Part shown: piece after piece, positions 1 through 64,000 of the stretch
How positions within the stretch are numbered: the first letter of the stretch is position 1
How the letters are laid out: each line of letters starts with the position of its first letter
Source of the DNA: a virus
Reading direction: 5' to 3' (one strand)
IMG/VR virus record: IMGVR_UViG_3300018057_000010
Span: 1-64,000 of that record
DNA length: 64,000 nt
Notes under the pieces: model-generated
Seen by the model: only the letters and a program-made list of their open reading frames with translations
What the model was told of the DNA's origin: nothing
Databases searched by the model: none
Made by a program: the position numbers and the translations under genes

Positions 1-1353
1 CCAGTTATAACTGGTGCCGCCAAAGCTATCCGGACCGTAACCGCCAAAGAACAATAGATCGCTTACCTGAGTTGTGCAGGAGCCGTTTTCGTTGGTGGTG
101 ACCTGGATCTTCCAGGCGTTGGCGTTCTTGAATTGATAGCCGACGTTATACACGCCCGCATTCCCGACTGCGAAGAAGTTGGAGAGCTTGATCAGCACGG
201 GACTCCAGGTGTTCTCGCCGGTCGAAAGGGAGATAGATTGCACCACTCCGGACTCGAAGGCCCCAATCGCCGTGGCAAAGACCTCTTGATACAGGGCCTG
301 CGTCGATGTAACAACATCGGATACATTATTCTGGTAAACGGATGGCGAGACCACCTTGTAAAAATAGCTGCTCGTGAAGGTGCCGTCGCTCACATCGAAC
401 ATCACCCGTATCTCGGAGATGTTATTCGGGTCGCTGACGTTGATCCATACCGCGACGTAGTCCTCCGGATCGGCGGCGGTTCCGTTCGAAAAGGTATCGA
501 AAAATCCGCTGATGGTCGTTTGAATGCTGGCTACCGTGCTCGAAGCAACCGATCCGGATAACGCAAATTCCGTCAACGTCGCCCCTGTCGCATGAGTCTT
601 GGTGAAGACCGCGACAATGTAAGTAAGCTTGACATCCAGGACCTGGATATATTCCTGATCTGCGCCGCCGTAATTGACATACAGCATCTGGTATTGCTGA
701 ATATCGAGGATCGACGATACGTTTACCTTCTGCAGTCCGGTGCTGGTGATCGCCGCCGTGGTCGTCTCTGCTGTCCGGGTGATTGTCGACGGCGATGTGT
801 AGTTGGAGAAGGTGTAGCTGGTCCCATGAAACTCGTCGATGATTTCCAGCTCCGGAGCCAGCACCTGCACTTGCACCGGCACTCCAGGCTGGTAGATCCC
901 CCACTTCTGGGGAATGCTGAAACTCCCGTTGTCCTTCAGCATTACCGCGCTATCGGCAAAGAAGATGTAGGGATAGCTGGACAATGTCGGGCGATAGACG
1001 ACCGCCGTCCAGGCGCTTCCTCCCATCCCATTGAAAAAGGCGGAGTAGGCGCCCTGCGTCGCGCCGGTTTTGCGATAGAGGATCGATCCGGCTCCGGCGT
1101 ACCTCCACGCCGAGGAACTGTACCCGAACAGCGAAGCCAGGGAATGAATGCTCCCCGAAAGCGGATTGATGGTCGTGCCGGTGCGATTGAGGATGATCGA
1201 ACCCAGACGCGAAACCATGGCATTCTCGGTCGCTTCCTCGACATTGTCCATGTCGAGATACGTGCCGGAAGGCAGCGTGTCGTCCGCATAGCGCGCCGCG
1301 ATGCCCTTGGACTGGAGGATCGCCGGATATGTCTGGTAATAAGATTCGGCCAT
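1..1353 (-). CDS. partial large phage structural protein (3' end outside window)
   Basis: Open frame of 451 codons running off the left edge; the ATG lies just after the stop of the upstream structural gene. The protein is rich in Ser, Thr, Gly and Tyr with short beta-strand-like blocks, typical of virion adaptor, tail or baseplate proteins, and lacks any enzymatic motif I recognise. It is last in the leftward head-tail operon, after two smaller structural proteins. I read it as a virion component, role unknown; the missing C-terminus could change this. Confidence 0.7.
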   Translation of the reverse strand, partial: MAESYYQTYPAILQSKGIAARYADDTLPSGTYLDMDNVEEATENAMVSRLGSIILNRTGTTINPLSGSIHSLASLFGYSSSAWRYAGAGSILYRKTGATQGAYSAFFNGMGGSAWTAVVYRPTLSSYPYIFFADSAVMLKDNGSFSIPQKWGIYQPGVPVQVQVLAPELEIIDEFHGTSYTFSNYTSPSTITRTAETTTAAITSTGLQKVNVSSILDIQQYQMLYVNYGGADQEYIQVLDVKLTYIVAVFTKTHATGATLTEFALSGSVASSTVASIQTTISGFFDTFSNGTAADPEDYVAVWINVSDPNNISEIRVMFDVSDGTFTSSYFYKVVSPSVYQNNVSDVVTSTQALYQEVFATAIGAFESGVVQSISLSTGENTWSPVLIKLSNFFAVGNAGVYNVGYQFKNANAWKIQVTTNENGSCTTQVSDLLFFGGYGPDSFGGTSYNW

Positions 1354-1356
1354 AAG

Positions 1357-2274
1357 TTATGCGTTCGTGTTTGCTGTCGGCCCTGCCGTTGACGATGCTG
1401 TTGGCGCTGCCGTTGCTCTGTTCTGCTGCGTAACCTGCTGCGCCTTCATGTTGTCGTAGAACTGCAATCCGACCTGCACTCCCGTTTCGTAGCGCCGCTG
1501 GCAATAATCTGCCCGCGCCGGGTCGCGCATCTCTCCGTCCTTGGCGAAGCACTGCGCCAGCACGTTGTACTTCACGTAAGTCAGGAATGGGTCTGGCAAC
1601 AGAAAGCTGCTGTTTAGAACCAAGGCGTTAAATTCATGCTGCGCATAGATCAGTTCCGCCGTGAAGGCATTCAGCGGAACCGGCTGCACCCCATACGTCA
1701 TGAAGTTCACACGGTCTTCGAACCATGTCGTCGGCAGACTCGGAATCGCCTGCTGCCAGGCCGGATTCAATAAATCCAGACTGGCCTGCCCTTGCTCCCG
1801 TAACGCTTTGCCGTTGACGCTGATCCGCTCGATCTGCAGACAATCGCCGGGGATGCTGTTGATCCGCTGCGTTGGCGTAAAACTGGCCGTCGCCACCTTG
1901 ATGCAGAAAGGCACACGAATCAGGTAATCGTGCTGCGCATGATCCATATAATTCAGCATTTCCTGCTGCGTGAAAAACGGATTCAGCGTTTCTCCCACCG
2001 GGAATGTTGCGCCAGCCACGGCCTCTGTCGAAGCATGCGCAAAGACAAACGTAGCCGTAAACGTCGTTGGGGTAACGGCCGTCACGGTAACGACTTCCTG
2101 CGTGACGCCGCTGCCGACAATCAACATGGCCGCGACATAAATCGAACTCATGCTTCCAGGAGTCACGGTCTGCGAACCGGCGATAACCGCCGTGCCCAGA
2201 GTCGTATTGACCACCGGCTCCACCAGCACGGAGCTGATCTCGTTCAGCACATCGTTGACGATCCTGTATCCCAT
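1357..2274 (-). CDS. putative virion (adaptor/neck-like) protein, 305 aa
   Basis: The middle holds a block of beta-rich text with many Thr and Val; the N-terminus reads like a phage adaptor (short helix, then GTAVIAGSQTVTPGSM). The C-terminal third is helical (LTYVKYNVLAQCFAKDGEMR) and ends in a low-complexity Ala/Thr tail. Its start overlaps the stop of the preceding 222-aa gene by one base (TGATG), so the two are translationally coupled. Together with the 222-aa and 328-aa proteins it forms a set of similar-looking structural proteins behind the capsid genes. Function is inferred from position only. Confidence 0.6.
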   Translation of the reverse strand: MGYRIVNDVLNEISSVLVEPVVNTTLGTAVIAGSQTVTPGSMSSIYVAAMLIVGSGVTQEVVTVTAVTPTTFTATFVFAHASTEAVAGATFPVGETLNPFFTQQEMLNYMDHAQHDYLIRVPFCIKVATASFTPTQRINSIPGDCLQIERISVNGKALREQGQASLDLLNPAWQQAIPSLPTTWFEDRVNFMTYGVQPVPLNAFTAELIYAQHEFNALVLNSSFLLPDPFLTYVKYNVLAQCFAKDGEMRDPARADYCQRRYETGVQVGLQFYDNMKAQQVTQQNRATAAPTASSTAGPTANTNA

Positions 2275-2942
2275 CAGCGCACCTCGATCTTCTGGATACG
2301 CACCGGAGCGCCAACCGACCGCGTGAACACAATCGAGTCGTGCCGGGCCTGGAAGGTCGATAACGCCTTCATCGTGCCCAGATACTGCTGATACTGCGTT
2401 TGCGATAAGGAGAAGTCGTTCCCTGCCTCTTTCAAACGCAAGACATGCGCCGCATACTGTTCGAGAGCGTCGACAAACTCCTCCTGAAAGGGCACGGTCT
2501 CCGTGCCGGTATATGGAGGAGCGACCGTCACCGGATAGCCGAGATAAGTGATTAACACCTGTTGCTCGACGCTAAGCTGCGGATAGATGCCGAACTGCGT
2601 GACGCCGACCGGAAACCAAGCCGAGATCTGCGTGCCCGTATCGTTTTCCCAGGAACGATTGATCTGGTCCAGCGTGAACATCTCCGTTTTGCGGATCATG
2701 TTGGGTCCGAGAACCCGCAGCAGACAAACCGCATTCGCGGGCATAGCGACAAAATTCGTGCCGGTAGGCAGCGTAACCGGCGTTGTCTGCGCAACTTCGA
2801 CGACGCCGGTGATCAGCGAGGCCTCGTTCATCGCCTCCGCAATGGCGTCGTAGACTTCCTGCTCTGTCCAAAAGACTGGAGCATTCGGATCTTCCTGCAG
2901 GCGCTGCAGAGTGTGGTTCGCCAGTGTGCCGATGGTCGTCAT
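2274..2942 (-). CDS. putative virion protein, 222 aa
   Basis: Starts with a helix (TIGTLANHTLQRLQEDPNAP) and a second helical stretch with acidic residues, then a beta-rich body containing NRSWENDTGTQISAWFPVG and a C-terminal helix. This plan (N-terminal helices around a beta core) is common in head-tail connector and adaptor proteins of podo- and siphoviruses. It lies between the fibre-like gene and the 305-aa protein in one leftward operon. I do not recognise a named family. Confidence 0.6.
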   Translation of the reverse strand: MTTIGTLANHTLQRLQEDPNAPVFWTEQEVYDAIAEAMNEASLITGVVEVAQTTPVTLPTGTNFVAMPANAVCLLRVLGPNMIRKTEMFTLDQINRSWENDTGTQISAWFPVGVTQFGIYPQLSVEQQVLITYLGYPVTVAPPYTGTETVPFQEEFVDALEQYAAHVLRLKEAGNDFSLSQTQYQQYLGTMKALSTFQARHDSIVFTRSVGAPVRIQKIEVR

Positions 2943-2954
2943 CTCTCGACGTTC

Positions 2955-4361
2955 CTACTGGCCTAAACGTTCGATGGCGTAATCGACTCGGTACACGCCC
3001 CCGGTATTGGAAGTGACGGTCGTTGCTAAGGTCGCCGTTCCGGCTGCGGCAAGATAGATATCGCCCATGGAGGAAGCAGCGCTGCCCAGAGATGTTAAGT
3101 CGATAGTCTGACTTGCAGCTCCCCCGCTTACGGTCACGGTTACCGTTCCGGCTGATCCGGCAGTCGTTGTCTTAATGGCGCCATTGATCCGGTAAAACCC
3201 TGTAACCGGAGCTGTGAAGATTGTCGTCGCCGAAATGCTGGACGATTGCGCGGTGAGCGAAGCCCATGCCTGTGCAATTACGCTCTTCGGAGAATAAAAG
3301 GCATAAAATGCCGGACAAGAAGCTGTTGTCGGGGCGCTCGACAAGTTATCCCATGCCGCATAAACAGTGGCGCCGTTGCAACTCACTCCGCTTCCGGAGA
3401 CAAAGATAAGACCTTGGATTGCATGCGATGTGCCAACTGTGTTCGCGGTCGGAAGGTAGATGTTCGGTGAGCCAACCGTCGTCAGATATCCGCCATTCAG
3501 AGCCAGCATCCCGCCATTCGTCATGTCGAAGTTATAGCCGGAAGCTTTCTGTAAGTTGCTATTGTTCAAAGCGATCAGCGCCGAACTTCCGCCGCTTCGA
3601 AACTGCATTCCCCCAGTAGTAAAGTCTCCTGCTAATGTTCCGTTTACGGTTACAGTGTATCCGCCTGTGCCGCTAGCCTGGACTCCATACCAATGGACAA
3701 ATCCACTGACGATAACATTGCCGCCGCTATAGGAGCCGCCGTGTCTCTCGCTACGGGTTGTCCCCGTGTACGCATAGGTAACAGCGCCGACAGTATTGAG
3801 ATCGTAAACGACGGTAGGACCGTTCACTGTGACTCCGCCCGTCGCCGTAAGCGTGGATGAATTTCCGTAGATGACGACCGGCACGGCAGCCTGGGAAACT
3901 GCTCCGGATTCCGTATAGGCCCCAGGATTCATCCAGATCCCATAAGGCCCGGTTCCTCCGGCAGCTACCAAAGCGGCGATCTCTACCTGCGCGGCTCCAA
4001 AGGTTTTATACGGTTTATCGATTGATCCGTCCGGAGTGTAACTGTCGGTACGATTGACGTCGCAATAAAACATCGTGAGAGGGAAAAAGCTCGGCAGATC
4101 CGGCAGCGTCAGGCTGCGTGGCGACACGGCTCCCGTGCTTCCATTCGGCGTCGCCAATATCTGATTCGCCGTCAACCCGGATGCCGCCGTAAGACTGATC
4201 GCGGGGGTTGTGTTTGCCGTCGCGACGCTGGCCGATAACCACGACGGCGTCGTCGGAAAACTGACCGATGTTACTGTCCCCGTTCCACCGCTGCCTCCTC
4301 CTGTCCCTGTCTGTGCGAACAAGGGGAGACAAAACATAAGGAGAAAGATAAGACGTTTCAT
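2955..4361 (-). CDS. beta-helix tail spike/fibre-like protein with a Sec signal peptide
   Basis: 468 aa from the ATG at 4361, chosen because it lies directly behind the upstream stop (4364-4366) and yields a clean signal peptide: MKRLIFLLMFCLPLFAQTG, with cleavage plausible after FA. A Gly/Thr-rich linker follows, then a region with YCDVNRTDSYTPDGSIDKPY (about residues 115-135) and repeated Val/Gly/Thr rungs resembling parallel beta-helix (pectate-lyase-like) tailspikes. The C-terminal ~100 residues look like a trimerising beta domain. A longer frame to 4418 would lose the signal peptide. A signal peptide on a virion fibre is unusual; the protein may instead be exported by the lysogen. Confidence 0.65.
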   Translation of the reverse strand: MKRLIFLLMFCLPLFAQTGTGGGSGGTGTVTSVSFPTTPSWLSASVATANTTPAISLTAASGLTANQILATPNGSTGAVSPRSLTLPDLPSFFPLTMFYCDVNRTDSYTPDGSIDKPYKTFGAAQVEIAALVAAGGTGPYGIWMNPGAYTESGAVSQAAVPVVIYGNSSTLTATGGVTVNGPTVVYDLNTVGAVTYAYTGTTRSERHGGSYSGGNVIVSGFVHWYGVQASGTGGYTVTVNGTLAGDFTTGGMQFRSGGSSALIALNNSNLQKASGYNFDMTNGGMLALNGGYLTTVGSPNIYLPTANTVGTSHAIQGLIFVSGSGVSCNGATVYAAWDNLSSAPTTASCPAFYAFYSPKSVIAQAWASLTAQSSSISATTIFTAPVTGFYRINGAIKTTTAGSAGTVTVTVSGGAASQTIDLTSLGSAASSMGDIYLAAAGTATLATTVTSNTGGVYRVDYAIERLGQ

Positions 4362-4363
4362 GA

Positions 4364-4948
4364 CTAGATCACTCCGATAGAAGGCAAATACCCATCGCCT
4401 GTCGTCCCGTCGATCCAATACTGGCTAAGAGTTTCTTCGTTCGCTAATCCCTGCCTTGAGGTTGAAAATTCGTAGGGCTGCACTCCGGAGACCGTAAATC
4501 CGATAAGGACAATCGTTCCTACCCCGGTAGCGGTCACCATTTGGGGCGTAGTGCCGATGTAAAGCAGGCCGGTATTTCCTGGCTTCCCTTGGATGTAAAG
4601 ACTCTGCGCAAAGGCTCCCAGGGCCACCCAAGCTCCCGTGCCGTAGGCTCCGCCTGGGTGTGCCTTCAAGATGCCGGTCACCTTGATGTGCGTGCTGTCT
4701 GTAACCTCTGCCACCATGCCGCGCTCGGTAACATATGTGGAAGGATCGACGACATTCACATAGTCGCTGCGCACAAACATGCTGCTGTCGGCCACGGTCA
4801 AGATCACCGGGTTGTTGATGTTCTGATCCCATCTCATTGCGTGCGCAGCGGCATTCGCCGTCACCGCCGCCGTCAGATAGGTTCCGACTACCGGCTGCGG
4901 CGTGCCTCCGGATTGGATTGTGAAATACTTGAAAGCCCTATTCGCCAC
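4364..4948 (-). CDS. putative small virion protein, 194 aa
   Basis: Beta-rich protein of Val, Thr, Gly and Ala with no Cys; it begins MANRAFKYFTIQSGGTPQPV and carries a segment like NNPVILTVADSSMFVRSDYV that reads as an oligosaccharide-binding or decoration-type fold. It overlaps the end of the 92-aa gene by 11 bases and ends two bases before the spike gene start, so all three are coupled. Position between neck and spike genes suggests a virion part; no family recognised. Confidence 0.55.
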   Translation of the reverse strand: MANRAFKYFTIQSGGTPQPVVGTYLTAAVTANAAAHAMRWDQNINNPVILTVADSSMFVRSDYVNVVDPSTYVTERGMVAEVTDSTHIKVTGILKAHPGGAYGTGAWVALGAFAQSLYIQGKPGNTGLLYIGTTPQMVTATGVGTIVLIGFTVSGVQPYEFSTSRQGLANEETLSQYWIDGTTGDGYLPSIGVI

Positions 4949-5216
4949 CGGATAGCCTCCTGCCGATGAATTCGAGGACCGAAATTTGATCCACGGGACG
5001 TTTGCCGTCTGTGGTCGATTTGTAGTTCATCGTCTCCCGGCAGAAATACGTGCTCGGTTTCCCTGGCAGATACACCTGGGGATCGGCTCCGGTCTCGAAC
5101 GACATCGGCCTTGCTGTCGTATATTCCATGCCGATCACATCCGAACCGGGATAGCGCTCTACCTGTGGGCAAACTTCCTGACTGGGAATCCCCGATTGAT
5201 CGTTCTTCTTAGCCAT
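4938..5216 (-). CDS. hypothetical protein, 92 aa
   Basis: Small hydrophilic protein with two cysteines too far apart for an obvious zinc site and a Tyr/Pro-rich centre (QVYLPGKPSTYFCRETMN). SD-like GAGGAGAAG precedes its ATG. Lies in the virion operon between a zinc-ribbon-like protein and a structural protein. Role unknown; an accessory or assembly protein is possible. Confidence 0.5.
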   Translation of the reverse strand: MAKKNDQSGIPSQEVCPQVERYPGSDVIGMEYTTARPMSFETGADPQVYLPGKPSTYFCRETMNYKSTTDGKRPVDQISVLEFIGRRLSGGE

Positions 5217-5227
5217 AACTTCTCCTC

Positions 5228-5599
5228 TTAAGACCTGCCGTCCGATCTCAATTCCGCTGCAGCCCGCAGGGCTCTTTCGACATATGCCGGTCGTTGCGAA
5301 ACCGGTTCCGGTCGGCGCTCGAAAGCGCTGCTGTCGTAATTCGCCGCGACGGAAACGACGCCATGCTCTTTTTCGAGCTGCCGCAGATGCTGCAAACTCT
5401 TCACATGCACCGGCCCCTTGCTGGGATCGCTGCTAAGGTGGGACGTCTCGAAGTCCCAAAGATTTCTCCCTGGATTCAGCTGATACTGCAAATGAACGCA
5501 GTCCTCGCAATACCACTTCCCGTCGCGGAAATGGAACTTGCCGCCCTTACGTTCCTTCGCCCATCGGCAATCCGGGTTCGCACAATATGTAGTAGCCAT
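5228..5599 (-). CDS. small zinc-ribbon-like protein, 123 aa
   Basis: N-terminal motif CANPDCRWAK with a second pair, CEDCVHLQ, some 20 residues later gives a four-cysteine cluster typical of a zinc ribbon. The rest is helical and charged (SLQHLRQLEKEHGVV). It follows a hairpin cluster behind the 328-aa gene. One of many small zinc-binding proteins in this window; partner unknown. Confidence 0.55.
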   Translation of the reverse strand: MATTYCANPDCRWAKERKGGKFHFRDGKWYCEDCVHLQYQLNPGRNLWDFETSHLSSDPSKGPVHVKSLQHLRQLEKEHGVVSVAANYDSSAFERRPEPVSQRPAYVERALRAAAELRSDGRS

Positions 5600-5612
5600 C
5601 GTTACTGCCTTT

Positions 5613-5698
5613 CGCTCGGACGACCGTCAGGTCGTCGCTGTCTTTCGCTCGGAGCGCGCAGCGCTCGCTACTCCCCAGCTGCGGCGGCGAAGCCGCCA
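5613..5698 (-). repeat. GC-rich hairpin cluster A (three hairpins)
   Basis: Three adjacent stem-loops directly behind the 328-aa gene, whose stop TAG (5699) abuts the last one: GACGACC-GTCA-GGTCGTC, GAGCGC-GCA-GCGCTC and GGCGGC-GAA-GCCGCC. Flanking text (TTCGCTCGGA ... TCGCT) recurs in clusters B-E. Stems differ between copies but keep pairing, and loops stay GNA or GNNA. No T-run follows, so this is not a standard intrinsic terminator. Confidence 0.75.
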
Positions 5699-6685
5699 CT
5701 AATGCCACTCACTGATCGGATGATTCTGCGCAAAGAGCGATCCTTGCCCGGTGTTATAGCCCCACTCCAACCCGTAAGCCCAAACCGAGTCCTGCTGCCA
5801 CATGCCGTCGTCGCTGCGTTCCATCATGTTGAGATCGGTTTCCGCTTCTCTCGCCTTCCAGCTGGCCACCGTGGGATCGTAATACTTGTTGTTCTTGCCG
5901 CCCCATAACAAGGCGTCCGCAATCGTCAGCTTCACCAGCACGTCGGCGCGGATAAAGGCCACCGGGCTATCTGCATCCGCATTCAGATTCGGTGGCTGGG
6001 TCGCCGCCCAGAACGGAAAGACCTGCAGGAAGAACGGCGAAGGATAGATCTCGATCTGCAACTGCCCATCCGGCGTCGGTTCCCGGTTGACAAAGAAATA
6101 CGACCAGCCAACGCTGGTGCGCCAAGCATCCGCCTCGTTCACGGACTGCACCGGCACATTGACGGACATGCGCCAGCCCTGCTGCTGATTCACCGCGTCC
6201 AGGATGTAACGCACGTTGGCGCCTAAGGTCCAATAGACTGCGGCGATCTGATAGCCGGTCGTCGTCAGCGTAGAGCCGCCGTAAGGGACGTCCAGAATCA
6301 AATGCGTTGCATCGATGACCTGCACAATCGTCTGCCAGGGATTGGTGAAGCCGACGCGGAATTGCTGCCCCTGCAGGGAGACGGTCCAGCTGGTTCCGAT
6401 TCCCGTCACCGCTGTCGATCCATTGACTACGGAAACAGAGCCGACGGTCGTCATCTGCGGCGTGTTGATCTGTCCGCGCAGCATCAGCCCGTACCAATAG
6501 CGCCGCTCGATCACCTTGCGGTAATTGTTGTTGATCATGCGGGCGATCAACAACGGATCGATATCCGGATTCCACAACTGCACCTCGCCGATCATCTGGC
6601 CGAAGTTCAGCTGCGTCGTATACGGCTGTGTGCCGTTGAACCCGTATTGATTCGGGAATAGCGGATTCCCAGGAACGATTGGCAT
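5699..6685 (-). CDS. putative head-tail connector/virion protein, 328 aa
   Basis: Starts MPIVPGNPLFPNQYGFNGTQ, then a helical segment (LIARMINNNYRKVIERRYWY) characteristic of a family of podovirus-like neck proteins whose N-terminal helices are followed by beta sandwiches. C-terminal residues again helical (ADALLWGGKNNKYYDPTV). Well conserved style and length suggest a true virion protein such as a gatekeeper or adaptor. It stands alone between hairpin clusters A and B. Exact role not determinable from sequence alone. Confidence 0.65.
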   Translation of the reverse strand: MPIVPGNPLFPNQYGFNGTQPYTTQLNFGQMIGEVQLWNPDIDPLLIARMINNNYRKVIERRYWYGLMLRGQINTPQMTTVGSVSVVNGSTAVTGIGTSWTVSLQGQQFRVGFTNPWQTIVQVIDATHLILDVPYGGSTLTTTGYQIAAVYWTLGANVRYILDAVNQQQGWRMSVNVPVQSVNEADAWRTSVGWSYFFVNREPTPDGQLQIEIYPSPFFLQVFPFWAATQPPNLNADADSPVAFIRADVLVKLTIADALLWGGKNNKYYDPTVASWKAREAETDLNMMERSDDGMWQQDSVWAYGLEWGYNTGQGSLFAQNHPISEWH

Positions 6686-6727
6686 TACAGTTACTCCCAG
6701 CAGCGCCCTTAAAACTTCCTTGTTCCT

Positions 6728-6785
6728 CGCTCGGACGGCGAAGCCGTCGCTATCCGGACCTTAGCTTGGCGACGTAGTCGCGCTA
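6728..6785 (-). repeat. GC-rich hairpin cluster B (two hairpins)
   Basis: GACGGC-GAA-GCCGTC and GCGAC-GTA-GTCGC, joined by the linker CCTTAGCTTGG that is also present in cluster C. The closing CGCTA supplies the TAG stop (6783-6785) of the 66-aa gene, so the repeat overlaps the end of the coding sequence. Same family as clusters A and C-E. Confidence 0.75.
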
Positions 6786-6983
6786 CATCCCCCTCCCGGT
6801 CTTACGCTTGTGCTTCTTGGCAATCTTCTTCATGTTCTCGGCGAAGACGGCGCGTTTCTTTTGAACTCCGCCTTTCGCTTTGCCCCTGGCGATCTTCTTG
6901 GAGGTGGCCTTTCCGAATGCGCCCACCGTGCCCTTGCGCTCCATCCCTTCGCGTGCTTCCTGAATAAATTTCTCTCCCGCCAT
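6783..6983 (-). CDS. small very basic protein, 66 aa
   Basis: Lys/Arg-rich throughout (KKIARGKAKGGVQKKRAVFA) and ending KRKTGRGM, the same tail as its upstream neighbour (KRKSGRGM). Likely nucleic-acid-associated or a minor virion protein by charge; no family recognised. The stop codon comes from the hairpin repeat that follows. Confidence 0.5.
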   Translation of the reverse strand: MAGEKFIQEAREGMERKGTVGAFGKATSKKIARGKAKGGVQKKRAVFAENMKKIAKKHKRKTGRGM

Positions 6984-6985
6984 CG

Positions 6986-7345
6986 CTACATCCCCCTCCC
7001 GCTTTTGCGTTTCAAAAGCTTCTTGGCCTTCCGGGCTTTGTGGGCAGGGACGACATATTCGCCGCGATGCACCTTGGCGAGTCCGGTCTTTCTCACTGTG
7101 CCGCCATGCTTGTAAGAGGCGCGCACCGGCTGATTCGCCAAGCTGGCCGCTTCCTCGCGGGTATCTTCCAGCACGCCCTGCCCATAGCTCTGCATCGAGC
7201 GACCTGCCTTCTTTGCGGCTTTTCTATATCCCGAGGAACTGCTCTGGCTCCCTGACGTAGAGGATGAGCTAGGGCTAGAGCTGGAATTCGAGCTGGAGCT
7301 GGAGTCGCTGCCGCTGTCGCTATCGCCGTTGTCGAAAGGTCCCAT
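6986..7345 (-). CDS. Ser-rich/basic bipartite protein, 119 aa
   Basis: N-terminal ~40 residues are almost only Ser, Asp and Gly; the C-terminal half is basic and contains HGGTVRKTGLAKVHRGEYVV, a short Gly-Lys-His-rich motif also seen at the ends of phage tail-associated proteins. The final residues KRKSGRGM match the 66-aa neighbour, suggesting duplication or a shared sorting/processing tail. Begins just after the intrinsic terminator of the capsid transcript. Confidence 0.5.
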   Translation of the reverse strand: MGPFDNGDSDSGSDSSSSSNSSSSPSSSSTSGSQSSSSGYRKAAKKAGRSMQSYGQGVLEDTREEAASLANQPVRASYKHGGTVRKTGLAKVHRGEYVVPAHKARKAKKLLKRKSGRGM

Positions 7346-7371
7346 AATAGAGCCGTTCCCATAGCCAACCG

Positions 7372-7410
7372 AAAAAAGCGGTCAGCGGTGGCTATTACCG
7401 CTGACCGCTT
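7372..7410 (-). terminator. intrinsic terminator after capsid operon
   Basis: Perfect 14-bp inverted repeat AAGCGGTCAGCGGT / ACCGCTGACCGCTT (arms 7376-7389 and 7397-7410) with a 7-base loop. Read leftwards it ends in a run of six T. It lies 24 bases behind the stop of the 156-aa gene and would end transcripts from the scaffold-capsid genes. Confidence 0.85.
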
Positions 7411-7433
7411 AGATAGCCCTATCTCCCCGTTAC

Positions 7434-7904
7434 TTAGTTGCCGAGCACCATTAACAGGAACGTGAAGCTCGACAAATCTGTACCCGCGCCAACTTCTGCG
7501 GCCTGAGCTGCAGCTGTTGCTGCACCCGTGAAGGTTGCGTTTGTGATGCTGGTAGCTGAGCCAGTTGTCGTGAACTGGTTGGCGACATTGCCTGCATAGA
7601 CAGGAGATGTCGTGCCTACGTTCGTAGCAATCGGAATTGAGATCGTGCCGCTTGGCGTGACGCTGCCCACGGAACGAATCATCAACTTGCCGGTTGTCGG
7701 CACCCATACGGGAAGGTAGCCGCCTTGCCCACCTATCGATACCACCCCATAGACAGCCCGCAAACTGATATTCACTCCGGGGGTTATTGCATAACCCCCG
7801 GTCGGATAATCGCTCGCGGCTGGTACGAGCTGAACAAAACGGACCTCTGTCTTTCCCCAGACATCCAGGCTCAGCGTCGCCATTAATGTGATCGTATAAG
7901 CCAT
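7434..7904 (-). CDS. putative capsid decoration/virion protein, 156 aa
   Basis: Small, neutral, beta-rich protein with Ala/Thr-rich C-terminus; no Cys. It is third behind the major capsid gene, spaced 9 bases from the 212-aa gene and followed by a strong terminator, which is the usual place for decoration or head-fibre proteins. Sequence alone does not name it. Confidence 0.55.
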   Translation of the reverse strand: MAYTITLMATLSLDVWGKTEVRFVQLVPAASDYPTGGYAITPGVNISLRAVYGVVSIGGQGGYLPVWVPTTGKLMIRSVGSVTPSGTISIPIATNVGTTSPVYAGNVANQFTTTGSATSITNATFTGAATAAAQAAEVGAGTDLSSFTFLLMVLGN

Positions 7905-7913
7905 CGCGTCTCC

Positions 7914-8552
7914 TTAGCTCTCCAGCGTGACCAGGATGTTGTACAAGCCGGTCGAAGGTGTCCCTGTCGCTGTCACTGCCCATCCGAGTACACGATTGGT
8001 CGGCGCAGTATTCGCTGTTACGAAAGCAGATTCGAATGCTGTCGTAGAACCAATGATCGCGGCTCCAGCTGTAATCGATCCTGTCGGAGAGGTAGCGAGT
8101 GCTCCGCTTACGTAACCACCAACACAGATCCAGATGAAGTTGTTATTCAGATTGGTTTGAACCGACGTGGCGCCGGATAGCACCAGATTCGGGATGGCGG
8201 TCGTATTCGGCATGATAAGTCCGGCGACGCCGTTAATCCCCCATCCTGAGGCGCTATAAAGCGGGGTGACTGATGTAAAGGTTGCGTCTACCCAATAACA
8301 GATCGCAGGCGCGGTCAGCAGTGTAATCGCCGTGTTCCCTGCATCGACATACTGCACGTAGCGGTACTTTCCCGGTACTCCCCAAGGATTTGAAAAGGTG
8401 CCGGTGGAGTCGTAATATGCAGCCCCCAGCGGATTGCGGTTGCCGGGATTGTTTGGGTAACCTGCATACCCGCTGACCGAAGGGTCAACTGTGGTCTGGA
8501 AATTACCCGAAGTAACTTGAGCGGTTTGAATTGAAGCTCCGAACTGTGCCAT
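7914..8552 (-). CDS. putative virion protein downstream of capsid, 212 aa
   Basis: Starts MAQFGASIQTAQVTSGNFQT with a strong SD (GGAGAGGAG). Beta-rich, with a repeated Val/Thr/Gly pattern and a PNNPGNRNPLG turn region. Lies directly after the capsid gene in the same transcript. Likely a head decoration or minor capsid protein; family not recognised. Confidence 0.55.
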   Translation of the reverse strand: MAQFGASIQTAQVTSGNFQTTVDPSVSGYAGYPNNPGNRNPLGAAYYDSTGTFSNPWGVPGKYRYVQYVDAGNTAITLLTAPAICYWVDATFTSVTPLYSASGWGINGVAGLIMPNTTAIPNLVLSGATSVQTNLNNNFIWICVGGYVSGALATSPTGSITAGAAIIGSTTAFESAFVTANTAPTNRVLGWAVTATGTPSTGLYNILVTLES

Positions 8553-8579
8553 ATTTTTTCTCCTCTCCTCTCCGCTCGC

Positions 8580-9539
8580 TTAGCTCGTGTACCCAGCAAG
8601 TTGGAAGAACAAGCGTGGCGCGACAAACAGAAGGTTCCCGCCAAAGGCGTACTGTCCGCAGACATCGATGGAGTTCTGCGCTTCCTTCCAACCCGTGAAT
8701 CCGAATTGGAACAATGGCAGTGTCGAAATCCAGAACTGGATGTAGGCAGTGTTAAGTCCCCAGATCTTGCCGGTTGGGCAATACTGATCGACGACAATCG
8801 AGCTGCCGTTGAAGCGCAGCGACTGGAAGCCGACCTTCGCAACGTCGCTCGACTCTTCGAGGAAACGTTGCTGCGGTTGGATCTTCGACCAGATGCTGTC
8901 CCACAAGGGCTGAGTGGTGGCGATCAGATCGACATGCTCCGCGCCGAACCATGCGGCGCCGTAAGCTGTCTGCAGCTGAGAAAGGGCGAAAACGGCGTTG
9001 CTTGCGTAATACGCATTGATGCCGGTATTCGCTACCGTCGAAATGTCGGAACGGGTGATGCCGCCGTAACTTGCGTAGTTCGCAGGGATATTGATGGCGG
9101 CGTCGGCTCCATCCAAAGCGATGGGCTGGCTGTTGGTTCCCTGGCCGTCGAGATACATATCGGTAGCCAGCAACTGCGCCATGCGGCCGGCAGCGTTGAC
9201 CATCTTCGACTCGACGTAACTCATCGCGGCTTCGGGGCCACGGTTCAGAACGTTGTCGGTTCCGAACAGAGTCGCGTTGACATAGTAATACTTGACGTTG
9301 ACTTCGAGTGCGGTATCGGTCTGGACGTAGCTGGTGTCGAAAGAAGAGCCGCGTGCGAAGGGACCACCCTTCAGGGCCGCATACATGATCGGTTGACGGA
9401 TGGTCAGACCACCATCGAACCGCTCCATATTTCGCGTCCGCAACCGCGTCAACACAGGCGAGGACTTGTAAACTTCGTCGATCAGCCCCGGAATGATGAA
9501 CTTATTTGTTTTTGAACTTACATCGTCGTAAGTTAACAT
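8580..9539 (-). CDS. major capsid protein, HK97-like
   Basis: 319 aa from ATG (a TTG seven codons upstream is possible but has no better SD). N-terminal helix MLTYDDVSSKTNKFIIP then VYKSSPVLTRLRTRN and GGLTIRQPIMYAALKGGP, the pattern of HK97-fold capsid proteins of podo/siphovirus type, with an E-loop-like segment and a long spine helix (NRGPEAAMSYVESKMVNAAG). Preceded by a coiled-coil scaffold gene and followed by two decoration-like genes, the canonical order. It is the structural shell subunit. Confidence 0.85.
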   Translation of the reverse strand: MLTYDDVSSKTNKFIIPGLIDEVYKSSPVLTRLRTRNMERFDGGLTIRQPIMYAALKGGPFARGSSFDTSYVQTDTALEVNVKYYYVNATLFGTDNVLNRGPEAAMSYVESKMVNAAGRMAQLLATDMYLDGQGTNSQPIALDGADAAINIPANYASYGGITRSDISTVANTGINAYYASNAVFALSQLQTAYGAAWFGAEHVDLIATTQPLWDSIWSKIQPQQRFLEESSDVAKVGFQSLRFNGSSIVVDQYCPTGKIWGLNTAYIQFWISTLPLFQFGFTGWKEAQNSIDVCGQYAFGGNLLFVAPRLFFQLAGYTS

Positions 9540-9775
9540 AGCTCCGTTATTGCCACCCAACTATCCGTGGCATTCCCTTTCAGCCCTAGATAGGGCAGAG
9601 ATATATCGCGTTCCTCAGCCGCAAGCTGCGTCCCAAGAGGAACCGAACCAAAGTCCGATTCCTGGACTTCTTGCTGACTGGATATCTCTGTCGCCTTCAG
9701 GCTGCGGAGCCGGGCTCCTTCCCTCTGGTGCAGATCGAACTGGTGGAGCCCGAAGGCCCCATAAAACTTGCGCCG
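9540..9775. other. non-coding leader of the capsid gene
   Basis: About 235 bases with no convincing gene between scaffold and capsid. It contains, read leftwards, a short hairpin GCCCT-ATCT-AGGGC about 45 bases before the capsid start, and one copy of the dispersed palindrome (9653-9667). No clear promoter was found, so it may be an mRNA leader or processing region. Confidence 0.5.
9653..9667. promoter_or_regulatory. dispersed palindrome copy 1 (GTCCGATTCCTGGAC)
   Basis: Copy of the 15-bp motif GTCCRATNNYYGGAC in the non-coding leader of the capsid gene; identical to copies at 23969 and 51445. Possible repressor/stoperator site; binding is unproven. Confidence 0.45.
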
Positions 9776-10696
9776 CTAAAACTTGTTTTCAGCCCGAAGC
9801 TCGGCGGCGGCCTGCGCGGCAAGTACGCCGCTTCCCGCTGCCTGCTTCTCGGCGTTGTCCTTCTCAATCTTCATTTGCAAGGCGCCCTTCGGGGCAAAGC
9901 CGCTCGAAGGAGTGCCACCGTTTAAAGCCTGTCCGGAAAACTGTTGGCGAAGTTCGGCTTCTCTTACCTTCATGCGCTCTTCGACCTTGGTCTCCAATTC
10001 CTTCTCCTGGCGCTTCGGTCGGACATACTCTTCGTAAGCCTTCTTCGGATCGACCAAATTGCGCTCTCGCATAAAATCGGCAAACTCCTGGCGGTTTAAG
10101 TTCCCGCCGAATTCCGCCTTATGATCCATCACCAGCTCCGTGACGTCGGCGATAAAGTTCGTCGTGGCAGGCAACGTCTCCTCGTAATACTTCTTGTTGG
10201 CGTCCTGCACATACTTCTGTGCTTCTTCCAAAGCCATCTCCGACTTATGCGTCTTGATGATCTCGCCGATCTCGGTCTTGGAAACATATCCCAACCCGGC
10301 GATCGTCTCTTTTACACGGCGTTCCAACTCAGCGGCGTCCACTTGATCTCCTCCCTCGGCTACACGTTGCACCTTCGCTTCTTCCAGCTGTTTCTGCAGT
10401 TCGTTTGCCTGCTTCTCCAGCTCCTGCGCATGCTCCAAAGCCCGGTCGTGAATGGGCTTGTTCTCCGTGTACCAGTCCTCAAGTTCTTTCGCTCGCTTCG
10501 TCGCCTTGTCTACGTCGCCTTTTGTTTTGTTCATGTAACGGTCGTAGTCCGATTGCCGCAAGCCGCGCTCCGCAAGCTTCTTATTGAAGTCGCCGTTTCG
10601 CTTCAGTATGTTTTCAAAGACCGCTGCATCTTCTTTCGCCATATGCGGAAGAAGTTCGGCCAGATCGTCAGCCGTCAAACCTGTGATTTCAGCCAT
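9776..10696 (-). CDS. capsid scaffolding-like protein, 306 aa
   Basis: Highly charged and mostly helical: residues ~40-110 form a long coiled coil (RAKELEDWYTENKPIHDR, HAQELEKQANELQKQLEEAK), the rest alternates Lys/Glu/Ala/Gln and ends in a Gln/Ala-rich tail. Length, composition and its place just before the capsid gene match phage scaffolding proteins, which guide procapsid assembly and leave before DNA entry. SD GAGAGG precedes the ATG. No protease domain is visible. Confidence 0.8.
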   Translation of the reverse strand: MAEITGLTADDLAELLPHMAKEDAAVFENILKRNGDFNKKLAERGLRQSDYDRYMNKTKGDVDKATKRAKELEDWYTENKPIHDRALEHAQELEKQANELQKQLEEAKVQRVAEGGDQVDAAELERRVKETIAGLGYVSKTEIGEIIKTHKSEMALEEAQKYVQDANKKYYEETLPATTNFIADVTELVMDHKAEFGGNLNRQEFADFMRERNLVDPKKAYEEYVRPKRQEKELETKVEERMKVREAELRQQFSGQALNGGTPSSGFAPKGALQMKIEKDNAEKQAAGSGVLAAQAAAELRAENKF

Positions 10697-10780
10697 CTTT
10701 CCCTCTCTCCTTCTTCGCTTCCCATCTACTGCCTGGGCTGGGCAAAGCTGCGGAGTGCAAATTAGCTATCGACTCGTTAC

Positions 10781-11134
10781 TTATCCAGGCATGTTACCGG
10801 CAGACGCTCCCTGAGGAACCGCTCCGGCATTCTCTCTGCCTTGTGTCTGGCCTTCGGGCTTCTGCCCTCCGGCTTCTTCCATGCCTGCCTTTAAGATGGC
10901 GATGGCCCTCTGCACATATGGCCCCATCTTGTTGTTCATCCTGACCATGTTTGTCAGAACTTTTTCCACCCCATCGTAGGCATTCTTCAGCGGGTTACCC
11001 GCCGCGTCGCGTTGCGCCATCATGCCGCCGACGCCCGCGAACGGAGTCTCTCCACCGCCGCCGCCACCGCCGAGTTGCGCTTGTATGTCTGGAGAAACCG
11101 GAGGCCTCTCCATCGCCATTGGACGAGTAGCCAT
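10781..11134 (-). CDS. hypothetical Gly-rich head-module protein, 117 aa
   Basis: Contains a run of seven Gly flanked by a Pro-rich N-terminus, a central amphipathic helix (MVRMNNKMGPYVQRAIAIL) and a Gln/Gly-rich tail. Sits between the portal and the scaffold genes. May be a minor capsid or assembly protein; no family recognised. Confidence 0.5.
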   Translation of the reverse strand: MATRPMAMERPPVSPDIQAQLGGGGGGGETPFAGVGGMMAQRDAAGNPLKNAYDGVEKVLTNMVRMNNKMGPYVQRAIAILKAGMEEAGGQKPEGQTQGRENAGAVPQGASAGNMPG

Positions 11135-11143
11135 CGTTATCTC

Positions 11144-11335
11144 TTACTGCTCCATGCCCGAGCTGGTCCCTGTTTTGACGTTCGGCGAGGTCGCCTTCGG
11201 AAAGGTGCTGGTCATGGCGCCTGCGTCCATGTAAGTGCCCACAGCCTCGAACTTCCCTTTGCGAACGCTGGGTGGCTGCGAATTCTCCCCGTGGTTCTCG
11301 TATCCGGGGTCAGTCTTTTTCTTCACGGAAGACAT
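11144..11335 (-). CDS. hypothetical protein, 63 aa
   Basis: The ATG at 11335 is chosen because GGAG lies eight bases upstream; an upstream in-frame start would add 28 unlikely residues. Product is basic N-terminally (SSVKKKTDPGYENHGENSQP) and Thr/Gly-rich at the end. Nine bases before the 117-aa gene, so same transcript. Unknown function. Confidence 0.5.
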   Translation of the reverse strand: MSSVKKKTDPGYENHGENSQPPSVRKGKFEAVGTYMDAGAMTSTFPKATSPNVKTGTSSGMEQ

Positions 11336-11426
11336 TGCATCGACTCCAATCGCTCTTTGGATAAAGGGGGTGAAAACCTGCGCGCCTTCACCCCTCTTGG
11401 TTAGTCTGTCTCCAGACAATCACTGC

Positions 11427-11486
11427 TTACCGCTTGGTTTTACGACCATGCTTACGACGGTTCGCGACAAAAGTCTCACCGAACAT
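11427..11486 (-). CDS. mini-gene for a 19-aa basic peptide
   Basis: MFGETFVANRRKHGRKTKR, then TAA. It is preceded by the best Shine-Dalgarno in the region (AAAAGGAGG, five bases before the ATG), and is the first start behind the terminator hairpin at 11616-11651. Too short for usual gene finders. The basic tail resembles the KRKTGRGM tails near 6.8-7.0 kb. Could be a real peptide or a leader controlling the next genes. Confidence 0.45.
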   Translation of the reverse strand: MFGETFVANRRKHGRKTKR

Positions 11487-11615
11487 AGCTGCCTCCTTTT
11501 CTCCAGGTTTCCCTGGCGGGGTTTTATTGAGTGCGCGAGTAGCCTTGTTTGAGGTACTTCGCCCCTCGCGGCCTCCACCGCAACAACTATTGGAGGAATC
11601 ACTACTGCGGCAAAG

Positions 11616-11651
11616 AAAAAGCCCCCACAGAGCTGTTAACTCTGTGGGGGC
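11616..11651 (-). terminator. intrinsic terminator or attenuator upstream of the capsid operon
   Basis: Perfect 12-bp inverted repeat GCCCCCACAGAG / CTCTGTGGGGGC (11621-11632 and 11640-11651) with loop CTGTTAA; leftward it ends TTTTTC. It separates the terminase-portal transcript from the scaffold-capsid genes. Because a TTGACA element lies upstream of it, it could also attenuate a promoter located there. Confidence 0.85.
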
Positions 11652-11768
11652 TAAACTTCGCTGACCGGACTCGCCGGAGGTCGGATTCTTTGCCCGTCGA
11701 CTTAGATACTTATGTCATTCGCAACAAATGTCAAGTCCTAAACAAATTTTGTTCCGTTTCTTGCTTTT
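11652..11768 (-). promoter_or_regulatory. intergenic region with TTGACA element
   Basis: About 115 non-coding bases between hairpin cluster C and the terminator. Read leftwards it holds GGACTTGACATTTGTTGC (TTGACA = 11729-11734), but the best -10 candidates (AAGTAT, 17-base spacing) match TATAAT poorly. A comparable GACTTGTTGACA element lies in the matching place before TerS. Promoter call is weak. Confidence 0.3.
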
Positions 11769-11844
11769 GCTTGGAGGGCGAAGCCCTCGCTGACCGCTTT
11801 TTAGCTGACCGGCCCTTAGCTTGGAGCGGCGAAGCCGCTCGCTA
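11769..11844 (-). repeat. GC-rich hairpin cluster C (two hairpins)
   Basis: GAGGGC-GAA-GCCCTC and GAGCGGC-GAA-GCCGCTC joined by a linker including CCCTTAGCTTGG. The terminal CGCTA gives the TAG stop (11842-11844) of the 67-aa gene. Same family as clusters A, B, D and E. Confidence 0.8.
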
Positions 11845-12045
11845 CTTATACGTCCTCGCCACGTTCGCAAATATCTTCGCCACGCCCCCCTGCGAATAAT
11901 GCATTTCGATCCGTCCGCTGTCCTTATTGGAACGGAAGTCGACCATCGCTTTTACCAGCTCCAGCGGAAGTTCGAGATCGACATCTCCAGAACCGTACTG
12001 GACTTTCACGTTCACCACGTCACGTCTCTGCGCCATCGTCGCCAT
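11842..12045 (-). CDS. hypothetical protein, 67 aa
   Basis: Compact, hydrophilic, reads as a beta-alpha fold (DVVNVKVQYGSGDVDLELPL, then LVKAMVDFRSN). Five bases behind the portal gene, hence in the packaging transcript. Unknown function. Its stop lies in hairpin cluster C. Confidence 0.5.
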   Translation of the reverse strand: MATMAQRRDVVNVKVQYGSGDVDLELPLELVKAMVDFRSNKDSGRIEMHYSQGGVAKIFANVARTYK

Positions 12046-12050
12046 ATTTT

Positions 12051-13880
12051 TTATCCTGCCTTCTTCTGCCCTTTAGCTGGTGTTGGCGAAACCACAGCTC
12101 TCAGTTTAGCTTCCTCTAGCATCTCTTGTATCATGCGATCTACATCCACATTGATGTCGAGGATGCGATAAAGTTCCCGTAGCGACATCGCCTTTGCCAT
12201 GTAAAGCTTCATGGCATAGTTAACTCGTTCCATCCTTTGCGTGCTGAGGAGCGATCCGCGTTCGATCTTGAATTTAAACTTACGTGCATAGGCTTCGGGT
12301 TCCATCCCGGCAGGAACCAGGGTTCCCGGACTGGCGTCGAAATCTGCGGGCGTCATTCCCTGACTTCCCAGCAGCTCAACCCTTCTTTCTGCGGTATAGA
12401 ACTGTAGCACGCAGGGAATGAAAAGCATTCCCAAATCGCCGATGAATCCCTCGATGCTTCGGCCCATCATGCGGATCGGCGTATTGCGCGCATTTTTCAG
12501 CTGCTCCAGCGAGTCTCCACTGGGAATCTGTTTTTTCCGCGCTGCGTCGGCGACCGCCGACGCGCCGGACGACATGTCCATTTCCTGAGAAACAATCGAG
12601 TTAAGTTGCAGCACGTAGGCCGGGACATTGGGCGGCGGCCGGAACTCCGGTCGATGTGGAGAGTTCGCGCTGTATTGCGCCTTCTCGTTCGGCCGTGACA
12701 TGTCCAGCCCCTTCCATGCCTCCGGACTGAAAGCATTCTTCGGCGCCAGCAGCGGCGGGCTTACCGCCAGCTTGACCATGTTCAGCACGCCGCCGATGAT
12801 CTGGTTGATCACGTCCTGCATGCTCATCCATGGCTTGATGACGCTCTCTCCATGGAATTGCCATGGCACAGCCTGCAATCGCAACATCGCGAACGGATAT
12901 CTCCCATGCCAATAAGGATTCGGCTGGTCGTCCAGGATCACGTTGTTCGCCATGACGATCACCCGCCCTCGCGGATAGAGCGGCTGATTCGGCTGAACTT
13001 CGTAACACCAGTTGGTGTCTTTCTTCCCTACCAGAACCGGCTTGTTGGATTTATTTACCGTGGAATCGCGCAGCCAGAATTCCCTTAACTCCGCCTTGGG
13101 GAAGACGCTGAATGTTTGTTCGGCTGCTTGCCCGATCTTTCTGCGCATCCCTGGAGAAAGGCTCATAAAGAGTTGCGGCGATATGTGCGCCGGGGCGCTG
13201 GAGTTCATCTCGAACTTGGAATAGTTCGCATCCGGCTGCACCGCATAGCCGGTCAGAGGATACTTGCGCCGCAGAAATTCGAGCGTGACCACTCGCCGAT
13301 AGATCACCAGTTCTGCTTCTTGGATGTCGTTGTCCGCGCCCAGCTGCAGCAGCGACAAGGGCGATACCGGGAGAATCACGATATCGCCTCTTCCGCTATC
13401 CGCAAAGGGGTCCCACTCGATCTTTGCGTATCCCGTGCTGAGCATGGCGTACATCGTGACCATGCTTAGCTTTACGTCGAAGTTCGTCATCAGAGCCCAG
13501 GCCCGCGTGATTCGATTCAATATGTCCTGGGTGCGGGAATAGATCTCTGTCTTATCGATGGCATGCACTTCGAAAATCGGCCGGATATCCGTCAGCAGCC
13601 CGACCGTCTCCCAGAACAATCGGCGCATCCGGTTCGTCACCGGCTTAGCGCGATGAGCCGGAACCTGTCCCTTCCACTGCATGCCCGAGAGATAATCCAG
13701 ATACGTGTTCATCTGTTTCATCTCCTCGGCATCTTCGTTGTTGCGCTTAGCTTCTTCGTAGGCCGAGTTGCAGAATTGACGGATCTGCGCAGAGTAGTCC
13801 GACGTGGTAGGCGTCGTCGTTCCTCCCTGCGCTGCTCCGGCAGAGGAATGGATCTCCGATTCTGTGAGTATTGAAGACAC
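12051..13880 (-). CDS. portal protein
   Basis: 609 aa. N-terminal low-complexity segment, then long helices with many aromatic and charged residues (MNTYLDYLSGMQWKGQVPAH, RMRRLFWETVGLLTDIRPIF) typical of podovirus-type portal proteins; central region with NPYWHGRYPFAMLRLQAVP and the C-terminal crown-like helices. The portal forms the dodecameric channel at one capsid vertex and docks the terminase. Order TerS-TerL-portal-scaffold-capsid supports the call. It overlaps the upstream gene by one base. Confidence 0.8.
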   Translation of the reverse strand: MSSILTESEIHSSAGAAQGGTTTPTTSDYSAQIRQFCNSAYEEAKRNNEDAEEMKQMNTYLDYLSGMQWKGQVPAHRAKPVTNRMRRLFWETVGLLTDIRPIFEVHAIDKTEIYSRTQDILNRITRAWALMTNFDVKLSMVTMYAMLSTGYAKIEWDPFADSGRGDIVILPVSPLSLLQLGADNDIQEAELVIYRRVVTLEFLRRKYPLTGYAVQPDANYSKFEMNSSAPAHISPQLFMSLSPGMRRKIGQAAEQTFSVFPKAELREFWLRDSTVNKSNKPVLVGKKDTNWCYEVQPNQPLYPRGRVIVMANNVILDDQPNPYWHGRYPFAMLRLQAVPWQFHGESVIKPWMSMQDVINQIIGGVLNMVKLAVSPPLLAPKNAFSPEAWKGLDMSRPNEKAQYSANSPHRPEFRPPPNVPAYVLQLNSIVSQEMDMSSGASAVADAARKKQIPSGDSLEQLKNARNTPIRMMGRSIEGFIGDLGMLFIPCVLQFYTAERRVELLGSQGMTPADFDASPGTLVPAGMEPEAYARKFKFKIERGSLLSTQRMERVNYAMKLYMAKAMSLRELYRILDINVDVDRMIQEMLEEAKLRAVVSPTPAKGQKKAG

Positions 13881-14512
13881 TAGCTTATCCAGTCGTTCTC
13901 AAGTGCGTCCTGCAGATACTTGCTAAGAAAGTCCTCTAGTGAAACGGAATTTTCGTTGGCTTTGATCATGGCCTTCATCGTCCATGCACCCAGGTCGACG
14001 CCGACGCCTTGCACCGATCCCGTCGCTTTCCCGGCGCCCACCTGCTTTTCCAGCTGCTCTTTCTGAAAGCGGAGATCTTTGATCTCCTCGCCGAGTTGGA
14101 AGATCATCCCAAATAACTCGGAGGAGCTCTCCGGTTTCTTGCCCAGCCGCTGCCCGATCCTCTCGATGTCGGAACTGGAGACGATCAGCATCTCCGGCTC
14201 GGCGCAGGCCTGCAAGATACTGGAGATACTGGGAACCAGCTTGTCTCCATACTTTGCCTCCAACGCTTTGCGCGTATTCTCCGGCACGCCGACTTCGAAT
14301 TTCGTGTAGTTCTGCTGAACGATGTTGGGCTTCGGCGCAACCTTCAGCATTCGCGGCCTTAGCTCACGTAGCTCGTACATGTCATTCCAGGTGTGTGCAT
14401 CGTTTCCCGTTTCACAGGAGACTTTCATCCCCGGTACTTCTGCGTATAGTTCCGACGTAACTCCCACTATGTCGCATAGTGGACACGCCAGACCTGCTCT
14501 CACTCTAGGCAT
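13880..14512 (-). CDS. zinc-ribbon/coiled-coil protein, 210 aa
   Basis: N-terminus CPLCDIVGVTSELY plus a Cys/His cluster (SCETGNDAHTW) suggests a zinc-binding head; residues ~130-160 form a coiled coil (ELFGMIFQLGEEIKDLRFQK). Overlaps both the 73-aa gene and the portal gene, so tightly coupled to packaging. May be an assembly or packaging cofactor; no family recognised. Confidence 0.55.
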   Translation of the reverse strand: MPRVRAGLACPLCDIVGVTSELYAEVPGMKVSCETGNDAHTWNDMYELRELRPRMLKVAPKPNIVQQNYTKFEVGVPENTRKALEAKYGDKLVPSISSILQACAEPEMLIVSSSDIERIGQRLGKKPESSSELFGMIFQLGEEIKDLRFQKEQLEKQVGAGKATGSVQGVGVDLGAWTMKAMIKANENSVSLEDFLSKYLQDALENDWIS

Positions 14513-14726
14513 TTCCTATTCCCTCTCTTGCAATTCGCCCTTTAATCACGGCGGCGACAAACTCCACCATGCCGAGCTTCCGATGGTCGGCCGTCGTCGT
14601 CTTGTGCCAGGAGATCGACCCATCCTTATTCACGAAGATGATCAGGCAATCCTGCGCATCCTCGACCTCTTCGAGCGCGCCCATCAACGTCGCCGATGCG
14701 CTCCTGTCGGTTGTTGACTCTGCCAT
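14505..14726 (-). CDS. hypothetical protein, 73 aa
   Basis: Small acidic/helical protein with LEEVEDAQDCLIIFVNKDGS, reading as a helix followed by a beta hairpin. Ends inside the start of the 210-aa gene (8-base overlap). Lies between the large terminase and that gene. Unknown function. Confidence 0.5.
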   Translation of the reverse strand: MAESTTDRSASATLMGALEEVEDAQDCLIIFVNKDGSISWHKTTTADHRKLGMVEFVAAVIKGRIAREGIGNA

Positions 14727-14739
14727 CGAACTTCCTCCC

Positions 14740-14827
14740 GCTCGGACGGCCGCCAGGTCGTCGCTGTCTTTCGCTCGGAGCGGCGCAGCCGCTCGCTACT
14801 TCCCAGCAGCGGCGCTCCGCGCCGCTA
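14740..14827 (-). repeat. GC-rich hairpin cluster D (three hairpins)
   Basis: GACGGCC-GCCA-GGTCGTC (one mismatch), GAGCGGC-GCA-GCCGCTC and GCGGCGC-TCC-GCGCCGC; the last copy's GCTA supplies the TAG stop (14825-14827) of the large terminase gene. Flanks TTTCGCTCGGA and TCGCTA are shared with the other clusters. Confidence 0.75.
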
Positions 14828-16960
14828 AAATTGCAGCCATGCATTCGGATCGCTGATATCCGGAGGCTCCTCCGCTATCTGCTCCAGCGTTACCGTTTCG
14901 TGATTGATCGATTCCGGCGTATAGCCGAGGTCGTAATACATACGGCTACGAATGCCGCTGCTGTTGTAGATCGGCGAGTAGATCGTGTTGAAGTGATCCG
15001 TAGCCTGCGGCGCCGCCATAATCGAGCCGCCTGGATACTTCTGGAATTCCGCGTAGGCGACGGCCCGCTCTTTGTATTCCCCGATCTTCCGGTTGAACTT
15101 ATCGAGGACGTACCATGTGGAATTTCCAGCCGAGGAAGAGTTCATCGGCCTGGCTAGCGCCGCCTTCCCATAGTCGGACTCATGCGCGCAGTAACGGCAG
15201 ATCATCATGGCCATGACGCGGTCGTCTTTTGTAGCGCGGCCCTTCGCCTTGCCCTCTCCGTTTTCGTCGAAGGCGAAATCCATCATCTCGTCGATCAGCA
15301 ATTCGCTGCGCAGGACGATGGAGCGCTCCAGCAGCGCCTCGTTCATCTTGGCGATGATCGCGTCGCGGGATTTCCAGTTCGTCTCCCACCCCATGAAATC
15401 GGTCATGAAGTTCTTGACCTTGTCGAGATGCTTCCACCGATAGATGTTGTCGTACTCGATGACCCGGAAGATCTCGTTATTCGTGACCTTGCCGACGTTG
15501 TTGCATTCGACCGCCACCTGCGCCATGTTGTAGTAAGTGGCGACGGCGCAAACAATGTAGGCGAAGGGCGTCGGATTGATCCAGCCGCGCCACTCCGCTA
15601 CCTGAACATCGGGCTCCATGCCTGCGCCGATCTTCAGCACTTCGATGCAGCTGAAGTCGCCGCCCTCGACGCCTTGTGCAACATCTCCAGATACGTAATA
15701 GGTGGCCTCCTCCTCTGGCTTTTCCCAGACCCAGAAGCGGTCTTCTGTCTTGGGATTGTGGAGGATCTCTCCCTTGTTGACTGGGTGCAACGCCACTCGC
15801 TCTTTGCGCGCATCCCGGTCGTAATTGATTTCTCCGACAAACCGGGGCGCGACGCACGTTGTCGCCAGCAATTTATAGAGGAGACGCCGATTGAAGGCGC
15901 ACACGCCGGAGCCTTGGAAGGCCTCCATCCAGTTCGATGGATATTCCTGCATGAATCCGAATTCGTCGCCTTCGAGCGATACGAATTCCGCAGCTTTTAT
16001 GCGGCGCCAATTCAAGACTTCGTCGCTGATGTTGAACGCGGAATCTTCCAGGATCTTCTTCCGGTACTCCTCTTCGTCTGCCGTGGCGATGAAGGTCTCG
16101 CCCTTCTTGATCGGCAAGGAATACTTGCGCACGCGATAGAAAGGAATGAAGACAGGGTGCCAGGTCGTCTTGCCGTCGACCGTGTCGCGCCAGAAACGAT
16201 ACCAGAAGCCGCTGCGCCCTTCGGCCGTGGACTCCATGAAGGCCATCACGTCCGGAGCATTCATCGTCGGGAAGATCTGCTGCGTCAGGGCTTCGCCGTT
16301 ATCCCACGTAGCCAGCTCGCTCATATGGCAGCAGCGGATCGTCTTCCCGCGAGCGACGCCGGTATCTTTGTTCGCTGCTTCGACAAAGATGTTCGAGCGC
16401 ATGCCGGGACTCATCTTGCGCATCAGGTCGTCCTTGCGGTCGAACTGCAGCACGCGCCCCTTCTGGTCGTAGCGGACTTCGGGGCGCATCCACCAGGGCA
16501 AGCAGTCGTACGCCAGTCGGGACATCTCGAACTGGTCGTCGGCCTTCATCGTGTCCGTAGCGACGATCAGCGTGTTGCACGTTGGGGTGAAGAGCGTCTT
16601 CCAGAAGACCATGCCTTCGCAGATCGTCGACAGGCCCAGCTGGCGGGCCTTCAAAATCATGATCTTGACTTGCCCTCCGGCAGTCTTCAGTTCGATCACG
16701 GCTTCATAGAAGATTTCCTGCGAATCCCAGAAAGGAGAAAGCGTCTTCAACCCTTGGTGCTCGGTTCGGATGATGTGGTAGTTTTCCAGGTAATAGCGGG
16801 GATCGGTGACGCAGTGCAGGATCTCTCCCGCGATAAAATCCTTCTCGGTTGTGCCCAGCTTTTCCCAGGCGAGATACGTGTTGCCTTGCACGGCAATGTA
16901 ATACTCGTCCATCATTTCGATGAACTCGTTCAAGTGAGGATTGGCGCGGATAATGTCCAT
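14825..16960 (-). CDS. terL: terminase large subunit (TerL)
   Basis: 711 aa. ATPase motif variant KARQLGLST near residue 105 (Walker A position of TerL), an acidic Walker-B-like segment with HMSELATWDN near 215, and an RNase-H-like nuclease motif VSGDVAQGVEGGDFSCIEVL near 425 with two acidic residues. It powers DNA translocation into the procapsid and cuts concatemers, docking on the portal. Its ATG overlaps the TAA of the preceding TerS-like gene (TAATG). C-terminal part after ~650 looks like an extension. Confidence 0.88.
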   Translation of the reverse strand: MDIIRANPHLNEFIEMMDEYYIAVQGNTYLAWEKLGTTEKDFIAGEILHCVTDPRYYLENYHIIRTEHQGLKTLSPFWDSQEIFYEAVIELKTAGGQVKIMILKARQLGLSTICEGMVFWKTLFTPTCNTLIVATDTMKADDQFEMSRLAYDCLPWWMRPEVRYDQKGRVLQFDRKDDLMRKMSPGMRSNIFVEAANKDTGVARGKTIRCCHMSELATWDNGEALTQQIFPTMNAPDVMAFMESTAEGRSGFWYRFWRDTVDGKTTWHPVFIPFYRVRKYSLPIKKGETFIATADEEEYRKKILEDSAFNISDEVLNWRRIKAAEFVSLEGDEFGFMQEYPSNWMEAFQGSGVCAFNRRLLYKLLATTCVAPRFVGEINYDRDARKERVALHPVNKGEILHNPKTEDRFWVWEKPEEEATYYVSGDVAQGVEGGDFSCIEVLKIGAGMEPDVQVAEWRGWINPTPFAYIVCAVATYYNMAQVAVECNNVGKVTNNEIFRVIEYDNIYRWKHLDKVKNFMTDFMGWETNWKSRDAIIAKMNEALLERSIVLRSELLIDEMMDFAFDENGEGKAKGRATKDDRVMAMMICRYCAHESDYGKAALARPMNSSSAGNSTWYVLDKFNRKIGEYKERAVAYAEFQKYPGGSIMAAPQATDHFNTIYSPIYNSSGIRSRMYYDLGYTPESINHETVTLEQIAEEPPDISDPNAWLQF

Positions 16961-17565
16961 TACGCCTGCACCATCCCTTCATCCTCGTCGCTGCTGTCGT
17001 CTTCCTTTTCCGCTTCGATGACGTCTGCCGTCTCTCTGGGTAGTTCGTTATGGGCGTGTACTTTATCGAGCACGGAGCGCAGCATGCTTTCGTAACCGCC
17101 GTTGCGCATATTCGTCTGGTTGGCTTGGTTCGCGTTATTCTGCTGTACGCTTACGCTGATGCCGCTGCCTTTGGGCTGCATCGCCTCCAGAAACTTGCCG
17201 TACACCTGCAGCGTTTTCAACTGCGTCTCCGTATCGTCTACGGGAACAAACTGGTTGCTTCCGTCCGCATTCTTGCGCTCCAGGAAGTTCTGCGCCTTTA
17301 GCCCTTTCTTAAAGGCCTGATCCACGCCGCGCATGTTTCCCATCAGCATCGAGATCACGGCCGTGCTCAGGTTTTGCTGAGTATGAACAGCGCGTTCCAT
17401 CGAAACCTGCCGGATGGATTTCTCGATAGCCTTTATGCTGACGCCTTCCGACTGAGCGATCTCTTCGACCTTCTCGCCCATATCCTTGCGCAGATAGCGC
17501 ATGTAGTGGCGCGCCTGTGTCTGCGCAAGCGTCGACGTTTTCGGGCTGGCTTTGGTTCGTGGCAT
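16960..17565 (-). CDS. terminase small subunit candidate (TerS)
   Basis: 201 aa from the ATG at 17565 (GGAAG just upstream; a TTG at 17577 is the alternative). Contains a helix-turn-helix-like segment VEEIAQSEGVSIKAIEKSIR around residues 30-55, a helical middle, and an Asn/Gln- then Glu/Asp-rich tail. DNA-binding N-terminus, size and position directly before TerL match small terminases, which recognise the packaging site. The stop overlaps the TerL start. Confidence 0.7.
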   Translation of the reverse strand: MPRTKASPKTSTLAQTQARHYMRYLRKDMGEKVEEIAQSEGVSIKAIEKSIRQVSMERAVHTQQNLSTAVISMLMGNMRGVDQAFKKGLKAQNFLERKNADGSNQFVPVDDTETQLKTLQVYGKFLEAMQPKGSGISVSVQQNNANQANQTNMRNGGYESMLRSVLDKVHAHNELPRETADVIEAEKEDDSSDEDEGMVQA

Positions 17566-17581
17566 TCTTCCGTCCAAAAAG

Positions 17582-17615
17582 AAAAAGGCCCACGGAGAGA
17601 ATTTCTCCGTGAGCC
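17582..17615 (-). terminator. intrinsic terminator/attenuator in front of TerS
   Basis: Stem GGCCCACGGAGA / TCTCCGTGAGCC (one G-T step) followed leftwards by TTTTTC. It lies only 17 bases before the TerS start, so any promoter further upstream would read through it. Layout (hairpin repeats, TTGACA, terminator hairpin, gene) repeats the one at 11.6-11.8 kb. Confidence 0.75.
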
Positions 17616-17714
17616 AATCTGCACTGAGCGGTTTCGTCTTTCGACCGCAGTTTAGATTCGGTGCTCGTTCGTATTTATCCTGGAGCCAGCCAACTCGGCT
17701 GTCAACAAGTCTTT
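17616..17714 (-). promoter_or_regulatory. leader with TTGACA element upstream of TerS
   Basis: Non-coding. Read leftwards: GACTTGTTGACAGCC (TTGACA at 17700-17705) and, 20 bases on, GATAAATAC. The spacing is long for sigma70, so the promoter call is weak, but a late-gene promoter is expected here. Confidence 0.35.
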
Positions 17715-17800
17715 AGCTAGGAGGGCGAAGCCCTCGCTGCTTCTTGCTCGGACGCCGAAGGCGTCGCTACCCTCCAGCTGCGGCGGCGAAGCCGCCGCTC
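17715..17800 (-). repeat. GC-rich hairpin cluster E (three hairpins)
   Basis: GAGGGC-GAA-GCCCTC, GACGCC-GAA-GGCGTC and GCGGCGGC-GAA-GCCGCCGC, directly behind the TGA of the 170-aa membrane protein. All three loops are GAA. The first is identical in sequence to a copy in cluster C. Confidence 0.8.
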
Positions 17801-17802
17801 CA

Positions 17803-18315
17803 TCAGCTCTCTACATAGTTCACCTGAGAGGGGTCGGGAAGCGGGATCTTGTCCGGCGACGTCTCGATCCCCTGCGCCCTCAACTCATTCTCTAAGTCCA
17901 GCTTTGCCAAGTCGCTATCGCTTTGCGATAACAGTCCGGCATCTTCTGGCTTAGCATAGTCTTCCTCGTAGAAGTTCGGCGGCGCCGGTAGAGGCCCACC
18001 GCGAACAGCGAAGGCCGTTTCCGGATGTTCGGTCGGCGCCTGCACTACCAGCGCCGTGAATGTCTTGACCGCCGCCGCCATCGACTCTGTCGACGTTATC
18101 AGTCGCCGGTTCACCTGGACCATGGACGTCATCGACGACGATATCTGCGCAGCTCCTTCGAATACATTCGCTAATCGATCCATCCCGGAAACAACCAACT
18201 GCAATTGTTTATTGGTCGCCACAATCCATTTGGCGCTCCAGTAGATAAGAAAGCTCAAGGCCAGGATACAAGCTCCCATGATCCCGCCCACAAGGAGTTG
18301 ATCGAAGTTCGACAT
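17803..18315 (-). CDS. membrane-anchored protein near lysis genes, 170 aa
   Basis: One strong N-terminal transmembrane segment (LLVGGIMGACILALSFLIYW), then helical, coiled-coil-like text and a Pro/Glu-rich tail. Lies about 1.2 kb downstream of the endolysin. A single N-terminal anchor with a long soluble domain could fit a holin- or spanin-like or tail-anchoring role, but no family is recognised. Confidence 0.5.
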   Translation of the reverse strand: MSNFDQLLVGGIMGACILALSFLIYWSAKWIVATNKQLQLVVSGMDRLANVFEGAAQISSSMTSMVQVNRRLITSTESMAAAVKTFTALVVQAPTEHPETAFAVRGGPLPAPPNFYEEDYAKPEDAGLLSQSDSDLAKLDLENELRAQGIETSPDKIPLPDPSQVNYVES

Positions 18316-18316
18316 T

Positions 18317-18517
18317 CTATTTCACTCTTGTCGCCATGCCGGTAAGTCGTTGATCGTGATGAATCTGGTAACTGCAACCCGTCTTTTCATTGCTGCAGGT
18401 ATACACAATCTGATGCAGCTTTCCATTTGGCCCCTTCTCCTGGGTTACCGTCATCTTCTCCCCGCACATGGAGCAGTACGCATCGGGAGCCATAATAGGA
18501 TTAAGTTCCGGTAGCAT
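18317..18517 (-). CDS. zinc-ribbon protein, 66 aa
   Basis: ATG at 18517 is preceded by AAGGAAG. CSMCGEKMTVTQ and, further on, CSNEKTGCSYQIH give a treble-clef or zinc-ribbon pattern like that of small transcription-associated ribbons. One base from the membrane protein gene. Function unknown. Confidence 0.6.
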   Translation of the reverse strand: MLPELNPIMAPDAYCSMCGEKMTVTQEKGPNGKLHQIVYTCSNEKTGCSYQIHHDQRLTGMATRVK

Positions 18518-18528
18518 TGTTCTTCCTT

Positions 18529-18693
18529 TCAATGTTCGTAACCTTGATATCTCGGCTTAACAGGAGCACTCTCCGGGTCTTGCTTTGCAGCTCTCCGCAT
18601 CGCTCTACTGGCAAGCTTTTTAAGGAAGACGCTGCATCCCGAACGGCGCTTCCTCCACATCGTTTCTCGTTGCTCGACTCTACGGTATTTCAT
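18529..18693 (-). CDS. hypothetical basic protein, 54 aa
   Basis: The ATG overlaps the stop of the upstream gene (TAATG), which decides the start. Product MKYRRVEQRETMWRKRRSG... is strongly basic with one Cys. Likely nucleic-acid binding by charge only. Confidence 0.45.
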   Translation of the reverse strand: MKYRRVEQRETMWRKRRSGCSVFLKKLASRAMRRAAKQDPESAPVKPRYQGYEH

Positions 18694-18908
18694 TAGATCT
18701 TCTTCTTGTGGAAAAAATCTGCTTCCGTGCAGGTCGTCCAATGAGGTATGGCCTTGTCGCTCCCACGGCCCATTGGATTTATCGGGATGCTCTTACCTTT
18801 CGGGGTGCGATACCATTCAATCGCTTCGCCGCAACCCTTGCATTCGGCGTCGTCGATGAAGACGTACCCCATTGCTTTCAAATCGTCGGATGTCTTTGGA
18901 AATGCCAT
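18693..18908 (-). CDS. small CxxC zinc-finger protein, 71 aa
   Basis: Contains DDAECKGCGEAIEWYRTPKG with IPINP behind it, a motif I recognise from small phage and bacterial proteins of unknown function with a single CxxC and a downstream His/Cys pair (HWTTC). Four cysteines/histidines probably bind one zinc. Role unknown. Confidence 0.6.
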   Translation of the reverse strand: MAFPKTSDDLKAMGYVFIDDAECKGCGEAIEWYRTPKGKSIPINPMGRGSDKAIPHWTTCTEADFFHKKKI

Positions 18909-18929
18909 GGCTAAAAATAGTAATCCGGT

Positions 18930-19475
18930 CTATCGTACTTTGTCGGCTCTTCCGGATCGTAGACTTTTTGTTTTTCCGGTTCCGCCGCACTTTCTTGTTT
19001 CAGAACAGGATCTTCGGGGGGGCGCCGATTGCGCCTCGGATGTTTTCTTTGTCCTGGCCGCAATCAACTCTTGCAGCCTCCGGTATCCAAGCGCAACAAG
19101 GCGATCGACCTTCGTTTGCGAGTCTCCTACGTGGATTCGTTCCTTCCCGATATTCAACGTCTGTCCGGCCAGGATCTCTCCCGACTCCATGCCGGGAAGA
19201 TTGACGTAGAGTGCGATGCTATATCCCTGTTCGTTTCTCGTCCAATAGATCCACTGCGCTACATAGGAAATATCCGACAAGGAATATTCGATAGTGGCAG
19301 GCGGCAAAAGCAAGGCGAGCTGTACTCCTTGAATGTCGCCCTTCCATCCAGTGAAGAAACAGGCGTTTTCTTTTTTCTCCGACCCTTCGCCAAGGAAGCG
19401 AATAAGAGTCCATGGATAGGCTGGCGCAAGCTCCTGGATATCCTTTTCGGCCAAGTCTACTGTCTTCCTTGCCAT
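18930..19475 (-). CDS. hypothetical protein, 181 aa
   Basis: ATG (MARKTVDLAEKDIQELAPAY) two bases after the endolysin stop. Central part reads as a beta-rich domain with NACFFTGWKGDIQGVQLALL and an aromatic YVAQWIYWTRNEQGY; the tail is basic, Lys/Arg/Ser-rich. Coupled to the endolysin; role unknown. Confidence 0.5.
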   Translation of the reverse strand: MARKTVDLAEKDIQELAPAYPWTLIRFLGEGSEKKENACFFTGWKGDIQGVQLALLLPPATIEYSLSDISYVAQWIYWTRNEQGYSIALYVNLPGMESGEILAGQTLNIGKERIHVGDSQTKVDRLVALGYRRLQELIAARTKKTSEAQSAPPRRSCSETRKCGGTGKTKSLRSGRADKVR

Positions 19476-19477
19476 AT

Positions 19478-20020
19478 CTAACTCCCCGGAAGGTGCTTGA
19501 TTAGCAATTGCGCAATCGAATCGTCCTGCGATGGCCACGCTGCCCTGCGCGCCAGACCGAATCGTAGACCCTCCCTCTCTGCCGGGTTCTTGCCGATCCA
19601 ATCGCTATAGCTTCGATATTGCCGCTGTCTCCATGGGTTGAGTAACTTTGTCTCCGGGATATAATTCAATCCGGTTAGCGTAGCTGTTCCGAACTTACCA
19701 TCTACGGCGACAATACTTCCAACGGAACACATCGATTCCTGTAGTATGGTTACCGCTTCGTCGATCCCCTGGTTGATGCAGTCGTCTACCAACTTCGTTG
19801 CAAAAGTTTGGTTGACGATCTTATTGAAGAGCGGGCTCCAGAAAACCTCGCGGAAGATCTCGTCTGCCTCTTCTCTGGTTTGCGGTAACGGTTTCCCGAT
19901 AGACTTACAAAGGGCCGAACTAACTCCGAAGTTGGTTTCTCCTCCAGGATCTCCGGGGAGTTTCCCCTTCCCGCCCTCGTGCTCGTGAATGACCGGCAAT
20001 GCTGCTTCGAAGGTAGCCAT
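19478..20020 (-). CDS. endolysin, GH108-type N-acetylmuramidase
   Basis: 180 aa. N-terminal HEGGKGKLPGDPGGETNFGV is the hallmark of the glycosyl hydrolase 108 family; the Glu of HEGG is the expected catalytic acid. The C-terminal part with DGKFGTATLTGLN and the YRSYSDWIGKNPA region matches the predicted peptidoglycan-binding domain that follows GH108. It would cleave the glycan backbone of peptidoglycan for host lysis. No signal peptide is visible, so a holin or pinholin is needed. Confidence 0.88.
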   Translation of the reverse strand: MATFEAALPVIHEHEGGKGKLPGDPGGETNFGVSSALCKSIGKPLPQTREEADEIFREVFWSPLFNKIVNQTFATKLVDDCINQGIDEAVTILQESMCSVGSIVAVDGKFGTATLTGLNYIPETKLLNPWRQRQYRSYSDWIGKNPAEREGLRFGLARRAAWPSQDDSIAQLLIKHLPGS

Positions 20021-20437
20021 CTAACTCAACCTCACAGAACTTTGTACTAGGAGCTTCTTGAGTGGACCGGGAATATCTGCCTCGACGATTCGATTCCGCT
20101 GCGTATCCTGCTTCGACCACTCATCCGATTTCATCGTATGCAAGGCGCATGGACCGAAACGGCTGCAGCTGCAATCCTTATCCAGAAAGGTGTCCAGCCT
20201 CTCCTTCACCGCCGCTGTCCAGTCGAAGCCTGCCGGGTAATTCAACGGCAGATCGTAGGACGCGAAGTAGCTAGCGCCGTCGTCGCGAGTGGCATAGGCC
20301 TGCCCTGCGATAGCTACCAGCCCAACGCCGGGAATCACTCGCGGTTGCACCGTGTAGGCGATCTCAGTCCAGGAATGGGACTGCTCCGGAGTCTCGGCGT
20401 AGGATGGCCACCGCTCGATTCCATCTTCATCACTCAT
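20021..20437 (-). CDS. hypothetical protein, 138 aa
   Basis: Soluble protein with a Cys-rich patch (KDCSCSRFGPCALH) near residue 90-100 that may bind zinc. Stop immediately before the endolysin start. No family recognised. Confidence 0.5.
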   Translation of the reverse strand: MSDEDGIERWPSYAETPEQSHSWTEIAYTVQPRVIPGVGLVAIAGQAYATRDDGASYFASYDLPLNYPAGFDWTAAVKERLDTFLDKDCSCSRFGPCALHTMKSDEWSKQDTQRNRIVEADIPGPLKKLLVQSSVRLS

Positions 20438-20645
20438 CGATTTGTACCTCTAGGGAGTTTTTCTCGTGCTTGAAGGTCACAAATTCTCCCTCGCGAAGCC
20501 GGTAAACAAAAACTGTCTCGTCACCCAGATCTCCCACTAACGATCCGCCTTCGTGAAAGAAAAACGTGACATTCCCGTGGAATAACGTGGCGTTCCTGGC
20601 TCTTACTTGGCAGGATATGATCCTTGCACCCTCTTCCTTCTCCAT
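20430..20645 (-). CDS. hypothetical beta-rich protein, 71 aa
   Basis: Reads as alternating strands (ARIISCQVRARNATLF, GDETVFVYRLREGEFV). Overlaps the 138-aa gene by eight bases. Unknown. Confidence 0.45.
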   Translation of the reverse strand: MEKEEGARIISCQVRARNATLFHGNVTFFFHEGGSLVGDLGDETVFVYRLREGEFVTFKHEKNSLEVQIDE

Positions 20646-20656
20646 CGGCTCTCCTT

Positions 20657-21022
20657 TTAAAGAAGCCCCTCGCCACGCGTGAAATCGGGCAAAGGGTCAT
20701 TGTCGACACATACGAACAGATGCAAGCAGTTGGGATGAATGTTTACATGTTCCGACTTTGGCGGAATCACCTGGATAGCTTTGCGATCCTGTCCGAGAAA
20801 CAATTCCTTCATCTCCACTAATGTATCCCACGACGGCAATCTGTCTGGCGAAGCAACGGAGAAATGTATCCATCGCTTGCCGTCTTGCTCTGTGTCTCCG
20901 CTAACGATTACGCTAAGCCGCCGCATCCGATTCACGAACGATCTGCCGTCGTCGGTCTCTCCGGAAATCACCCAACCGTTAGGGAGTATCCAGGGAATAA
21001 CTTCGTCAACCCACTTTTGCAT
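20657..21022 (-). CDS. DUF7694-like phage protein, 121 aa
   Basis: Order of motifs: a Gly/Asp-rich strand pair, GKRWIHFSVASPDRLPSWD, then LVEMKELFLGQDRKAIQVIP and PNCLHLFVCVD. I recognise this arrangement (W-x-H-x-S ... P-x-W ... K-x-x-F-x-G ... HLF) from a small phage domain of unknown function. Predicted soluble alpha/beta. Name from memory, not a search. Confidence 0.55.
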   Translation of the reverse strand: MQKWVDEVIPWILPNGWVISGETDDGRSFVNRMRRLSVIVSGDTEQDGKRWIHFSVASPDRLPSWDTLVEMKELFLGQDRKAIQVIPPKSEHVNIHPNCLHLFVCVDNDPLPDFTRGEGLL

Positions 21023-21278
21023 CTTCTGGAGTTCCTAAACAACTCTGCAGCGCTAACGATATTAGCTCAAAAGTGTCCCTCTTGTTACGGGGAAATCCAT
21101 AGACCGTCCCCTGCTTGACGATGGTTTCCTCGCCCGTGTCGGGATTCTTCTTGGCAAGAGTTACAAAATAGTTGGAAACCGGAGCCGACCCGGTAATGTT
21201 CACGATCTCGATAACGCCAATCGTCTGGCTGCGCTGAGCAATTCCACCCGGCCACACTTCCACCTTCGCCACAAGCAT
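21006..21278 (-). CDS. hypothetical protein, 90 aa
   Basis: Beta-rich: MLVAKVEVWPGGIAQRSQTI followed by strands and a C-terminal helix (DTFELISLALQSCLG). SD GGAAGGGAA before the ATG. Overlaps the next gene by 17 bases. Similar small proteins are widespread in phages, but I cannot name the family. Confidence 0.5.
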   Translation of the reverse strand: MLVAKVEVWPGGIAQRSQTIGVIEIVNITGSAPVSNYFVTLAKKNPDTGEETIVKQGTVYGFPRNKRDTFELISLALQSCLGTPEDAKVG

Positions 21279-21320
21279 GGATTCCCTTCCGCAGGGACTA
21301 ATGGTGGCTGGGGTCCAACA

Positions 21321-21776
21321 TCAATCCCGAGGAGGGTAGAGTAACACTTTTACGTCGGGGAGACTTTCGAAGGCTTGCCGGATAAGTGGCTCGACCTCTG
21401 ACCAGGAAAGCTGGCCGAATCCGCAGCCCAGCGCCGGGATGGCGATGGACTTTACCCGCAGGATGTGGAGCTTCGCGGTAAGGTCTTCTAATCCTTGAGA
21501 AATAAAGAGGAGTTCGCTGCGGTTTCTCCAATGCATCTTGGTTGGAAAGTTAAAAATAAACCTGGGATTGAACGTGTAGCTATTCAGATGCATGATGATT
21601 TCGCCGGGACGCATGATCCCGTTCCTGCAGGCAAGTTCGTACATTTTCTGGTTGCGCGGGAAGCGAACCTTGAATAGCAGCGCCAATCCCGCTCCGGAAA
21701 CTCCGACGCAGTTGACCGGGTTCACCAGAATCTCTGCGTTCGAATCGAAGATGTCGCCCTCGGCGATCGCAATCAT
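21321..21776 (-). CDS. macrodomain protein, DarG-like ADP-ribose hydrolase candidate
   Basis: 151 aa from the ATG that overlaps the upstream TGA (TGATG). Motifs: DIFDSNAEILVNPVNCVGVS (ADP-ribose loop 1), SGAGLALLFK, IFNFPTKMHWRNRSEL, and SIAIPALGCGFGQLSW (loop 2). This set, including the FPTK segment, is characteristic of the macrodomain of DarG, which removes ADP-ribose from DNA. No DarT toxin gene is seen nearby, so it may instead counter a host ADP-ribosylating defence. A general macrodomain role remains possible. Confidence 0.75.
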   Translation of the reverse strand: MIAIAEGDIFDSNAEILVNPVNCVGVSGAGLALLFKVRFPRNQKMYELACRNGIMRPGEIIMHLNSYTFNPRFIFNFPTKMHWRNRSELLFISQGLEDLTAKLHILRVKSIAIPALGCGFGQLSWSEVEPLIRQAFESLPDVKVLLYPPRD

Positions 21777-21997
21777 CAGATCCAACTTTCCACGATGCAG
21801 GGGTCGTCTTCGGGATTACGGGGCAGACAAACGACTCCGTAAGGTAGAAGCGCACGGGCCTGATTTATGGTGAGAGCCGTTCTGACCCAACGGCTTACCT
21901 GTACCGACCCCGGCATGATCTCCCAACGGCGTACGACAAACAGCCCTGGGTAATCTTTAGGATTCTCGTAGATGGTATATATCGCCAACTCGCTCAT
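21776..21997 (-). CDS. hypothetical protein, 73 aa
   Basis: ATG at MSELAIYTIYENPKDYPGLF; an upstream frame would extend into the neighbour. Well-formed small alpha/beta protein with a conserved-looking core (VVRRWEIMPGSVQVSRWV). Its stop overlaps the macrodomain start. Unknown. Confidence 0.5.
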   Translation of the reverse strand: MSELAIYTIYENPKDYPGLFVVRRWEIMPGSVQVSRWVRTALTINQARALLPYGVVCLPRNPEDDPCIVESWI

Positions 21998-22023
21998 CGA
22001 TTTATCCTCTTCGATCTTTAGCG

Positions 22024-22791
22024 TCACAACCATAGGTTGGGGCATACCTTCCTCGAAACGCCTCTGACCGCATTCGCAAGCAGCCTTCGCGTGGTAGTGT
22101 ATGATTTCCCGCTATGCGCGGCGATCCCGACTGGCTCTACGTTAACCGGAAACCTCATAGAGACTCTCGGTTTTTTCTGGTTGGCGAACGGGAGAACTTT
22201 GTCATAGAAGAGACCTTCCATATGCCCTGTCCCCATTTCTTTCCAGGATTCCTGCAGGTACGCAGCATAAAACCTGTGGGAGAACAGAATTAACTGGGTG
22301 CTCAAATACGGCTTGTCGTGCTTATGAAACAGGTCTCTCCACCCTCTGCCATCGGCCACAACGTCGAAATCGTCCTGACAGCGATCCAGCAATTTACCGA
22401 GCTTGGGAAATTGCAGCCTTCCGGTGACCTTGACAATATGATCGGTACATTGCCGCAACCGACTTGCTTTCAATCCAAAATCGATCATCTTGACTTCGGC
22501 ATATCCGTAATGGCCATTTGCGGGATAACTGTTGCAGTTCAAGCTTACAAATTCGAGATGCCTATCGTGAGCTGTTGCCATCGATCTCTCTTGTTGAAAA
22601 TCGGGGCCTAAAGGCCATCCGCTATTTTCGATGAACAAGATGCGAGACAGCCGAGGATCGCCGTTGCAAATCCACCACCTTAACGACTGTCTATATTCGG
22701 CCAATCTTTCTTTTGGATCGGCAATGGCTAACTTATAAGTTCCGGCAGATGGATCGACGCAAGCAGTTAAAACGAGTAGATATTTGTTCAA
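22024..22791 (-). CDS. protein resembling glycan-cluster family, 255 aa
   Basis: N-terminus YLLVLTACVDPSAGTYKLAI then ERLAEYRQSLRWWI and SRILFIENSGW; this LTACVDP ... ERL-x-x-Y ... ENSG pattern matches, from memory, proteins encoded in LPS and capsule clusters that act with glycosyltransferases. Later DHIVKVTGRLQF supports the same family. It might modify host surface sugars in a lysogen. No transmembrane segment is visible. Substrate unknown. Confidence 0.5.
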   Translation of the reverse strand: MNKYLLVLTACVDPSAGTYKLAIADPKERLAEYRQSLRWWICNGDPRLSRILFIENSGWPLGPDFQQERSMATAHDRHLEFVSLNCNSYPANGHYGYAEVKMIDFGLKASRLRQCTDHIVKVTGRLQFPKLGKLLDRCQDDFDVVADGRGWRDLFHKHDKPYLSTQLILFSHRFYAAYLQESWKEMGTGHMEGLFYDKVLPFANQKKPRVSMRFPVNVEPVGIAAHSGKSYTTTRRLLANAVRGVSRKVCPNLWL

Positions 22792-23060
22792 TTTATCCTC
22801 GACCGAATAACACCGGCAACGGCCCTTATGATCGCCGCCTTATGTGGATTCTTGTTTGCGAATTCTGCGAACTCTCCTGGACGAAGAGTCCGCAGCGTTT
22901 CGTGCTCCTCGAAGACAAGGATCTCCGCGCAATAGCTACAGACGGTTACATCTCCTGGACGAGGGTGACCTATGCCGGTCACCGCCGTAGCTCCGTCCAG
23001 GATAGCCTTGCAGTTTGGGCAAAAAGGCTTAGAGTTCAGTCTGTAGTCGTGGCTCACCAT
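22788..23060 (-). CDS. zinc-ribbon protein, 90 aa
   Basis: Start ATG at MVSHDYRLNSKPFCPNC; CPNC and CSYC 24 residues apart form a four-Cys ribbon, followed by helical ETLRTLRPGEFAEFANK. This CPxC...CxYC plus TLRxL arrangement is common in small phage/soil-bacterial proteins of unknown role. Overlaps the 255-aa gene by four bases. Confidence 0.6.
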   Translation of the reverse strand: MVSHDYRLNSKPFCPNCKAILDGATAVTGIGHPRPGDVTVCSYCAEILVFEEHETLRTLRPGEFAEFANKNPHKAAIIRAVAGVIRSRIN

Positions 23061-23061
23061 A

Positions 23062-23232
23062 TCACGGTAACTGCTTCCTGATGATGTGAAGTGGCCCGCC
23101 GCTGATCGTCTTGGGCACGCCTTTGCGATGCATCGCGACGATGTGGCAGCTGAGCCAACGCCATCTCCCCCACGGCGGAACGGTCCTCGGAGGCCGCTCC
23201 TCGCAATGCGGGCAGACGATGGCAAGACCCAT
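23062..23232 (-). CDS. small Cys/His protein, 56 aa
   Basis: MGLAIVCPHCEERPPRTVPP; CPHC plus a Cys/His pair (SCHIVAMH) about 20 residues later suggest one zinc site. Start overlaps the upstream zinc-finger gene stop. Unknown function. Confidence 0.45.
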   Translation of the reverse strand: MGLAIVCPHCEERPPRTVPPWGRWRWLSCHIVAMHRKGVPKTISGGPLHIIRKQLP

Positions 23233-23236
23233 GTAG

Positions 23237-24163
23237 TTACCGGCCCGCCGAGCGTGAAAGAAGTTCAGCGACTCGGAGGGTAAGCTCCTTGTAAGAGCAG
23301 TCGTGAGCCTTCGCGTATTGATCGATGATGGATTCGCACTTGGCGAATGCGAGGGTGATAGTGATTTGGGAGATGTCTTCTTCGTGTTCGTGGGAATCGG
23401 TGCTGGGGTTGTTGCCGCCATATTCTAGTTCTCCGTGAATGATCTTGACTGACTTCACTGTGATCGTTTGGTCTTCGTTCTGAACCAGCGCAGTCTGGGG
23501 CGACTGCCGTGTTAAGCCAAGTTTTTTCTCTTGAGCCTTTGCTTCTCTTGCTTCCCGGCGCACTGACCGCGCCCGAATCGAGGAAGCGGTCATGCCTTTG
23601 ACGCCGTGATCGTGGGATCGATGAATCCCCAACTGTCTGCGGTCAAGCATTTCGATGCCGCACTCGGGACAAACGAACTTACCGTTTCGTTTCGGTTTGA
23701 TCTTCATGGTAGAGATCGGCGTCGCAGCTGGGGCCTCGGGTAAGGCTGGCGCTGGGATCGGCTGCTCTGCAACAGCTTCTGTTTTTCTTTTTCTCATTGC
23801 CACCACCGAAGCGGAACTTCCGGCGACTCCATGTTGACGGCGATGAGAACCTAAGCCGGTTAGCTTTTCATAGGAACTCTCGATCCCTATCGCCAGACAT
23901 TCCGGACAGAGGTATTTCCCTTGTTTGTCGCGTTTGATTTCGGTAGAGATCTTCGTCGAATCTATCGCGTCCGATTCCTGGACTTTCGCTAGCTGTTCTC
24001 TTCGAGCCTTCGCGATTGCTCGTTGTTTCGCTGACTTGGAATGTCCCCTAATCCCATGAGCAGCCAGCTTGTGAATGCCAAGATGTTGTTTGTCCTTATA
24101 CTCGGCGCCGCACTTCTCGCATTTAAACTCTTGCGGCGTATCCCCTTGGGTTTTTGCGTTCAT
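23237..24163 (-). CDS. three-finger C2H2-like zinc protein, 308 aa
   Basis: Three repeats: CEKCGAEYKDKQHLGIHKLA-AHG (CX2CX12HX4H), CPECLAIG...HRRQHG (CX2CX17HX3H) and CPECGIEMLDRRQLGIHRSH-DHG (CX2CX12HX4H). Each is followed by a Gly-Ser/Ala stretch and a basic, Arg/Lys-rich linker, as in DNA-binding zinc fingers. The last ~90 residues form a separate acidic-then-helical domain. Driven by its own candidate promoter at 24261-24290. Likely a DNA-binding regulator; one zinc dispersed palindrome copy lies inside the gene. Confidence 0.65.
   Translation of the reverse strand: MNAKTQGDTPQEFKCEKCGAEYKDKQHLGIHKLAAHGIRGHSKSAKQRAIAKARREQLAKVQESDAIDSTKISTEIKRDKQGKYLCPECLAIGIESSYEKLTGLGSHRRQHGVAGSSASVVAMRKRKTEAVAEQPIPAPALPEAPAATPISTMKIKPKRNGKFVCPECGIEMLDRRQLGIHRSHDHGVKGMTASSIRARSVRREAREAKAQEKKLGLTRQSPQTALVQNEDQTITVKSVKIIHGELEYGGNNPSTDSHEHEEDISQITITLAFAKCESIIDQYAKAHDCSYKELTLRVAELLSRSAGR
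23969..23983. promoter_or_regulatory. dispersed palindrome copy 2 (GTCCGATTCCTGGAC)
   Basis: 15-bp copy inside the three-finger zinc gene, where it encodes Val-Gln-Glu-Ser-Asp. The same peptide and DNA occur at 51445; a related one (Val-Gln-Gln-Ser-Asp) at 58082. Coding context means selection on protein is also possible. Confidence 0.35.
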
Positions 24164-24260
24164 TTGTTACCCTTCAACCTATGGCGATAAGTAAATTAGT
24201 GAATCTGTTGCCGTTTCTTGCGAACGTTTTAACAAATTGTGTAACAAAAATCTCCATTTT

Positions 24261-24290
24261 TCTATAGCTTAAAGAACAAAAAGTTGTCGA
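24261..24290 (-). promoter_or_regulatory. candidate sigma70 promoter for the zinc-finger operon
   Basis: Leftward TCGACA (24285-24290), 18-base spacer, TATAGA (24261-24266), about 98 bases before the zinc-finger start. The surrounding ~150 bases are AT-rich and non-coding; the leader between promoter and gene shows no strong hairpin. Confidence 0.5.
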
Positions 24291-24316
24291 GGTTGATTCT
24301 TGCCGACTCGATCTCG

Positions 24317-24568
24317 TCAACCCGATATTACTCTCAAGCTCGTTTCGAAGATCAGATCGACATACTCTCCGGTTGCCGGATCTCCTAAGACCGGCAACAG
24401 GCCGACAATCAGACCGCTATCGAAACGAATGCCTTCCTCCCCGAGATCGAGCATCAGACTCTTCCGGTTTCCTGATTCGAAGAGAACTTTGGCCTTGTAC
24501 TCCCGGCCCGAGACTTCGATAGTGACGGCTCTCCTAGCTTTGGAGATCCGAAGCCTAGTCGTGGGCAT
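24317..24568 (-). CDS. hypothetical beta-rich protein, 83 aa
   Basis: MPTTRLRISKARRAVTIEVS, a PilZ- or Sm-like run of strands with LFESGNRKSLMLDLGEEGIR. The ATG overlaps the upstream gene by 14 bases and has GGGAG ten bases upstream. Last gene before the 24.2-kb promoter region. Unknown. Confidence 0.45.
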   Translation of the reverse strand: MPTTRLRISKARRAVTIEVSGREYKAKVLFESGNRKSLMLDLGEEGIRFDSGLIVGLLPVLGDPATGEYVDLIFETSLRVISG

Positions 24569-24839
24569 CTGACTTAATCTCCCGGACATCGACGCGAGCC
24601 ATAAATTCCACAATATGCACCGTCTTGCCGGTCGCGCCCAGATAAGGCTGCAATCTTTCAGCTTCGGGTAGATAGATCCTCTTCCAGAGCCGTGGGTTGA
24701 CGGTGAGCATCGGTTGCATGCCCATTCCCGGCACCTTGAAGCCGACCACGCCTTCTTTGCCGTTCGCGTCGCGAGATAAGACTGCGTAGACCTTTTCGAT
24801 TCGGTCCAGCTCGTTTGGCGGATTGATGACTACATCCAT
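24555..24839 (-). CDS. hypothetical protein, 94 aa
   Basis: MDVVINPPNELDRIEKVYAV; small alpha/beta protein with a Gly/Pro/Met centre (FKVPGMGMQPMLTVNPRLW). SD GGGAGGAA before the ATG decides the start. Unknown. Confidence 0.45.
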   Translation of the reverse strand: MDVVINPPNELDRIEKVYAVLSRDANGKEGVVGFKVPGMGMQPMLTVNPRLWKRIYLPEAERLQPYLGATGKTVHIVEFMARVDVREIKSDAHD

Positions 24840-24856
24840 GTATTCCTCCCTTGGAT

Positions 24857-25081
24857 TTATTTCTCTTCGTCGAGAGCCTTGAAGAGTTTGTCGAAACACG
24901 ATTCACATATTCCGTTGATCAGGAGTTCGCGCTCCCCTGCGGTCAGCATGGGAAGAGCTTTCTGAATAAGCTCTCCATCCTCCCAGCGCTGATAGGCCTC
25001 GTCTGGAACGACGATCTCGAAGGTCTTCTTACATTGCCTGCATCGCGGAAACATCTGAGTAGTGCGCTCACGTCTTGTCAT
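24857..25081 (-). CDS. zinc-ribbon protein, 74 aa
   Basis: CRQCKKTFEIVV near residue 15 and ICESCFDKLF near 60 make a four-Cys ribbon around the helix YQRWEDGELIQKALPML. The layout C-x2-C ... RWxxGE-x-I-Q-x-A-x-P ... C-x2-C recurs in small phage proteins of unknown function. ATGA overlap with the upstream stop. Confidence 0.6.
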   Translation of the reverse strand: MTRRERTTQMFPRCRQCKKTFEIVVPDEAYQRWEDGELIQKALPMLTAGERELLINGICESCFDKLFKALDEEK

Positions 25082-25368
25082 CTCAACTCCTGACCGCAGT
25101 CCCGGCAGTACCATGTCCCGCCCGTGAACCGCTTGCGGGTATGAGCGCAGCCCGCCTCTTGTCGATACGGCTCGTCGCCGTAATACTGTTGCCGTATCCG
25201 ATGCTCGAAGCGAGCGAAGGACCAAACCGGCGTGACGTTTCGGATCATGGGATAGAACTCGCCATCGGAGTCATAAGCGATCTTGGCTCTCTCTTCCGGC
25301 GTGATGTGCCCAGGAGGAAGGACCTCCGTGGGTTCGAGCGGCTTCGATCCATCGCTCAGATGTTTCAT
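25078..25368 (-). CDS. zinc-binding small protein, 96 aa
   Basis: C-terminal CAHTRKRFTGGTWYCRDCGQ suggests a zinc knuckle (CX2H...CX2C). N-terminal half is Pro/Glu-rich with a helical stretch. Coupled on both sides by ATGA overlaps. Unknown. Confidence 0.5.
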   Translation of the reverse strand: MKHLSDGSKPLEPTEVLPPGHITPEERAKIAYDSDGEFYPMIRNVTPVWSFARFEHRIRQQYYGDEPYRQEAGCAHTRKRFTGGTWYCRDCGQELR

Positions 25369-25562
25369 TTGCTCGAACGAGGACCTTGAACAATCACTCG
25401 TCCCTCCAAATAGACCTGCATGGCTTCGCGCCAGTAGTGACCGGCCGAGTGTCCACTGACCTTCGCCATCGCCGAAACTTGTTGCTTCATCCAGGCTGGC
25501 ACCCGAAGCGAGAGTTCGGTGAGTTGTAAGTTATTCGGGCGTTTTAGTTTCGTTCGCGCCAT
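25365..25562 (-). CDS. ribbon-helix-helix (RHH) DNA-binding protein, 65 aa
   Basis: LTELSLRVPAWMKQQVSAMA ... SAGHYWREAMQVYLEGR: a beta strand followed by two helices, the RHH/CopG layout of small regulators that dimerise and insert the ribbon into the major groove. May autoregulate the 24-30 kb operon. It overlaps the next gene by 32 bases. Confidence 0.65.
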   Translation of the reverse strand: MARTKLKRPNNLQLTELSLRVPAWMKQQVSAMAKVSGHSAGHYWREAMQVYLEGRVIVQGPRSSK

Positions 25563-25794
25563 TTGCTTCTTTCCCCTTTAACGATGGGAGTTCTTGTAGC
25601 TTTGCGAGAGCTCTTCTCATTCTCCACATCTTGATTCGCCAGCAAACTGGTTGCCATCTTCGCCAAATCCAAACTCTGAGAGATCCGGAATAGAGACTTC
25701 GCATCGCCTTCAATAGGAAGTTGTCCCAAGACTCAGCCTGATCGACCAGCTCTTTGAATCGCACTAAAGCCTCGACGGAGTCTATCTCCACCAT
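25531..25794 (-). CDS. hypothetical protein, 87 aa
   Basis: Start MVEIDSVEALVRFKELVDQA inferred from frame context; the body is helical and Trp-rich (SLRVWIWRRWQPVCWRIKMW), possibly membrane-associated, with a Lys/Glu tail. Overlaps neighbours on both sides. Unknown. Confidence 0.4.
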   Translation of the reverse strand: MVEIDSVEALVRFKELVDQAESWDNFLLKAMRSLYSGSLRVWIWRRWQPVCWRIKMWRMRRALAKLQELPSLKGKEANGANETKTPE

Positions 25795-26192
25795 CTCGAC
25801 GGTCCACTTGACATCTCTATCCAGCAGATCGAGTCGGTTGACGGGATTGGCGATTCTTCTTTCGTTGAAGCCAGGATGTTTTCGACCTCCTCGGCGAAAC
25901 ACACCTTGTCTCCGGCATGGCCGTAATCCCATCCGTACCAGTAATACCCCTCAGGCAGATAGCCATCGCCGCCAGGGGCGTCGTAGGTGAGTCCGCCATG
26001 CACCCGCACATCGATAGATTTGTACTTCCGCCAAGCCAGGGGATGATTGAGCGGGATTCCGAGATAGGCGCATAGGGCTGAACGCCCTCGAAGAATGGCA
26101 AAGCGAAACCCGTCCTGCGCAATATCGACGAAGATCGTCCCTGGCGTTGCGGCTCGAACCTCCTCCCAGGAGGCCTTATTTTCGATAGTCAT
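25782..26192 (-). CDS. hypothetical protein, 136 aa
   Basis: ATGA overlap with the membrane-protein gene fixes the ATG. Soluble, Tyr/Trp/Gly-rich centre (YLPEGYYWYGWDYGHAGD) and acidic patches; no motif recognised. Confidence 0.45.
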   Translation of the reverse strand: MTIENKASWEEVRAATPGTIFVDIAQDGFRFAILRGRSALCAYLGIPLNHPLAWRKYKSIDVRVHGGLTYDAPGGDGYLPEGYYWYGWDYGHAGDKVCFAEEVENILASTKEESPIPSTDSICWIEMSSGPSRWWR

Positions 26193-26359
26193 TTCTCTCC
26201 CTCGGAATCGTTCGATTTCGCCCACAAATATCCAGCCCATAGCGCGAGTCCTATGATGACAGCGCCATTGCCCCATGGAGGATGTGGCTGACAGCCGAAC
26301 CCGAAGGCGAGGACAATACATATCGCGCCTTCAATGCGTTTCCGCTGTTTCAAACTCAT
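26189..26359 (-). CDS. small membrane protein, 56 aa
   Basis: Basic N-terminus then two hydrophobic stretches (IEGAICIVLAFGFG and GAVIIGLALWAGYLWA). Start set by ATGA overlap with the Tat-protein gene. Two-helix small membrane proteins next to export substrates could be holin-, antiholin- or assembly-related; not resolvable here. Confidence 0.5.
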   Translation of the reverse strand: MSLKQRKRIEGAICIVLAFGFGCQPHPPWGNGAVIIGLALWAGYLWAKSNDSEGEK

Positions 26360-26622
26360 TGGCTGCATCTCGTTTTGAAGTAATCGCCCATCCACTCCAT
26401 GTCCCATTTCTTCCCGCAGCTGCAGTCGACATGGACAACGCTTCCGGCTTTCTCGGGAACTTCGGCCACGATCTGATTGCCGCAATAGCAGACATAGCGC
26501 AGCGCGGTCTTGTCTTTGGTTTCTGCCCTAGATATCGGAGCGCCTAAGCCAGCCACTGCGCCGACTACGGACCCGGCTCCGAGAAACTTGAAGAATCCCC
26601 TTCTCGTTGTTTGTCTGCTCAC
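26356..26622 (-). CDS. Tat-exported zinc-ribbon protein, 88 aa
   Basis: GTG start with AGGGGG eight bases upstream. N-terminus SRQTTRRGFFKFLGAGSVVG is a textbook twin-arginine signal (RRGFF) followed by a hydrophobic stretch and AxA-like SRA cleavage site. The mature ~55 residues carry YVCYCGN and VDCSCGKKWD, a zinc ribbon folded before export. Tat export suits a metal-loaded protein in the periplasm. Virion use would be odd; a lysogen-conversion factor is more likely. Confidence 0.7.
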   Translation of the reverse strand: MSRQTTRRGFFKFLGAGSVVGAVAGLGAPISRAETKDKTALRYVCYCGNQIVAEVPEKAGSVVHVDCSCGKKWDMEWMGDYFKTRCSQ

Positions 26623-26627
26623 AAGTG

Positions 26628-26855
26628 TTACCCCCTTCGTTTCGGTTCGTTGTTTCGATCTCCGATAGGCATCCAACCGACGATCAGTCCTTCCATCGGA
26701 ACGTCTTTGATGTCGTTCACCCACTCTCGAACGACATCGCTTTGGAGCAATTCCATGACCGCTGTATCGGGCCAAGCGAAGATCCCGCGATCCCGCAAAA
26801 ACTTGACTAGCATCCGGCCTGCTTTGGTGGCTTCGTCCAGATTTACATCGGGCAT
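26628..26855 (-). CDS. hypothetical helical protein, 75 aa
   Basis: MPDVNLDEATKAGRMLVKFL, soluble and helical with GIFAWPDTAVMELLQSD. SD GGAGG directly before, borrowed from the end of the upstream frame. Unknown. Confidence 0.5.
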   Translation of the reverse strand: MPDVNLDEATKAGRMLVKFLRDRGIFAWPDTAVMELLQSDVVREWVNDIKDVPMEGLIVGWMPIGDRNNEPKRRG

Positions 26856-26856
26856 T

Positions 26857-27045
26857 CTATGCCTCCTTCCGTTGTTCTTTGGGTAATGTGTACGGCACAA
26901 ATCCAGGAATGTCGCCGTTGATCTTGTTCAGCAACTTAAGAATCTCTCCTGCGAAGACCCGGTCGTTACAATGGAGAACAGCCGTTGCGGACGCCAATCC
27001 CAGTGCGATGTTAAGCGTATTCCATTCAAGATCAGTTAACTCTAC
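26857..27045 (-). CDS. possible 62-aa gene without canonical start
   Basis: A clean frame between two coupled genes reads VELTDLEWNTLNIALGLASA ... LLNKINGDIPGFVPYTLPK and stops at 26857, leaving a GGAGG for the next gene. No ATG, GTG or TTG lies near its start; ATC or GTA would be needed, or TTG at the tenth to eighteenth codon. The sequence looks protein-like and fills an otherwise empty 180-base gap, so I keep it as uncertain. Confidence 0.4.
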   Translation of the reverse strand, partial: VELTDLEWNTLNIALGLASATAVLHCNDRVFAGEILKLLNKINGDIPGFVPYTLPKEQRKEA

Positions 27046-27364
27046 GATCTTCGTCGTCGGCCTCCGATTCCAAGATGCTCTGTATCTCTTTCATGCGTGT
27101 GTCGATGTCGTGCTTCTCTAGCATGTCGGCATGGAAGCGAAGCGTCTTGACGATCTCTGCTCGAAGCTCATTGGGGAGAATCTCCTTGTTGCCGAGAAAC
27201 ATATAAGGCAACCACATAAAATTGACGCATCCCTCCTGTTTTTCTGCATTGATGTTGAGCCTTAAGAAGGCGAGGGTGACGCCGTCATCGGAGACCGGGT
27301 CTTTAGTTAGTTGTTCGTAGGTTTGTGCAATCGCCTCGAAGGCCTTCGAGTATTTCCGAGTCAT
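27032..27364 (-). CDS. hypothetical protein, 110 aa
   Basis: Helical ends around a beta core (VTLAFLRLNINAEKQEGCVN); C-terminal acidic tail. ATGA overlap with the upstream zinc protein. No family recognised. Confidence 0.5.
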   Translation of the reverse strand: MTRKYSKAFEAIAQTYEQLTKDPVSDDGVTLAFLRLNINAEKQEGCVNFMWLPYMFLGNKEILPNELRAEIVKTLRFHADMLEKHDIDTRMKEIQSILESEADDEDRRVN

Positions 27365-27549
27365 ATATGCATTCCTTTACAAGGCAACATCTTCGGATCT
27401 TTGTGAAGGTAGATCCCGGAGCAGTGTCTTTTCCCGCAGATGCAGCAGAATTCTTTGTTCCGCTCGATGAGGCGATGGGGGCGCCGGTCACCTTCGAATT
27501 CCTGCCAGCAATGATCGCAGATAGAATGCAGCCACTGATTCCCGCTCAT
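27361..27549 (-). CDS. zinc-binding small protein, 62 aa
   Basis: CDHCWQEFEGDRRPHRLIE ... CCICGKRHCSGIYLHKD: two Cys pairs plus His make a zinc ribbon of a type I have seen in several small phage proteins. Coupled by ATGA overlaps on both sides. Unknown role. Confidence 0.6.
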   Translation of the reverse strand: MSGNQWLHSICDHCWQEFEGDRRPHRLIERNKEFCCICGKRHCSGIYLHKDPKMLPCKGMHI

Positions 27550-27743
27550 TGCACTGTCCCTTTGCTTAATGAAACAACCCGTACAGCTCCATCGACTCCG
27601 GGAATAAACTTTGTGCCTCTCTCCAGATATTTCAGCAACTCCGCTGCAGGACGTCCTTCTTTCACATACTTCAGCAGTTCGACCTCATTCTCTTCGTAGG
27701 CGATCAATACACTGACGGCTGGATATTTAAAGCGCTTCAGCAT
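27546..27743 (-). CDS. hypothetical protein, 65 aa
   Basis: Alpha/beta: VSVLIAYEENEVELLKYVK then repeats of the ELLKYxxxG pattern. A short non-coding gap (27744-27796) separates it from the 85-aa gene; nothing convincing there. Confidence 0.45.
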   Translation of the reverse strand: MLKRFKYPAVSVLIAYEENEVELLKYVKEGRPAAELLKYLERGTKFIPGVDGAVRVVSLSKGTVQ

Positions 27744-27796
27744 CCCGCCGCGTTCTGGCGCTTCGAGCGTAGCAGGATCGGCTTTTTTTCATGCGA

Positions 27797-28054
27797 TCAA
27801 GATTGTTCTTTTGGAGAACAATGATCAGGAAAGTTTCCTGACTCTCGTCGTTGTCGAGTATCGTGACAAGCATCTTCAAATCCCTTCTTTGCTCTCGCTT
27901 TCTCCAGCTGCGCTACTTGGAAGGCGACGAAGCTCTCCCAGACATCCTGCATGCTTTCGAAGTGATCCTCTTCGAGGATCTTGTGGAAGTCGGCATAGGT
28001 ATGCACGAGGTGGATCATGAGGTTCTTTTCGATCTCTTCAATGTTTAGCGACAC
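27797..28054 (-). CDS. hypothetical helical protein, 85 aa
   Basis: GTG start immediately after the TGA of the 339-aa gene (TGAGTG). Fully helical, charged (YADFHKILEEDHFESMQDVW). Unknown; reinitiation coupled. Confidence 0.45.
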   Translation of the reverse strand: MSLNIEEIEKNLMIHLVHTYADFHKILEEDHFESMQDVWESFVAFQVAQLEKARAKKGFEDACHDTRQRRESGNFPDHCSPKEQS

Positions 28055-29074
28055 TCAAACTCCTCTCGTATACGGCTCAATCCAGATAGTCTTGCGCAGG
28101 CTACGCCCAGGTCCGTAGGGTTGTTGTTTCATTGCGCCACAGACCCAGTGGAATCTTGGCGAGGCATGCGTTCCGTCTCCGTGGATTCCTTCTCTACGGA
28201 TCTTATAATGCTCCCCGATAACATTGGGGTTCCAGAATTCTTTCGCTGTCTTCCCTTTTTTCGCAGTGACCTTCTTTTTCAGGCTTCCGGTCGTGACCAG
28301 TTCCGGACGGGCCTCCATGACGAAGAGGGTGCTGAAGACCAAGTGCATCACTTCGAGGCCGAGTTGGTTATCGGCGGGAGTCATGGTGACGCCCTCGCGC
28401 TCCCAGAAGCCGCCCTTATGGACGTTGTTCTTGTGTTGGTCCATGAGCGTGGCGATGTCGGGGATGCTGAGATAGGAGCCGTAGGCGTCGACGGGGATAT
28501 TCCAATGGCACAGAGCGCCGTTGACCATCCCGGCCATAAGGATGAAGCTTCCGTTCGTAATGCCGTACTGCTTTCCGGGGATCAGTTTGGACTCGAATTC
28601 GTCTCCGCTATGAAGGCGGGCATAAGCCACGAAGGCGACCTCGCCTTCGGCATCGTTCCGTAGGCAGCCCTTGGGGAGCATGAAGACGCAGGCTGGGAAC
28701 GGCAGCGGCATGTTATACCAGTCGAACTTCTGGGGAGGGGCTGTTTTCCGAATGGCCTGAGAGAGATCCTTGCCGAGCCAGTACATGGGAACGCCGTAGC
28801 GAACGAGGTGAGACATCGCGACGAACTGATAGAGTTCGCCTTCGCCGTTGGTGCCACTCATGACCTTGAGGCTATTGCTGACGATCTGGCTGGCTGGAAA
28901 ACGGGGCGAGAAATATTGCCCACAGCCGCTGGGTTCTTCGTAGTGCCGGGGATAGGCCAGACGGCAGAGTCGGGGTTCTACCTCGGCGATCCCGTCCATA
29001 TAGTTGCGCAGCTCCGTCCCGGTAAACTCCCGCTCACCGGTCGACACCGCCCGCAGATATAGCAGATCCTTCAT
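28055..29074 (-). CDS. conserved phage protein with YGxGRSxRKxxWIxPxxxG end, 339 aa
   Basis: ATG chosen by ATGA overlap with the 26-aa gene. Mostly beta, with Trp/Phe/Gly-rich centre. C-terminal segment SPRFHWVCGAMKQQPYGPGR followed by KTIWIEPYTRG is a signature I recognise from phage and bacterial proteins of unknown function, where a basic His/Arg-rich end seems to bind nucleic acid. No enzymatic motif identified. Confidence 0.55.
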   Translation of the reverse strand: MKDLLYLRAVSTGEREFTGTELRNYMDGIAEVEPRLCRLAYPRHYEEPSGCGQYFSPRFPASQIVSNSLKVMSGTNGEGELYQFVAMSHLVRYGVPMYWLGKDLSQAIRKTAPPQKFDWYNMPLPFPACVFMLPKGCLRNDAEGEVAFVAYARLHSGDEFESKLIPGKQYGITNGSFILMAGMVNGALCHWNIPVDAYGSYLSIPDIATLMDQHKNNVHKGGFWEREGVTMTPADNQLGLEVMHLVFSTLFVMEARPELVTTGSLKKKVTAKKGKTAKEFWNPNVIGEHYKIRREGIHGDGTHASPRFHWVCGAMKQQPYGPGRSLRKTIWIEPYTRGV

Positions 29075-29151
29075 TGCTTCTTCTTCGGCTTTGCGAGGAA
29101 GTCTTCCCAAGTAAGCCCGAGTTCCGCCTTGACCTCACTAGAAGCTGGCAT
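29071..29151 (-). CDS. mini-gene for a 26-aa peptide
   Basis: MPASSEVKAELGLTWEDFLA-KPKKKQ, stop overlapping the next start by ATGA, SD GAAGGGAAG seven to eight bases before its ATG. It sits 27 bases behind the TGTGCTACAA element and is first in its transcript. Either a real small protein or a coupling leader. Confidence 0.5.
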   Translation of the reverse strand: MPASSEVKAELGLTWEDFLAKPKKKQ

Positions 29152-29177
29152 TTCTACTTCCCTTCAGGACCCTACAT

Positions 29178-29187
29178 TTGTAGCACA
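29178..29187 (-). promoter_or_regulatory. extended -10-like element TGTGCTACAA (copy 1)
   Basis: Read leftwards TGTGCTACAAAT: TGn followed by TACAAA. Identical core in front of the genes at 30524 and 39870. Would start transcription ~20 bases before the 26-aa gene; no -35 is obvious. Upstream are two GGAATA direct repeats and palindrome GAATATTC. Confidence 0.5.
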
Positions 29188-29262
29188 AGAATATTCCGAG
29201 AATACTATTCCAGAAATATTTCCACGCCAACTATTACTACTTGATAACCTGGATACCGAGCC

Positions 29263-29292
29263 GAGAAAACTGGATCTAAGTCCTTTAGATCC
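29263..29292 (-). terminator. weak intrinsic terminator behind the 169-aa gene
   Basis: Leftward stem GGATCTAA-AGGAC-TTAGATCC (arms 29272-29279 and 29285-29292) then AGTTTTCTC. Short T-run, so weak, but it lies 54 bases behind the stop and before the next promoter-like element. Confidence 0.5.
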
Positions 29293-29345
29293 GTTAAGCG
29301 GAAAAGACAGATATCCACTCGAAAACCAAGGCGAAAGTTTATAAG

Positions 29346-29855
29346 TTAGTAACTAAGATCTTCCTCCCGCCGCCTTTCGCGCAACAGACAGAGATTACGT
29401 GGATAATCGAGCAGCGGCATTCCGCCTGCTTTGGAGACCACATCTAGCGGAAAAGTACAGCCCAGGTAAGCCGCCCCCTCGTTGACCCAAACCCCGTCGA
29501 TCAACCGTCTATCCCGATCCGTAACCCAAGCATGATGAGCCACGCGAGGAATACCGCGCTTAACCGCCACGCCCTCCACATAGCGCAATTGCGGATTGTT
29601 CAGACAACAGCGAAGCGAGTGCGCATAGCAGGCCCCTTCCGGCCCTCTCTCCCACTCCTCCCGCCACGGCTCTGGCGAATACCAGATCCCATGCCGCAGC
29701 AGATAATCCTCTGTCCCGCTGTAGCAGAACCCTTTAGCCTTCCGCTGAAAAGAGTGCTGCTGCTGCCTAAGTAGATCCAGCTGCTTCACAATCATCAACT
29801 GAAATTCGGAATCGAACTCGTTGAGCCGCCTTGTCCAGTCGCTATACGCCTTCAC
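29346..29855 (-). CDS. hypothetical protein, 169 aa
   Basis: GTG start overlapping the upstream TGA (GTGA). N-terminal coiled coil (EFDSEFQLMIVKQLDLLRQQ), then a compact domain with HHAWVTDRDRRLIDGVWVNE and AYLGCTFPLDVV that I recognise as common in phage proteins of unknown function. May bind a ligand through the HHAW motif; unknown. Confidence 0.5.
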   Translation of the reverse strand: MKAYSDWTRRLNEFDSEFQLMIVKQLDLLRQQQHSFQRKAKGFCYSGTEDYLLRHGIWYSPEPWREEWERGPEGACYAHSLRCCLNNPQLRYVEGVAVKRGIPRVAHHAWVTDRDRRLIDGVWVNEGAAYLGCTFPLDVVSKAGGMPLLDYPRNLCLLRERRREEDLSY

Positions 29856-30046
29856 TCGATCCCTACAAACTCGGAGGCCTTCAAGATCTCCTCCATCTTG
29901 TCCGTCTCCGGATGGAGTGGATACATCAGCGCCAGCCGCGCCTCGATCCGATGCATCACCCGCCACAAATGCGACAAACCCCTCACCCCTATCGTCACCA
30001 TCACCGCGATATGAGCCAATATCAACAGTTCCAAATACCCTCTCAT
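29852..30046 (-). CDS. small membrane protein, 64 aa
   Basis: One N-terminal transmembrane segment (YLELLILAHIAVMVTIGV), then a helical, Glu/Arg-rich cytoplasmic part. Coupled to neighbours by ATGA and GTGA overlaps. A holin- or receptor-modifying role is possible but unsupported. Confidence 0.5.
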   Translation of the reverse strand: MRGYLELLILAHIAVMVTIGVRGLSHLWRVMHRIEARLALMYPLHPETDKMEEILKASEFVGIE

Positions 30047-30333
30047 CGTTCCTCCCTCTTTCTTATCAAGGCAAGACAGAACTTACAGGTCACGCTGTCT
30101 TGCTCCCCAGATGAGTTCATCCCATCTTTCGACTGCCGGTTGCTCCTGCCACACAACGTGGAGATGATCGTTGCCGGGACCCCAAAACGTATTGCCTCCC
30201 GACTCGTCGCGTAATGAACAACCGCTTTCGGAAGATCCTTCCCTCTGCATTGCGCCCACGAACATAAGCAATGATTCTTCTTGCACTTACGACAATATTT
30301 ACGCATCCCGTAACAGGCTGGACATGTGCTCAT
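30043..30333 (-). CDS. Cys-rich zinc-ribbon protein, 96 aa
   Basis: Nine cysteines: CPACYGMRKYCRKCKKNHCL near the N-terminus and CKFCLALI near the end. The dense CX2C pattern suggests two zinc sites. Coupled by ATGA overlaps. Unknown role. Confidence 0.6.
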   Translation of the reverse strand: MSTCPACYGMRKYCRKCKKNHCLCSWAQCRGKDLPKAVVHYATSREAIRFGVPATIISTLCGRSNRQSKDGMNSSGEQDSVTCKFCLALIRKREER

Positions 30334-30524
30334 CTCAAATCGGTCTCGGGAGTCCCATCGTCGTCAGCCTCTTTTAAGGTCTGCTCTGCGACTGTAACGT
30401 CTCTTTCTCCTGCTATCTGCTGAACCGATTTAAGAACTTTTACAAACTGCTCACGAAGCCTGATTTCATTCTCCAGGTAGTCTATTTTTCTACGTTCAAT
30501 CTCTACAGCTTCTTCAATTGTCAT
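30330..30524 (-). CDS. coiled-coil protein, 64 aa
   Basis: Single long amphipathic helix (IERRKIDYLENEIRLREQFV) with an acidic tail. First gene of a four-gene run behind the TGTGCTACAA element (copy 2). Unknown. Confidence 0.5.
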   Translation of the reverse strand: MTIEEAVEIERRKIDYLENEIRLREQFVKVLKSVQQIAGERDVTVAEQTLKEADDDGTPETDLR

Positions 30525-30567
30525 CGACGTTCACAAATCCCCTTTCCTGGTTATCGCTACGGAATAC

Positions 30568-30577
30568 TTGTAGCACA
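30568..30577 (-). promoter_or_regulatory. extended -10-like element TGTGCTACAA (copy 2)
   Basis: Read leftwards ATTTGTGCTACAAGTATTCC, 44 bases before the 64-aa gene; AT-rich stretch directly upstream. Same core as copies at 29178 and 39941. Confidence 0.5.
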
Positions 30578-30856
30578 AATAAGAAATAAAATCTGGAGAG
30601 AAAAATATTTCTACATGGGGAGTCAAGTCTTTTGGCGCGCCCGGTGTGTCTCCCTACCCCCTTGCCCCCGCCCTTCGCGCCCGCTGCCCACCCTCCTTTC
30701 GAGCGGAAAGCCGTCGCGTCCCGTTCACCAAAGGTGTATTCGGAGCTATCCGTACACCAAAGGACCGTAAGGGGAACGGTCTGAAAGCCGCTCCAGACGC
30801 GCATTTGAGCTATGTCGTAGCACCTAGGAGGGTTAGCGGACGCGTTATAGGGCATC
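30578..30856. other. non-coding region with a G-rich tract
   Basis: 280 bases between two leftward transcripts. Frames on both strands exist but neither looks protein-like enough to call. It contains a G-tract region (30652-30693, minus strand) and, leftwards, AAAGACTTGACTCCCC near 30620-30640. A stem-loop around ACGGTCC/GGACCGT near 30763-30780 is also visible. Confidence 0.4.
30652..30693 (-). other. G-quadruplex-forming tract
   Basis: Leftward strand reads seven G-runs of three or more with short loops (pattern GGG-T-GGG-CAGC-GGG-CGCGAA-GGG-C-GGGGG-CAA-GGGGG-TA-GGG). Strong strand asymmetry compared with the rest of the window. Effect on replication or transcription is speculative. Confidence 0.5.
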
Positions 30857-31309
30857 CTAACGCCAAGTTTTAGGACGTTTGCGACCTGGCAACGCGACAT
30901 CGTTCACATAGGCGTCTGTGAGCTTGCCCGAATTCCACGCGACAATAACCCAATCGCACGGGCGACGAGCGTCAGACGTCTCTTTCATGGTCTTCGTAAC
31001 TTTATTACTGGTTTTCGTGCTGTTGTGGTGTTTTGCAGGGTGTTTCGAGTGCGGCTGTGCTTGCTGAGTGGCTGCGTGCTGGGTTTGTTGGGGATGTTGC
31101 TGAGTTTGGGCCAGGGGAAATGACTGAGGATTGCTTGCTGTGCAGGCTGTAAGGCTGTGCATTGCGTTTGAGGGTTTGTTGATATGCGATTGGATGACTT
31201 CGAGAGCGGCAGAGCGCTGAGAGGCGTTCGAGAGCTGAGAGCGTCTCTTCTCTCTCTTAGCATCTCTTGAGACTTGAGAAGATCCTAAGAGCCTAACGGT
31301 TTCGGGCAA
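30857..31309 (-). CDS. Gln/His/Thr-rich hypothetical protein, 150 aa
   Basis: TTG start, weak SD. N-terminal helix (SSQVSRDAKREKRRSQLSNA), a long Gln/His/Thr/Pro low-complexity middle and an ordered C-terminus (PCDWVIVAWNSGKLTDAYVN). The ordered ends argue that it is real; the middle could be an artefact of skewed DNA. Moderate doubt. Confidence 0.4.
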   Translation of the reverse strand: MPETVRLLGSSQVSRDAKREKRRSQLSNASQRSAALEVIQSHINKPSNAMHSLTACTASNPQSFPLAQTQQHPQQTQHAATQQAQPHSKHPAKHHNSTKTSNKVTKTMKETSDARRPCDWVIVAWNSGKLTDAYVNDVALPGRKRPKTWR

Positions 31310-31369
31310 GCGTTGACGGTCTTTGGAGTCCTCTTGCAGGATTACGGCCGAATCCGACCGAAGAGAGGT

Positions 31370-31561
31370 TTAGTCTTCTTCGATCACGTTCCATTCTCCA
31401 ACCTTGTTACCATTCTCATCATGGATAAACCCATTGATGGACGGGTTTAACACTTCATTAGTGTAAGTTGAACGTCCGATTGACCTAACAATTGCATCTG
31501 TCACTTCCCATGCCGTTTGCATGGCATCGTTACCCAACGTAATTTCAAGCTTCAACTTCAT
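31370..31561 (-). CDS. hypothetical protein, 63 aa
   Basis: ATGA overlap with the upstream stop fixes the start (MKLKLEITLGNDAMQTAWEV). Small alpha/beta protein of the type common on soil-bacterial plasmids; function unknown. First member of the plasmid-like gene run. Confidence 0.5.
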   Translation of the reverse strand: MKLKLEITLGNDAMQTAWEVTDAIVRSIGRSTYTNEVLNPSINGFIHDENGNKVGEWNVIEED

Positions 31562-31776
31562 TCTTCCCCCTCTGCAACTTGCTCGAAGTCGAAGCCATCG
31601 ACGGCAGTTCCGCCTTCTGCGTCTACCACGGACCAAGCGGCGCCGGTTTCAGGTTCAGTAATCCACCACTGCCCATGTTCGAAGTGTGCGCATAGTCCCT
31701 CACGGTCTATGATTTGACTAGCTGCGTCCATGACTCTTGCTTCTATCGCTCGCGTATTGGTTTCGGTTTTCAGCAT
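31558..31776 (-). CDS. hypothetical acidic protein, 72 aa
   Basis: MLKTETNTRAIEARVMDAAS then HFEHGQWWITEPETGAAWSV. Acidic tail. Preceded by a strong hairpin and SD AAGGGAG. Reads like small plasmid accessory proteins; unknown. Confidence 0.5.
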   Translation of the reverse strand: MLKTETNTRAIEARVMDAASQIIDREGLCAHFEHGQWWITEPETGAAWSVVDAEGGTAVDGFDFEQVAEGEE

Positions 31777-31794
31777 CTTTAATCTCCCTTGGAG

Positions 31795-31821
31795 TTATGG
31801 GACGGCCGAACCGTCCCATAA
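31795..31821 (-). promoter_or_regulatory. leader hairpin upstream of the 72-aa gene
   Basis: Perfect 11-bp stem TTATGGGACGG / CCGTCCCATAA with loop TTCGG (read leftwards), about 20 bases before the ATG of the 72-aa gene and in front of CCAAGGGAG. No T-run, so not a typical terminator. Related in position, not in loop sequence, to the AACCAG hairpins at 32.7-39.5 kb. Confidence 0.6.
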
Positions 31822-31827
31822 TTGGAC

Positions 31828-32028
31828 TCAGACTTGACTAGGATCAGGCAAGCTTTGCCAGACTTCCGCAGCTGGGAACGGTGTTGTCTGGAGCTCTCGC
31901 TCTAGACGCGCTGCGGTTTGGCGCTGGAAGTCTGCCTCAGCTGGGTTTGTCACGGCATACTTGGCGACGAGAGCAAGAGCCTTGTCTCTTTGCCATGCCT
32001 TGAGCTGGTAAGGGTGAATTGGGTTCAC
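31828..32028 (-). CDS. hypothetical helical protein, 66 aa
   Basis: MNPIHPYQLKAWQRDKALAL, soluble helical protein ending SLPDPSQV. Coupled to the 217-aa gene by ATGA overlap. Unknown. Confidence 0.45.
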   Translation of the reverse strand: MNPIHPYQLKAWQRDKALALVAKYAVTNPAEADFQRQTAARLERELQTTPFPAAEVWQSLPDPSQV

Positions 32029-32678
32029 TTGTCACCGCCGACACTATCCCAGCCATAAGGCGCCCGTCCTGCAATGGCCCTGACGAACTCCTCTTGAGCT
32101 TTCTCACGCATCGCTACGGCATTGTTCAACGCTTCCAAGTGATAAACGGCAATGCTGTTGCGCTCTCGCAACATTCCATCGATCAAATCGCCCGCATCCT
32201 TTAGAAGAAACGTTGCTGTGTTGGCGACAATCACCGTCGCATCTTCTAGAACGCTTTGAGCATTCGCTACCCGTTTCTGGCCCTCTGGCGTCTGCAAGCC
32301 TATCGGAGTGATGTCAACGGTTTTCGGCTGCGGTTGCTCGTCTTCCGTCTCCGCTTCGTCTTCGTCCTCAGCTAGGGAGGCTTTTGCTTCCTCTTCCGTG
32401 TCGTATACGCTCCAATCGGTACAATCCAAGTAACCGGGGGCACTCAGCCGTGCGCCGTAACCTTGAATGTTCTTCCATTCATGCGGTTCCCCTGCTGTGT
32501 ATTGCCAAATCGCTTTCTTGTACTTCTCTCGCTCGTCATCGGTTAGCGGTTGCACTTGCGTTTCAGAATCGCGGACGAATAAGCCTAAATCGCCAGCTGG
32601 TAGAAACTCTGTTCCGTCGCTCGTCTCAACTTCAAGCCAATTCTGCTTTCCTGTAATCTGCTGTTGCATATGTGTCAT
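32025..32678 (-). CDS. hypothetical acidic protein, 217 aa
   Basis: N-terminal beta domain (WLEVETSDGTEFLPAGDLGL), a Glu/Asp-rich linker near residues 100-120, and a C-terminal helical half (FLLKDAGDLIDGMLRERNSI). Preceded by an AACCAG-loop hairpin and AGGAG. Possibly a scaffolding or regulatory protein of the plasmid-like block; no family recognised. Confidence 0.5.
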   Translation of the reverse strand: MTHMQQQITGKQNWLEVETSDGTEFLPAGDLGLFVRDSETQVQPLTDDEREKYKKAIWQYTAGEPHEWKNIQGYGARLSAPGYLDCTDWSVYDTEEEAKASLAEDEDEAETEDEQPQPKTVDITPIGLQTPEGQKRVANAQSVLEDATVIVANTATFLLKDAGDLIDGMLRERNSIAVYHLEALNNAVAMREKAQEEFVRAIAGRAPYGWDSVGGDK

Positions 32679-32691
32679 TGCTTCATCTCCT

Positions 32692-32710
32692 AACGGCTGG
32701 TTTTACCGTT
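32692..32710 (-). promoter_or_regulatory. AACCAG-loop leader hairpin 1
   Basis: Leftward AACGG-TAAAACCAG-CCGTT directly followed by AGGAG, eight bases before the ATG of the 217-aa gene. The TAA stop of the upstream gene lies in the loop region. One of six such hairpins. Confidence 0.6.
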
Positions 32711-32996
32711 GTTCGTTAACGCGCTGAAATGTTACACGCATCTCTTTGTTAAAAGCTTCGTGAGCGGCTTCAACTGCATAGCGCTCATGCCAGAGGACAA
32801 TACCGGCCTTGTGATCAGCAAGGCCGCATTTACAGCTATTGAGTCCATAATGTGATGGGTTAATGCGTACAAAATGGTGACCTTGTGCATTAAGCAGGTT
32901 GCGCATATGGAATACTACGGTTGATTCCTTTGCGATGCGCTTATCTCCAGTTTCGCGTATCAGGCTACAGCTGCCTGTACCTAAATTTACTTTCAT
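32703..32996 (-). CDS. hypothetical protein, 97 aa
   Basis: ATG at MKVNLGTGSCSLIRETGDKR. Two Cys (CKCGLADHK) near residue 60 may bind zinc. Preceded by hairpin 2 and AGGAG. Unknown. Confidence 0.45.
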   Translation of the reverse strand: MKVNLGTGSCSLIRETGDKRIAKESTVVFHMRNLLNAQGHHFVRINPSHYGLNSCKCGLADHKAGIVLWHERYAVEAAHEAFNKEMRVTFQRVNEQR

Positions 32997-33009
32997 TCCC
33001 ATATCTCCT

Positions 33010-33026
33010 AACGGCTGGTTGCCGTT
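33010..33026 (-). promoter_or_regulatory. AACCAG-loop leader hairpin 2
   Basis: Leftward AACGG-CAACCAG-CCGTT, then AGGAG, in front of the 97-aa gene. Lies inside the operon, not at a promoter, so it is unlikely to be only part of a promoter element. Confidence 0.6.
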
Positions 33027-33037
33027 GCGTTACGGTT

Positions 33038-33289
33038 TTACAGCTTTCTGTCTAAACCAGCTGCATTTATCAGCACCATGAGCGCCAGCTGATCTAATGC
33101 AGTAAGGTCTTCATGGATGGCAAGCCAAATCTTCGATTTCCGCTCTAAATCCTCTAAACATGCAGCTATAAAGTCGTCATCCACGTAGAGTTCAGAGCGC
33201 ACAGCTACAATTTTTCCGTTTCCATGCGGGCGAAGGATGGCCTTCAGGTTTGCAATTAAATTGGGTTCGTCTGTCATTTGTTTACTCAT
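33038..33289 (-). CDS. hypothetical protein, 83 aa
   Basis: MSKQMTDEPNLIANLKAILR; start overlaps the upstream stop region (GATGAGTAA), though a second ATG four codons on is possible. Helical with a beta strand (KIVAVRSELYVDDDFIAACL). Unknown. Confidence 0.45.
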   Translation of the reverse strand: MSKQMTDEPNLIANLKAILRPHGNGKIVAVRSELYVDDDFIAACLEDLERKSKIWLAIHEDLTALDQLALMVLINAAGLDRKL

Positions 33290-33731
33290 CTGGGTTAGTG
33301 GCAATGATCGCAGCGATTACAGGATCAGCCGCGAACAGTTCCGCCGGAACGGTGAACATATTAAGGTTTTCTTGGTCGAAAGGTTCGCTTGCGTTCCCTA
33401 AGTTGATAATGCCTGCGTATTCCGGATAACCTTCGCTGTCCGTGCCTGTCTGGTAATCGGGCAGTTCTTTCTCTGTGACTAGCAAGAAATCAAGATGCCC
33501 ACTGTCCGCAGCTGCGTCGAAAGCATCTTGCTCGCAATAGGCAAAATACTCTGGAAAGACAATTGCGGCCACGAACCCAGCATTGTGAATCACATAAGCT
33601 TGAGGGTTGCTGTTTCCCCAAACGTGGTGATGGAAATCATAGGAATCAGGATTGACAAAGTCTTTTTCTGCGTAATGGAAATCAAGATTGTCAACGTGTA
33701 TCGTGCGCGTGGAAATGTCTAAGGCTGTCAT
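33282..33731 (-). CDS. hypothetical protein, 149 aa
   Basis: Soluble, aromatic-rich beta protein (FHYAEKDFVNPDSYDFHHHV) with acidic patches. Third of the plasmid-like small genes; coupled at both ends. Unknown. Confidence 0.5.
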   Translation of the reverse strand: MTALDISTRTIHVDNLDFHYAEKDFVNPDSYDFHHHVWGNSNPQAYVIHNAGFVAAIVFPEYFAYCEQDAFDAAADSGHLDFLLVTEKELPDYQTGTDSEGYPEYAGIINLGNASEPFDQENLNMFTVPAELFAADPVIAAIIATNPDE

Positions 33732-33937
33732 TAGTCTTTCGCCCCTTTCCGCTTCGAAATTACGTATCCCTCAGGGAGAGAAATGGTCATTCTTAAGATG
33801 TCACCTGTGGTCTTCCTAACGTCAAGCGGCTCCACATAGGCAACGGCATAGGGTTTGGTGTATACGCGAACAGCTACTTCAATGCGGTCCTGATCGTTCA
33901 TCCCTGCGATTACTGCTTTCAGCTCTCCAACTGTCAT
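33731..33937 (-). CDS. hypothetical protein, 68 aa
   Basis: MTVGELKAVIAGMNDQDRIE then a beta-rich end and RKGAKD tail. One-base overlap with the split gene downstream of the IS. Small proteins with this layout are common on plasmids. Unknown. Confidence 0.5.
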   Translation of the reverse strand: MTVGELKAVIAGMNDQDRIEVAVRVYTKPYAVAYVEPLDVRKTTGDILRMTISLPEGYVISKRKGAKD

Positions 33938-34225
33938 TACTGTTGTCCTTTCTCTGCATAGAAAGACGCCAAAGCTTCACAAGCTAGTTCAGCCTCAATC
34001 ACGCGTCTGTATTCGTTGTTGGCGTCATCAATACATCCGAGACTAGCAATAACATTGCCTTTTTCGTCACGGCAAATGCACTGCTCACAGCTATCAGGTT
34101 CGCGTTCCGCATAGGCGGAGTCGGCGCCGTACGCTTCCTTGTGGTTGCCTATGCTCCAATCATCGGACCACTCGAACGTATAGCCATAAGCGCGGGCGTC
34201 ACGCTCTGCTTTCGCAAGCTTGCGC

Positions 34226-34233
34226 GCTGTTTT
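34226..34233. repeat. target site duplication, left copy (GCTGTTTT)
   Basis: Eight bases directly outside the left end of the IS66 element, identical to 37097-37104. Eight-bp duplications are the rule for IS66. Confidence 0.9.
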
Positions 34234-34344
34234 GTAAGCGTCTACAGCAGGCCGTGTTGACGAAAATGGGGAGTGGGTGAATTGGGATATAGTCGTGTCC
34301 ACAGATGTTGCAAGTGGACACGACGAGAAGGAAATGTTGGTTAT

Positions 34345-34650
34345 TTACTTTGAGTGGGAATGATTGACTTCGTCGGTATAGATGTTACTGCTGAGGGCTT
34401 GGCCCACAGCCAGGTCAAGTCGTTGGAGGAGTTGGGGTAAAGATTCGCCGTCGCGGCGTACCAGCAGGGCCAAACTATTCTGTCCGTCGTGAGCTACGGC
34501 GACACAGTCGAAGGGGCGAAGCACGCCGAGGGTAATCTGGCCATAGCGGAGGATAAGCTCAGCGAGGTTGTGCCGCGATGAGAGATCCTTGCTTGTCTTT
34601 TCTACGCTGCCAGGTCGACCGGTTGCGGCAAGTTTGTTGCGACGTTCCAA
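34345..34650 (-). CDS. accessory frame of the IS66 element
   Basis: Begins inside the tnpC end (start uncertain; TTG only) and contains [20 protein letters not shown] and [20 protein letters not shown], a small protein I have seen behind tnpC in other IS66 elements. Not known to be needed for transposition. Confidence 0.45.
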
Positions 34651-36176
34651 GGTAGCAGTTCCTCGACACGGTTGATGGGATGATCGGCGATATGCTCCAA
34701 GACATAACGCAGATACGCTTCCGGGTCCAGACCATTGAGCTTGGCAGAGCCCACCAGGGAATAGATAGCTGCAGCCCGTTCCCCACCTGAGTCCGAGCCC
34801 GCGAACAGGTAATTCTTTCGGCCCACGGCAATGGAGCGCAAGGCCCTCTCGGCAGCGTTATTGTCTATCTCAATCCGACCATCGTCGCAGTAAAGCACCA
34901 GTGCACTCCAAAGGGCAAGAGCATAGCGAATCGCCGCCGCAGTGACAGACTTGGGTGACAGCTTGGCTAAAGACTCCTCGAGCCAGGCATGCATAGAATC
35001 TAGCAGTGGCCGCGCCCTTTGACTGCGAACCTGTTGTCGTTGCGCTGCGGGTCGTCCTCGAATTTCCTTTTCGATCGCATACAGGGCCGCGATGCGTTCC
35101 ACCGCTTCGCTGGCGATCGAAGACTGATGCGCTTCCACCAAGTCATAAAACTTACGGCGGATATGCGCCATACAGGGAGCCTGTTGGATGGAACCGTCTT
35201 TATAAATTTGGTTGAAACCGGCATAAGCATCTGCCTGGAGGATGCCATGGAAGTTCGCCAGATGCTGTTGCGGATGTTCTCCTTTGCGATCAGGCGAGTA
35301 AGCAAACCATGCAGCAGGTGCGTCCAAAGATCCCCAGGGGCGATCATCGCGAACGTAAGTCCACAAACGTCCGGTCTTGGTCTTGCCGTTGCCGGGAGCC
35401 AGGACCGGCACGGGTGTATCGTCGGCGTGCAGCTTGTCGGCCGCCATTACGTAGCGGCGCAAGGCTTCCACCAGCGGAGCAAGTAACTGACTACCTTCGC
35501 CTACCCACTTGGCTAACGTGGATCGATCCAGTTCGACACCTTCTCGGGCATAGATATCGGACTGTCGGTATAAGGGCAAATGATCACAAAATTTTGCAGT
35601 TAGCACGTGAGCTAGAAGTCCAGGACCGGCAAGACCGCGTTCAATCGGGCGGCTGGGCGCCGCTGCCTGCACGATGGTGTCGCATCCACTGCAGCACAGC
35701 CTGGGGCGCACATGCCGAATCACTACGAAGCTGGCCGGAATGTACTCTAGCACCTCAGAAATATCTTCGCCGAGCTTCTTCAGCGTGCCGCCGCAATCCG
35801 GGCAGGACTCTTGCTCAGGGAGATGCGTCTGAACTTTACGCGGCAGATGATCTGGCAGTGGGCGCCGCTTTCTGCCTGCTCTTCTTGCTGGCGAGGACGC
35901 AGTCTTAGCTGGAGTTTCACTCTCTGGCTGCGAGGCTTGTTCCGCCTGCTTGGCTTCCAGTTCTTCCAGCTTCAGTTCCAGTTGCTCGATCTGCCGGGTC
36001 AGCTTCTCCGACCGCCGTCCAAACTGCATACGTCGCAACTTGTCCACCAGCAGTTTCAGATGCTCGATCTCACTGTCGCTGGAGACGATCCGCAGTTGTT
36101 GCGCCACAATGATCGCCTTCAAAGCATCTGGCTCCAGAGCGTCCAGATCAGGCAACGAGAGGTGCGCGGCAACCAT
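34602..36176 (-). CDS. tnpC: IS66 transposase TnpC
   Basis: 524 aa. N-terminal leucine-zipper-like coiled coil ([20 protein letters not shown]), a Cys-rich zinc segment ([14 protein letters not shown]), then the DDE-type core with [23 protein letters not shown]-like QADAYAGF and [20 protein letters not shown] near the C-terminus. All are hallmarks of IS66 TnpC, the main transposase. Full length, no disruption seen. Confidence 0.92.
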
Positions 36177-36252
36177 GGAAAAAGTATGCCACAAACTATA
36201 ACTTTTGCACCATGCAAAATGAGCTATGAGGCATATAACTTATCAGATACGG

Positions 36253-36600
36253 TTACACTTCCATCAGGGGTGCAAAGCTACGCGCCGGCCTCCGCCAATC
36301 GATACCTTCGCATAACATCGAAAGTTGCGCCCGTGTCAGCGATACGGTTCCACTCTGCGCCTGAGGCCAAACATAGCGACCACGGTCAAGGCGTTTTTGA
36401 TATAGGCATAGACCGTCTCCATCGTGCCATAGAAGTTTTACCAGATCGCCTCTGCGCCCCCGAAAGATAAACACCTGACCGCAGAGAGGACTCTGTTGGA
36501 GCACAGTCTGCACCATCGCACATAGTCCCGTAAAACCACGTCACATGTCGGTCACTCCCGCCACGATCCAGATATCTGTGTTCGCCGGAAACGGAATCAT
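36253..36600 (-). pseudogene. tnpB: IS66 tnpB with premature stop
   Basis: The natural start (ATG at 36600, overlapping the tnpA stop as ATGA) reads MIPFPANTDIWIVAGVTDM then TGA at 36541-36543, then RGFTGLCAMVQTVLQQSP ... FRGRRGDLVKLLWHDG, the TnpB signature. The usual residue at the stop is Arg, so a single CGA-to-TGA change explains it. An internal ATG could restart at residue 29 and give 87 aa, but TnpB normally begins upstream. Confidence 0.85.
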
Positions 36601-36965
36601 CCTCGTAGGCTCTCCAGCACCGCCCGTATCGCCGTCAAGTCGGCACTGCCCACCACCCTTACCACGGCCCTTCCTGGAAACTCGATCTGAATCGTTCCCC
36701 TCGAGCCTTCAGTCGATTTCCTTGCTGGGGCTTCTTCCTGTGTTGCTTCGTCGTTGACTAGCACTGGCAGCAGACGCACACCTGTGCCTTCTGTATTACT
36801 GGACGGCTCGCCCAGGAGTCCTGCCTGATACAGCTTGCGCCAATGAAATAGTTGGTTAGCATTTATGCCATGCTCTCGTGCCACCATCGCCACCGATTTC
36901 CCTCCGCATAGCGTCTCCTCTACGATCTGACTCCGCTCCTCTCGCGTACGATACCGCCGCGTCAT
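36597..36965 (-). CDS. tnpA: IS66 transposase TnpA
   Basis: 122 aa from MTRRYRTREERSQIVEETLC. Helix-turn-helix near the N-terminus (SVAMVAREHGINANQLFHWR), typical of the IS66 TnpA DNA-binding protein. Intact. Confidence 0.85.
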   Translation of the reverse strand: MTRRYRTREERSQIVEETLCGGKSVAMVAREHGINANQLFHWRKLYQAGLLGEPSSNTEGTGVRLLPVLVNDEATQEEAPARKSTEGSRGTIQIEFPGRAVVRVVGSADLTAIRAVLESLRG

Positions 36966-37096
36966 CTTCCTTCCTGCAATCGCCTCTGTTCCTGTCTCCA
37001 TCCTTGCCCTCTCCCTGTGCCACCTTCAGTTGCACCACAAGACAAGAATGCCTAGCTGCGTTCATCCCGTCTAGACGGCCATCGCTCCACGCTTAC

Positions 37097-37104
37097 GCTG
37101 TTTT
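37097..37104. repeat. target site duplication, right copy (GCTGTTTT)
   Basis: Identical to 34226-34233, immediately outside the right end of the IS. Confidence 0.9.
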
Positions 37105-37238
37105 AGCCTTGCCTTGTGCAGGGGTTTCGGTTTGCGGGTTGTAGGAATAGCCTGCATTTGCTAGGAAAAACCGAAATGCGGCTTGCTGTGCGGTTTGCTT
37201 CTTGGCTGGAAACATCTCTCAGCTCCTTTCAGGTTGTT

Positions 37239-37254
37239 GCGGTCTGGTTACCGC
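37239..37254 (-). promoter_or_regulatory. AACCAG-loop leader hairpin 3
   Basis: Leftward GCGGT-AACCAG-ACCGC at the predicted 5' end of the mRNA for the IS-split gene, followed by AAAGGAG and ATG at 37215. Confidence 0.6.
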
Positions 37255-37262
37255 TGTCCATG

Positions 37263-37291
37263 ATTCAATCACGGCTCTAAACTCACGTCAA
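37263..37291 (-). promoter_or_regulatory. sigma70-like promoter upstream of the IS-split gene
   Basis: TTGACG (37286-37291), 17-base spacer, TTGAAT (37263-37268), with an AT-rich block (AATTTTC) just upstream of the -35. Start would lie ~8 bases on, at the leader hairpin. Same architecture at 38238-38267 and 39550-39579. Confidence 0.65.
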
Positions 37292-37318
37292 GAAAATTAA
37301 ATGAATTTGCGGCATGGA

Positions 37319-37333
37319 GTCCGATAATCGGAC
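37319..37333. promoter_or_regulatory. dispersed palindrome copy 3 (GTCCGATAATCGGAC)
   Basis: Perfect 15-bp palindrome in the intergenic region about 28 bases upstream of the TTGACG -35 and just beside the iteron-like array. Strongest candidate operator of the eight copies. Confidence 0.55.
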
Positions 37334-37358
37334 ATAGGTGCGTGACTTGGCAAGGCTC

Positions 37359-37484
37359 CATCGTGCCAAGTTGGCATGATGCAAGGCGCCACATTGGCGC
37401 CATGGTGTGATGATACGAAAGGATTTAGATTGGGAAGAAATACCAGAGTGGCACGATGCAAGGCGCCACTCTGGCATGATACTA
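37359..37484. repeat. iteron-like array with the same core as the origin
   Basis: Direct-oriented units TTGGCATGATGCAAGG (37371), TTGGCGCCATGGTG (37394), GTGGCACGATGCAAGG (37448) and CTGGCATGATACTAGG (37471): each pair is spaced 23 bases, as in the origin. An inverted unit (TTGGCACGATGG) lies at 37359-37370. TTGGCGCCATGGT and TGGCACGATGCA are identical to segments at 60946 and 60871 in the initiator gene. Likely bound by the same initiator. Confidence 0.7.
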
Positions 37485-37946
37485 GGCAATTAGGCTGTTG
37501 TAAATCGCATCTGGCAAGTCATAAGTGCGCCGTGCTACAAAGATCGATACACCCTTTTCAGCACACATCTCGATACGGTTTTCGAGCGAAAGACTTTCCC
37601 AATAGGACATAGCTTCCTCATATTCAAGGTTGCTCCAGTCGTCCTCACACAACACGGGATAGTCTTCAAGCTTGCTTTCCATCTCTTCTGCTAGCTTAAT
37701 TTGTTCCGTTGCTGTCTTGTGTATCGCTATCCATTCAATCCAGCCGCAAGCCCAATGCGATTCTCGGACCACGGTTACAAGAGAGATGCCGTTGTCATCC
37801 TCTCCCGTTTCTCCGCCTAAACGCTCCAAGGCAACGCGGAAGTTACTCCGCTGCAATGCGCTGGAATCTCTGTTTTGACCAAGGAATATGTAATAGTCAG
37901 GCCATGAGGCGCCACAATAAGAGTCTGGAAGGGTCCAAAGGTTCAC
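37482..37946 (-). CDS. conserved plasmid/phage-type hypothetical protein, 154 aa
   Basis: Reads as a conserved alpha/beta protein: HWACGWIEWIAIHKTATEQI then EDYPVLCEDDWSNLEYEEAM and a C-terminal helix. The W-x-E-W-x-x-x-H ... YPVL-x-E-x-x-x-S-x-x-E pattern is one I recognise from a widespread plasmid protein of unknown function. Coupled to the 85-aa gene. Confidence 0.6.
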   Translation of the reverse strand: MNLWTLPDSYCGASWPDYYIFLGQNRDSSALQRSNFRVALERLGGETGEDDNGISLVTVVRESHWACGWIEWIAIHKTATEQIKLAEEMESKLEDYPVLCEDDWSNLEYEEAMSYWESLSLENRIEMCAEKGVSIFVARRTYDLPDAIYNSLIA

Positions 37947-38200
37947 AGGGAGCCGCCTTTCGTTGCAGGCAAGATGCGATATGCACGTGACAACTCTTCA
38001 ACGGTGCCTTTTGTAAAAGATTCCCATTTGCCATTGACTAGGCGCTCCGTATAAAGCTGTAAGACTCTGGAATCATTCACATAAGAATGTGCGGTAGAAA
38101 TTCTAAATATCTCTCCGGGGTATGCTGCCAGCCCAAAAGTAGCGGGAAACTTGGTTATCGCTGCATCTACTAAAGCTCTCTGTTCTGCGTATCCAATCAT
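37943..38200 (-). CDS. hypothetical protein, 85 aa
   Basis: Soluble beta-rich protein (YAEQRALVDAAITKFPATFG, then strands). First gene behind promoter 38238-38267 and leader hairpin 4. Unknown. Confidence 0.5.
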   Translation of the reverse strand: MIGYAEQRALVDAAITKFPATFGLAAYPGEIFRISTAHSYVNDSRVLQLYTERLVNGKWESFTKGTVEELSRAYRILPATKGGSL

Positions 38201-38211
38201 TTACTCATCTC

Positions 38212-38232
38212 CTGACAGCTGGTAGCTGTCAG
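38212..38232 (-). promoter_or_regulatory. AACCAG-type leader hairpin 4
   Basis: Leftward CTGACAGC-TACCA-GCTGTCAG followed by GAGATGAGTAAATG; AGGAG is formed by the stem end. Stem sequence differs from the other copies but ACCAG is kept. Precedes the 85-aa gene. Confidence 0.6.
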
Positions 38233-38237
38233 ATATG

Positions 38238-38267
38238 ATCCTGCTACAAGCGGAGAGTGTACGTCAA
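38238..38267 (-). promoter_or_regulatory. sigma70-like promoter upstream of the 85-aa gene
   Basis: TTGACG (38262-38267), 18-base spacer, CAGGAT (38238-38243, weak), then the leader hairpin five bases on. Preceded by AATAAAATTTGC, an AT-rich block like those at 37292 and 39580. Confidence 0.5.
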
Positions 38268-38299
38268 GCAAATTTTATTATTTATCGGAGTGGCAATAG

Positions 38300-38328
38300 A
38301 AAAGGGGCGACCGTTACGCCGTCGCCCC
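38300..38328 (-). terminator. intrinsic terminator behind the 78-aa gene
   Basis: Leftward GGGGCGAC-GGCGTAACG-GTCGCCCC followed by TTTTCT (arms 38304-38311 and 38321-38328). Separates the 38.4-39.2 kb transcript from the next promoter. Confidence 0.85.
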
Positions 38329-38387
38329 ATGTGCAGGTAACCAGCCTGCAAGCGTTCTACCGTGCGGAGATTAAGCACGGAAAGAAG

Positions 38388-38624
38388 TTAAGAAGATCTT
38401 CCAAAGCTCCAACACTGCCATTGCGAGTCATCTGTAAGGTATTCAAGCACCTTCCCGAGATCTTCTGACTTGACTTTATAGGTGCGGTGATTGTAGCCAA
38501 GGTAATGAGGGAGATCTTTCCCGATATCGGATTCCTCAATCACCATAACCTGTCTGTAGCAGCTTGAAGGTCGCCCCCAAGCGTTAAGACCTGAGCTAGG
38601 CTTCCTCTCTGTGATGACTTTCAT
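38388..38624 (-). CDS. hypothetical protein, 78 aa
   Basis: MKVITERKPSSGLNAWGRPS; small soluble protein with YLGYNHRTYKVKSEDLGKVL. Start overlaps the 209-aa stop by ATGA. Unknown. Confidence 0.5.
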   Translation of the reverse strand: MKVITERKPSSGLNAWGRPSSCYRQVMVIEESDIGKDLPHYLGYNHRTYKVKSEDLGKVLEYLTDDSQWQCWSFGRSS

Positions 38625-39250
38625 AGCTCCTCATCTCCCCATGCGGCTTTGGCGGCCGCTTTCTCGCTCGCGAGTAACGCTTTGGTCTCTGCATCGAACA
38701 TTTGCGTAATGTCTTCATCGCGGTCTAACAGAGCGATCCAATCCCGCTCAATCGAGCCTTGTCTCGCGATAATCAAAATACCATCCTCACGGGGAATAGC
38801 CTTAAAACTGGTAACGTAAGACAGTGGAGAAATAGGTGCAACATACGTGCCATAGAATTCACACCCAAAGTGGTGACGTACATCCGGTTGCGTTTCCGAG
38901 TACCCACGTTTGCCGCCTAGATGAGCGCAAAAACTAGCCGCACCGCCTAAGTAAACGAACCCTTTCGGCTGCCCGTGGGGGTATCCATTCGTGTTTGAGG
39001 ACGGAATAAACACGGCTCGCTCAAATAGATCGGAGAATTTTGAAGCGGCTGGAAAAGCTAAGGCGCGAGAGGTTCTCTTACCCGCTTTCGCAGTAGCAAA
39101 AACAGACGGAACCCATGTGTATTTAGCTAGACGCTCCCAGAGCTTACCGCCAACTAGAGAACAGAATTCTTGAAAGGTCGTTGCTGCTTCGAATTCTTTC
39201 GCGTGCTCGTCGAATTCGGCATAAAAATCAAATGCGTTACTGTATGACAT
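38621..39250 (-). CDS. hypothetical protein, 209 aa
   Basis: Aromatic-rich N-terminus (AFDFYAEFDEHAKEFEAATT), a central Gly-rich fold and helical Lys/Ala end. Preceded by leader hairpin 5 and GGGGAG. Part of the plasmid-like block; no family recognised. Confidence 0.5.
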   Translation of the reverse strand: MSYSNAFDFYAEFDEHAKEFEAATTFQEFCSLVGGKLWERLAKYTWVPSVFATAKAGKRTSRALAFPAASKFSDLFERAVFIPSSNTNGYPHGQPKGFVYLGGAASFCAHLGGKRGYSETQPDVRHHFGCEFYGTYVAPISPLSYVTSFKAIPREDGILIIARQGSIERDWIALLDRDEDITQMFDAETKALLASEKAAAKAAWGDEEL

Positions 39251-39262
39251 TGGTTCTCCCCG

Positions 39263-39281
39263 CAGTGATCGGTTATCACTG
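39263..39281 (-). promoter_or_regulatory. AACC-loop leader hairpin 5
   Basis: Leftward CAGTGAT-AACCG-ATCACTG followed by CGGGGAGAACCAATG, in the 39-base gap before the 209-aa gene. Loop keeps AACC. Confidence 0.6.
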
Positions 39282-39289
39282 CCTGTTGC

Positions 39290-39514
39290 TTAGTTAGTCT
39301 TGCGTGCTCTCCAGTTGTAGCCATCGGTGTACAGAGTCCACCCTTCAGGCAACGCCAAAAGGCACTCTTGCTCAGTTGGCGATGGCCCAACAGCGCAATT
39401 CGTTTCAGGGTCACGCGCAACGAACGAAAGGTCGCCGTCTCCAGGTGCATAGGCATGGATAACAGCGATACGGTCACCGTATTCATCGCGTCTGACTACT
39501 TCACTCTTGCTCAT
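39290..39514 (-). CDS. hypothetical protein, 74 aa
   Basis: MSKSEVVRRDEYGDRIAVIH; compact beta-rich protein with ALPEGWTLYTDGYNWRARKT. Leads the 39.5-kb transcript under promoter 39550-39579. Unknown. Confidence 0.5.
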   Translation of the reverse strand: MSKSEVVRRDEYGDRIAVIHAYAPGDGDLSFVARDPETNCAVGPSPTEQECLLALPEGWTLYTDGYNWRARKTN

Positions 39515-39525
39515 ACTCTTCCCCC

Positions 39526-39544
39526 TAACGGCTGGTTGCCGTTA
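39526..39544 (-). promoter_or_regulatory. AACCAG-loop leader hairpin 6
   Basis: Leftward TAACGG-CAACCAG-CCGTTA, at the start of the mRNA, with AGGGGGAAG before the ATG of the 74-aa gene. Confidence 0.65.
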
Positions 39545-39559
39545 GTCCAATAATCGGAC
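39545..39559. promoter_or_regulatory. dispersed palindrome copy 4 overlapping a -10 element
   Basis: GTCCAATAATCGGAC covers the -10 hexamer GATTAT (39550-39555) of the promoter in front of the 74-aa gene, so a protein bound here would block transcription. Same 15-mer occurs at 63441. Confidence 0.6.
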
Positions 39560-39579
39560 AGACGCGCCTCTCCCGTCAA
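39550..39579 (-). promoter_or_regulatory. sigma70-like promoter with operator
   Basis: TTGACG (39574-39579), 18-base spacer, GATTAT (39550-39555). Directly upstream is the inverted repeat AGATAATT-CAAAT-AATTATCT (39579-39599), an AT-rich UP-like or operator element. A longer inverted repeat (GCCTCTCCC / GGGAGAGGC) encloses this region. Confidence 0.65.
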
Positions 39580-39615
39580 GATAATTCAAATAATTATCTA
39601 GCAGGGAGAGGCCTT

Positions 39616-39870
39616 TTACTGAGCTTGCTGTGTGTCCTGACGAGCTTCCACGCGCGCCAAACGCTCTAAAAGTCTAGCGTAATCAGTAACTTGCAAGATA
39701 TCCCGCTTGACGTCTACCCGCATTTCCTTAAGATCGGCGCCCAATGTTTGCAGCTGCTTTTCCAGCCGTTCGAATGAGCGGCGGATTTCGGCCATTTGTT
39801 CCGCCTGCGTGGCCAGCTGCGGAGCTAGAAAGTCTTGGATCACTTGCCGGATGTCTTCAATCGTTCCCAT
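39616..39870 (-). CDS. coiled-coil protein, 84 aa
   Basis: MGTIEDIRQVIQDFLAPQLA then EQMAEIRRSFERLEKQLQTL, a long amphipathic coiled coil with a Gln-rich tail. Start chosen at the ATG behind TGTGCTACAA copy 3 (71 bases downstream of it). Divergent from the plus-strand 139-aa gene. Unknown. Confidence 0.5.
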   Translation of the reverse strand: MGTIEDIRQVIQDFLAPQLATQAEQMAEIRRSFERLEKQLQTLGADLKEMRVDVKRDILQVTDYARLLERLARVEARQDTQQAQ

Positions 39871-39940
39871 AGTTCCCCCTTGGTGCTTGTAGGTTATCGC
39901 TCGCGCAAATTCGGAGCAACCGAATCGCACGCCCGAATAT

Positions 39941-39950
39941 TTGTAGCACA
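39941..39950 (-). promoter_or_regulatory. extended -10-like element TGTGCTACAA (copy 3)
   Basis: Read leftwards AAATGTGCTACAAATATTCG in the 280-base divergent region. Same core as at 29178 and 30568. Confidence 0.5.
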
Positions 39951-40088
39951 TTTTCGGTTCGCTCTGCCTTAAAACAATCGCAGGTAACCGGATAGGGTAT
40001 ATAAAGGCAAGTGAAGAAATCCCACGCCCAAATGGACAACGGCATCTGGCCCCCATCGGAGATTCATAACTCGCGCCTAACTTCTTCC

Positions 40089-40119
40089 TTGACACACCCA
40101 GCAAATTGTTTTAATTTGC
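40089..40119 (+). promoter_or_regulatory. promoter/operator of the plus-strand 139-aa gene
   Basis: TTGACA at 40089-40094, and in the spacer/-10 the inverted repeat GCAAATT-GTTTT-AATTTGC (40101-40119), which contains a TAATTT -10 candidate 17 bases from the -35. A classic place for an autorepressor operator. Confidence 0.6.
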
Positions 40120-40154
40120 CGAATGTAGCAGATTCATCCAAGGGAGAAAAATAA

Positions 40155-40574
40155 ATGACTACACCGGCCGATACTCCAAAAGAGAAGAACCAACTTTTCG
40201 GAGAGCGAGAGCAAGCACAGCCGCAAGCGCAAGCGCAACCAGCGGCAGCGGCAAAGCGTAAAGGGGGAAGGCCAGCACAGCCAGAACCTAGCCCACATCA
40301 ACCGCCGAAGGGGAAACCGTTAACGGAACAAGTGATGCAAGCCTTGCGGAAGCTTGAATCCGACATCAAAATGCCTGTAATGGTATCGCAAGTGTTACGC
40401 CATTTGGGAAGCGATATCAGAAAAGCGGATTTCGATAGCGCTGTCGTTCAGTTGATCATGGCGAAAAAATTAACTCTTGTGTGGAATGTTCCGCCTGAGG
40501 GGCACTCGATCAATGAATACGAAGAGCTAACCGTACATACCTACTTCGCTGTGATGCGGACACAGGAAAGCTAG
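40155..40574 (+). CDS. possible wHTH-type regulator, 139 aa
   Basis: N-terminal Gln/Ala/Pro-rich linker, then a helical/wing-like C-terminus (TEQVMQALRKLESDIKMPVM, FDSAVVQLIMAKKLTLVWNV) that reads like a winged helix. Separate rightward transcript with its own TTGACA, operator palindrome and terminator, the usual layout of an autoregulated regulator. DNA binding is inferred, not seen directly. Confidence 0.55.
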   Translation: MTTPADTPKEKNQLFGEREQAQPQAQAQPAAAAKRKGGRPAQPEPSPHQPPKGKPLTEQVMQALRKLESDIKMPVMVSQVLRHLGSDIRKADFDSAVVQLIMAKKLTLVWNVPPEGHSINEYEELTVHTYFAVMRTQES

Positions 40575-40635
40575 CCGATAGCACGGGCAAGGTTCGCCAC
40601 TCTGCCCGTGCTGTTCTAAACCCATCGCAAGTCAC

Positions 40636-40839
40636 TCAAGAGCCCGCCTTTTGGCGGGTTTTTTTGCAGCGTGGACAGGGGCAGCCCTCAAGATGCACGG
40701 GAGTTATTTTCGAACCCAGCATCGAATCGTTCCAATGGGAGGAACGGCAATGGGGGCAAGTCCGGCTAGGCGTTGGCTTGGGAAGCCAAACGTGCTCGCA
40801 CTCGTCGCACATACAGCACCATCGAAAGATATAGCCCAT
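40636..40839 (-). CDS. zinc-ribbon protein, 67 aa
   Basis: CDECEHVWLPKPTPSRTCPH plus CPCPRCKK: zinc ribbon related to the 88-aa protein at 43853 (both share C-x-x-x-WxP...CPxC). Its stop overlaps the rightward terminator, so the two transcripts are convergent. Unknown. Confidence 0.55.
   Translation of the reverse strand: MGYIFRWCCMCDECEHVWLPKPTPSRTCPHCRSSHWNDSMLGSKITPVHLEGCPCPRCKKTRQKAGS
40643..40665 (+). terminator. intrinsic terminator of the 139-aa gene
   Basis: CCCGCC-TTTT-GGCGGG followed by seven T (40659-40665). Confidence 0.9.
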
Positions 40840-40957
40840 AACAAAAGAACGCCCCACACAGGAACTGTAGAGGCGTTTGGCATAACCGCAGATATAGGCA
40901 GCATACGACCGGCCGCCAGCGCGATGCAAGCCGAATAGCACGCCCGCAAAGAATAAC

Positions 40958-40986
40958 TTGAAAGCTATCTGCAAATTATTTATATT
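40958..40986 (+). promoter_or_regulatory. strong sigma70-like promoter (rightward)
   Basis: TTGAAA (40958-40963), 17-base spacer, TATATT (40981-40986): five of six and five of six matches. About 30 bases before the 62-aa gene. Confidence 0.75.
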
Positions 40987-41015
40987 TTCAGAGCGGAAAA
41001 GGGAGCCGCAACGCC

Positions 41016-41204
41016 GTGATAAAGAAAATCAAATCAATTGCCATCTCCAAAGAGCTGGACGAAGGCCACGTCCGGCTATACGCCGAAGCGTCCATCGAAA
41101 TCGAAGAGGTTTCTCAGACTATTCGCCAAGAAGTAATGTATCTCACGAAAACGCTGCTGCAGATCGGATTCACTGCACAGGAGATCATGGACGCAAAAAC
41201 CTAA
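41016..41204 (+). CDS. hypothetical protein, 62 aa
   Basis: GTG start behind GGGAG. MIKKIKSIAISKELDEGHVR, beta strand then helices (IRQEVMYLTKTLLQIGFTAQ). Possibly regulatory, but no family recognised. Same transcript as the next gene. Confidence 0.5.
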   Translation: MIKKIKSIAISKELDEGHVRLYAEASIEIEEVSQTIRQEVMYLTKTLLQIGFTAQEIMDAKT

Positions 41205-41216
41205 CTGGGAGATGGC

Positions 41217-41627
41217 GTGACGGCAGACGAAAGGAACAACATGTCAGGGGGATTGGATGATTACACGCTGAAAGAATTACTTGATGCCGTGAAACGAAAA
41301 AGAGAGAAAGGAGAGAAACTTACACGGGGACGACCGGAAGCGCCACAGCCGTGTAAGTGGTGTGGCATACCGATGAATTGGAGAACGAGAGAACACCATG
41401 AACCTAGATGCGAAAAGAATCCTTTAGTGGGGATCGAAACAAAGGGATTTCATCGCCCTGTGAAGTCCTCTCAGCTGAAACGCATTCGCAAGACAGCTAC
41501 GCGAATGTTAGGCAAACCGATAGAAGTTACGTATGACAATGAAAAGGACCGCTTCATCGTCGTCGATCCGAAAACCGGCCAAAAGTGGATAGTTTCTGGA
41601 TCTTCGACGAATTTCGAGCTGGTCTGA
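41217..41627 (+). CDS. zinc-knuckle protein, 136 aa
   Basis: GTG start (ATG at 41241 is an alternative). Basic helical N-terminus (YTLKELLDAVKRKREKGEKL), then CKWCGIPMNWRTREHHEPRC, a CCHC-like zinc site, and a beta-rich end. Possibly nucleic-acid binding. Ends before a two-way terminator. Confidence 0.55.
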   Translation: MTADERNNMSGGLDDYTLKELLDAVKRKREKGEKLTRGRPEAPQPCKWCGIPMNWRTREHHEPRCEKNPLVGIETKGFHRPVKSSQLKRIRKTATRMLGKPIEVTYDNEKDRFIVVDPKTGQKWIVSGSSTNFELV

Positions 41628-41662
41628 AACTATAAGCTCATCGCAAGTAAGGTGAAAAAAAG

Positions 41663-41690
41663 AAGGCCACCCAGGGCGAGTGGCCTTTTT
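41663..41690. terminator. two-way intrinsic terminator
   Basis: AAGGCCAC-CCAGGGCGA-GTGGCCTT with T-run on the right (plus) and, read leftwards, TTCTTTTTTTC. Separates the convergent 136-aa and methyltransferase-like genes. Confidence 0.85.
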
Positions 41691-41737
41691 CATTTTGAAC
41701 CCATAGCAACAGAATCCCTCAAGCAGTATGCAGCAAT

Positions 41738-42382
41738 TTAGAGATCCTGCCAAATGTAAATCCGGTTTTTTGTCTGGTCGTGCGACCGGCTGCGCAGCCA
41801 GGGAAAATACAGGGTTGTGTGCTCTTCCCGCATGATTTCTTTATCTCCGTGAACCTCTTCGTTGCCGATTAAGACATAGGTAACGCCGGTCCTTAGCAGC
41901 TCGTCTTCCTTGATGCCGTACACGCTTCCCCCACCTTTGGGCGGAGCCTTGCGCGGGTCGGCATATTGCGTGACCCAGCAACCGATGACAACATCGGGGC
42001 GATAAGCCGCGATGGCCTCCAGGGCGTCTAGACGCTCCACAAATGCCCCGTAGCGAATCGTGGGCTGCCGCAGAGCCTTGTAGTATGCCGCGACGTAGGA
42101 TTGTTCCTGGATGCGGTTATCGGTTGCCGGGATCTTCAGATGTCTTGCCAGGTCGCCAGCGCCAGAGCCTATCTCGATTGCGCTGCGGTCACCGATAAAG
42201 GCTCGCAGCCAATCGACGAGTTCCTGTGTGGGCACGCCATAACGGGCATGGCAATGGCACCATCCACGTAACGAATCGTTCGAGAACTGATCGTAGTGTG
42301 AAGCTGGTAAAAGTTTTATGACGCTGTCGTCATCTAATAAGCCGAGGATAGCCTCGGGCTTAGGAAACACGTCGATCCGCAT
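41738..42382 (-). CDS. SAM-dependent methyltransferase-like protein, 214 aa
   Basis: Glycine-rich motif I AIEIGSGAGDLARHLKIPAT near residue 80, Asp in DVVIGCWVTQYAD near 140, and an acidic end; this matches class I methyltransferase folds of unknown substrate. Start at MRIDVFPKPEAILGLLDDDS. Could modify DNA, protein or a small molecule. Confidence 0.55.
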   Translation of the reverse strand: MRIDVFPKPEAILGLLDDDSVIKLLPASHYDQFSNDSLRGWCHCHARYGVPTQELVDWLRAFIGDRSAIEIGSGAGDLARHLKIPATDNRIQEQSYVAAYYKALRQPTIRYGAFVERLDALEAIAAYRPDVVIGCWVTQYADPRKAPPKGGGSVYGIKEDELLRTGVTYVLIGNEEVHGDKEIMREEHTTLYFPWLRSRSHDQTKNRIYIWQDL

Positions 42383-42414
42383 ACAGAATAAAATGCACGG
42401 AAACGGCGATAACG

Positions 42415-42669
42415 TCAATTGTATAAAGTGTGAGTGCCGTCATCGTTCCGTTTGCATAAAACGAGACGCAACTGTTCGCAATTGCGGAACGAACCATAGA
42501 TAATCCATTGCCCAGGCGGTAGCGCTGAGATGTCGATGTTACGCGCTATTACTCTTTCGCCGCTAATGCCAAATCGAGGAGTAGGAATGTAATCGATATC
42601 CTCGAAGCGGACTACATACAACTCGCCAAATTGCAGGTGAGGAGCTTTATCGATGATCTGATAACCCAT
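42415..42669 (-). CDS. hypothetical protein, 84 aa
   Basis: Beta-rich (APHLQFGELYVVRFEDIDYI) with a Gly/Asp-rich end. Divergent from the recombinase across a 110-base region that holds a palindromic operator. Unknown. Confidence 0.5.
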   Translation of the reverse strand: MGYQIIDKAPHLQFGELYVVRFEDIDYIPTPRFGISGERVIARNIDISALPPGQWIIYGSFRNCEQLRLVLCKRNDDGTHTLYN

Positions 42670-42702
42670 ATAGCCTCCTGAGGCCGTATTTATGCATACT
42701 CT

Positions 42703-42722
42703 AACATAAAGGGGTTTATGTT
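42703..42722. promoter_or_regulatory. palindromic operator AACATAAA-GGGG-TTTATGTT
   Basis: Perfect 8-bp arms; abuts the -35 of the recombinase promoter and lies between divergent genes. The half AACATAAAGGGG also occurs at 45232-45243 (opposite strand), upstream of the 45.2-kb operon. Confidence 0.65.
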
Positions 42723-42749
42723 GTCGCCTTTTCTTTCATGCGCTATGAT
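42721..42749 (+). promoter_or_regulatory. promoter of the small serine recombinase
   Basis: TTGTCG (42721-42726), 17-base spacer, TATGAT (42744-42749). TSS would be ~42756, before the ATG at 42781, which supports that start over ATG 42718. Confidence 0.7.
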
Positions 42750-42780
42750 TATCGGCACGGAGTACGAAAGGTTGACGGTC

Positions 42781-43467
42781 ATGCGAGTAGCGATTTACGC
42801 CAGAGTGAGCCTGCCCAAGCGGCTGCGGGAGCAAACAGACGAGGAATTGCGGAAGCGTCAGCAGGAAGTAAAGAACCAATTGCTGCAGCTGCGTAAGTTT
42901 TGCTGGGAACAAAAGTGGGAGATCGTCGAGGAATTCGTGGACCATAAGACCGGCAAAGACAGTGAGCGGCCTGGATTCCAAGAGATGTTTCAGGCGGCCG
43001 AGCGGAAACAATTCGATCTGCTCCTTTTCTGGGCGCTCGACCGGGTATCTCGCGAGGGAGTTCTCGCAACGCTTAAACACTTCGAACGATTGCGTTTGTT
43101 GGGGATTAAGTTTCGCTCCTTCACGGAACCGTACCTGGATACCTTGGGGCCTTTCGGGGATGTCATCATCGCTCTGCTAGCCGCACTCGCCCAACAGGAG
43201 CGCAATCGAATCTCCGAACGCACCAAGGCCGGGATGCAGCGAGCGGCGGCGGCGGGGAAAAAGTTCGGACGAACGGACGGCAGAAATATCGATCCGCAAC
43301 AGGCCGCCATGCTGTACGCAAGTAACTTATCGGTCTCGCAGGTCGCACAACGCCTTCAAATATCAAAGACATGGGCTCATAAACTCATTCGAAAGGGAAA
43401 TAAAATAGTAGAGAATCCAGTTTCCGGTAACCATGATACTCCAATCGCTACCACCAGCGTAAGCTAG
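42781..43467 (+). CDS. small serine recombinase (resolvase/invertase-like)
   Basis: 228 aa. Catalytic domain MRVAIYARVSLPK (Ser at residue 10), LLFWALDRVSREGVLATLKH, then a Gly-rich hinge and FGRTDGRNIDPQQAAMLYAS with a C-terminal helix-turn-helix (LSVSQVAQRLQISKTWAHKL). Family role: site-specific inversion, resolution or dimer resolution. In a phage-plasmid it could resolve multimers; an invertible site was not identified. Confidence 0.85.
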   Translation: MRVAIYARVSLPKRLREQTDEELRKRQQEVKNQLLQLRKFCWEQKWEIVEEFVDHKTGKDSERPGFQEMFQAAERKQFDLLLFWALDRVSREGVLATLKHFERLRLLGIKFRSFTEPYLDTLGPFGDVIIALLAALAQQERNRISERTKAGMQRAAAAGKKFGRTDGRNIDPQQAAMLYASNLSVSQVAQRLQISKTWAHKLIRKGNKIVENPVSGNHDTPIATTSVS

Positions 43468-43485
43468 ATAGTAACCTGAACGCAG

Positions 43486-43896
43486 TTACGCGAAAATGAT
43501 CGGATTGGCGACAGGATCTTGAATCAGGTCGAAGGGCGTGATGATGCGCTGCACGTATCCGCAGAGAGGACACAGCACGAAGGCGGAAGGCACGACATAC
43601 GCGAAGATAAAGCTCGGAGGATTCCAGGCATTCTCCCGCACATCCCAGGAGTTGAACCAATGGGCGCAGCCTCCCACCCATAGCCCGATCTGCTCCCCGA
43701 TCTGCTGTTGGGGGTAGACAATAGTGCCCGGTCCCCCAGGTTGACTCCAGACCTTCTCCCCATTGACAAGCCCACCGAAGAACAGGCTTCCCAGCAGCGG
43801 GATCGTAGCGACGGGATAGGGAGGATTGGACGTGCCCACGGCAAAGACTCTATCACGCTTCTTTTTCTTGGGGAAGCTTCTTGATTTTGCAGACAA
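43486..43896 (-). CDS. hypothetical protein, 136 aa
   Basis: Basic N-terminus (KSRSFPKKKKRDR) then a Gly/Pro/Trp-rich body with VLCPLCGYVQRIITP, possibly a zinc site. Convergent with the recombinase gene and overlapping the zinc-ribbon gene upstream. Unknown. Confidence 0.5.
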   Translation of the reverse strand: MSAKSRSFPKKKKRDRVFAVGTSNPPYPVATIPLLGSLFFGGLVNGEKVWSQPGGPGTIVYPQQQIGEQIGLWVGGCAHWFNSWDVRENAWNPPSFIFAYVVPSAFVLCPLCGYVQRIITPFDLIQDPVANPIIFA

Positions 43897-44119
43897 TGCA
43901 ATCGCAGTCGGGATGGTGCGGAAGCCGGATCTGCCGCTCGATCACCTGAGCCGGAGCCAGTTTGGGCGCCTTCTTCTGCCGGATGCGCTCATGAAACCAG
44001 TTGATCCGCCCGCATTGCGGACACATCTTAGGTGGAGTGTTATAGCGTGCGGGCCAGATAAAGTGACAGTCCTCGAATTCGCAAACCCAATGCGGAACCA
44101 ATAACTGTATCTGACCCAT
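43853..44119 (-). CDS. zinc-ribbon protein, 88 aa
   Basis: MGQIQLLVPHWVCEFEDCHF ... MCPQCGRINWF ... CDCIVCKI: three Cys pairs. Related in layout to the 67-aa protein at 40636. The repeat array begins six bases upstream of its ATG. Unknown. Confidence 0.55.
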   Translation of the reverse strand: MGQIQLLVPHWVCEFEDCHFIWPARYNTPPKMCPQCGRINWFHERIRQKKAPKLAPAQVIERQIRLPHHPDCDCIVCKIKKLPQEKEA

Positions 44120-44124
44120 ACTTA

Positions 44125-44448
44125 CCTGCAACCATACATCGATGACATCGCTATGCCTGCAACGAAGAGACAATACCTGCAACTGTGGAATCCGATCCGT
44201 ATCGAGCCATTTGCGAGACCTGCAACTCAACTATATGACACGTGTATTTGCAATACCTGCAATATGACCCTGCTCTTCCCGCCTGCAACTTTCAGCGCCT
44301 TATCCAGTCTGCAACATAAGCCATTTGCCTGTAATAACGTTCTGCGAATCTGCAACGTGGACCAGCTGACAATCACCTGCAACGAACACAGCCCAAGGAA
44401 CAAACCTGCAACACTCGAATGGAACACATCCTCATTTCTACCTACAAC
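44125..44448. repeat. irregular direct-repeat array (CCTGCAAC, 12 copies)
   Basis: Non-coding. Copies at 44125,44156,44176,44219,44256,44282,44308,44338,44359,44386,44405,44441 in one orientation; eight match CCTGCAAC fully, the rest differ by one or two bases. Spacing varies between 19 and 43 bases. Leftward strand reads GTTGCAGG. Resembles centromere or origin arrays in spacing style; no helical phasing is obvious. A 66-aa frame here is a repeat by-product. Confidence 0.75.
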
Positions 44449-44462
44449 CCTGCCCGCTACTG

Positions 44463-45014
44463 TTATCGGTTAGCCTGAGCCGCGATAAACGAAAATTCGT
44501 TTTCCATCCAAAAGTCTACTCGTTCTTGGAGCCAAGCGGTAACGGTCTGCTTGTTTTCGTCAGCCAGCTGCTGGACAGCTTCCACGTATGACTCTCTGAG
44601 CAGCACAGGCACGCGCAGATCGCCGGAGGGGATCAGCTCCACCACATCTGGGGTAATATTGGCCAGAGCATGGAGCATGAAATCGGGCAGCAACGGAGCC
44701 TCTTGGGGGGCAGGCGGTTCCTTACAGATTTCCCTACCGGCATCCTCGCTTTGGACTTCGGAGTCGGCCTCCAGGTTTTGAGATAAATCCGTACTATTTT
44801 TTGGGTTCTTTTTTGCGCGGCCGGAGGACTTCTTCGGCGTCATTTCGATCACTTCGGCAGCACTGAAACTGTGGCCGTTTGGACACACAAAGTCAGTTGT
44901 TTCGGGGTCCATTTGGAGGGCAAAATCGTTCCCTTCCAAAGTAGCTGGAATCCTTTGGTGAACGGGAGTCGACTCCCAGTTTTTGAGACATTTCGGACAG
45001 CTAAGAAGATCCAT
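44463..45014 (-). CDS. zinc-ribbon protein with RHH-like C-terminus, 183 aa
   Basis: N-terminal MDLLSCPKCLKNW ... CPNGHSFSAAEV zinc ribbon, a Ser/Glu/Pro-rich middle, and a C-terminal strand-helix-helix (DLRVPVLLRESYVEAVQQLA, KQTVTAWLQERVDFWMENEF) resembling ribbon-helix-helix proteins. Its 3' end faces the 12-copy array 15 bases away, so it is the prime candidate to bind it. No ParA-type ATPase is adjacent. Confidence 0.6.
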   Translation of the reverse strand: MDLLSCPKCLKNWESTPVHQRIPATLEGNDFALQMDPETTDFVCPNGHSFSAAEVIEMTPKKSSGRAKKNPKNSTDLSQNLEADSEVQSEDAGREICKEPPAPQEAPLLPDFMLHALANITPDVVELIPSGDLRVPVLLRESYVEAVQQLADENKQTVTAWLQERVDFWMENEFSFIAAQANR

Positions 45015-45207
45015 TTTCTGCTCCTGATGGGGGCGCCATTGGCCCTTTGCGAATCTTTTTCGAACGTGCTTTTGTAGCGCTTTTGACGTTTTCGCGCACA
45101 GCGTTGACTTTTGCGTCACTGCGGCTCGCGCCACCTTTTTTCCCGCCTTGCGAACCTACACACTTTGGGCAGATGAGCGGAGTGTGGTGTATCGGACAAG
45201 TTGGCAA
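45001..45207 (-). CDS. zinc-ribbon/basic protein, 68 aa
   Basis: TTG start with GAGG upstream. CPIHHTPLICPKC then a strongly basic Lys/Arg/Ala end. Coupled to the RHH-like gene. Unknown. Confidence 0.5.
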   Translation of the reverse strand: MPTCPIHHTPLICPKCVGSQGGKKGGASRSDAKVNAVRENVKSATKARSKKIRKGPMAPPSGAENGSS

Positions 45208-45231
45208 TGCATCCTCGCGTACTTAGGGTTA

Positions 45232-45243
45232 CCCCTTTATGTT
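45232..45243. promoter_or_regulatory. half-operator matching the recombinase operator
   Basis: CCCCTTTATGTT, the reverse complement of AACATAAAGGGG at 42703-42714. Lies 25-36 bases upstream of the 45.2-kb operon start. Confidence 0.5.
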
Positions 45244-45287
45244 GGGGATGCCTAATTTTGCACTTAGGAGCCGCGCCGACGCAAGGA

Positions 45288-45302
45288 GTCCGATTGTCGG
45301 AC
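45288..45302. promoter_or_regulatory. dispersed palindrome copy 5 (GTCCGATTGTCGGAC)
   Basis: Near-perfect 15-bp palindrome in the intergenic region upstream of the 45.2-kb operon, touching the end of the coiled-coil/TM gene. Confidence 0.5.
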
Positions 45303-45700
45303 TATTTCTTCATATGGTCGAAGATCATGAAGATGAAGGTGCCCACGGCCGGGATGCCGAGGATGATCGCTCCCACCCAGCCCAGGGCCTGCAGAGCGCC
45401 TTTAACCGTGCCCGTCATTTCCGACTTTGCGGCGATGAAATCCTCGCGCAGAACCGTCTGCCCGCTGGTGACCTTTTCCTGTAAAGCTTCCTGTCTCTGG
45501 CTCAATTCATGCCGCAATTCTTCATGCTTTTCTGTAAGTTCGCGCCGCAGGGCCATTTGATCGGCCGTAATCTCTTTCCGCATCACCACAAGCTGGCCGG
45601 AAATTCCGGTCGATTGTGGGCTCCCATAAATCTCCCTCATCACCTGCTCCATTTGAGCGCGTAACGTGCCTAGCAGTTCTTCAACGCTCTCCCCGGCCAT
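45302..45700 (-). CDS. coiled-coil protein with C-terminal membrane anchor, 132 aa
   Basis: ATG at MAGESVEELLGTLRAQMEQV (AAAGGGGAAAG upstream). Long amphipathic coiled coil (MRKEITADQMALRRELTEKH) followed by one hydrophobic segment (WVGAIILGIPAVGTFIFMIF). The layout resembles XhlA-type membrane proteins of phages; a lysis or tail-anchoring role is possible. Confidence 0.5.
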   Translation of the reverse strand: MAGESVEELLGTLRAQMEQVMREIYGSPQSTGISGQLVVMRKEITADQMALRRELTEKHEELRHELSQRQEALQEKVTSGQTVLREDFIAAKSEMTGTVKGALQALGWVGAIILGIPAVGTFIFMIFDHMKK

Positions 45701-45783
45701 CTGTGCTTTCCCCTTTGCAAATTTCTGCTGCGACGTCTTCAGCTCGAACAATTTTGCCGTCACACGACACCGTTCCATCTCGT

Positions 45784-46128
45784 CTACACTGCCGTTGCCC
45801 CGGTCAGCAGCGTCGTCAGAGAGCTACTCTGTAGCATCGCCAGATAAGCCTCTGTCCAAAGGATGTCTTTCACCGTAGTGGGGGCCGTCAAGGGAGAGGT
45901 ACCCGTTACGGAACCGAACGTCGAGCTGAACAGCGTCGAGTCGAAGGCATAGCCATCTGTCTTGATGGGCTGCTTCCCATTCGCTGCTGCTGTCTCACTC
46001 ACATAGATGGCAAAGGAAACGACAGCCGTTTGGGAAACATGCGCTATCGAAACATTCGTGATCCGTAAATACGCATTGGTTGCCGTAAGACCTGCATCCG
46101 TCGTATAACTCGGTAATTGATATGCCAT
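45784..46128 (-). CDS. hypothetical structural protein, 114 aa
   Basis: MAYQLPSYTTDAGLTATNAY then beta-rich Thr/Ser text. ATG preceded by AGGA. Directly downstream of the long fibre gene and probably a tail-fibre assembly or virion protein. Unknown. Confidence 0.5.
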   Translation of the reverse strand: MAYQLPSYTTDAGLTATNAYLRITNVSIAHVSQTAVVSFAIYVSETAAANGKQPIKTDGYAFDSTLFSSTFGSVTGTSPLTAPTTVKDILWTEAYLAMLQSSSLTTLLTGATAV

Positions 46129-46135
46129 ATTCATC

Positions 46136-49100
46136 CTATTTGTTCTTAAGCTGTTTGATTTCCTCTTGTAACGCTTCGATTTCCTTCTGCTGGCGTTGGA
46201 ACCCGGAAACTAATAGCGCCGTGATGTGCCCGTAGTCGAGTCCCACCAGTCCGCCGTCGTTGTCATAAGTCGCGATTCTCGGATTTACTTTCACAGCCTC
46301 CTCGGCGATAAATCCGACTTCCTCTCGATACGTTGTTTTGCTTCTGTAGTTGATAGGCCGGAGCTTGAGCAATTGATTCAGAGTAATTTCGGAATCCAAC
46401 GTTTCCACGTTTGCCTTATATTTAGCAAGCGAACTACAGGTTGCAATCTGATACTGGTATCCCGTAGTGCCGCTGTTCCCGTAACACACTTGATTAGTGG
46501 TACTCGCGTTGAACGTATTCCACTTGATATCGTTATTGGACAACAAACTTCCACTGCTATTGGTTGCTATATTCCCGCTCACATTCAACTTATATCCGCC
46601 ATCGGTCGTGGAGCCAATGGATACGTCGCCGCTCGCAAAGACGTTAAGGATGTTATCGCTAAACCCTGAAATCCCTATACTTGCAAAATTGGCAGTGCTT
46701 GAAGATCCCACATAGTGAAAACCAAAGCTTGCTGAGTTATCGGTAACAAGAGAATCTACCCCTACATTGATTACGTTATAGTTGCTTGTTGCTAAAGAAG
46801 GGGATAGGAACGTAGCTACGGTGTTGGACGCAGTGTTTGCGGTAGCAGCATGCAAAATTCCCCTGCTAACAGCTGTTCCGGTTATGTAAAACTTATCTCC
46901 GCTATCGGTTGTCGTCCCGACGGAGATGTTTCCGCTAGCAAACAAACTCATCGACGTACTAGACCCGGCAAAATCGAACTCTAGAAAATTGGAAGTGCTG
47001 CCACTACCAATGAAATGGTAGAGAAGCCCCATCGCGTTATTTGTAGTTAGCGCAGTGCCGAGTTGTATCGCCGTGAAGTTCGATGTGGCCAGACTGGGGG
47101 ATAAGAAAGTAGCTATCGACCCCGACGTAGTGGTAGAGCCGCTAACCCTGAAAGCAGTTCCACTCCCCGATATCGCTTCGTTTCCAATCACAAATAACTT
47201 GACCCCACCATCGGAAGCACCCCCTATGGTTACGTTTCCCGTGCCGAAAATATTGAAGACCCCATCGGTCCCGAAATCGAGTCCTATATAGTTGCTGCTA
47301 CTCCCCGAGCCCCCTGCATAATGGAAGCTTAAAGCAGCCGTGTTCAGCGATGTAGCGCTGTCATGACCAATTAAAATTTGAGCGAAGTTTCCTATGGACA
47401 GATTGGAATCTAAAAACGTAGCTAATGATGTGCTCGCGGCGGAAGGGTTGCTAATAGTTAAGATAGGAGTGGTAGACGATCCTGTCGCCGATACGGCAAG
47501 AGACGTGTTGATAGTTGGAGAAGTCTGCAACACAACCGATTCACTACCCGTTGTTGCTAAATTCCCCAGTGTCCCGGCATTGTCATAGAGCACATATCCC
47601 GATGTCCCGCTCGACACAGTGGTTGTTCCCACCGTGATGCCCGCAGCAGCTGCCGTGATAGTGCAGGTTGAGCCCAATGTGCAAGTTTGGCCGTTAACCG
47701 TGGTACTGGCCGACGAAGCCAACACGATAGATCCGCTGCCCGTGGTGCCATTACTCAAGTTGGACGCCGCGATCTGTGTGCCGTTTATTCGATAGACTCC
47801 AGTTGTATTGATATCCCCGGTTACAGTCAGAGCGTAACCGTTGTCTAACGTCGTCCCAATGGCTACATCGGTCGTCCCGAAGATGTTGAGAACATGCTCG
47901 GCGCCATACATTCCCATCGAAGCGTAGTTCGTAGGAAGACCTTCTCCTTCGTAGACAAACCCGAAGTGTGCTGAATCGAAATTCGTTACTCCTGTCGTTC
48001 CGATTTCGATGCCGACGCTGTTACCCGCTGTTGTGCTGTTCGGCGAATAGAGATTCGCAAACGTTGGCTGATCGCCCCCTGCCGAAGTAAAGACATTCAG
48101 CGCAGTATCGATCAATGGATTGTTCTGTAGAACAACGGCGCCCGTGCCGGTATAGCTGGTGAGCGTGACAGTAATCGTGCCGCCAGCCCCGGTCAAAGGA
48201 GAATTGCTCACAGACCATTGCGAGGGCATCGCCAAACCGACCGTGGCCAACGTGCCGGAATTACATGTGCCGGAAGTAGTCGTCAGCAGCCCGCCCGTGG
48301 TGGTCACGACGCATCGACCGGAGGTGAGACCGCTATCCGTAATGCTCGATGCCGAGAGTCCCGCGCTGAAGGTCTGCGCCGTCGTGAAGGTCCTGGAGAC
48401 ATCCGTGAAGGCCGTCGTCGACGGCAAATCTGCTTCCACACTAGCGCGAAAGCTTGGTGTGCCGGATGATCCATTCGGAGAGAAAAAGCCCAGATTCGCC
48501 GACTGCGATTGCAGCGTGATGGCAAACGTCCCGGAGGAAGTAATGGAACTCGGCGTGACTGCCAGCAGCGCCGAAGGCACAGTCATGCCGATGCTGGCCA
48601 CCGATCCACAGGGAAAGGCCGTGGTCGCCAGCAAGCCGCCCGTACTGGCCTGCACGCAGTCGCCAGAGGTCAATGCGCTGTCGGTAATATTGGGCGCGGT
48701 CAGTGCTCCGGTCATCGTGCCGCCCGACAAATTCAGCTTGGCGTTCAGCGCGTTTTGAAGGTCGGTTTGATTGCTCAGTGTGCCCGTGATATGTCCCCAG
48801 GCGACACTGGAAGCGGTTACTGCAGGGTAGAAGATGCCGGTCGTCGGATCTTCCCACACATGGATCAGATTGTTGACGGCCGCAGCCGCCAAAGAGGCTG
48901 AGATGTTGAGTGCTCCGCCCGCCGTGGTGAAGGTGGTCGACATGGCTCCGATGCTTCCATCGATGCCGGTGACGGCGATGTGCCAATGCGAGGGACTCGG
49001 AACAATCTGCAGGTTGTCCGGGATCGACAACGATAGCGACGAAGCGTTGTCCAGCGTGCCGGTAAAGGTCTGCGTCAGAGCGGCGCCGCAAAGCGTAGGC

Positions 49101-49510
49101 GTGACGGATTGCCCGCTATCGTTGACCCAGGTAATCGTGTAAAGCCCGTACTCGTAATAGTTGTTAATGGTGCCGCTAAGAGCTGCAGTTCCGGGAGAAG
49201 AGCAATCCGTGAACTTCTGCGTAGACGACTGCGTGCTTCCGCTCACGGCGGCATAGATATAGGTCGTACCTGCGGTCAGGCCGGAAATCGTGACCGTGTG
49301 CGAGGTCAACAGCGTGCTGTCTACGGGAGTCGCCTGCGATAGACTGCTGGTCCCATAGAGCAGCTGAGTGCTGGCGCCGATGCTTGTTGTCCAGCTGATC
49401 GTCGCCGTCGTGGAGCTCATCGCCGTCACGCCCAGGTTCGTGATCGTTTGCGCCTGCACGGCGATCGGAAGCAGACAGATCGGCAGCAAATATTTGAGAA
49501 GTCGAGTCAT
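46136..49510 (-). CDS. long tail-fibre-like protein with signal peptide, FN3 and S74 chaperone domains
   Basis: 1124 aa from ATG at 49510 (SD AGGG eight bases upstream). N-terminus MTRLLKYLLPICLLPIAVQA is a Sec signal peptide with QA|QT cleavage. Residues ~25-105 read as a fibronectin type III domain (TAMSSTTATISWTTSIGAST). Centre: repeated Thr/Ser/Gly fibre modules. The end (LAKYKANVETLDSEITLNQL, YREEVGFIAEEAVKVNPRIA, VGLDYGHITALLVSGFQRQQ) matches the Peptidase S74 intramolecular chaperone of phage fibres, normally auto-cleaved. Export signals on a fibre are unusual. Confidence 0.8.
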   Translation of the reverse strand: MTRLLKYLLPICLLPIAVQAQTITNLGVTAMSSTTATISWTTSIGASTQLLYGTSSLSQATPVDSTLLTSHTVTISGLTAGTTYIYAAVSGSTQSSTQKFTDCSSPGTAALSGTINNYYEYGLYTITWVNDSGQSVTPTLCGAALTQTFTGTLDNASSLSLSIPDNLQIVPSPSHWHIAVTGIDGSIGAMSTTFTTAGGALNISASLAAAAVNNLIHVWEDPTTGIFYPAVTASSVAWGHITGTLSNQTDLQNALNAKLNLSGGTMTGALTAPNITDSALTSGDCVQASTGGLLATTAFPCGSVASIGMTVPSALLAVTPSSITSSGTFAITLQSQSANLGFFSPNGSSGTPSFRASVEADLPSTTAFTDVSRTFTTAQTFSAGLSASSITDSGLTSGRCVVTTTGGLLTTTSGTCNSGTLATVGLAMPSQWSVSNSPLTGAGGTITVTLTSYTGTGAVVLQNNPLIDTALNVFTSAGGDQPTFANLYSPNSTTAGNSVGIEIGTTGVTNFDSAHFGFVYEGEGLPTNYASMGMYGAEHVLNIFGTTDVAIGTTLDNGYALTVTGDINTTGVYRINGTQIAASNLSNGTTGSGSIVLASSASTTVNGQTCTLGSTCTITAAAAGITVGTTTVSSGTSGYVLYDNAGTLGNLATTGSESVVLQTSPTINTSLAVSATGSSTTPILTISNPSAASTSLATFLDSNLSIGNFAQILIGHDSATSLNTAALSFHYAGGSGSSSNYIGLDFGTDGVFNIFGTGNVTIGGASDGGVKLFVIGNEAISGSGTAFRVSGSTTTSGSIATFLSPSLATSNFTAIQLGTALTTNNAMGLLYHFIGSGSTSNFLEFDFAGSSTSMSLFASGNISVGTTTDSGDKFYITGTAVSRGILHAATANTASNTVATFLSPSLATSNYNVINVGVDSLVTDNSASFGFHYVGSSSTANFASIGISGFSDNILNVFASGDVSIGSTTDGGYKLNVSGNIATNSSGSLLSNNDIKWNTFNASTTNQVCYGNSGTTGYQYQIATCSSLAKYKANVETLDSEITLNQLLKLRPINYRSKTTYREEVGFIAEEAVKVNPRIATYDNDGGLVGLDYGHITALLVSGFQRQQKEIEALQEEIKQLKNK

Positions 49511-49520
49511 ATCCATCGCC

Positions 49521-50876
49521 CTATTCGTATGCCATGCAATCCATGGCGTAGATGGCTCCATTCGATCCGGAGTGGTCGTCGGAAATTAGATAGGTGAATC
49601 CTGTTGTCGATTGCGTCAGGCTGTACCAAGTTCCCTGAGCAGCCTTGGAAGTTCCATACGTGCCGCTAGGCCATGATCCGGCGCCGGGATACTGCATGGA
49701 GCAAGTAAGGTTGTAGTTGGCATCCGATAAAGTGGTGGACCAAGTGAAGGAGCCACTGCAGGACCAAAAGCCATTCGGATCGCTAGCTAGTTGGCACGAC
49801 GACTGCTTGGTGATCTTTGCCAAAATCTTAATGTTGCCAAATCCGCTGTCGATCACGTTGCCGCTGGCATCGGTCGTCAGGAAATCTCCAGCAGTAAAAG
49901 AGCCGCTTGCCGTAGCCAATTTTGTGGTATTGCCGGTGTAGGTAAAGGGCAAATCCGCCACCACAATCGAACGAAACGAGGGAACGCCGATGCTTCCATT
50001 CGGTGACATAAACGCGGCATTCGCCCCTTGTGTAGCGAGCGTCATGGTCAATGTCCCGCTGCTGGTGACCGGTGTATTGGAATAGGTGAAAATATTCGGC
50101 CCAGTGAGTCCGACCGAGGTGACCGTGCCGCAAGGCACGCCAGTGCCGACGACGGCGCCGCCCGTAGTTGTCTGCAGACATTGTCCGGAGCCGATGTAGC
50201 TCAAGATCAGGCTGGTCGAAATCGTGATCGTAGAGAGCGTCGAGCCGGAAGCGTTCACGATATTTCCCGAGGCGTCGGCAGCCAGCAGGCTATTGTTCGT
50301 CAATGTCCCGGAGACGGTGGCCAATTGCGAAGTGTTGCCGGAATAAGTGAAAGGCAAATCGAGTTTCACAATGGAGCGAAAAGTCGGCGTGCCAGACGAT
50401 CCATTCGGAGAAAGAAAGGCCAGATTTGCCGACTGCGAAGCAAAGGTCACCGTGAAGGTCCCCGAGGTTGTCACCGGTGATCCGCTGACCGTAAAGATCC
50501 CAGGCATCGATAGCGACACGGAAGAAACGCTGGCGTTTCCATTCGCCGTGAACAGCTGGCTATAGGTCACCGTGCCGACCGTGATCTGGACGACATACGT
50601 GCCCAGGCCGACATAAAAGGCAAAGTTGCCGTTGCTGTCGGTGGTGTAGGGATTGCCAATCGAAGTCGTCAGCGTAATGTCGGAATAGATCGAGGAGAGC
50701 GGCGTGCAAGGGATTCCCGTCGACGTGTAGGCGCACACGCGCACAGGGACACTCGCGGCCGGGTATCCGTTCGGCGTGAAGACTTGGCCGGACAGAGCCG
50801 AGCCTTGCCCCCAGGCCGTCAGCCCGCTAAGACAAAGAAGAAAGAAGAGAAAAACGATTCGCCGCTGCGCCAGCAT
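49521..50876 (-). CDS. tail-fibre-like protein with signal peptide, 451 aa
   Basis: N-terminus MLAQRRIVFLFFLLCLSGLT then AWGQG, a Sec signal with WG|QG cleavage. Repeated modules TFRSIVxxDLPFTYxGNT appear at least twice and GSPVTTSGTFTVTFASQSAN similarly, a hallmark of environmental phage fibres. Variable C-terminal tip (CQLASDPNGFWSCSGSFTWS ... SDDHSGSNGAIYAM). 10 bases before the long fibre gene. Candidate receptor-binding protein; export unexplained. Confidence 0.7.
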   Translation of the reverse strand: MLAQRRIVFLFFLLCLSGLTAWGQGSALSGQVFTPNGYPAASVPVRVCAYTSTGIPCTPLSSIYSDITLTTSIGNPYTTDSNGNFAFYVGLGTYVVQITVGTVTYSQLFTANGNASVSSVSLSMPGIFTVSGSPVTTSGTFTVTFASQSANLAFLSPNGSSGTPTFRSIVKLDLPFTYSGNTSQLATVSGTLTNNSLLAADASGNIVNASGSTLSTITISTSLILSYIGSGQCLQTTTGGAVVGTGVPCGTVTSVGLTGPNIFTYSNTPVTSSGTLTMTLATQGANAAFMSPNGSIGVPSFRSIVVADLPFTYTGNTTKLATASGSFTAGDFLTTDASGNVIDSGFGNIKILAKITKQSSCQLASDPNGFWSCSGSFTWSTTLSDANYNLTCSMQYPGAGSWPSGTYGTSKAAQGTWYSLTQSTTGFTYLISDDHSGSNGAIYAMDCMAYE

Positions 50877-50898
50877 TGGATTGTCCTCGAAGAGGAGA

Positions 50899-50926
50899 CT
50901 CCGCACCCGGCGCAGCGAGTGCGGAG
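50899..50926 (-). promoter_or_regulatory. leader hairpin of the 451-aa fibre gene
   Basis: Leftward CTCCGCAC ... GTGCGGAG (8-bp arms, 12-base loop) about 25 bases before the ATG. No T-run. Could adjust translation. Confidence 0.45.
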
Positions 50927-50976
50927 ACATTCCGCAACTAAACGGTAAGCGGAAGAGCTATATGAATTCAAGCGGT

Positions 50977-51783
50977 TTATAGCATTTCTTCGAACTTCTT
51001 CTCGGCCCAGACATCGATGTAAGCGAAATTCTCCGAATAGGTTTGAACGTATCCGGGAGGAAAGACAGAGCCGTTACCCAAATAGATATCGGGCCTGGGA
51101 AGAACAACCAGCATAAAGGGATCGATATGCAACTCTTCTACCCAAAATTGACTCTCCGGCAACTCCTTTTTGATGGAAACGCATTTGTTTAGCACGAACT
51201 CCGGCACCGGATCGTTGTAACTGGTAAGCGGTTTGATCTTCCATGTGGGATCGAAGATCTTTCCCGTTGCGTAGACCACCATCTGCGCCTTATAGGCCTC
51301 CACGCTATCTGGGTCGAGCGTGGAGATCTCCAGCTTGTCGAGCGCCAAACGCAGCCGGGGTTTAAGGCCGTGAGCGGAAGCAAGTCGGCGATACCCAAGA
51401 AGCTGTTGCGCTTCCATCGCCAGCACCTTCATGCCGTCGGAAAAGTCCGATTCCTGGACTGGCTCCGGTTCGATCCGCTTCAGATCGTCCATCTTCGGCG
51501 GTTCCATCACCGCCACAGAGGATGGCGGGGCAGCAGGTATCGCTTCCTCTGTAGTAGCTGGATATTGTGTAGCAAGTGGACCGGTCCAAGGCACGGTGGA
51601 AAGGGAAGGCATATACGCATACGAGCGTCTGGGTATCGCCCCATATGTGGGTTGGCTAATCGTATTGTTTGAAGTCAACGGCTCAGTCGAAAGCCGCGTC
51701 AGAGTACGAGCGGTTTCTCTCTGTATCATAATTTCCACCATCTCGGCTGGGCTGAGACGGCGAGCTTCTTTTTCGTTTGGCAT
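50977..51783 (-). CDS. hypothetical protein, 268 aa
   Basis: Starts MPNEKEARRLSPAEMVEIMI. Pro/Ser/Thr-rich N-terminal half and a more ordered C-terminus (VEELHIDPFMLVVLPRPDIY). No membrane segment. Between fibres and peptidase; possibly a tail protein. One dispersed palindrome copy lies inside. Confidence 0.5.
   Translation of the reverse strand: MPNEKEARRLSPAEMVEIMIQRETARTLTRLSTEPLTSNNTISQPTYGAIPRRSYAYMPSLSTVPWTGPLATQYPATTEEAIPAAPPSSVAVMEPPKMDDLKRIEPEPVQESDFSDGMKVLAMEAQQLLGYRRLASAHGLKPRLRLALDKLEISTLDPDSVEAYKAQMVVYATGKIFDPTWKIKPLTSYNDPVPEFVLNKCVSIKKELPESQFWVEELHIDPFMLVVLPRPDIYLGNGSVFPPGYVQTYSENFAYIDVWAEKKFEEML
51445..51459. promoter_or_regulatory. dispersed palindrome copy 6 (GTCCGATTCCTGGAC)
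   Basis: Identical to copies at 9653 and 23969; here in coding sequence, encoding Val-Gln-Glu-Ser-Asp. Confidence 0.35.
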
Positions 51784-51863
51784 GGGTTCTCCTTTGGTAT
51801 CGAGCAACGCTACTCACGGAGATCTTACTTATATTGAATGCCTCCGAGTTTACACCCGTTTTA

Positions 51864-52610
51864 CTACAAACTGGCGAGATCCGATTGCAGTTGCACGAAA
51901 TCGAATCCCTCTGGACTCTTATCGTTATCGCCGACAATATCTTTACTCACACAGGCATACGCTTCGTCGCAATAAGTGTAGTAAAACTGCCAAGTCATCT
52001 GCTTAAGTTGGCCCCAGGTAATGCAGACCGGACCCGTTTCGTTATACGCCACCACTGGAACGGCATGGCCTCCCCAGCTTCCTGGCGCTCCATCGCCACG
52101 CGCTCCCTGTTCGGGGACGCTCCAAATATCCTGACTCGCAGCTGTCCACGGCAACAGCACTCCGATATAGCAGGCCCCAAAGTAATAGATCGCCTGCTCC
52201 AGCTCGTCGCGATTTGCTGGCGCCACGGAAACATACCCCGTGATCGTATGGTTATCGACGCCCGTCTTGCGCCAATAATTCAAGACGTCGAGAACTGCGG
52301 CGCCCTGATCGGTTGCCGGATCGCTGGCGTTGTATCCCGTGATCGCCGAATACATCCCCAGGATGTCGCTGTCGGGGAGAATCACTTGCGCTCCATCCTC
52401 TGCCGTCCAGGCTTGAATCATGTGCCCGACCGTCGCGCAAGTGCAATCGCCCACCTCGTCGTTGCCCATCATGCCCAGTTGCGTGATCTTTGCGGTTTCA
52501 TCGCACGCTTCCGGAGCGGGGGCTAGCGCGGCGGTATACCGCGCTAGCTTAAGCGTCCTCCTGTCGAATCGAACAGGAAGTTTCCCAAGTTTTCTACGAA
52601 TTTCCGCCAT
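51864..52610 (-). CDS. papain-like cysteine peptidase
   Basis: 248 aa. GMMGNDEVGDCTCATVGHMI near residue 46 with the predicted nucleophile Cys, and GSWGGHAVPVVAYNETGPVC near 178 with the predicted His, then ITWGQLKQMTWQFYYTYCDE. This CysxxHis layout matches C1-like peptidases found in some phages. No signal peptide. Could process virion proteins or degrade host peptides; catalysis unproven. Confidence 0.65.
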   Translation of the reverse strand: MAEIRRKLGKLPVRFDRRTLKLARYTAALAPAPEACDETAKITQLGMMGNDEVGDCTCATVGHMIQAWTAEDGAQVILPDSDILGMYSAITGYNASDPATDQGAAVLDVLNYWRKTGVDNHTITGYVSVAPANRDELEQAIYYFGACYIGVLLPWTAASQDIWSVPEQGARGDGAPGSWGGHAVPVVAYNETGPVCITWGQLKQMTWQFYYTYCDEAYACVSKDIVGDNDKSPEGFDFVQLQSDLASL

Positions 52611-53257
52611 TAGAATCCCATCGCAATTTCGTGGCTATACAACGTGGAATAGTTGGAACCGAAAGCCTTCGCAATCGTGGTCTTATCTTGCTCCGACCAG
52701 TATTGACTGACGACTTTCAACTTGGCGGCGCGGCGCGCTGCCGTTGCTTTGACTGCGGAAGTCGACTGAGTCGATTGCACCAGTCCATCGACCGTATGCA
52801 AGATCGCGTCGAGCGAAGCCATCAAGACAACCGCCTTCTGCTGGCTGGTGGAAGACTTAATGCCTGCCAGGGTTGTCAGCGCGGAATCGCCGTTCGTTAC
52901 CAAGTCGTCGACCAAGGAAGTGATTTGGCTCCAAACCGATGTCGAAGGATTGGAGGTGTAGGTATTGCAAAGCGTGACCAAAGATTCCAACTTCGTCTTA
53001 ATCGTCGCGCCAACTGTAGAGACAGTCGTCGAAGTAGTGGAATCGGATGCGCTTAAAGCCGTAATTACCGTAATGACATCGGCAATAATCGGCTCTGCCT
53101 CGGAGGCGTAAGTCGCTATCTCGCTCACTACTTTTGCGACGCTGCTGGCGTTGCAACCCATAAGACCTGGCATGGTTCCCAACATCAGAATCGTGCAAAG
53201 CATTGCGGCCGCCAGCTGACGATTGGAAGAACGAAAAAATGCAATGATCGTGTGCAT
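52610..53257 (-). CDS. putative lipoprotein, 215 aa
   Basis: Signal with lipobox LMGC (Cys near residue 35) after a hydrophobic stretch (AAAMLCTILMLGTMPG). The mature part is Ser/Thr/Val-rich with helical Ala repeats (VSEIATYASEAEPIIADVIT). It would be anchored in a membrane facing the periplasm. Phage lipoproteins often cause superinfection exclusion, but that is inference only. Overlaps the peptidase start. Confidence 0.65.
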   Translation of the reverse strand: MHTIIAFFRSSNRQLAAAMLCTILMLGTMPGLMGCNASSVAKVVSEIATYASEAEPIIADVITVITALSASDSTTSTTVSTVGATIKTKLESLVTLCNTYTSNPSTSVWSQITSLVDDLVTNGDSALTTLAGIKSSTSQQKAVVLMASLDAILHTVDGLVQSTQSTSAVKATAARRAAKLKVVSQYWSEQDKTTIAKAFGSNYSTLYSHEIAMGF

Positions 53258-53266
53258 GAAATCTCC

Positions 53267-53617
53267 TTAGACGTAGCGTAGAACTATCCGGACATTCCTG
53301 CGCGATCCCTTCAGCGAGTTGCATATTCCATGTACAGCAGCGTTCTGTTTTACCAGCTTCCCATCCTGAACCACTTCGATGCGGTCATCGCGCCACCCTC
53401 CCCCGGCGCCGCGTGGTCTCTCATGATCGAAGGTGGCCTCGGCCCTGGCGAGGGGCCGACCACATAGAGGGCAGATGCCATTCTGGCGCAACCACATCTG
53501 CTCTAAAAGAATGCTATAGATACGACGGCCTTCGTCTGTCTCCAGATTACAGATCATCCGACCGTCATCTAGATAAAGAACAGGTTCTTCAATTGGGACG
53601 ACCCGAGGGAGAGACAA
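53267..53617 (-). CDS. HNH endonuclease
   Basis: 116 aa, TTG start with GAGGTGA upstream. CPLCGRPLARAEATFDHERP then NAAVHGICNSLKG, the HNH pattern with a Cys-flanked zinc site. HNH nucleases next to replication or packaging genes often act in DNA cutting during packaging. Overlaps the 246-aa gene by 29 bases. Confidence 0.75.
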   Translation of the reverse strand: MSLPRVVPIEEPVLYLDDGRMICNLETDEGRRIYSILLEQMWLRQNGICPLCGRPLARAEATFDHERPRGAGGGWRDDRIEVVQDGKLVKQNAAVHGICNSLKGSRRNVRIVLRYV

Positions 53618-54329
53618 TATCGATCACCTCTACAAGTTCTTCGATGTGGGTTTGCAGTGTTGTGCGAAGCTGATCGATTGTCGTTGCTTGAGCCAGACTT
53701 TCGCGAAGTCGTGGAAGGGATTCGTTGAGGTATCCCACCATCGTTATTCGATCCGTGTATTCTGCGACAAGAAGTTCTAAACCGTAACCGGGATCGGAAA
53801 TGCCGTGATCGCGGCACCACTTTTCCAGGCCTCGTTCGATGACTTCTTTTTGCCCCATGGCCAGATTGAGTTTGAGTGTAGTGCGCGCTTCCCGGAGGGG
53901 GATATTCTTGGTTCTCGCTTCATATTTGACGATCTCGTCTTCTAATTTCGGCCCCGTCAACGTTGCCGCTCTTTCGATCCATTCCGGCTTAATGCGGTCG
54001 CTTTCGGAGAGAAGGGTTAACTGTTCGGCATTGTCCGCTGTCATGGTTAGGAAGGCGTCAAGCGGAACTTTGGTGAAATGCTCTGCGATACGAATCATCC
54101 TGTACCACGTTGATCGGCTAATACGAACTTCTTGCCGATAAGCAGCCTCGGACTCGAACCCGAGCTCTAGGAATAAGGATTCTTCTCGCAGGATGCGCCC
54201 ATACCATCCAATCTCCATAGTCGATTGACGATGCGACTTTTCCGCTCCCCTGATCTTCCTGTCAACCTCTATGGCTTTCGATGTTAGCTCTGGGCTTAAA
54301 CTCTCAATGGAGATAGCAAGTGTGCTCAT
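53589..54329 (-). CDS. hypothetical helical protein, 246 aa
   Basis: Mostly helical with RISRSTWYRMIRIAEHFTKV resembling a helix-turn-helix, and LREARTTLKLNLAMGQKEVI. May be DNA-binding (ParB-like or replication accessory), but the match is weak. Follows DnaB across a 135-base non-coding gap. Confidence 0.5.
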   Translation of the reverse strand: MSTLAISIESLSPELTSKAIEVDRKIRGAEKSHRQSTMEIGWYGRILREESLFLELGFESEAAYRQEVRISRSTWYRMIRIAEHFTKVPLDAFLTMTADNAEQLTLLSESDRIKPEWIERAATLTGPKLEDEIVKYEARTKNIPLREARTTLKLNLAMGQKEVIERGLEKWCRDHGISDPGYGLELLVAEYTDRITMVGYLNESLPRLRESLAQATTIDQLRTTLQTHIEELVEVIDIVSPSGRPN

Positions 54330-54465
54330 ATTATGTTTCCTTGCATTCCAAGCAGTGGCTCCATTTCAACGACTGGGGACTCGATTTCGTCTTCCTTTTG
54401 CCCTCTGCTTTAGGAAAGTTATTTTTTGTCCAACGTACACAGGCAAAGCAACGAAACAACTTTTA

Positions 54466-55767
54466 TCAGGCAACAAAGCTCAAACTATCTGCATCGTATC
54501 TGCAAGAAACTCTCCCGCGCCTTCCCTCCCGCTGTTTGCGGATCGCGATCTCAGCATCGGAGCTTTCTTCCTCGGTTCTGAGTTCGAATAGGTTCTGGCA
54601 CGACTGCATCAACGACGACGATCCCTTAAGCCGCTTTTTCCCCTTGGAGTCTTCTCCATAGGAGTGTTGCGACAAGGCGATGACGTGAACCCCTTTTTCT
54701 GTCTTCGCCAAATCTCGTAGCCTGTAAGTGACTCGGTCCAATCTCTGGACGTCGTCTTTCACATCCGGGACTTCTACAATTTGCAAATAATCTAGAACAA
54801 TAATTCTCACACCGTACCGTGCAATAGCAAGTCGGGCGCGGGCGAGAATCTTGTCTAACGATAGACGCGAATTATCATCTACCCATAGTGGCAACTCAGC
54901 AAGCTTTTTTGATACATTTTTTAACTCCAGATAATCGGTGACATTTAAACTCCGTGGGTCCCGTATATCTTTGGCGCGAAGAAACTCCGACATAGGAGCG
55001 AAACACCGTCTTATTAACTGCTCTTTTGTCATCTCCAGAGAGAACCATAAGACGGGAATATCCTTACGCAAATTCGCCAAACTTATCTGGGTAGCGAACG
55101 CTGTTTTCCCGCCTCCAGTGTCTCCGGAAATGATCGTGTATTCGTTGGGATACAAGCCGCAAGTGCGCTCGTCGAGACCGGGAACTCCGGTGGTGAATCC
55201 CACGGTTTTCTGGGATCTATCGATCTTCCTTTGTTCCTCGATTTCAACTAAAACTTTGGGCAAAATAGCGGAGGCCCGCTGCATTTCCCCTGGCGCATCG
55301 GCGCTAATATCGAGCGCTTCGCTTTGCATCTCCGCCAGCAACTGATCGGGAGTTTCCGCCCCGTCCATAGCCCGAACGCCGATGCGGTCGCAGATCGAAA
55401 CTACCTTCCGTAACTGCGACTTTTTCAGGACAATATCGACATAGTTTTTGGGATCGAAGTGTCTCGGAATCCCGTCTGTGAGACCGGAAAGATAGGCCAC
55501 TCCTCCTATAGTTTCCAGCTCTCTTGTTTCGCGTAGCTTATTCGATAAAGTAATAATGTCGACATGTTGTCTATCTTCCAGGAGACCGGCAATAGATCCA
55601 AAGATTTTGCGGTGGGAATCCAGTCCGAAGTCCCCAATCGAGAGCTGCTCGGTCACTTCGAAATAGGATGAATTCTCCATCAGAATTAGGCCGAGGATAG
55701 CCTTCTCTGCCTCCACATTCATGTGGGACCAGTTGGCTTGCGGAGAGTTTCCCAAAGCGCTTCTCAC
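54466..55767 (-). CDS. dnaB: replicative DNA helicase DnaB
   Basis: 433 aa from a GTG that overlaps the upstream TAG by one base (ATG at 55722 is the alternative). N-terminal NVEAEKAILGLILMENSSYF domain, Walker A SGDTGGGKTAFATQ near residue 210, LWFSLEMTKEQLIRRC, and LDYLQIVEV (Walker B). Loads ahead of the fork as a hexamer and pairs with the loader-like gene upstream. Adjacent to the methyltransferase and nuclease genes. Confidence 0.88.
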   Translation of the reverse strand: MRSALGNSPQANWSHMNVEAEKAILGLILMENSSYFEVTEQLSIGDFGLDSHRKIFGSIAGLLEDRQHVDIITLSNKLRETRELETIGGVAYLSGLTDGIPRHFDPKNYVDIVLKKSQLRKVVSICDRIGVRAMDGAETPDQLLAEMQSEALDISADAPGEMQRASAILPKVLVEIEEQRKIDRSQKTVGFTTGVPGLDERTCGLYPNEYTIISGDTGGGKTAFATQISLANLRKDIPVLWFSLEMTKEQLIRRCFAPMSEFLRAKDIRDPRSLNVTDYLELKNVSKKLAELPLWVDDNSRLSLDKILARARLAIARYGVRIIVLDYLQIVEVPDVKDDVQRLDRVTYRLRDLAKTEKGVHVIALSQHSYGEDSKGKKRLKGSSSLMQSCQNLFELRTEEESSDAEIAIRKQREGRRGRVSCRYDADSLSFVA

Positions 55768-55982
55768 TATGCTATTTCCGATTGCTTTCTGGAAGTTTTT
55801 TGTGTGCGAAGCGTGGCGAGTTTGATCCACCAATCGATTTGTATCTTCTGCTTTTCTACATCCAAACCGACCTTTTGCTCGGCGGCAATATAGAGAGCAT
55901 CGGCCAGAGAACTTTCGAGAATGCGGTCGACTTTTTCGGCCGTATCCAGCGCCTGATGGGCTTTGTCGTAGAGGGATTTCAT
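55767..55982 (-). CDS. hypothetical helical protein, 71 aa
   Basis: MKSLYDKAHQALDTAEKVDR, helical with a Lys-rich end. Coupled between the methyltransferase and DnaB by overlapping ends. Unknown. Confidence 0.45.
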   Translation of the reverse strand: MKSLYDKAHQALDTAEKVDRILESSLADALYIAAEQKVGLDVEKQKIQIDWWIKLATLRTQKTSRKQSEIA

Positions 55983-57337
55983 GCAGTTTTCTCCGCTATG
56001 GTTTCGACAGCTTCCATGCGCTCCCCGATCCATCGCATGACCGGAACGGCCATGGAATTTCCGAGTGATCGATAGCGCGCCGAGTCCGAGGCCCAGCGAT
56101 TTTTGTGTTTAATCAGGGTGTAGTCATCAGGGAAACCCTGGAGTCTTTCGCATTCGATTGGCATCAGTCTTCGGACGGCCATCTGACTTTCGATATAGCT
56201 CCTGCTGCTGCCTCCGGATGCTGCGCGCATACTCGCTACCTCGTCGCATTCTGGCATCGCGCCACCCTCACGACCGCGTAAGTTTATGGCTACGGCCGGA
56301 TAACCCATTCCCGGTTTTCCGCCAGCACAAGAGAGCTGCATCGATACATCGCTGGTCCTGATTTCGCCGCGCTGGTTCTCCGCGAAGGCAACGGCATGCT
56401 GCTTTCCCGACTGGAGGGTAAACATCGGATCGCCTTCGTCTCCGATGCCGATGCCGCAACGCTGATCGTCGGTAGATCTGCCAGTGCGGGCGCCAGATTC
56501 GAGGATCGGCATGACCGTTATCAAGGCTTCGCTTGTGAAGTCCATTCGCCTCGATCCTGCGGAGTTGCAGGCGGGAGCGATGTCGATGGAACTGGATCTA
56601 TTGTTACCTCCGTAGGCAGTTGAAACGAGCAGGTTCCGGTCTGCATCTTGGCCTGTATAGGAGTTAGCTGTTGAGAGGGTTCCGGCAGTTGGGGGGTGGG
56701 GGACAACTCCTCCTTGTCGCTCAAAGCTTTGAGTGCGCGCTCTAATTGTTCCGGCAGTTTCTTGCGTCTTCTTGCGGCGCGGCGCAAAATTCCCGAGCAG
56801 GCTTTGGCGCTCAAAAAGTACCGCTGCGGCACGTCTCCAGTCACCAAAATATCCGACAACGAAGATGCGGCGGCGGCGTTGGGGAACTCCGAAGTATTGA
56901 GCGTCAAGAACTCGGTAGGCGAACCCATACCCGATGTCCCCCAGCTCCCCAAGGAAGGCGCCAAAGTCTCTTCCTTCGTTAACCGACAGGAGGCCGGGGA
57001 CGTTCTCCCACACCACCCACCGGGGCCGTGTTCGTTGAGCAAGTGCAAGGAATTCCTTGGCCAGGACACCACGGTTTCCATCCATTCCAGCTCGTGGTCC
57101 AGCGATGGAAAAGTCTTGGCAAGGAGTTCCTCCGACCAGAACATCGATTGAACCGGCATCGTCTTCTCCAATCATCCGGAAGTCGCCAAAGTTCGGGATA
57201 TCCGGATAGTGATGAGTTAAAAGAGAGCAGCAAAAGGGATCGATTTCCGAGAATGCGACCGGCTCCCAGCCAAGCACATTCCAAGCGACGGATGCGGCTT
57301 CGATCCCGGAGCAAACGGACAAATAGGAGAGCTTCAT
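55979..57337 (-). CDS. DNA (cytosine-5) methyltransferase
   Basis: 452 aa. Motif I SVCSGIEAASVAWNVLGWEP, motif IV GGTPCQDFSIAG (catalytic Cys ~73), motif VI WENVPGLL, motif VIII YFGVPQRRRRIFVVG, and a long target-recognition region before motif IX/X (RRLMPIECERLQGFPDDYTL). No partner restriction gene is seen, so a solitary methyltransferase protecting phage DNA is likely. C-terminal end contains ASDSARYRSLGNSMAVPVMR. Confidence 0.88.
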   Translation of the reverse strand: MKLSYLSVCSGIEAASVAWNVLGWEPVAFSEIDPFCCSLLTHHYPDIPNFGDFRMIGEDDAGSIDVLVGGTPCQDFSIAGPRAGMDGNRGVLAKEFLALAQRTRPRWVVWENVPGLLSVNEGRDFGAFLGELGDIGYGFAYRVLDAQYFGVPQRRRRIFVVGYFGDWRRAAAVLFERQSLLGNFAPRRKKTQETAGTIRARTQSFERQGGVVPHPPTAGTLSTANSYTGQDADRNLLVSTAYGGNNRSSSIDIAPACNSAGSRRMDFTSEALITVMPILESGARTGRSTDDQRCGIGIGDEGDPMFTLQSGKQHAVAFAENQRGEIRTSDVSMQLSCAGGKPGMGYPAVAINLRGREGGAMPECDEVASMRAASGGSSRSYIESQMAVRRLMPIECERLQGFPDDYTLIKHKNRWASDSARYRSLGNSMAVPVMRWIGERMEAVETIAEKTA

Positions 57338-57597
57338 TTGTCTTTCACTCCATAGAACATTCGGTGAAAAACCAGGGCGTCGATGGCCTGATTCTCGCGA
57401 ATTTGGAGAAGCGGAAGCCCTCTGCTACGCAGTTCTTCTTCCTTGTAGACGTCGAATCCTTTTGGCACCAGCAGCAATATTTCAATGACTTGCTGAAGGC
57501 CAGTGTGCTCCGAAAAGATGATTTTGAGAGCCTCTATGACGCCTTTTTTGGCGAAGAGTTCGTTCATTTCTTTTACCGTTGAATTGTCAGTAGTCAT
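57334..57597 (-). CDS. hypothetical protein, 87 aa
   Basis: MTTDNSTVKEMNELFAKKGV; helical, soluble, with an ATGA overlap at both ends. Unknown; between the nuclease and methyltransferase genes. Confidence 0.45.
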   Translation of the reverse strand: MTTDNSTVKEMNELFAKKGVIEALKIIFSEHTGLQQVIEILLLVPKGFDVYKEEELRSRGLPLLQIRENQAIDALVFHRMFYGVKDK

Positions 57598-58007
57598 TGC
57601 ATTCTCCGGTGAGTTTTGATCCATTCCGCGATGTCTTCCGGCTTATAAGCGACCAGATAGAAGTGACCGTTATCGGTCACCCAATCGCGAAAACTGTGCT
57701 GAAATTTGCTAAGTTTTTTCCCTTCTTGCTTGCACTCGATCCAGAGGGGAACGGGGACGATATGCCCAAGATTTCCGACCTGCATGGTGGGCATAGCGAG
57801 GATGTCGGCCATGCCTTTGACGCCGAAGGCGACTTGCCGGAAGCCACCTTTTTTGTTCTGGAGGGCAAGGCTGCCGGTATTCATACGGACGGCCCAGATA
57901 TGTTCCGCCTGCAGGAAATCGAGGCAAGCATGGAGGACGTAACTTTCTGGAGTCCTCTTGCTATCGTTGGGCGAGTAGCGGATCTGGAGGCCGGAGTTGG
58001 AGTTCAT
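57594..58007 (-). CDS. VRR-NUC-type nuclease
   Basis: 137 aa. RMNTGSLALQNKKGGFRQVA, FGVKGMADILAM and VPLWIECKQEGKKLSKFQHS form the PD-(D/E)xK-like VRR-NUC core (Asp, Glu, Lys in the expected order). Stand-alone VRR-NUC proteins in phages often act in recombination or DNA processing. Confidence 0.75.
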   Translation of the reverse strand: MNSNSGLQIRYSPNDSKRTPESYVLHACLDFLQAEHIWAVRMNTGSLALQNKKGGFRQVAFGVKGMADILAMPTMQVGNLGHIVPVPLWIECKQEGKKLSKFQHSFRDWVTDNGHFYLVAYKPEDIAEWIKTHRRMQ

Positions 58008-58201
58008 GGCAGGGCCTCCAGATCGTCAGCGAGTTTGGAAAGAAGGTCGAAGGCGCGGGAAATGAAGTTATGGCCGAGGTAGTCCGATTGTTGGACTTCC
58101 TGGTGGATGTCGTTCAGTTGGAGGCAAGCATCGCGGAGCAGCATATTGCGATCCTTCAGCTGCCCCGGCTCCGCTTTCGCCCCATAGAAACCAGCGTCCA
58201 T
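58004..58201 (-). CDS. hypothetical helical protein, 65 aa
   Basis: MDAGFYGAKAEPGQLKDRNM; all helical, with NDIHQEVQQSDYLGHN. Starts 11 bases downstream of the integrase stop. Contains one dispersed palindrome copy. Unknown. Confidence 0.5.
   Translation of the reverse strand: MDAGFYGAKAEPGQLKDRNMLLRDACLQLNDIHQEVQQSDYLGHNFISRAFDLLSKLADDLEALP
58082..58096. promoter_or_regulatory. dispersed palindrome copy 7 (GTCCGATTGTTGGAC)
   Basis: Inside the 65-aa gene; encodes Val-Gln-Gln-Ser-Asp there. One substitution from the perfect palindrome. Confidence 0.35.
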
Positions 58202-58212
58202 ACGACCTCAAA

Positions 58213-59958
58213 TCACTGCAAAGATAGGTAGATCTGGTTACTACCAATTTCGTGTCCAAAGTAAGGTGTGGCCTCATTATCGGTAGTAGAAAAAAGTGCT
58301 TTATTTTCAGCTACATCAGAAGCCCGTCGACTGGCAATATCGATCAAATTCCCATCCATCCCTGCAACCGAGATCCAGAAACCGTCGATTCGAATCCGAA
58401 CATCCTTCCGGTTCTTCTCCGCATAGACGGCGACCTGAAACCCTACCCCAATAGAAGCAAGAAGTTTCCTTTTCGCTTCGTTATTCAGATAATCCCACTC
58501 AAGCAGAGGCTTCAACAGATCTAAGAATTTGTCCGTATCGACCGGTTCTTTGCGAGAAGTCATACCGTTCAACATACGCTTTGTTGCCTTCAGTTCTGCC
58601 TGCAACTTGTCGTCTTTTTCCGCGAAGACTTTTCTGTCGATTCTGCCATCGACATAGAGATCCTGGAGGCGATTAATCGAGCTTTCAAGGTTTGAGATCT
58701 CTTCTTCCAGAGCGCGGCGCTTCGAGGAGATTTCCTCTTCGGATTCCGAACCGATTTCGACCGAGAAGAGCTTCTCAACAAACTCTGGGTTCGCCAAGTT
58801 CTTAATCGCTTTATCGAGTTCCGTTTCGATCTTGTCCTTCGATACATTGGGGGATTTGCAAGCGAAGGGTTCCCCGGAAGCAGGGGTTATTGTCCGGCCA
58901 CGTTCGGCATTTCCGCAACGATAATAGAGGTAGGACAGGCTGTGGTTAGTAGTGTGCCTTTGCTTCTGGGTTTGCAAAAGACCACCGCAGAAGGAGCACC
59001 GCAACCGTCCACGATAAACGTACTGATCGTTCGTGCTCCACTTGCCTCGCGAAGTAGAAAACTCCTCGCGAATTTTCAGGATGCGTTGGACCTGTTCGAA
59101 AATCTCTTCGCTTATCGGCCCGCCATTTTCGAATCCAGCCAGCCTGATTCTTTCCTGTTCTTCTTGGTCGAAATACTTGAAACGCTGATACCGAAGCCTG
59201 CCATCTTCACGATAGACATTCAACTCTGGATCGACGGTTCTCCGTATAACGTTGTAGCCGGTATATACAGGATTTCTAAGAATGTATTGCACTCGGTCAC
59301 GGTTGAATCCAAGGTATCGTGCAATGCCAAGAATGTTCGTATTGCCGGAAATAAACTCGTTGAAAATCCACTTCACTTTCTCGATCTTGGCTTCGTCGAC
59401 GACTAGCTGTTTCGACTTCGGGTCTTTCTTGAATCCATAGGGAACATGGTCACCGCCTGTTACCCATTTCCCCGCCGACCGGAGGGATCTCCTGCCGGAA
59501 GTTGTCCTCTCGCGGATGACAGCGCGCTCGTGATCGGCCATGCCAAATTTCATCGACGCCCACAATCTTCCATGGGGAGTGCTGAAATCAATCACTCCGT
59601 CCGGGAGATAAATCTTGACGCCGTTCGTCTGGAGAATGCCGAGAACCATATAATCCCCAAAGGAGCCTGGACGAACCAATCTCGACTCTTCGCGCATGAT
59701 CACGCCATGGCATAAACCGGTCGCGCAGATCCTAAGCAGTTCTCTCATTCCCGGACTGCGCATTACCTGAGCGCCGCTTACGCCTTCGATCTCAATCGTC
59801 CATTTCACTTGGAGGTTGTACTCCGTTGCGATATCGCGGCAAGCTAATTTCTGAGCCGGGATGCCTCCACGGTCCTCTTCTGCCTGCTGCTCTGTCGATA
59901 CCCGAATCAGCTCAATCGCCGCCTTCTTCGGTTCAGCTTGCTTGTCTTTCGTTTTCAT
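58213..59958 (-). CDS. int: large serine integrase
   Basis: 581 aa. N-terminal catalytic domain with Ser at residue 21 (AIELIRVSTEQQAEEDRGGI) and EESRLVRPGSFGDYMVLGIL; then the recombinase domain (PYGFKKDPKSKQLVVDEAKI), a zinc ribbon (CSFCGGLLQTQKQRHTTNHS), and the C-terminal coiled coil (SKRRALEEEISNLESSINRL). Large serine integrases insert temperate phage DNA at att sites. No att core was identified in this window. Confidence 0.9.
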   Translation of the reverse strand: MKTKDKQAEPKKAAIELIRVSTEQQAEEDRGGIPAQKLACRDIATEYNLQVKWTIEIEGVSGAQVMRSPGMRELLRICATGLCHGVIMREESRLVRPGSFGDYMVLGILQTNGVKIYLPDGVIDFSTPHGRLWASMKFGMADHERAVIRERTTSGRRSLRSAGKWVTGGDHVPYGFKKDPKSKQLVVDEAKIEKVKWIFNEFISGNTNILGIARYLGFNRDRVQYILRNPVYTGYNVIRRTVDPELNVYREDGRLRYQRFKYFDQEEQERIRLAGFENGGPISEEIFEQVQRILKIREEFSTSRGKWSTNDQYVYRGRLRCSFCGGLLQTQKQRHTTNHSLSYLYYRCGNAERGRTITPASGEPFACKSPNVSKDKIETELDKAIKNLANPEFVEKLFSVEIGSESEEEISSKRRALEEEISNLESSINRLQDLYVDGRIDRKVFAEKDDKLQAELKATKRMLNGMTSRKEPVDTDKFLDLLKPLLEWDYLNNEAKRKLLASIGVGFQVAVYAEKNRKDVRIRIDGFWISVAGMDGNLIDIASRRASDVAENKALFSTTDNEATPYFGHEIGSNQIYLSLQ

Positions 59959-60145
59959 CCCTTGGGTTCCTTGTTGCTGGATTCATCGCGAGGTATTCCC
60001 GCATGGCGTCGAGAGCTTCAACATCTTTACTCTCTTGCAGCAGAACTCTTATTTGGCGAAGTTGTTCTGTTCTCTGCGCGCCGATTTCCAGTAGTACCGT
60101 CGCAACGCCTTTAAGTGTACCTTGACTCGGTTTCTTAGTCGCCAT
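59933..60145 (-). CDS. hypothetical helical protein, 70 aa
   Basis: MATKKPSQGTLKGVATVLLE; helical with Arg/Glu pattern and a basic N-terminus. Overlaps the integrase start by 26 bases. Could be an excision (RDF) or regulatory factor by position only. Confidence 0.45.
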   Translation of the reverse strand: MATKKPSQGTLKGVATVLLEIGAQRTEQLRQIRVLLQESKDVEALDAMREYLAMNPATRNPRDENERQAS

Positions 60146-60151
60146 AAATTT

Positions 60152-60448
60152 TTACCCAATTACTTCGTCGAGTGTCGGGATAATTAATCCTGGTACCGGA
60201 AATACAGTTCCGTGGCTGAGGTATCGCGTGAAAGCTTTATCGAGCTTTTTCCAGCTATAGCCTTTTACGAGATCCCACCATTCTTCGATGAGTTCCTCAT
60301 TTACCGGGCGGTTCCAAAACACCGCGCACTTGTACAGGAAGGCCGCCAGGAGCGCTCGCTTTTCCTGATCCTCCACTGAGCCATTTAGACAGATGTTCCC
60401 GATTATTCCTGTTGAGGCTTTCTGCTTGATCATGCTTTCCACCGACAT
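60152..60448 (-). CDS. helicase-loader-like replication protein, 98 aa
   Basis: SD GGGAGGAAATTCG before ATG. RALLAAFLYKCAVFWNRPVN then LIEEWWDLVKGYSWKKLDKA and FPVPGLI, the layout of small phage helicase loaders or replisome organisers (G39P/DnaI-like N-domains). Located between initiator and DnaB, the expected order. Overlaps the initiator gene out of frame by 152 bases. Confidence 0.6.
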   Translation of the reverse strand: MSVESMIKQKASTGIIGNICLNGSVEDQEKRALLAAFLYKCAVFWNRPVNEELIEEWWDLVKGYSWKKLDKAFTRYLSHGTVFPVPGLIIPTLDEVIG

Positions 60449-61295
60449 CGAATTTCCTCCCATATCTATCGAGCGGGCTCTCATAATAACTCATCAACCT
60501 GCGTATCCAATAGCGAATTGGTTCGCTATGAATAACCTCGCTGCGCGCTCTATGTTGCAGACATTGACGCCATTGTTCCTGAGTAAGCAAGGGAAAGTCG
60601 CGAAGGAATTCTTTTACTGCCTTGCCATCGATCTTGCCATTGAAAGGCATCTCTACGCCGGGATTTTTCGTATCCCAGTAAAGCTTTAAATCCTCACGAA
60701 TCGGATTCCAACGAAGATCGCGAGCTTCCTTCTCCTGTTTGGGCTTCGCTTCTTGCGAAGTCAAAACAAGGGGTTCTTCTGTTTTTCTATGTTCTTTCTT
60801 CTTGATATAAACATGGCGCCAATTTGGCGCTATCGATGACGTCAATTTGGCGCTATCGATGGCGCCATTCTGGCACGATGCATCGACCGCTTCTGGCGCA
60901 GCTAATTGCGTATTTGCTGGGATTTCTGCAGCTTGCTGCGTCAAGTTGGCGCCATGGTCGATTTGGTCTTCCAGCTGGTCCAGGCGCTCATAGTCGATGG
61001 TGTAATACTTTGTCCTATCCCATGAACTTCTGACGCCCTGGCGGGTCTTCAGCAGGCCCCGGCGCTCCAGGCTGAGAGCGATTCGCTGGATGGTTCTAGC
61101 GCTGCAATGGGTTAATTTTTCTCCCCACTCTTCGTAGGATCTGGATGTCCAAACGACTCCGTCTTCGACGAACTCTCTCCGATTGAGAAGGTAATGGACC
61201 TGTTGCAACAACAATGCTTCATTGACGCCGACTCTGCGAGCCAAGCTCGGCAAAACAAGCAGAGGAGCTTCCTCGATCAGTAACTTGCTAGACAT
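60297..61295 (-). CDS. replication initiator, wHTH, 332 aa
   Basis: Start MSSKLLIEEAPLLVLPSLAR with GAGG upstream. Winged-helix N-domain (LLLQQVHYLLNRREFVEDGV, CSARTIQRIALSLERRGLLK), a long Ala/Gln/Ser linker (residues ~145-185) and a C-terminal helical domain (FPLLTQEQWRQCLQHRARSE). The linker is encoded by the DNA carrying four 23-bp iterons, as in lambda O. It should bind the iterons and recruit the loader and DnaB. C-terminal end overlaps the next gene. Confidence 0.75.
   Translation of the reverse strand: MSSKLLIEEAPLLVLPSLARRVGVNEALLLQQVHYLLNRREFVEDGVVWTSRSYEEWGEKLTHCSARTIQRIALSLERRGLLKTRQGVRSSWDRTKYYTIDYERLDQLEDQIDHGANLTQQAAEIPANTQLAAPEAVDASCQNGAIDSAKLTSSIAPNWRHVYIKKKEHRKTEEPLVLTSQEAKPKQEKEARDLRWNPIREDLKLYWDTKNPGVEMPFNGKIDGKAVKEFLRDFPLLTQEQWRQCLQHRARSEVIHSEPIRYWIRRLMSYYESPLDRYGRKFDVGGKHDQAESLNRNNREHLSKWLSGGSGKASAPGGLPVQVRGVLEPPGK
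60770..60815. other. AT-rich segment beside the iterons (possible unwinding element)
   Basis: About 45 bases within the initiator gene, dominated by T on the plus strand (TTTTTCTATGTTCTTTCTTC), directly next to the first iteron. Matches the layout of lambda-type origins. Coding constraint could also contribute. Confidence 0.5.
60820..60911. repeat. origin iterons, four 23-bp units
   Basis: Units at 60820, 60843, 60866 and 60889. The first two share CAATTTGGCGCTATCGATG exactly; the third (CATTCTGGCACGATGCATCG) and fourth (GCTTCTGGCGCAGCTAATTG) are degenerate. Period 23 is not a codon multiple, so a protein repeat cannot explain it. A fifth related unit, TTGGCGCCATGGT, lies at 60946-60958. Together with the AT-rich block this is the most likely replication origin. 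Confidence 0.75.
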
Positions 61296-61329
61296 ATATG
61301 CCTCGGAATTAGGCAGGGGAAGTGAGATA

Positions 61330-61357
61330 AAAATAGGGCCGGTCGCCATCCGGCCCT
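61330..61357 (-). terminator. intrinsic terminator behind the regulator gene
   Basis: Leftward AGGGCCGG-ATGGCGA-CCGGCCCT then ATTTTTATC. Lies between the XRE-type gene and the initiator, directly after the structured element at 61361-61451. Confidence 0.8.
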
Positions 61358-61360
61358 ACC

Positions 61361-61451
61361 GCGTTGAGCTACCCAAGGGAGTGGGTTGCCGGATTAACAT
61401 CTAAGTTTGGAAACTTCGATGTTAAGGCCCTCCGGCAACTAAGCTCAACGC
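61361..61451 (-). ncRNA. three-helix structured element at the end of the regulator gene
   Basis: Outer helix GCGTTGAGCT / AGCTCAACGC (10 bp; includes the TGA stop of the regulator), a short ACCCA / TGGGT hairpin, and a long arm TTGCCGGA-TTAACATC ... GATGTTAA-TCCGGCAA with inner AAGTT / AACTT and a 5-base bulge. This is a three-way-junction shape. It precedes the terminator on the leftward strand. A tRNA fold was considered and rejected; class unknown. Confidence 0.5.
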
Positions 61452-61738
61452 AACTTAACAACTCTTCCGCCAGAAATCAATGACCTATTGAAAACCGGTC
61501 TTCTGGCGGAAGAGTCTAATTCGTGGCCCCAAATATCTTCGACCGTGACTTGAAAATAACGCGCTATGGCGATCGCCACGGGAAGCTTTGGATATTGTCC
61601 GGCCAGGATTAACGCCGCCGAGTTATAGCTGACTCCAAACTGGCTCGCAAACTCGCGTACGCTCATTTTATTGAAGCGCACCATGCGCTGCAGCGGATCT
61701 AGTCCTGGTTCGTCCCATGGTTGATTTTTGAATTTCAT
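61445..61738 (-). CDS. HTH (XRE-like) regulator, 97 aa
   Basis: Contains SVREFASQFGVSYNSAALIL, a helix-turn-helix followed by recognition-helix-like residues, and LPVAIAIARYFQVTVEDIWG, the typical XRE end. Basic tail. May bind one of the palindromes; not shown. Ends within the structured element. Confidence 0.7.
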   Translation of the reverse strand: MKFKNQPWDEPGLDPLQRMVRFNKMSVREFASQFGVSYNSAALILAGQYPKLPVAIAIARYFQVTVEDIWGHELDSSARRPVFNRSLISGGRVVKLR

Positions 61739-62029
61739 CTACTGAATTGTCGGTGCTTCTTCTGCGTTTGTCTTTACTATTTTGGCTCCTTCGATACGCG
61801 CCAGAATGTAAATGAGATCCTTCTTTTCCAATCCGTTTAAAATAAGGGCTATGGCGTCAAGAATACAGCTTTCGCATCCTTTTTGGAAGGTTTCCAGGTA
61901 CGATCCCGGCTCGTCCAGGTTCCTTTGTATTCCAGCCACAAAGACTGCATGGTACCCGAGTTTGTCTATGACGGTCTCCATTTCCCGCTGGAATTCGTCG
62001 GATTTTTTGTTCGCTTTTTTCGTAGCCAT
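61739..62029 (-). CDS. hypothetical Cys-containing protein, 96 aa
   Basis: MATKKANKKSDEFQREMETV; helical, with CESCILDAIALILNGLEKKD and DLIYILARIEGAK. Shares the GCExC ... KxDLxYxxxxI pattern with its 115-aa neighbour, hence a tandem paralogue. Unknown. Confidence 0.55.
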   Translation of the reverse strand: MATKKANKKSDEFQREMETVIDKLGYHAVFVAGIQRNLDEPGSYLETFQKGCESCILDAIALILNGLEKKDLIYILARIEGAKIVKTNAEEAPTIQ

Positions 62030-62067
62030 TAATTTTCCCATCCCTTGAGAGGTTGATGGTAATCGAT

Positions 62068-62415
62068 CTAATTCATCTTTGAAATGTCCTCCACTTCCGG
62101 AGGAAACTCTCCCTGCGTTGTCTCCCCGAAAATATCGGCGTGCCTTGTCAGAAATTCGGTTGCATACAACAAATCCGTCTTTTCGTAATCTTCCATTTTG
62201 ATTAAATGCGCTGCATGAGCGAGAGCTGTGCATTTCTCGCAGCCGCCCGAGATCTTCCCTACGACAGGGATATCGGTATGACTGGATCTTGGCGCTAAAT
62301 AACAAAGAAATGCGTGGATCTCATATTGTGCCGCCAACAGCTTTAGTTGTTTCATGAAGGCAATCAGCCTGTTTTGATCCTGCTTGGCTATGTCGGGAAT
62401 TCCTGATTCGCTCAT
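62068..62415 (-). CDS. hypothetical Cys-containing protein, 115 aa
   Basis: MSESGIPDIAKQDQNRLIAF ... HAFLCYLAPRSSHTDI ... GCEKCTALAHAAHLIKMEDY ... KTDLLYATEFLTRHA. Paralogue of the 96-aa gene. ATG 30 bases behind the extended -10 candidate at 62446-62454. Unknown. Confidence 0.55.
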   Translation of the reverse strand: MSESGIPDIAKQDQNRLIAFMKQLKLLAAQYEIHAFLCYLAPRSSHTDIPVVGKISGGCEKCTALAHAAHLIKMEDYEKTDLLYATEFLTRHADIFGETTQGEFPPEVEDISKMN

Positions 62416-62445
62416 AACTCTCCCTTGGTGATTAAGATGGGAGAA

Positions 62446-62454
62446 ATCATACCA
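62446..62454 (-). promoter_or_regulatory. extended -10 promoter candidate TGGTATGAT
   Basis: Read leftwards GCTGGTATGATTTC: TGnTATGAT. Weak -35. About 30 bases before the 115-aa gene. Region otherwise non-coding. Confidence 0.5.
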
Positions 62455-62495
62455 GCTGATGGAAACTCGGATCGGAGAAATTCAGGGAAGGGATC

Positions 62496-62587
62496 GGCCT
62501 CCTGAAAATCGACTACTTTCCGTTCTATAGAATCGCGTTTTACCGGATTACAGACAACGGAGCTTTCGTTCGTCTCTTCAGGAGGCC
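62496..62587. repeat. long-spaced inverted repeat GGCCTCCTGAA / TTCAGGAGGCC
   Basis: Perfect 11-bp arms at 62496-62506 and 62577-62587 enclosing 70 bases that include palindrome TTCTATAGAA. No T-run. Possible protein-binding loop or recombination site. Confidence 0.5.
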
Positions 62588-62597
62588 CACAAGCTGG

Positions 62598-62930
62598 TTA
62601 TTTCTTCTCTGCCTTAGCAGGTTCCTGCGTCGTATGCATGAACTTCCTGCTCTGGTAATCGTAATAATAATCCTTACCCCAGCCACGATTCACTTGAATA
62701 GAAAGAACGGCATTCTGTAGCGCGAGCTGCGCCTTTTCGACGTCCTGCCAGCGAACGAGAAGCACAGTCTCTTCTTCCTGAGATAGGGAGACGGGAGCAG
62801 GCGCGGAGCCAGCTTTTGCCACTGGAGGCGCTGCGGGTTGCTCTTGTTTGTTCTGGGTAAAGGCCGGAGACGCCAGCGCGATGATTACGACCGCCCCGGC
62901 AAAAAGGGACGTCCAATTCACTATCTTCAT
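62598..62930 (-). CDS. secreted small protein, 110 aa
   Basis: N-terminus MKIVNWTSLFAGAVVIIALA then SPAFTQ: a Sec signal with AFT|Q-type cleavage. Mature part Ala/Pro-rich then a coiled-coil helix (EEETVLLVRWQDVEKAQLAL). No lipobox. ATGA overlap with the acyl carrier gene. A periplasmic role is inferred. Confidence 0.6.
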   Translation of the reverse strand: MKIVNWTSLFAGAVVIIALASPAFTQNKQEQPAAPPVAKAGSAPAPVSLSQEEETVLLVRWQDVEKAQLALQNAVLSIQVNRGWGKDYYYDYQSRKFMHTTQEPAKAEKK

Positions 62931-63211
62931 TTGCTCTCCTCAAGTTTTTCCGCGACATACTGATACACCTGCCCCAGCGTTCGCAGCTTTTCGAAATCGG
63001 CCTCGTCTGTTTCGATTTCGAACTCGTCTTCCAATTCGAAGAGGACAAATTCGCAATCGAGAGAGTCGGCGCCAAGGTCTTTTACGATCTCCGCTTCCGG
63101 AGTCAGCTGATTGGAGCTCAAGTGGTGAAGCTGCTTTATGACGATCAAGTCGATCTTGTCTTTAAGCTCTTTCATGGCCTCAGGATCGGAAGTGATGGGT
63201 TTGTTCTTCAT
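62927..63211 (-). CDS. acpP: acyl carrier protein
   Basis: 94 aa. LTPEAEIVKDLGADSLDCEF with Ser 50 in the DSL motif, the phosphopantetheine attachment site, then VLFELEDEFEIETDEADFEK, the acidic helix II/III region that binds partner enzymes. Size and acidity match ACP. Carries an extra N-terminal ~10 residues. Would need a host holo-ACP synthase. In phages ACPs are rare accessory genes. Confidence 0.85.
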   Translation of the reverse strand: MKNKPITSDPEAMKELKDKIDLIVIKQLHHLSSNQLTPEAEIVKDLGADSLDCEFVLFELEDEFEIETDEADFEKLRTLGQVYQYVAEKLEESK

Positions 63212-63926
63212 ACGTCGACACTCCTGGATAATTCAGGCCTCCCTGATATTGGGTGGCTTGCTTGTCGAGCCAAGCCTGATCGATCTTTACCGCCTGGATG
63301 GGCACGCTGCCGGCCGCAATCCCTTTGATTAGCAGCGTGGGATCGTTGACCTGAGCATGCCACTTCCTGCGATGGACCGAGCCAGGGGATTTCTTTGGAA
63401 TCGAAGCCTGCACAATGACTGGAGGCGCCAACTCTTCGCTGTCCAATAATCGGACTGCTTCCTCTTTGTAGCCCTCCTGGTCCAGTTCGATGGCGCGTTC
63501 CAAACGGCGTTCCTGCTCCGCTTTCGCTACCGCTTCTCGTGCAATCTTTTCTGCTGCCTGCCTCTGGCGCTCCTGCTCCGCTTCGAAGATAGAGACTTGA
63601 ACGCTAAGGTGATTCTTGGCGGCGTTAACAAGTCCGGCGTCGAGTTTCTCATTGTCGAGCACGATTTTCTTTGCGGCGTCGAAGACCTGTTTTACTGGCT
63701 TATAAAACTCTGTGACCTTGCCAGAGAGCGCCTGTAACATGCTGCCCATTCCGACAGCTTCTTGATAAGTGAAAAGGTTCGTAACTTCGTATTGTTTTGC
63801 TGAGACGACAACCGGCAAGAACTCAGCGCGCAGCTGTTGCCTTTGTCGCGCATATGCCCCATCCGGAGCTTCTATCTGGCCCTTGAGAACGGTGACCAGC
63901 CCATATTGATCCGTTTCCTCTGGCAT
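63180..63926 (-). CDS. phage recombination-associated coiled-coil protein, 248 aa
   Basis: ATG at 63926 has GAGG seven bases upstream; GTG 63938 is an alternative. Central long coiled coil (AEQERQRQAAEKIAREAVAK) and the conserved frame PVKQVFDAAKKIVLDNEKLD ... HRRKWHAQVNDPTLLIKGIA ... NYPGVSTYEE, which I recognise as a family found beside single-strand annealing proteins of temperate phages. Function unproven. Contains the eighth palindrome copy. Confidence 0.6.
   Translation of the reverse strand: MPEETDQYGLVTVLKGQIEAPDGAYARQRQQLRAEFLPVVVSAKQYEVTNLFTYQEAVGMGSMLQALSGKVTEFYKPVKQVFDAAKKIVLDNEKLDAGLVNAAKNHLSVQVSIFEAEQERQRQAAEKIAREAVAKAEQERRLERAIELDQEGYKEEAVRLLDSEELAPPVIVQASIPKKSPGSVHRRKWHAQVNDPTLLIKGIAAGSVPIQAVKIDQAWLDKQATQYQGGLNYPGVSTYEEQTHHFRS
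63441..63455. promoter_or_regulatory. dispersed palindrome copy 8 (GTCCAATAATCGGAC)
   Basis: Same 15-mer as at 39545-39559, here inside the coiled-coil gene. Confidence 0.4.
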
Positions 63927-63934
63927 GAAATCCC

Positions 63935-64000
63935 TCACTGAATGACGATTTGGACGGTGCCGGATATTTCTATCGTTTGGTGGGAACTAGCGTCTTCGAA
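63935..64000 (-). CDS. partial gene, 5' end outside window
   Basis: Open frame of 21 codons plus TGA, reading EDASSHQTIEISGTVQIVIQ and stop, where the TGA overlaps a possible GTG start of the next gene. Beta-strand-like end. Too short to name. Confidence 0.45.
   Translation of the reverse strand, partial: FEDASSHQTIEISGTVQIVIQ

Follow-up and report, generated by a model that had tools for sequence, protein, structure and literature searches.

The intergenic array and its genome

The stretch of DNA analysed here (the window) comprises bases 1-64000 of a 79,137-bp IMG/VR virus record. Within it, a 267-bp intergenic gap, which extends from the stop of an ORF at 37482-37946 (-) to a leftward gene start at ~37214, holds an array of four dyads at 37359-37481 (+), recognised from its letters and from half-site and tandem patterns (array A). 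The first-pass annotation had called this array non-coding, and it does occupy part of the gap. The ORF whose stop adjoins it encodes 154 amino acids and is of unassigned function. The leftward gene has been broken by an IS66-family insertion carrying tnpA, tnpB and tnpC (34234-37096, -), which separates a 5' part (37105-37214, -), starting at ~37214 after AAAGGAG, from a 3' part at 33937-34225. A perfect 8-bp target duplication, GCTGTTTT, flanks the element, with copies at 34226-34233 and 37097-37104, and when the flanks are rejoined the empty site gives a single open frame. The insertion is probably recent.

Two leftward promoter-like sites lie at the array: TTTACA-17-TATCAT (37476-37504, -; 10/12 consensus) overlaps its last unit, and TTGCCA-18-GATTAT (37324-37353, -; 9/12 consensus) reads away from it. 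The earlier placement of the array upstream of a promoter agrees with these two sites, although as weak matches to a consensus (2 found, 0.6 expected) they make any such promoter a tentative one. To the left, ~57 bp from the first unit, the DNA is AT-rich and thermally weak (37263-37302; 67.5% A+T, top 0.8% of 40-mers), and is a possible unwinding element for array A. By 30-bp stability (37278) it ranks in the top 0.15% of windows, and in the top 0.15-2.9% depending on window size, which is unremarkable for an intergenic gap.

Another record, L009/G001, represents the same phage, at 99.9-99.99% identity to the first across the parts in common. It lacks window positions 22877-54502, and is hence uninformative on array A. 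It bridges both contig ends via 17.1 kb of additional sequence, and because it joins them the genome is taken to be circular or circularly permuted, at ~96.3 kb. Long tandem-like repeats, ~70 bp apart, are present at 78682-79131 of the record and at 39.8-40.5 kb of G001, and the repeat field at the contig end is probably the cause of the assembly break there. The phage is a tailed one, as its terminase and portal genes confirm. GC skew is monotonic round the circle and uninformative for the origin. Inside the replication gene cluster lies the gene for a large serine recombinase (58213-59958, -) with Resolvase, Recombinase and zinc ribbon domains, whose integrase kind suggests a temperate phage. 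Neither ParA (PF13614) nor ParB (PF02195) was found in either record (~96 kb covered). With these genes missing and an integrase-type recombinase present, the earlier idea of a phage-plasmid is unsupported.

Just beyond the window, a Cas9-like protein of 1067 aa is encoded at 72855-76058 (+) of the record (L008:12856-16059), with Pfam matches to Cas9_a (1e-9) and HNH_4 (4e-7). It is followed from 76082 by 36-nt direct repeats in 66-bp steps with 30-nt spacers; a further copy lies at 77428, and a degenerate set in the opposite orientation at ~78020-78413. Within the window, a 94-aa ORF (62927-63211, -) is a putative acyl carrier protein, recognised by eye from the motif GADSLD.

The perfect 15-bp palindrome reported beside array A is real (GTCCGATAATCGGAC, 37319-37333) and contains the -10-like hexamer of the promoter-like site at 37324-37353. 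It belongs to a dispersed set: GTCCRATNRTYGGAC has 13 sites at no more than 2 mismatches, against a mean of 0.41 and a maximum of 5 for permuted half-site controls, and is the most over-represented among all 16,384 possible 15-bp palindromes of its form. The sites lie at 37319-37333, 31813, 34154, 39545, 45288, 58082 and 63441 in the window, at 65969, 71765, 72924 and 74532 in the rest of the record, and at 85372 and 95353 in the 17-kb link (joined-circle numbering), with none in the 0-31 kb part that holds the structural genes. Some are intragenic, including two within the Cas9 gene, and the palindrome was not found in 12 other phage records. Judged from sequence, the set may represent dispersed operators or stoperators of a phage repressor, and a Cro/C1-type HTH protein (61445-61738, -), encoded directly upstream of the initiator gene, is a candidate for its reader.

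Dyads shared with the initiator gene

The initiator, of 350 aa (60297-61349, -), consists of a winged helix, a linker encoded by iterons and a divergent C-terminus. Inside its ORF lie the four dyads of the presumed primary origin (array B, 60812-60956, +), with centres at 60823, 60846, 60869 and 60945 (steps 23, 23 and 76). The two arrays are 23.3 kb apart on the ~96 kb circle. The weakest local DNA sits left of both, extreme at B and moderate at A: the AT-rich stretch adjoining the left of B (60775-60814; 75% A+T, top 0.05%) is its presumed unwinding element, and at 60782 it falls in the top 0.008% of 30-bp windows.

Array A shares with array B a unit that is a dyad of ~21 bp with a one-base centre and the consensus ATSGYGCCAANTTGGCRYSAT. 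The first dyad, ATCGTGCCAA-G-TTGGCATGAT (37359-37381, +), is strong in both halves, and is followed by AAGGCGCCAC-A-TTGGCGCCAT (37382-37404, +), by a dyad with a strong right half and a degenerate left half (37436-37458, +), and by AAGGCGCCAC-T-CTGGCATGAT (37459-37481, +). The centres lie at 37370, 37393, 37447 and 37470, in steps of 23, 54 and 23. The array had been described as four direct units and one inverted unit, and all five are in place, the inverted one at 37359-37369 (TTGGCACGATG) and the direct ones starting at 37371, 37394, 37448 (GTGGCACGATG) and 37471 (CTGGCATGATA), but the core given for them does not hold at 37448 and 37471. The 23-base step within each pair (37371/37394 and 37448/37471) was found as described, as were two exact copies of parts of the origin, TTGGCGCCATGGT (37394, identical to 60946) and TGGCACGATGCA (37449, identical to 60871). 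What had been overlooked is an 18/19 match in inverted orientation between 37386-37404 and 60812-60830, and the fact that the direct units are all right halves of dyads of ~21 bp, whose left halves lie at 37359, 37382 and 37459, with the degenerate one at 37436.

The arrays are alike in polarity, each having an inverted half-site leftmost and then direct units in the same direction. The tandem-unit pattern TGGCRYNATSNNNNNNNYCANNNTGGCRYNAT occurs 4 times in the 64 kb, twice per array, with 0 expected from 100 shuffles. When a half-site matrix was trained on array B alone, the densest cluster outside B on the 96.3-kb circle was array A, with 13 matches in 130 bp, whereas none of 200 order-3 Markov genomes had a cluster of more than 10. 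The reverse training, from A, leads back to B, by a small margin (9 vs 7 for the runner-up cluster). Scored with a dyad matrix, array A reaches 60.5 and array B 100.3, and elsewhere in the circle outside the gene no score exceeds 6.8. A chance resemblance could draw on the frequency of single half-sites with one mismatch (43 found, 28 expected), but the shuffles, the Markov genomes and the dyad-matrix scores speak against it, and we rejected it as of negligible probability given the tandem pattern and a B-trained cluster beyond the Markov maximum. There is strong support, from the matrices, the tandem pattern and relatives of the phage, for the claim that array A and the in-gene origin have their units in common.

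Those relatives have homologous initiators. The profile matches of the present initiator are to phrog_6493 (DnaD-like helicase loader; 2e-27) and, more weakly, to PHROGs of O-like initiators, and in an alignment of 63 family members its N-terminal winged helix is homologous to theirs. Downstream, where a G39P-like loader would lie, is a small ORF of fitting size (60152-60484, -) that has 24-26% identity to such a loader and no Pfam match, and a DnaB-type replicative helicase is encoded at 54466-55833 (-). The PDB yielded nothing useful when searched by single sequence or by profile. In an AlphaFold model the winged helix has blocks within residues 31-130 at pLDDT of at least 90, and its best PDB matches include RepA N-terminal domains and a Rep-DNA complex (4pql, 5kbj, 4pt7). 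Generic, unrelated winged helices score nearly as well as these predicted fold matches (E 2e-3 to 1e-2).

A scan of IMG/VR for nothing but the iteron pattern returned 14 stretches, and besides the present phage those in L028 and L032 lie in homologous initiator genes (tblastn 1e-17 and 3e-23). The pattern alone thus finds homologous initiator genes, which indicates that site and protein travel together. Dyads centred on CAA/TTG stand directly past the winged-helix segment in relatives from Firmicutes phages, and the same placement is seen in contigs binned as Acidobacteria, Taibaiella, Nitrospirae, Thermomicrobiales and others. Linkers hold 1.43 dyads on average compared with 0.40 in random windows, and 31 of 96 members individually exceed the 95% level. 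Because the sites co-occur with the initiator family, we strongly infer binding of the initiator to both arrays, and binding of array A by the phage's own initiator appears very probable.

A second array was sought in 33 genomes with homologous initiators, using for each phage a dyad matrix trained on its in-gene sites; a half-site model pooled over all relatives had drifted between motif classes, and per-phage models were used instead. Clear in-gene arrays are present in 17 of the 33 (score 54-169), one of which is a circular plasmid record. In these informative genomes, some of whose records are partial, no second array was found outside the gene (no cluster above 15.5). For about half of the relatives no dyad model could be used, and the verdict on them comes from a coarse k-mer test alone, which is noisy in AT-rich genomes. 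An outside cluster in G004 (27.6) was distrusted, its model having been trained on one site. No further contig holding the array A region was found in the public viral collection: a contig of the same phage (G040) stops at ~33964, short of the array, queries with 38621-39250 and 37943-38200 found nothing, and relatives of the 154-aa ORF have no array beside it.

Possible roles of array A

We favour the reading, with a probability of about one half, that array A is a second initiator-binding array acting like oriR of SPP1, as an auxiliary origin or a fork barrier. In such a scheme, dimers of the initiator (60297-61349) would fill the four dyads of array A. The filled array could then be an origin, late or auxiliary, or alternatively a protein block at which forks arriving from array B stall, and a stall at this point could help replication pass from the circle-to-circle to the concatemer mode. 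Every step after binding at array A is proposed by analogy. A point against the comparison with oriR is that array A has only four dyads, one of them with a poor left half. The annotation had offered copy control or a second origin, and of these two the latter is the better, because SPP1 has exactly such a layout.

Since promoter-like sites read leftward within and beside array A, the array may instead be regulatory: the initiator would repress or activate the promoters at 37504-37476 and 37353-37324 and so couple the left operon to replication. Array A lies upstream of the leftward gene start at ~37214, one promoter-like site runs into its last unit and the other borders its first, and the nearer -10 hexamer falls within the dispersed operator-like palindrome. 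We nevertheless regard an operator as unlikely, given that the promoters are weak matches, that four dyads over 123 bp in 23-bp steps form a layout more like an origin than an operator, and that the first gene of the left operon is now broken by IS66. A promoter role would in any case be compatible with one in replication. In iteron plasmids, incompatibility loci consist of a separate, non-initiating array of origin units, and the combination of an origin array with a separate array matches that arrangement. Array A could accordingly be imagined as a copy-control locus that holds back initiator by titration or pairs with array B by handcuffing. This is possible in principle but rather improbable here: the missing ParA and ParB and the large serine recombinase argue against a maintained plasmid state, and no such locus was seen in the 17 relatives with clear in-gene arrays, including the circular plasmid record.

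Array A might also have no function at all, as what is left of the middle part of an initiator gene, once duplicated or replaced and now decaying. Its units are less regular than those of array B, and the region is unstable, with an IS66 insertion nearby. Against such a relic, the array A region and the initiator gene show no similarity past the units themselves, and the surviving letters are dyads at exact 23-bp steps, as if the sites and not the protein had been kept. We consider it very unlikely, and its specific form, in which array A is part of an initiator gene that was duplicated, was rejected because the similarity ends at the units.

Comparison with known systems

In Lambda O and O-like initiators, the iterons also lie inside the initiator gene. 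The present initiator has weak profile matches to O-like PHROGs, but is only distantly similar to that of Lambda, which has a single origin array. The RepA_N plasmid initiators of pSK41 and pTZ2162 likewise have an N-terminal winged helix and semi-palindromic direct repeats (Rep boxes) in mid-rep that encode a linker, the four boxes of pSK41 being central within rep. They differ in that Pfam RepA_N (PF06970) matches neither the initiator nor any of its 63 relatives, and the best fold match is weak (E 2e-3). Firmicutes phages with phrog_6493 initiators, such as phiIPLA88 and Geobacillus phage NIIg9.7, have a homologous initiator with in-gene dyads in the same place, but a second array was found in none of the 17 informative genomes. 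Dyad iterons just past the winged helix should provide a rule for locating likely origins across this large family of phage initiators.

The two-array layout was otherwise found only in the Bacillus subtilis phage SPP1 and its close kin, which makes SPP1 the nearest precedent; there the second array would be a late second origin or a point of fork stalling. In SPP1, oriL lies in the initiator gene 38 and oriR in a distant intergenic gap, G38P binds both, and the role proposed for oriR is to halt the fork and so set off concatemer synthesis (PMC3485210, PMC6316719). As in SPP1, the present phage has a primary array within the initiator gene, a distant intergenic array of shared repeats, and a gene for a DnaB-type helicase nearby. 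An AT-rich element lies near each array of SPP1; the possible counterpart here is clear at B and moderate at A. As a positive control, a k-mer comparison of the SPP1-like phage 049ML001, whose initiator is 98% identical to G38P, recovers oriR: the top window is the intergenic gap at 4498-4834, with a score of 44 (control maximum 43) and shared repeats visible. The two systems differ in the distance between arrays (12-13 kb in SPP1 vs 23.3 kb here) and in the repeats, those of SPP1 looking unlike the present 21-bp dyads at 23-bp steps. The winged helix of G38P is not detectably related to that of the present initiator (BLASTP E 0.35), and in a comparison of profiles (hhalign) at family level, G38P matches only the C-terminal domain that some family members carry. 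From these BLASTP and profile results, the layout is SPP1-like and the DNA-binding part not detectably the same.

One tentative explanation, which we would not yet put at even odds, is that a phage with a RepA/DnaD-like winged-helix initiator independently acquired an SPP1-like second array, in which case a two-site switch from theta to concatemer replication would be convergent. The theta-to-concatemer switch is well argued in SPP1, where fork stalling is ascribed to the initiator on the second array. If the reading is true, a second such phage would suggest convergence rather than a peculiarity of SPP1, and the same two-array layout with a DNA-binding part not detectably related would offer an independent system for testing the SPP1 fork-stall model.
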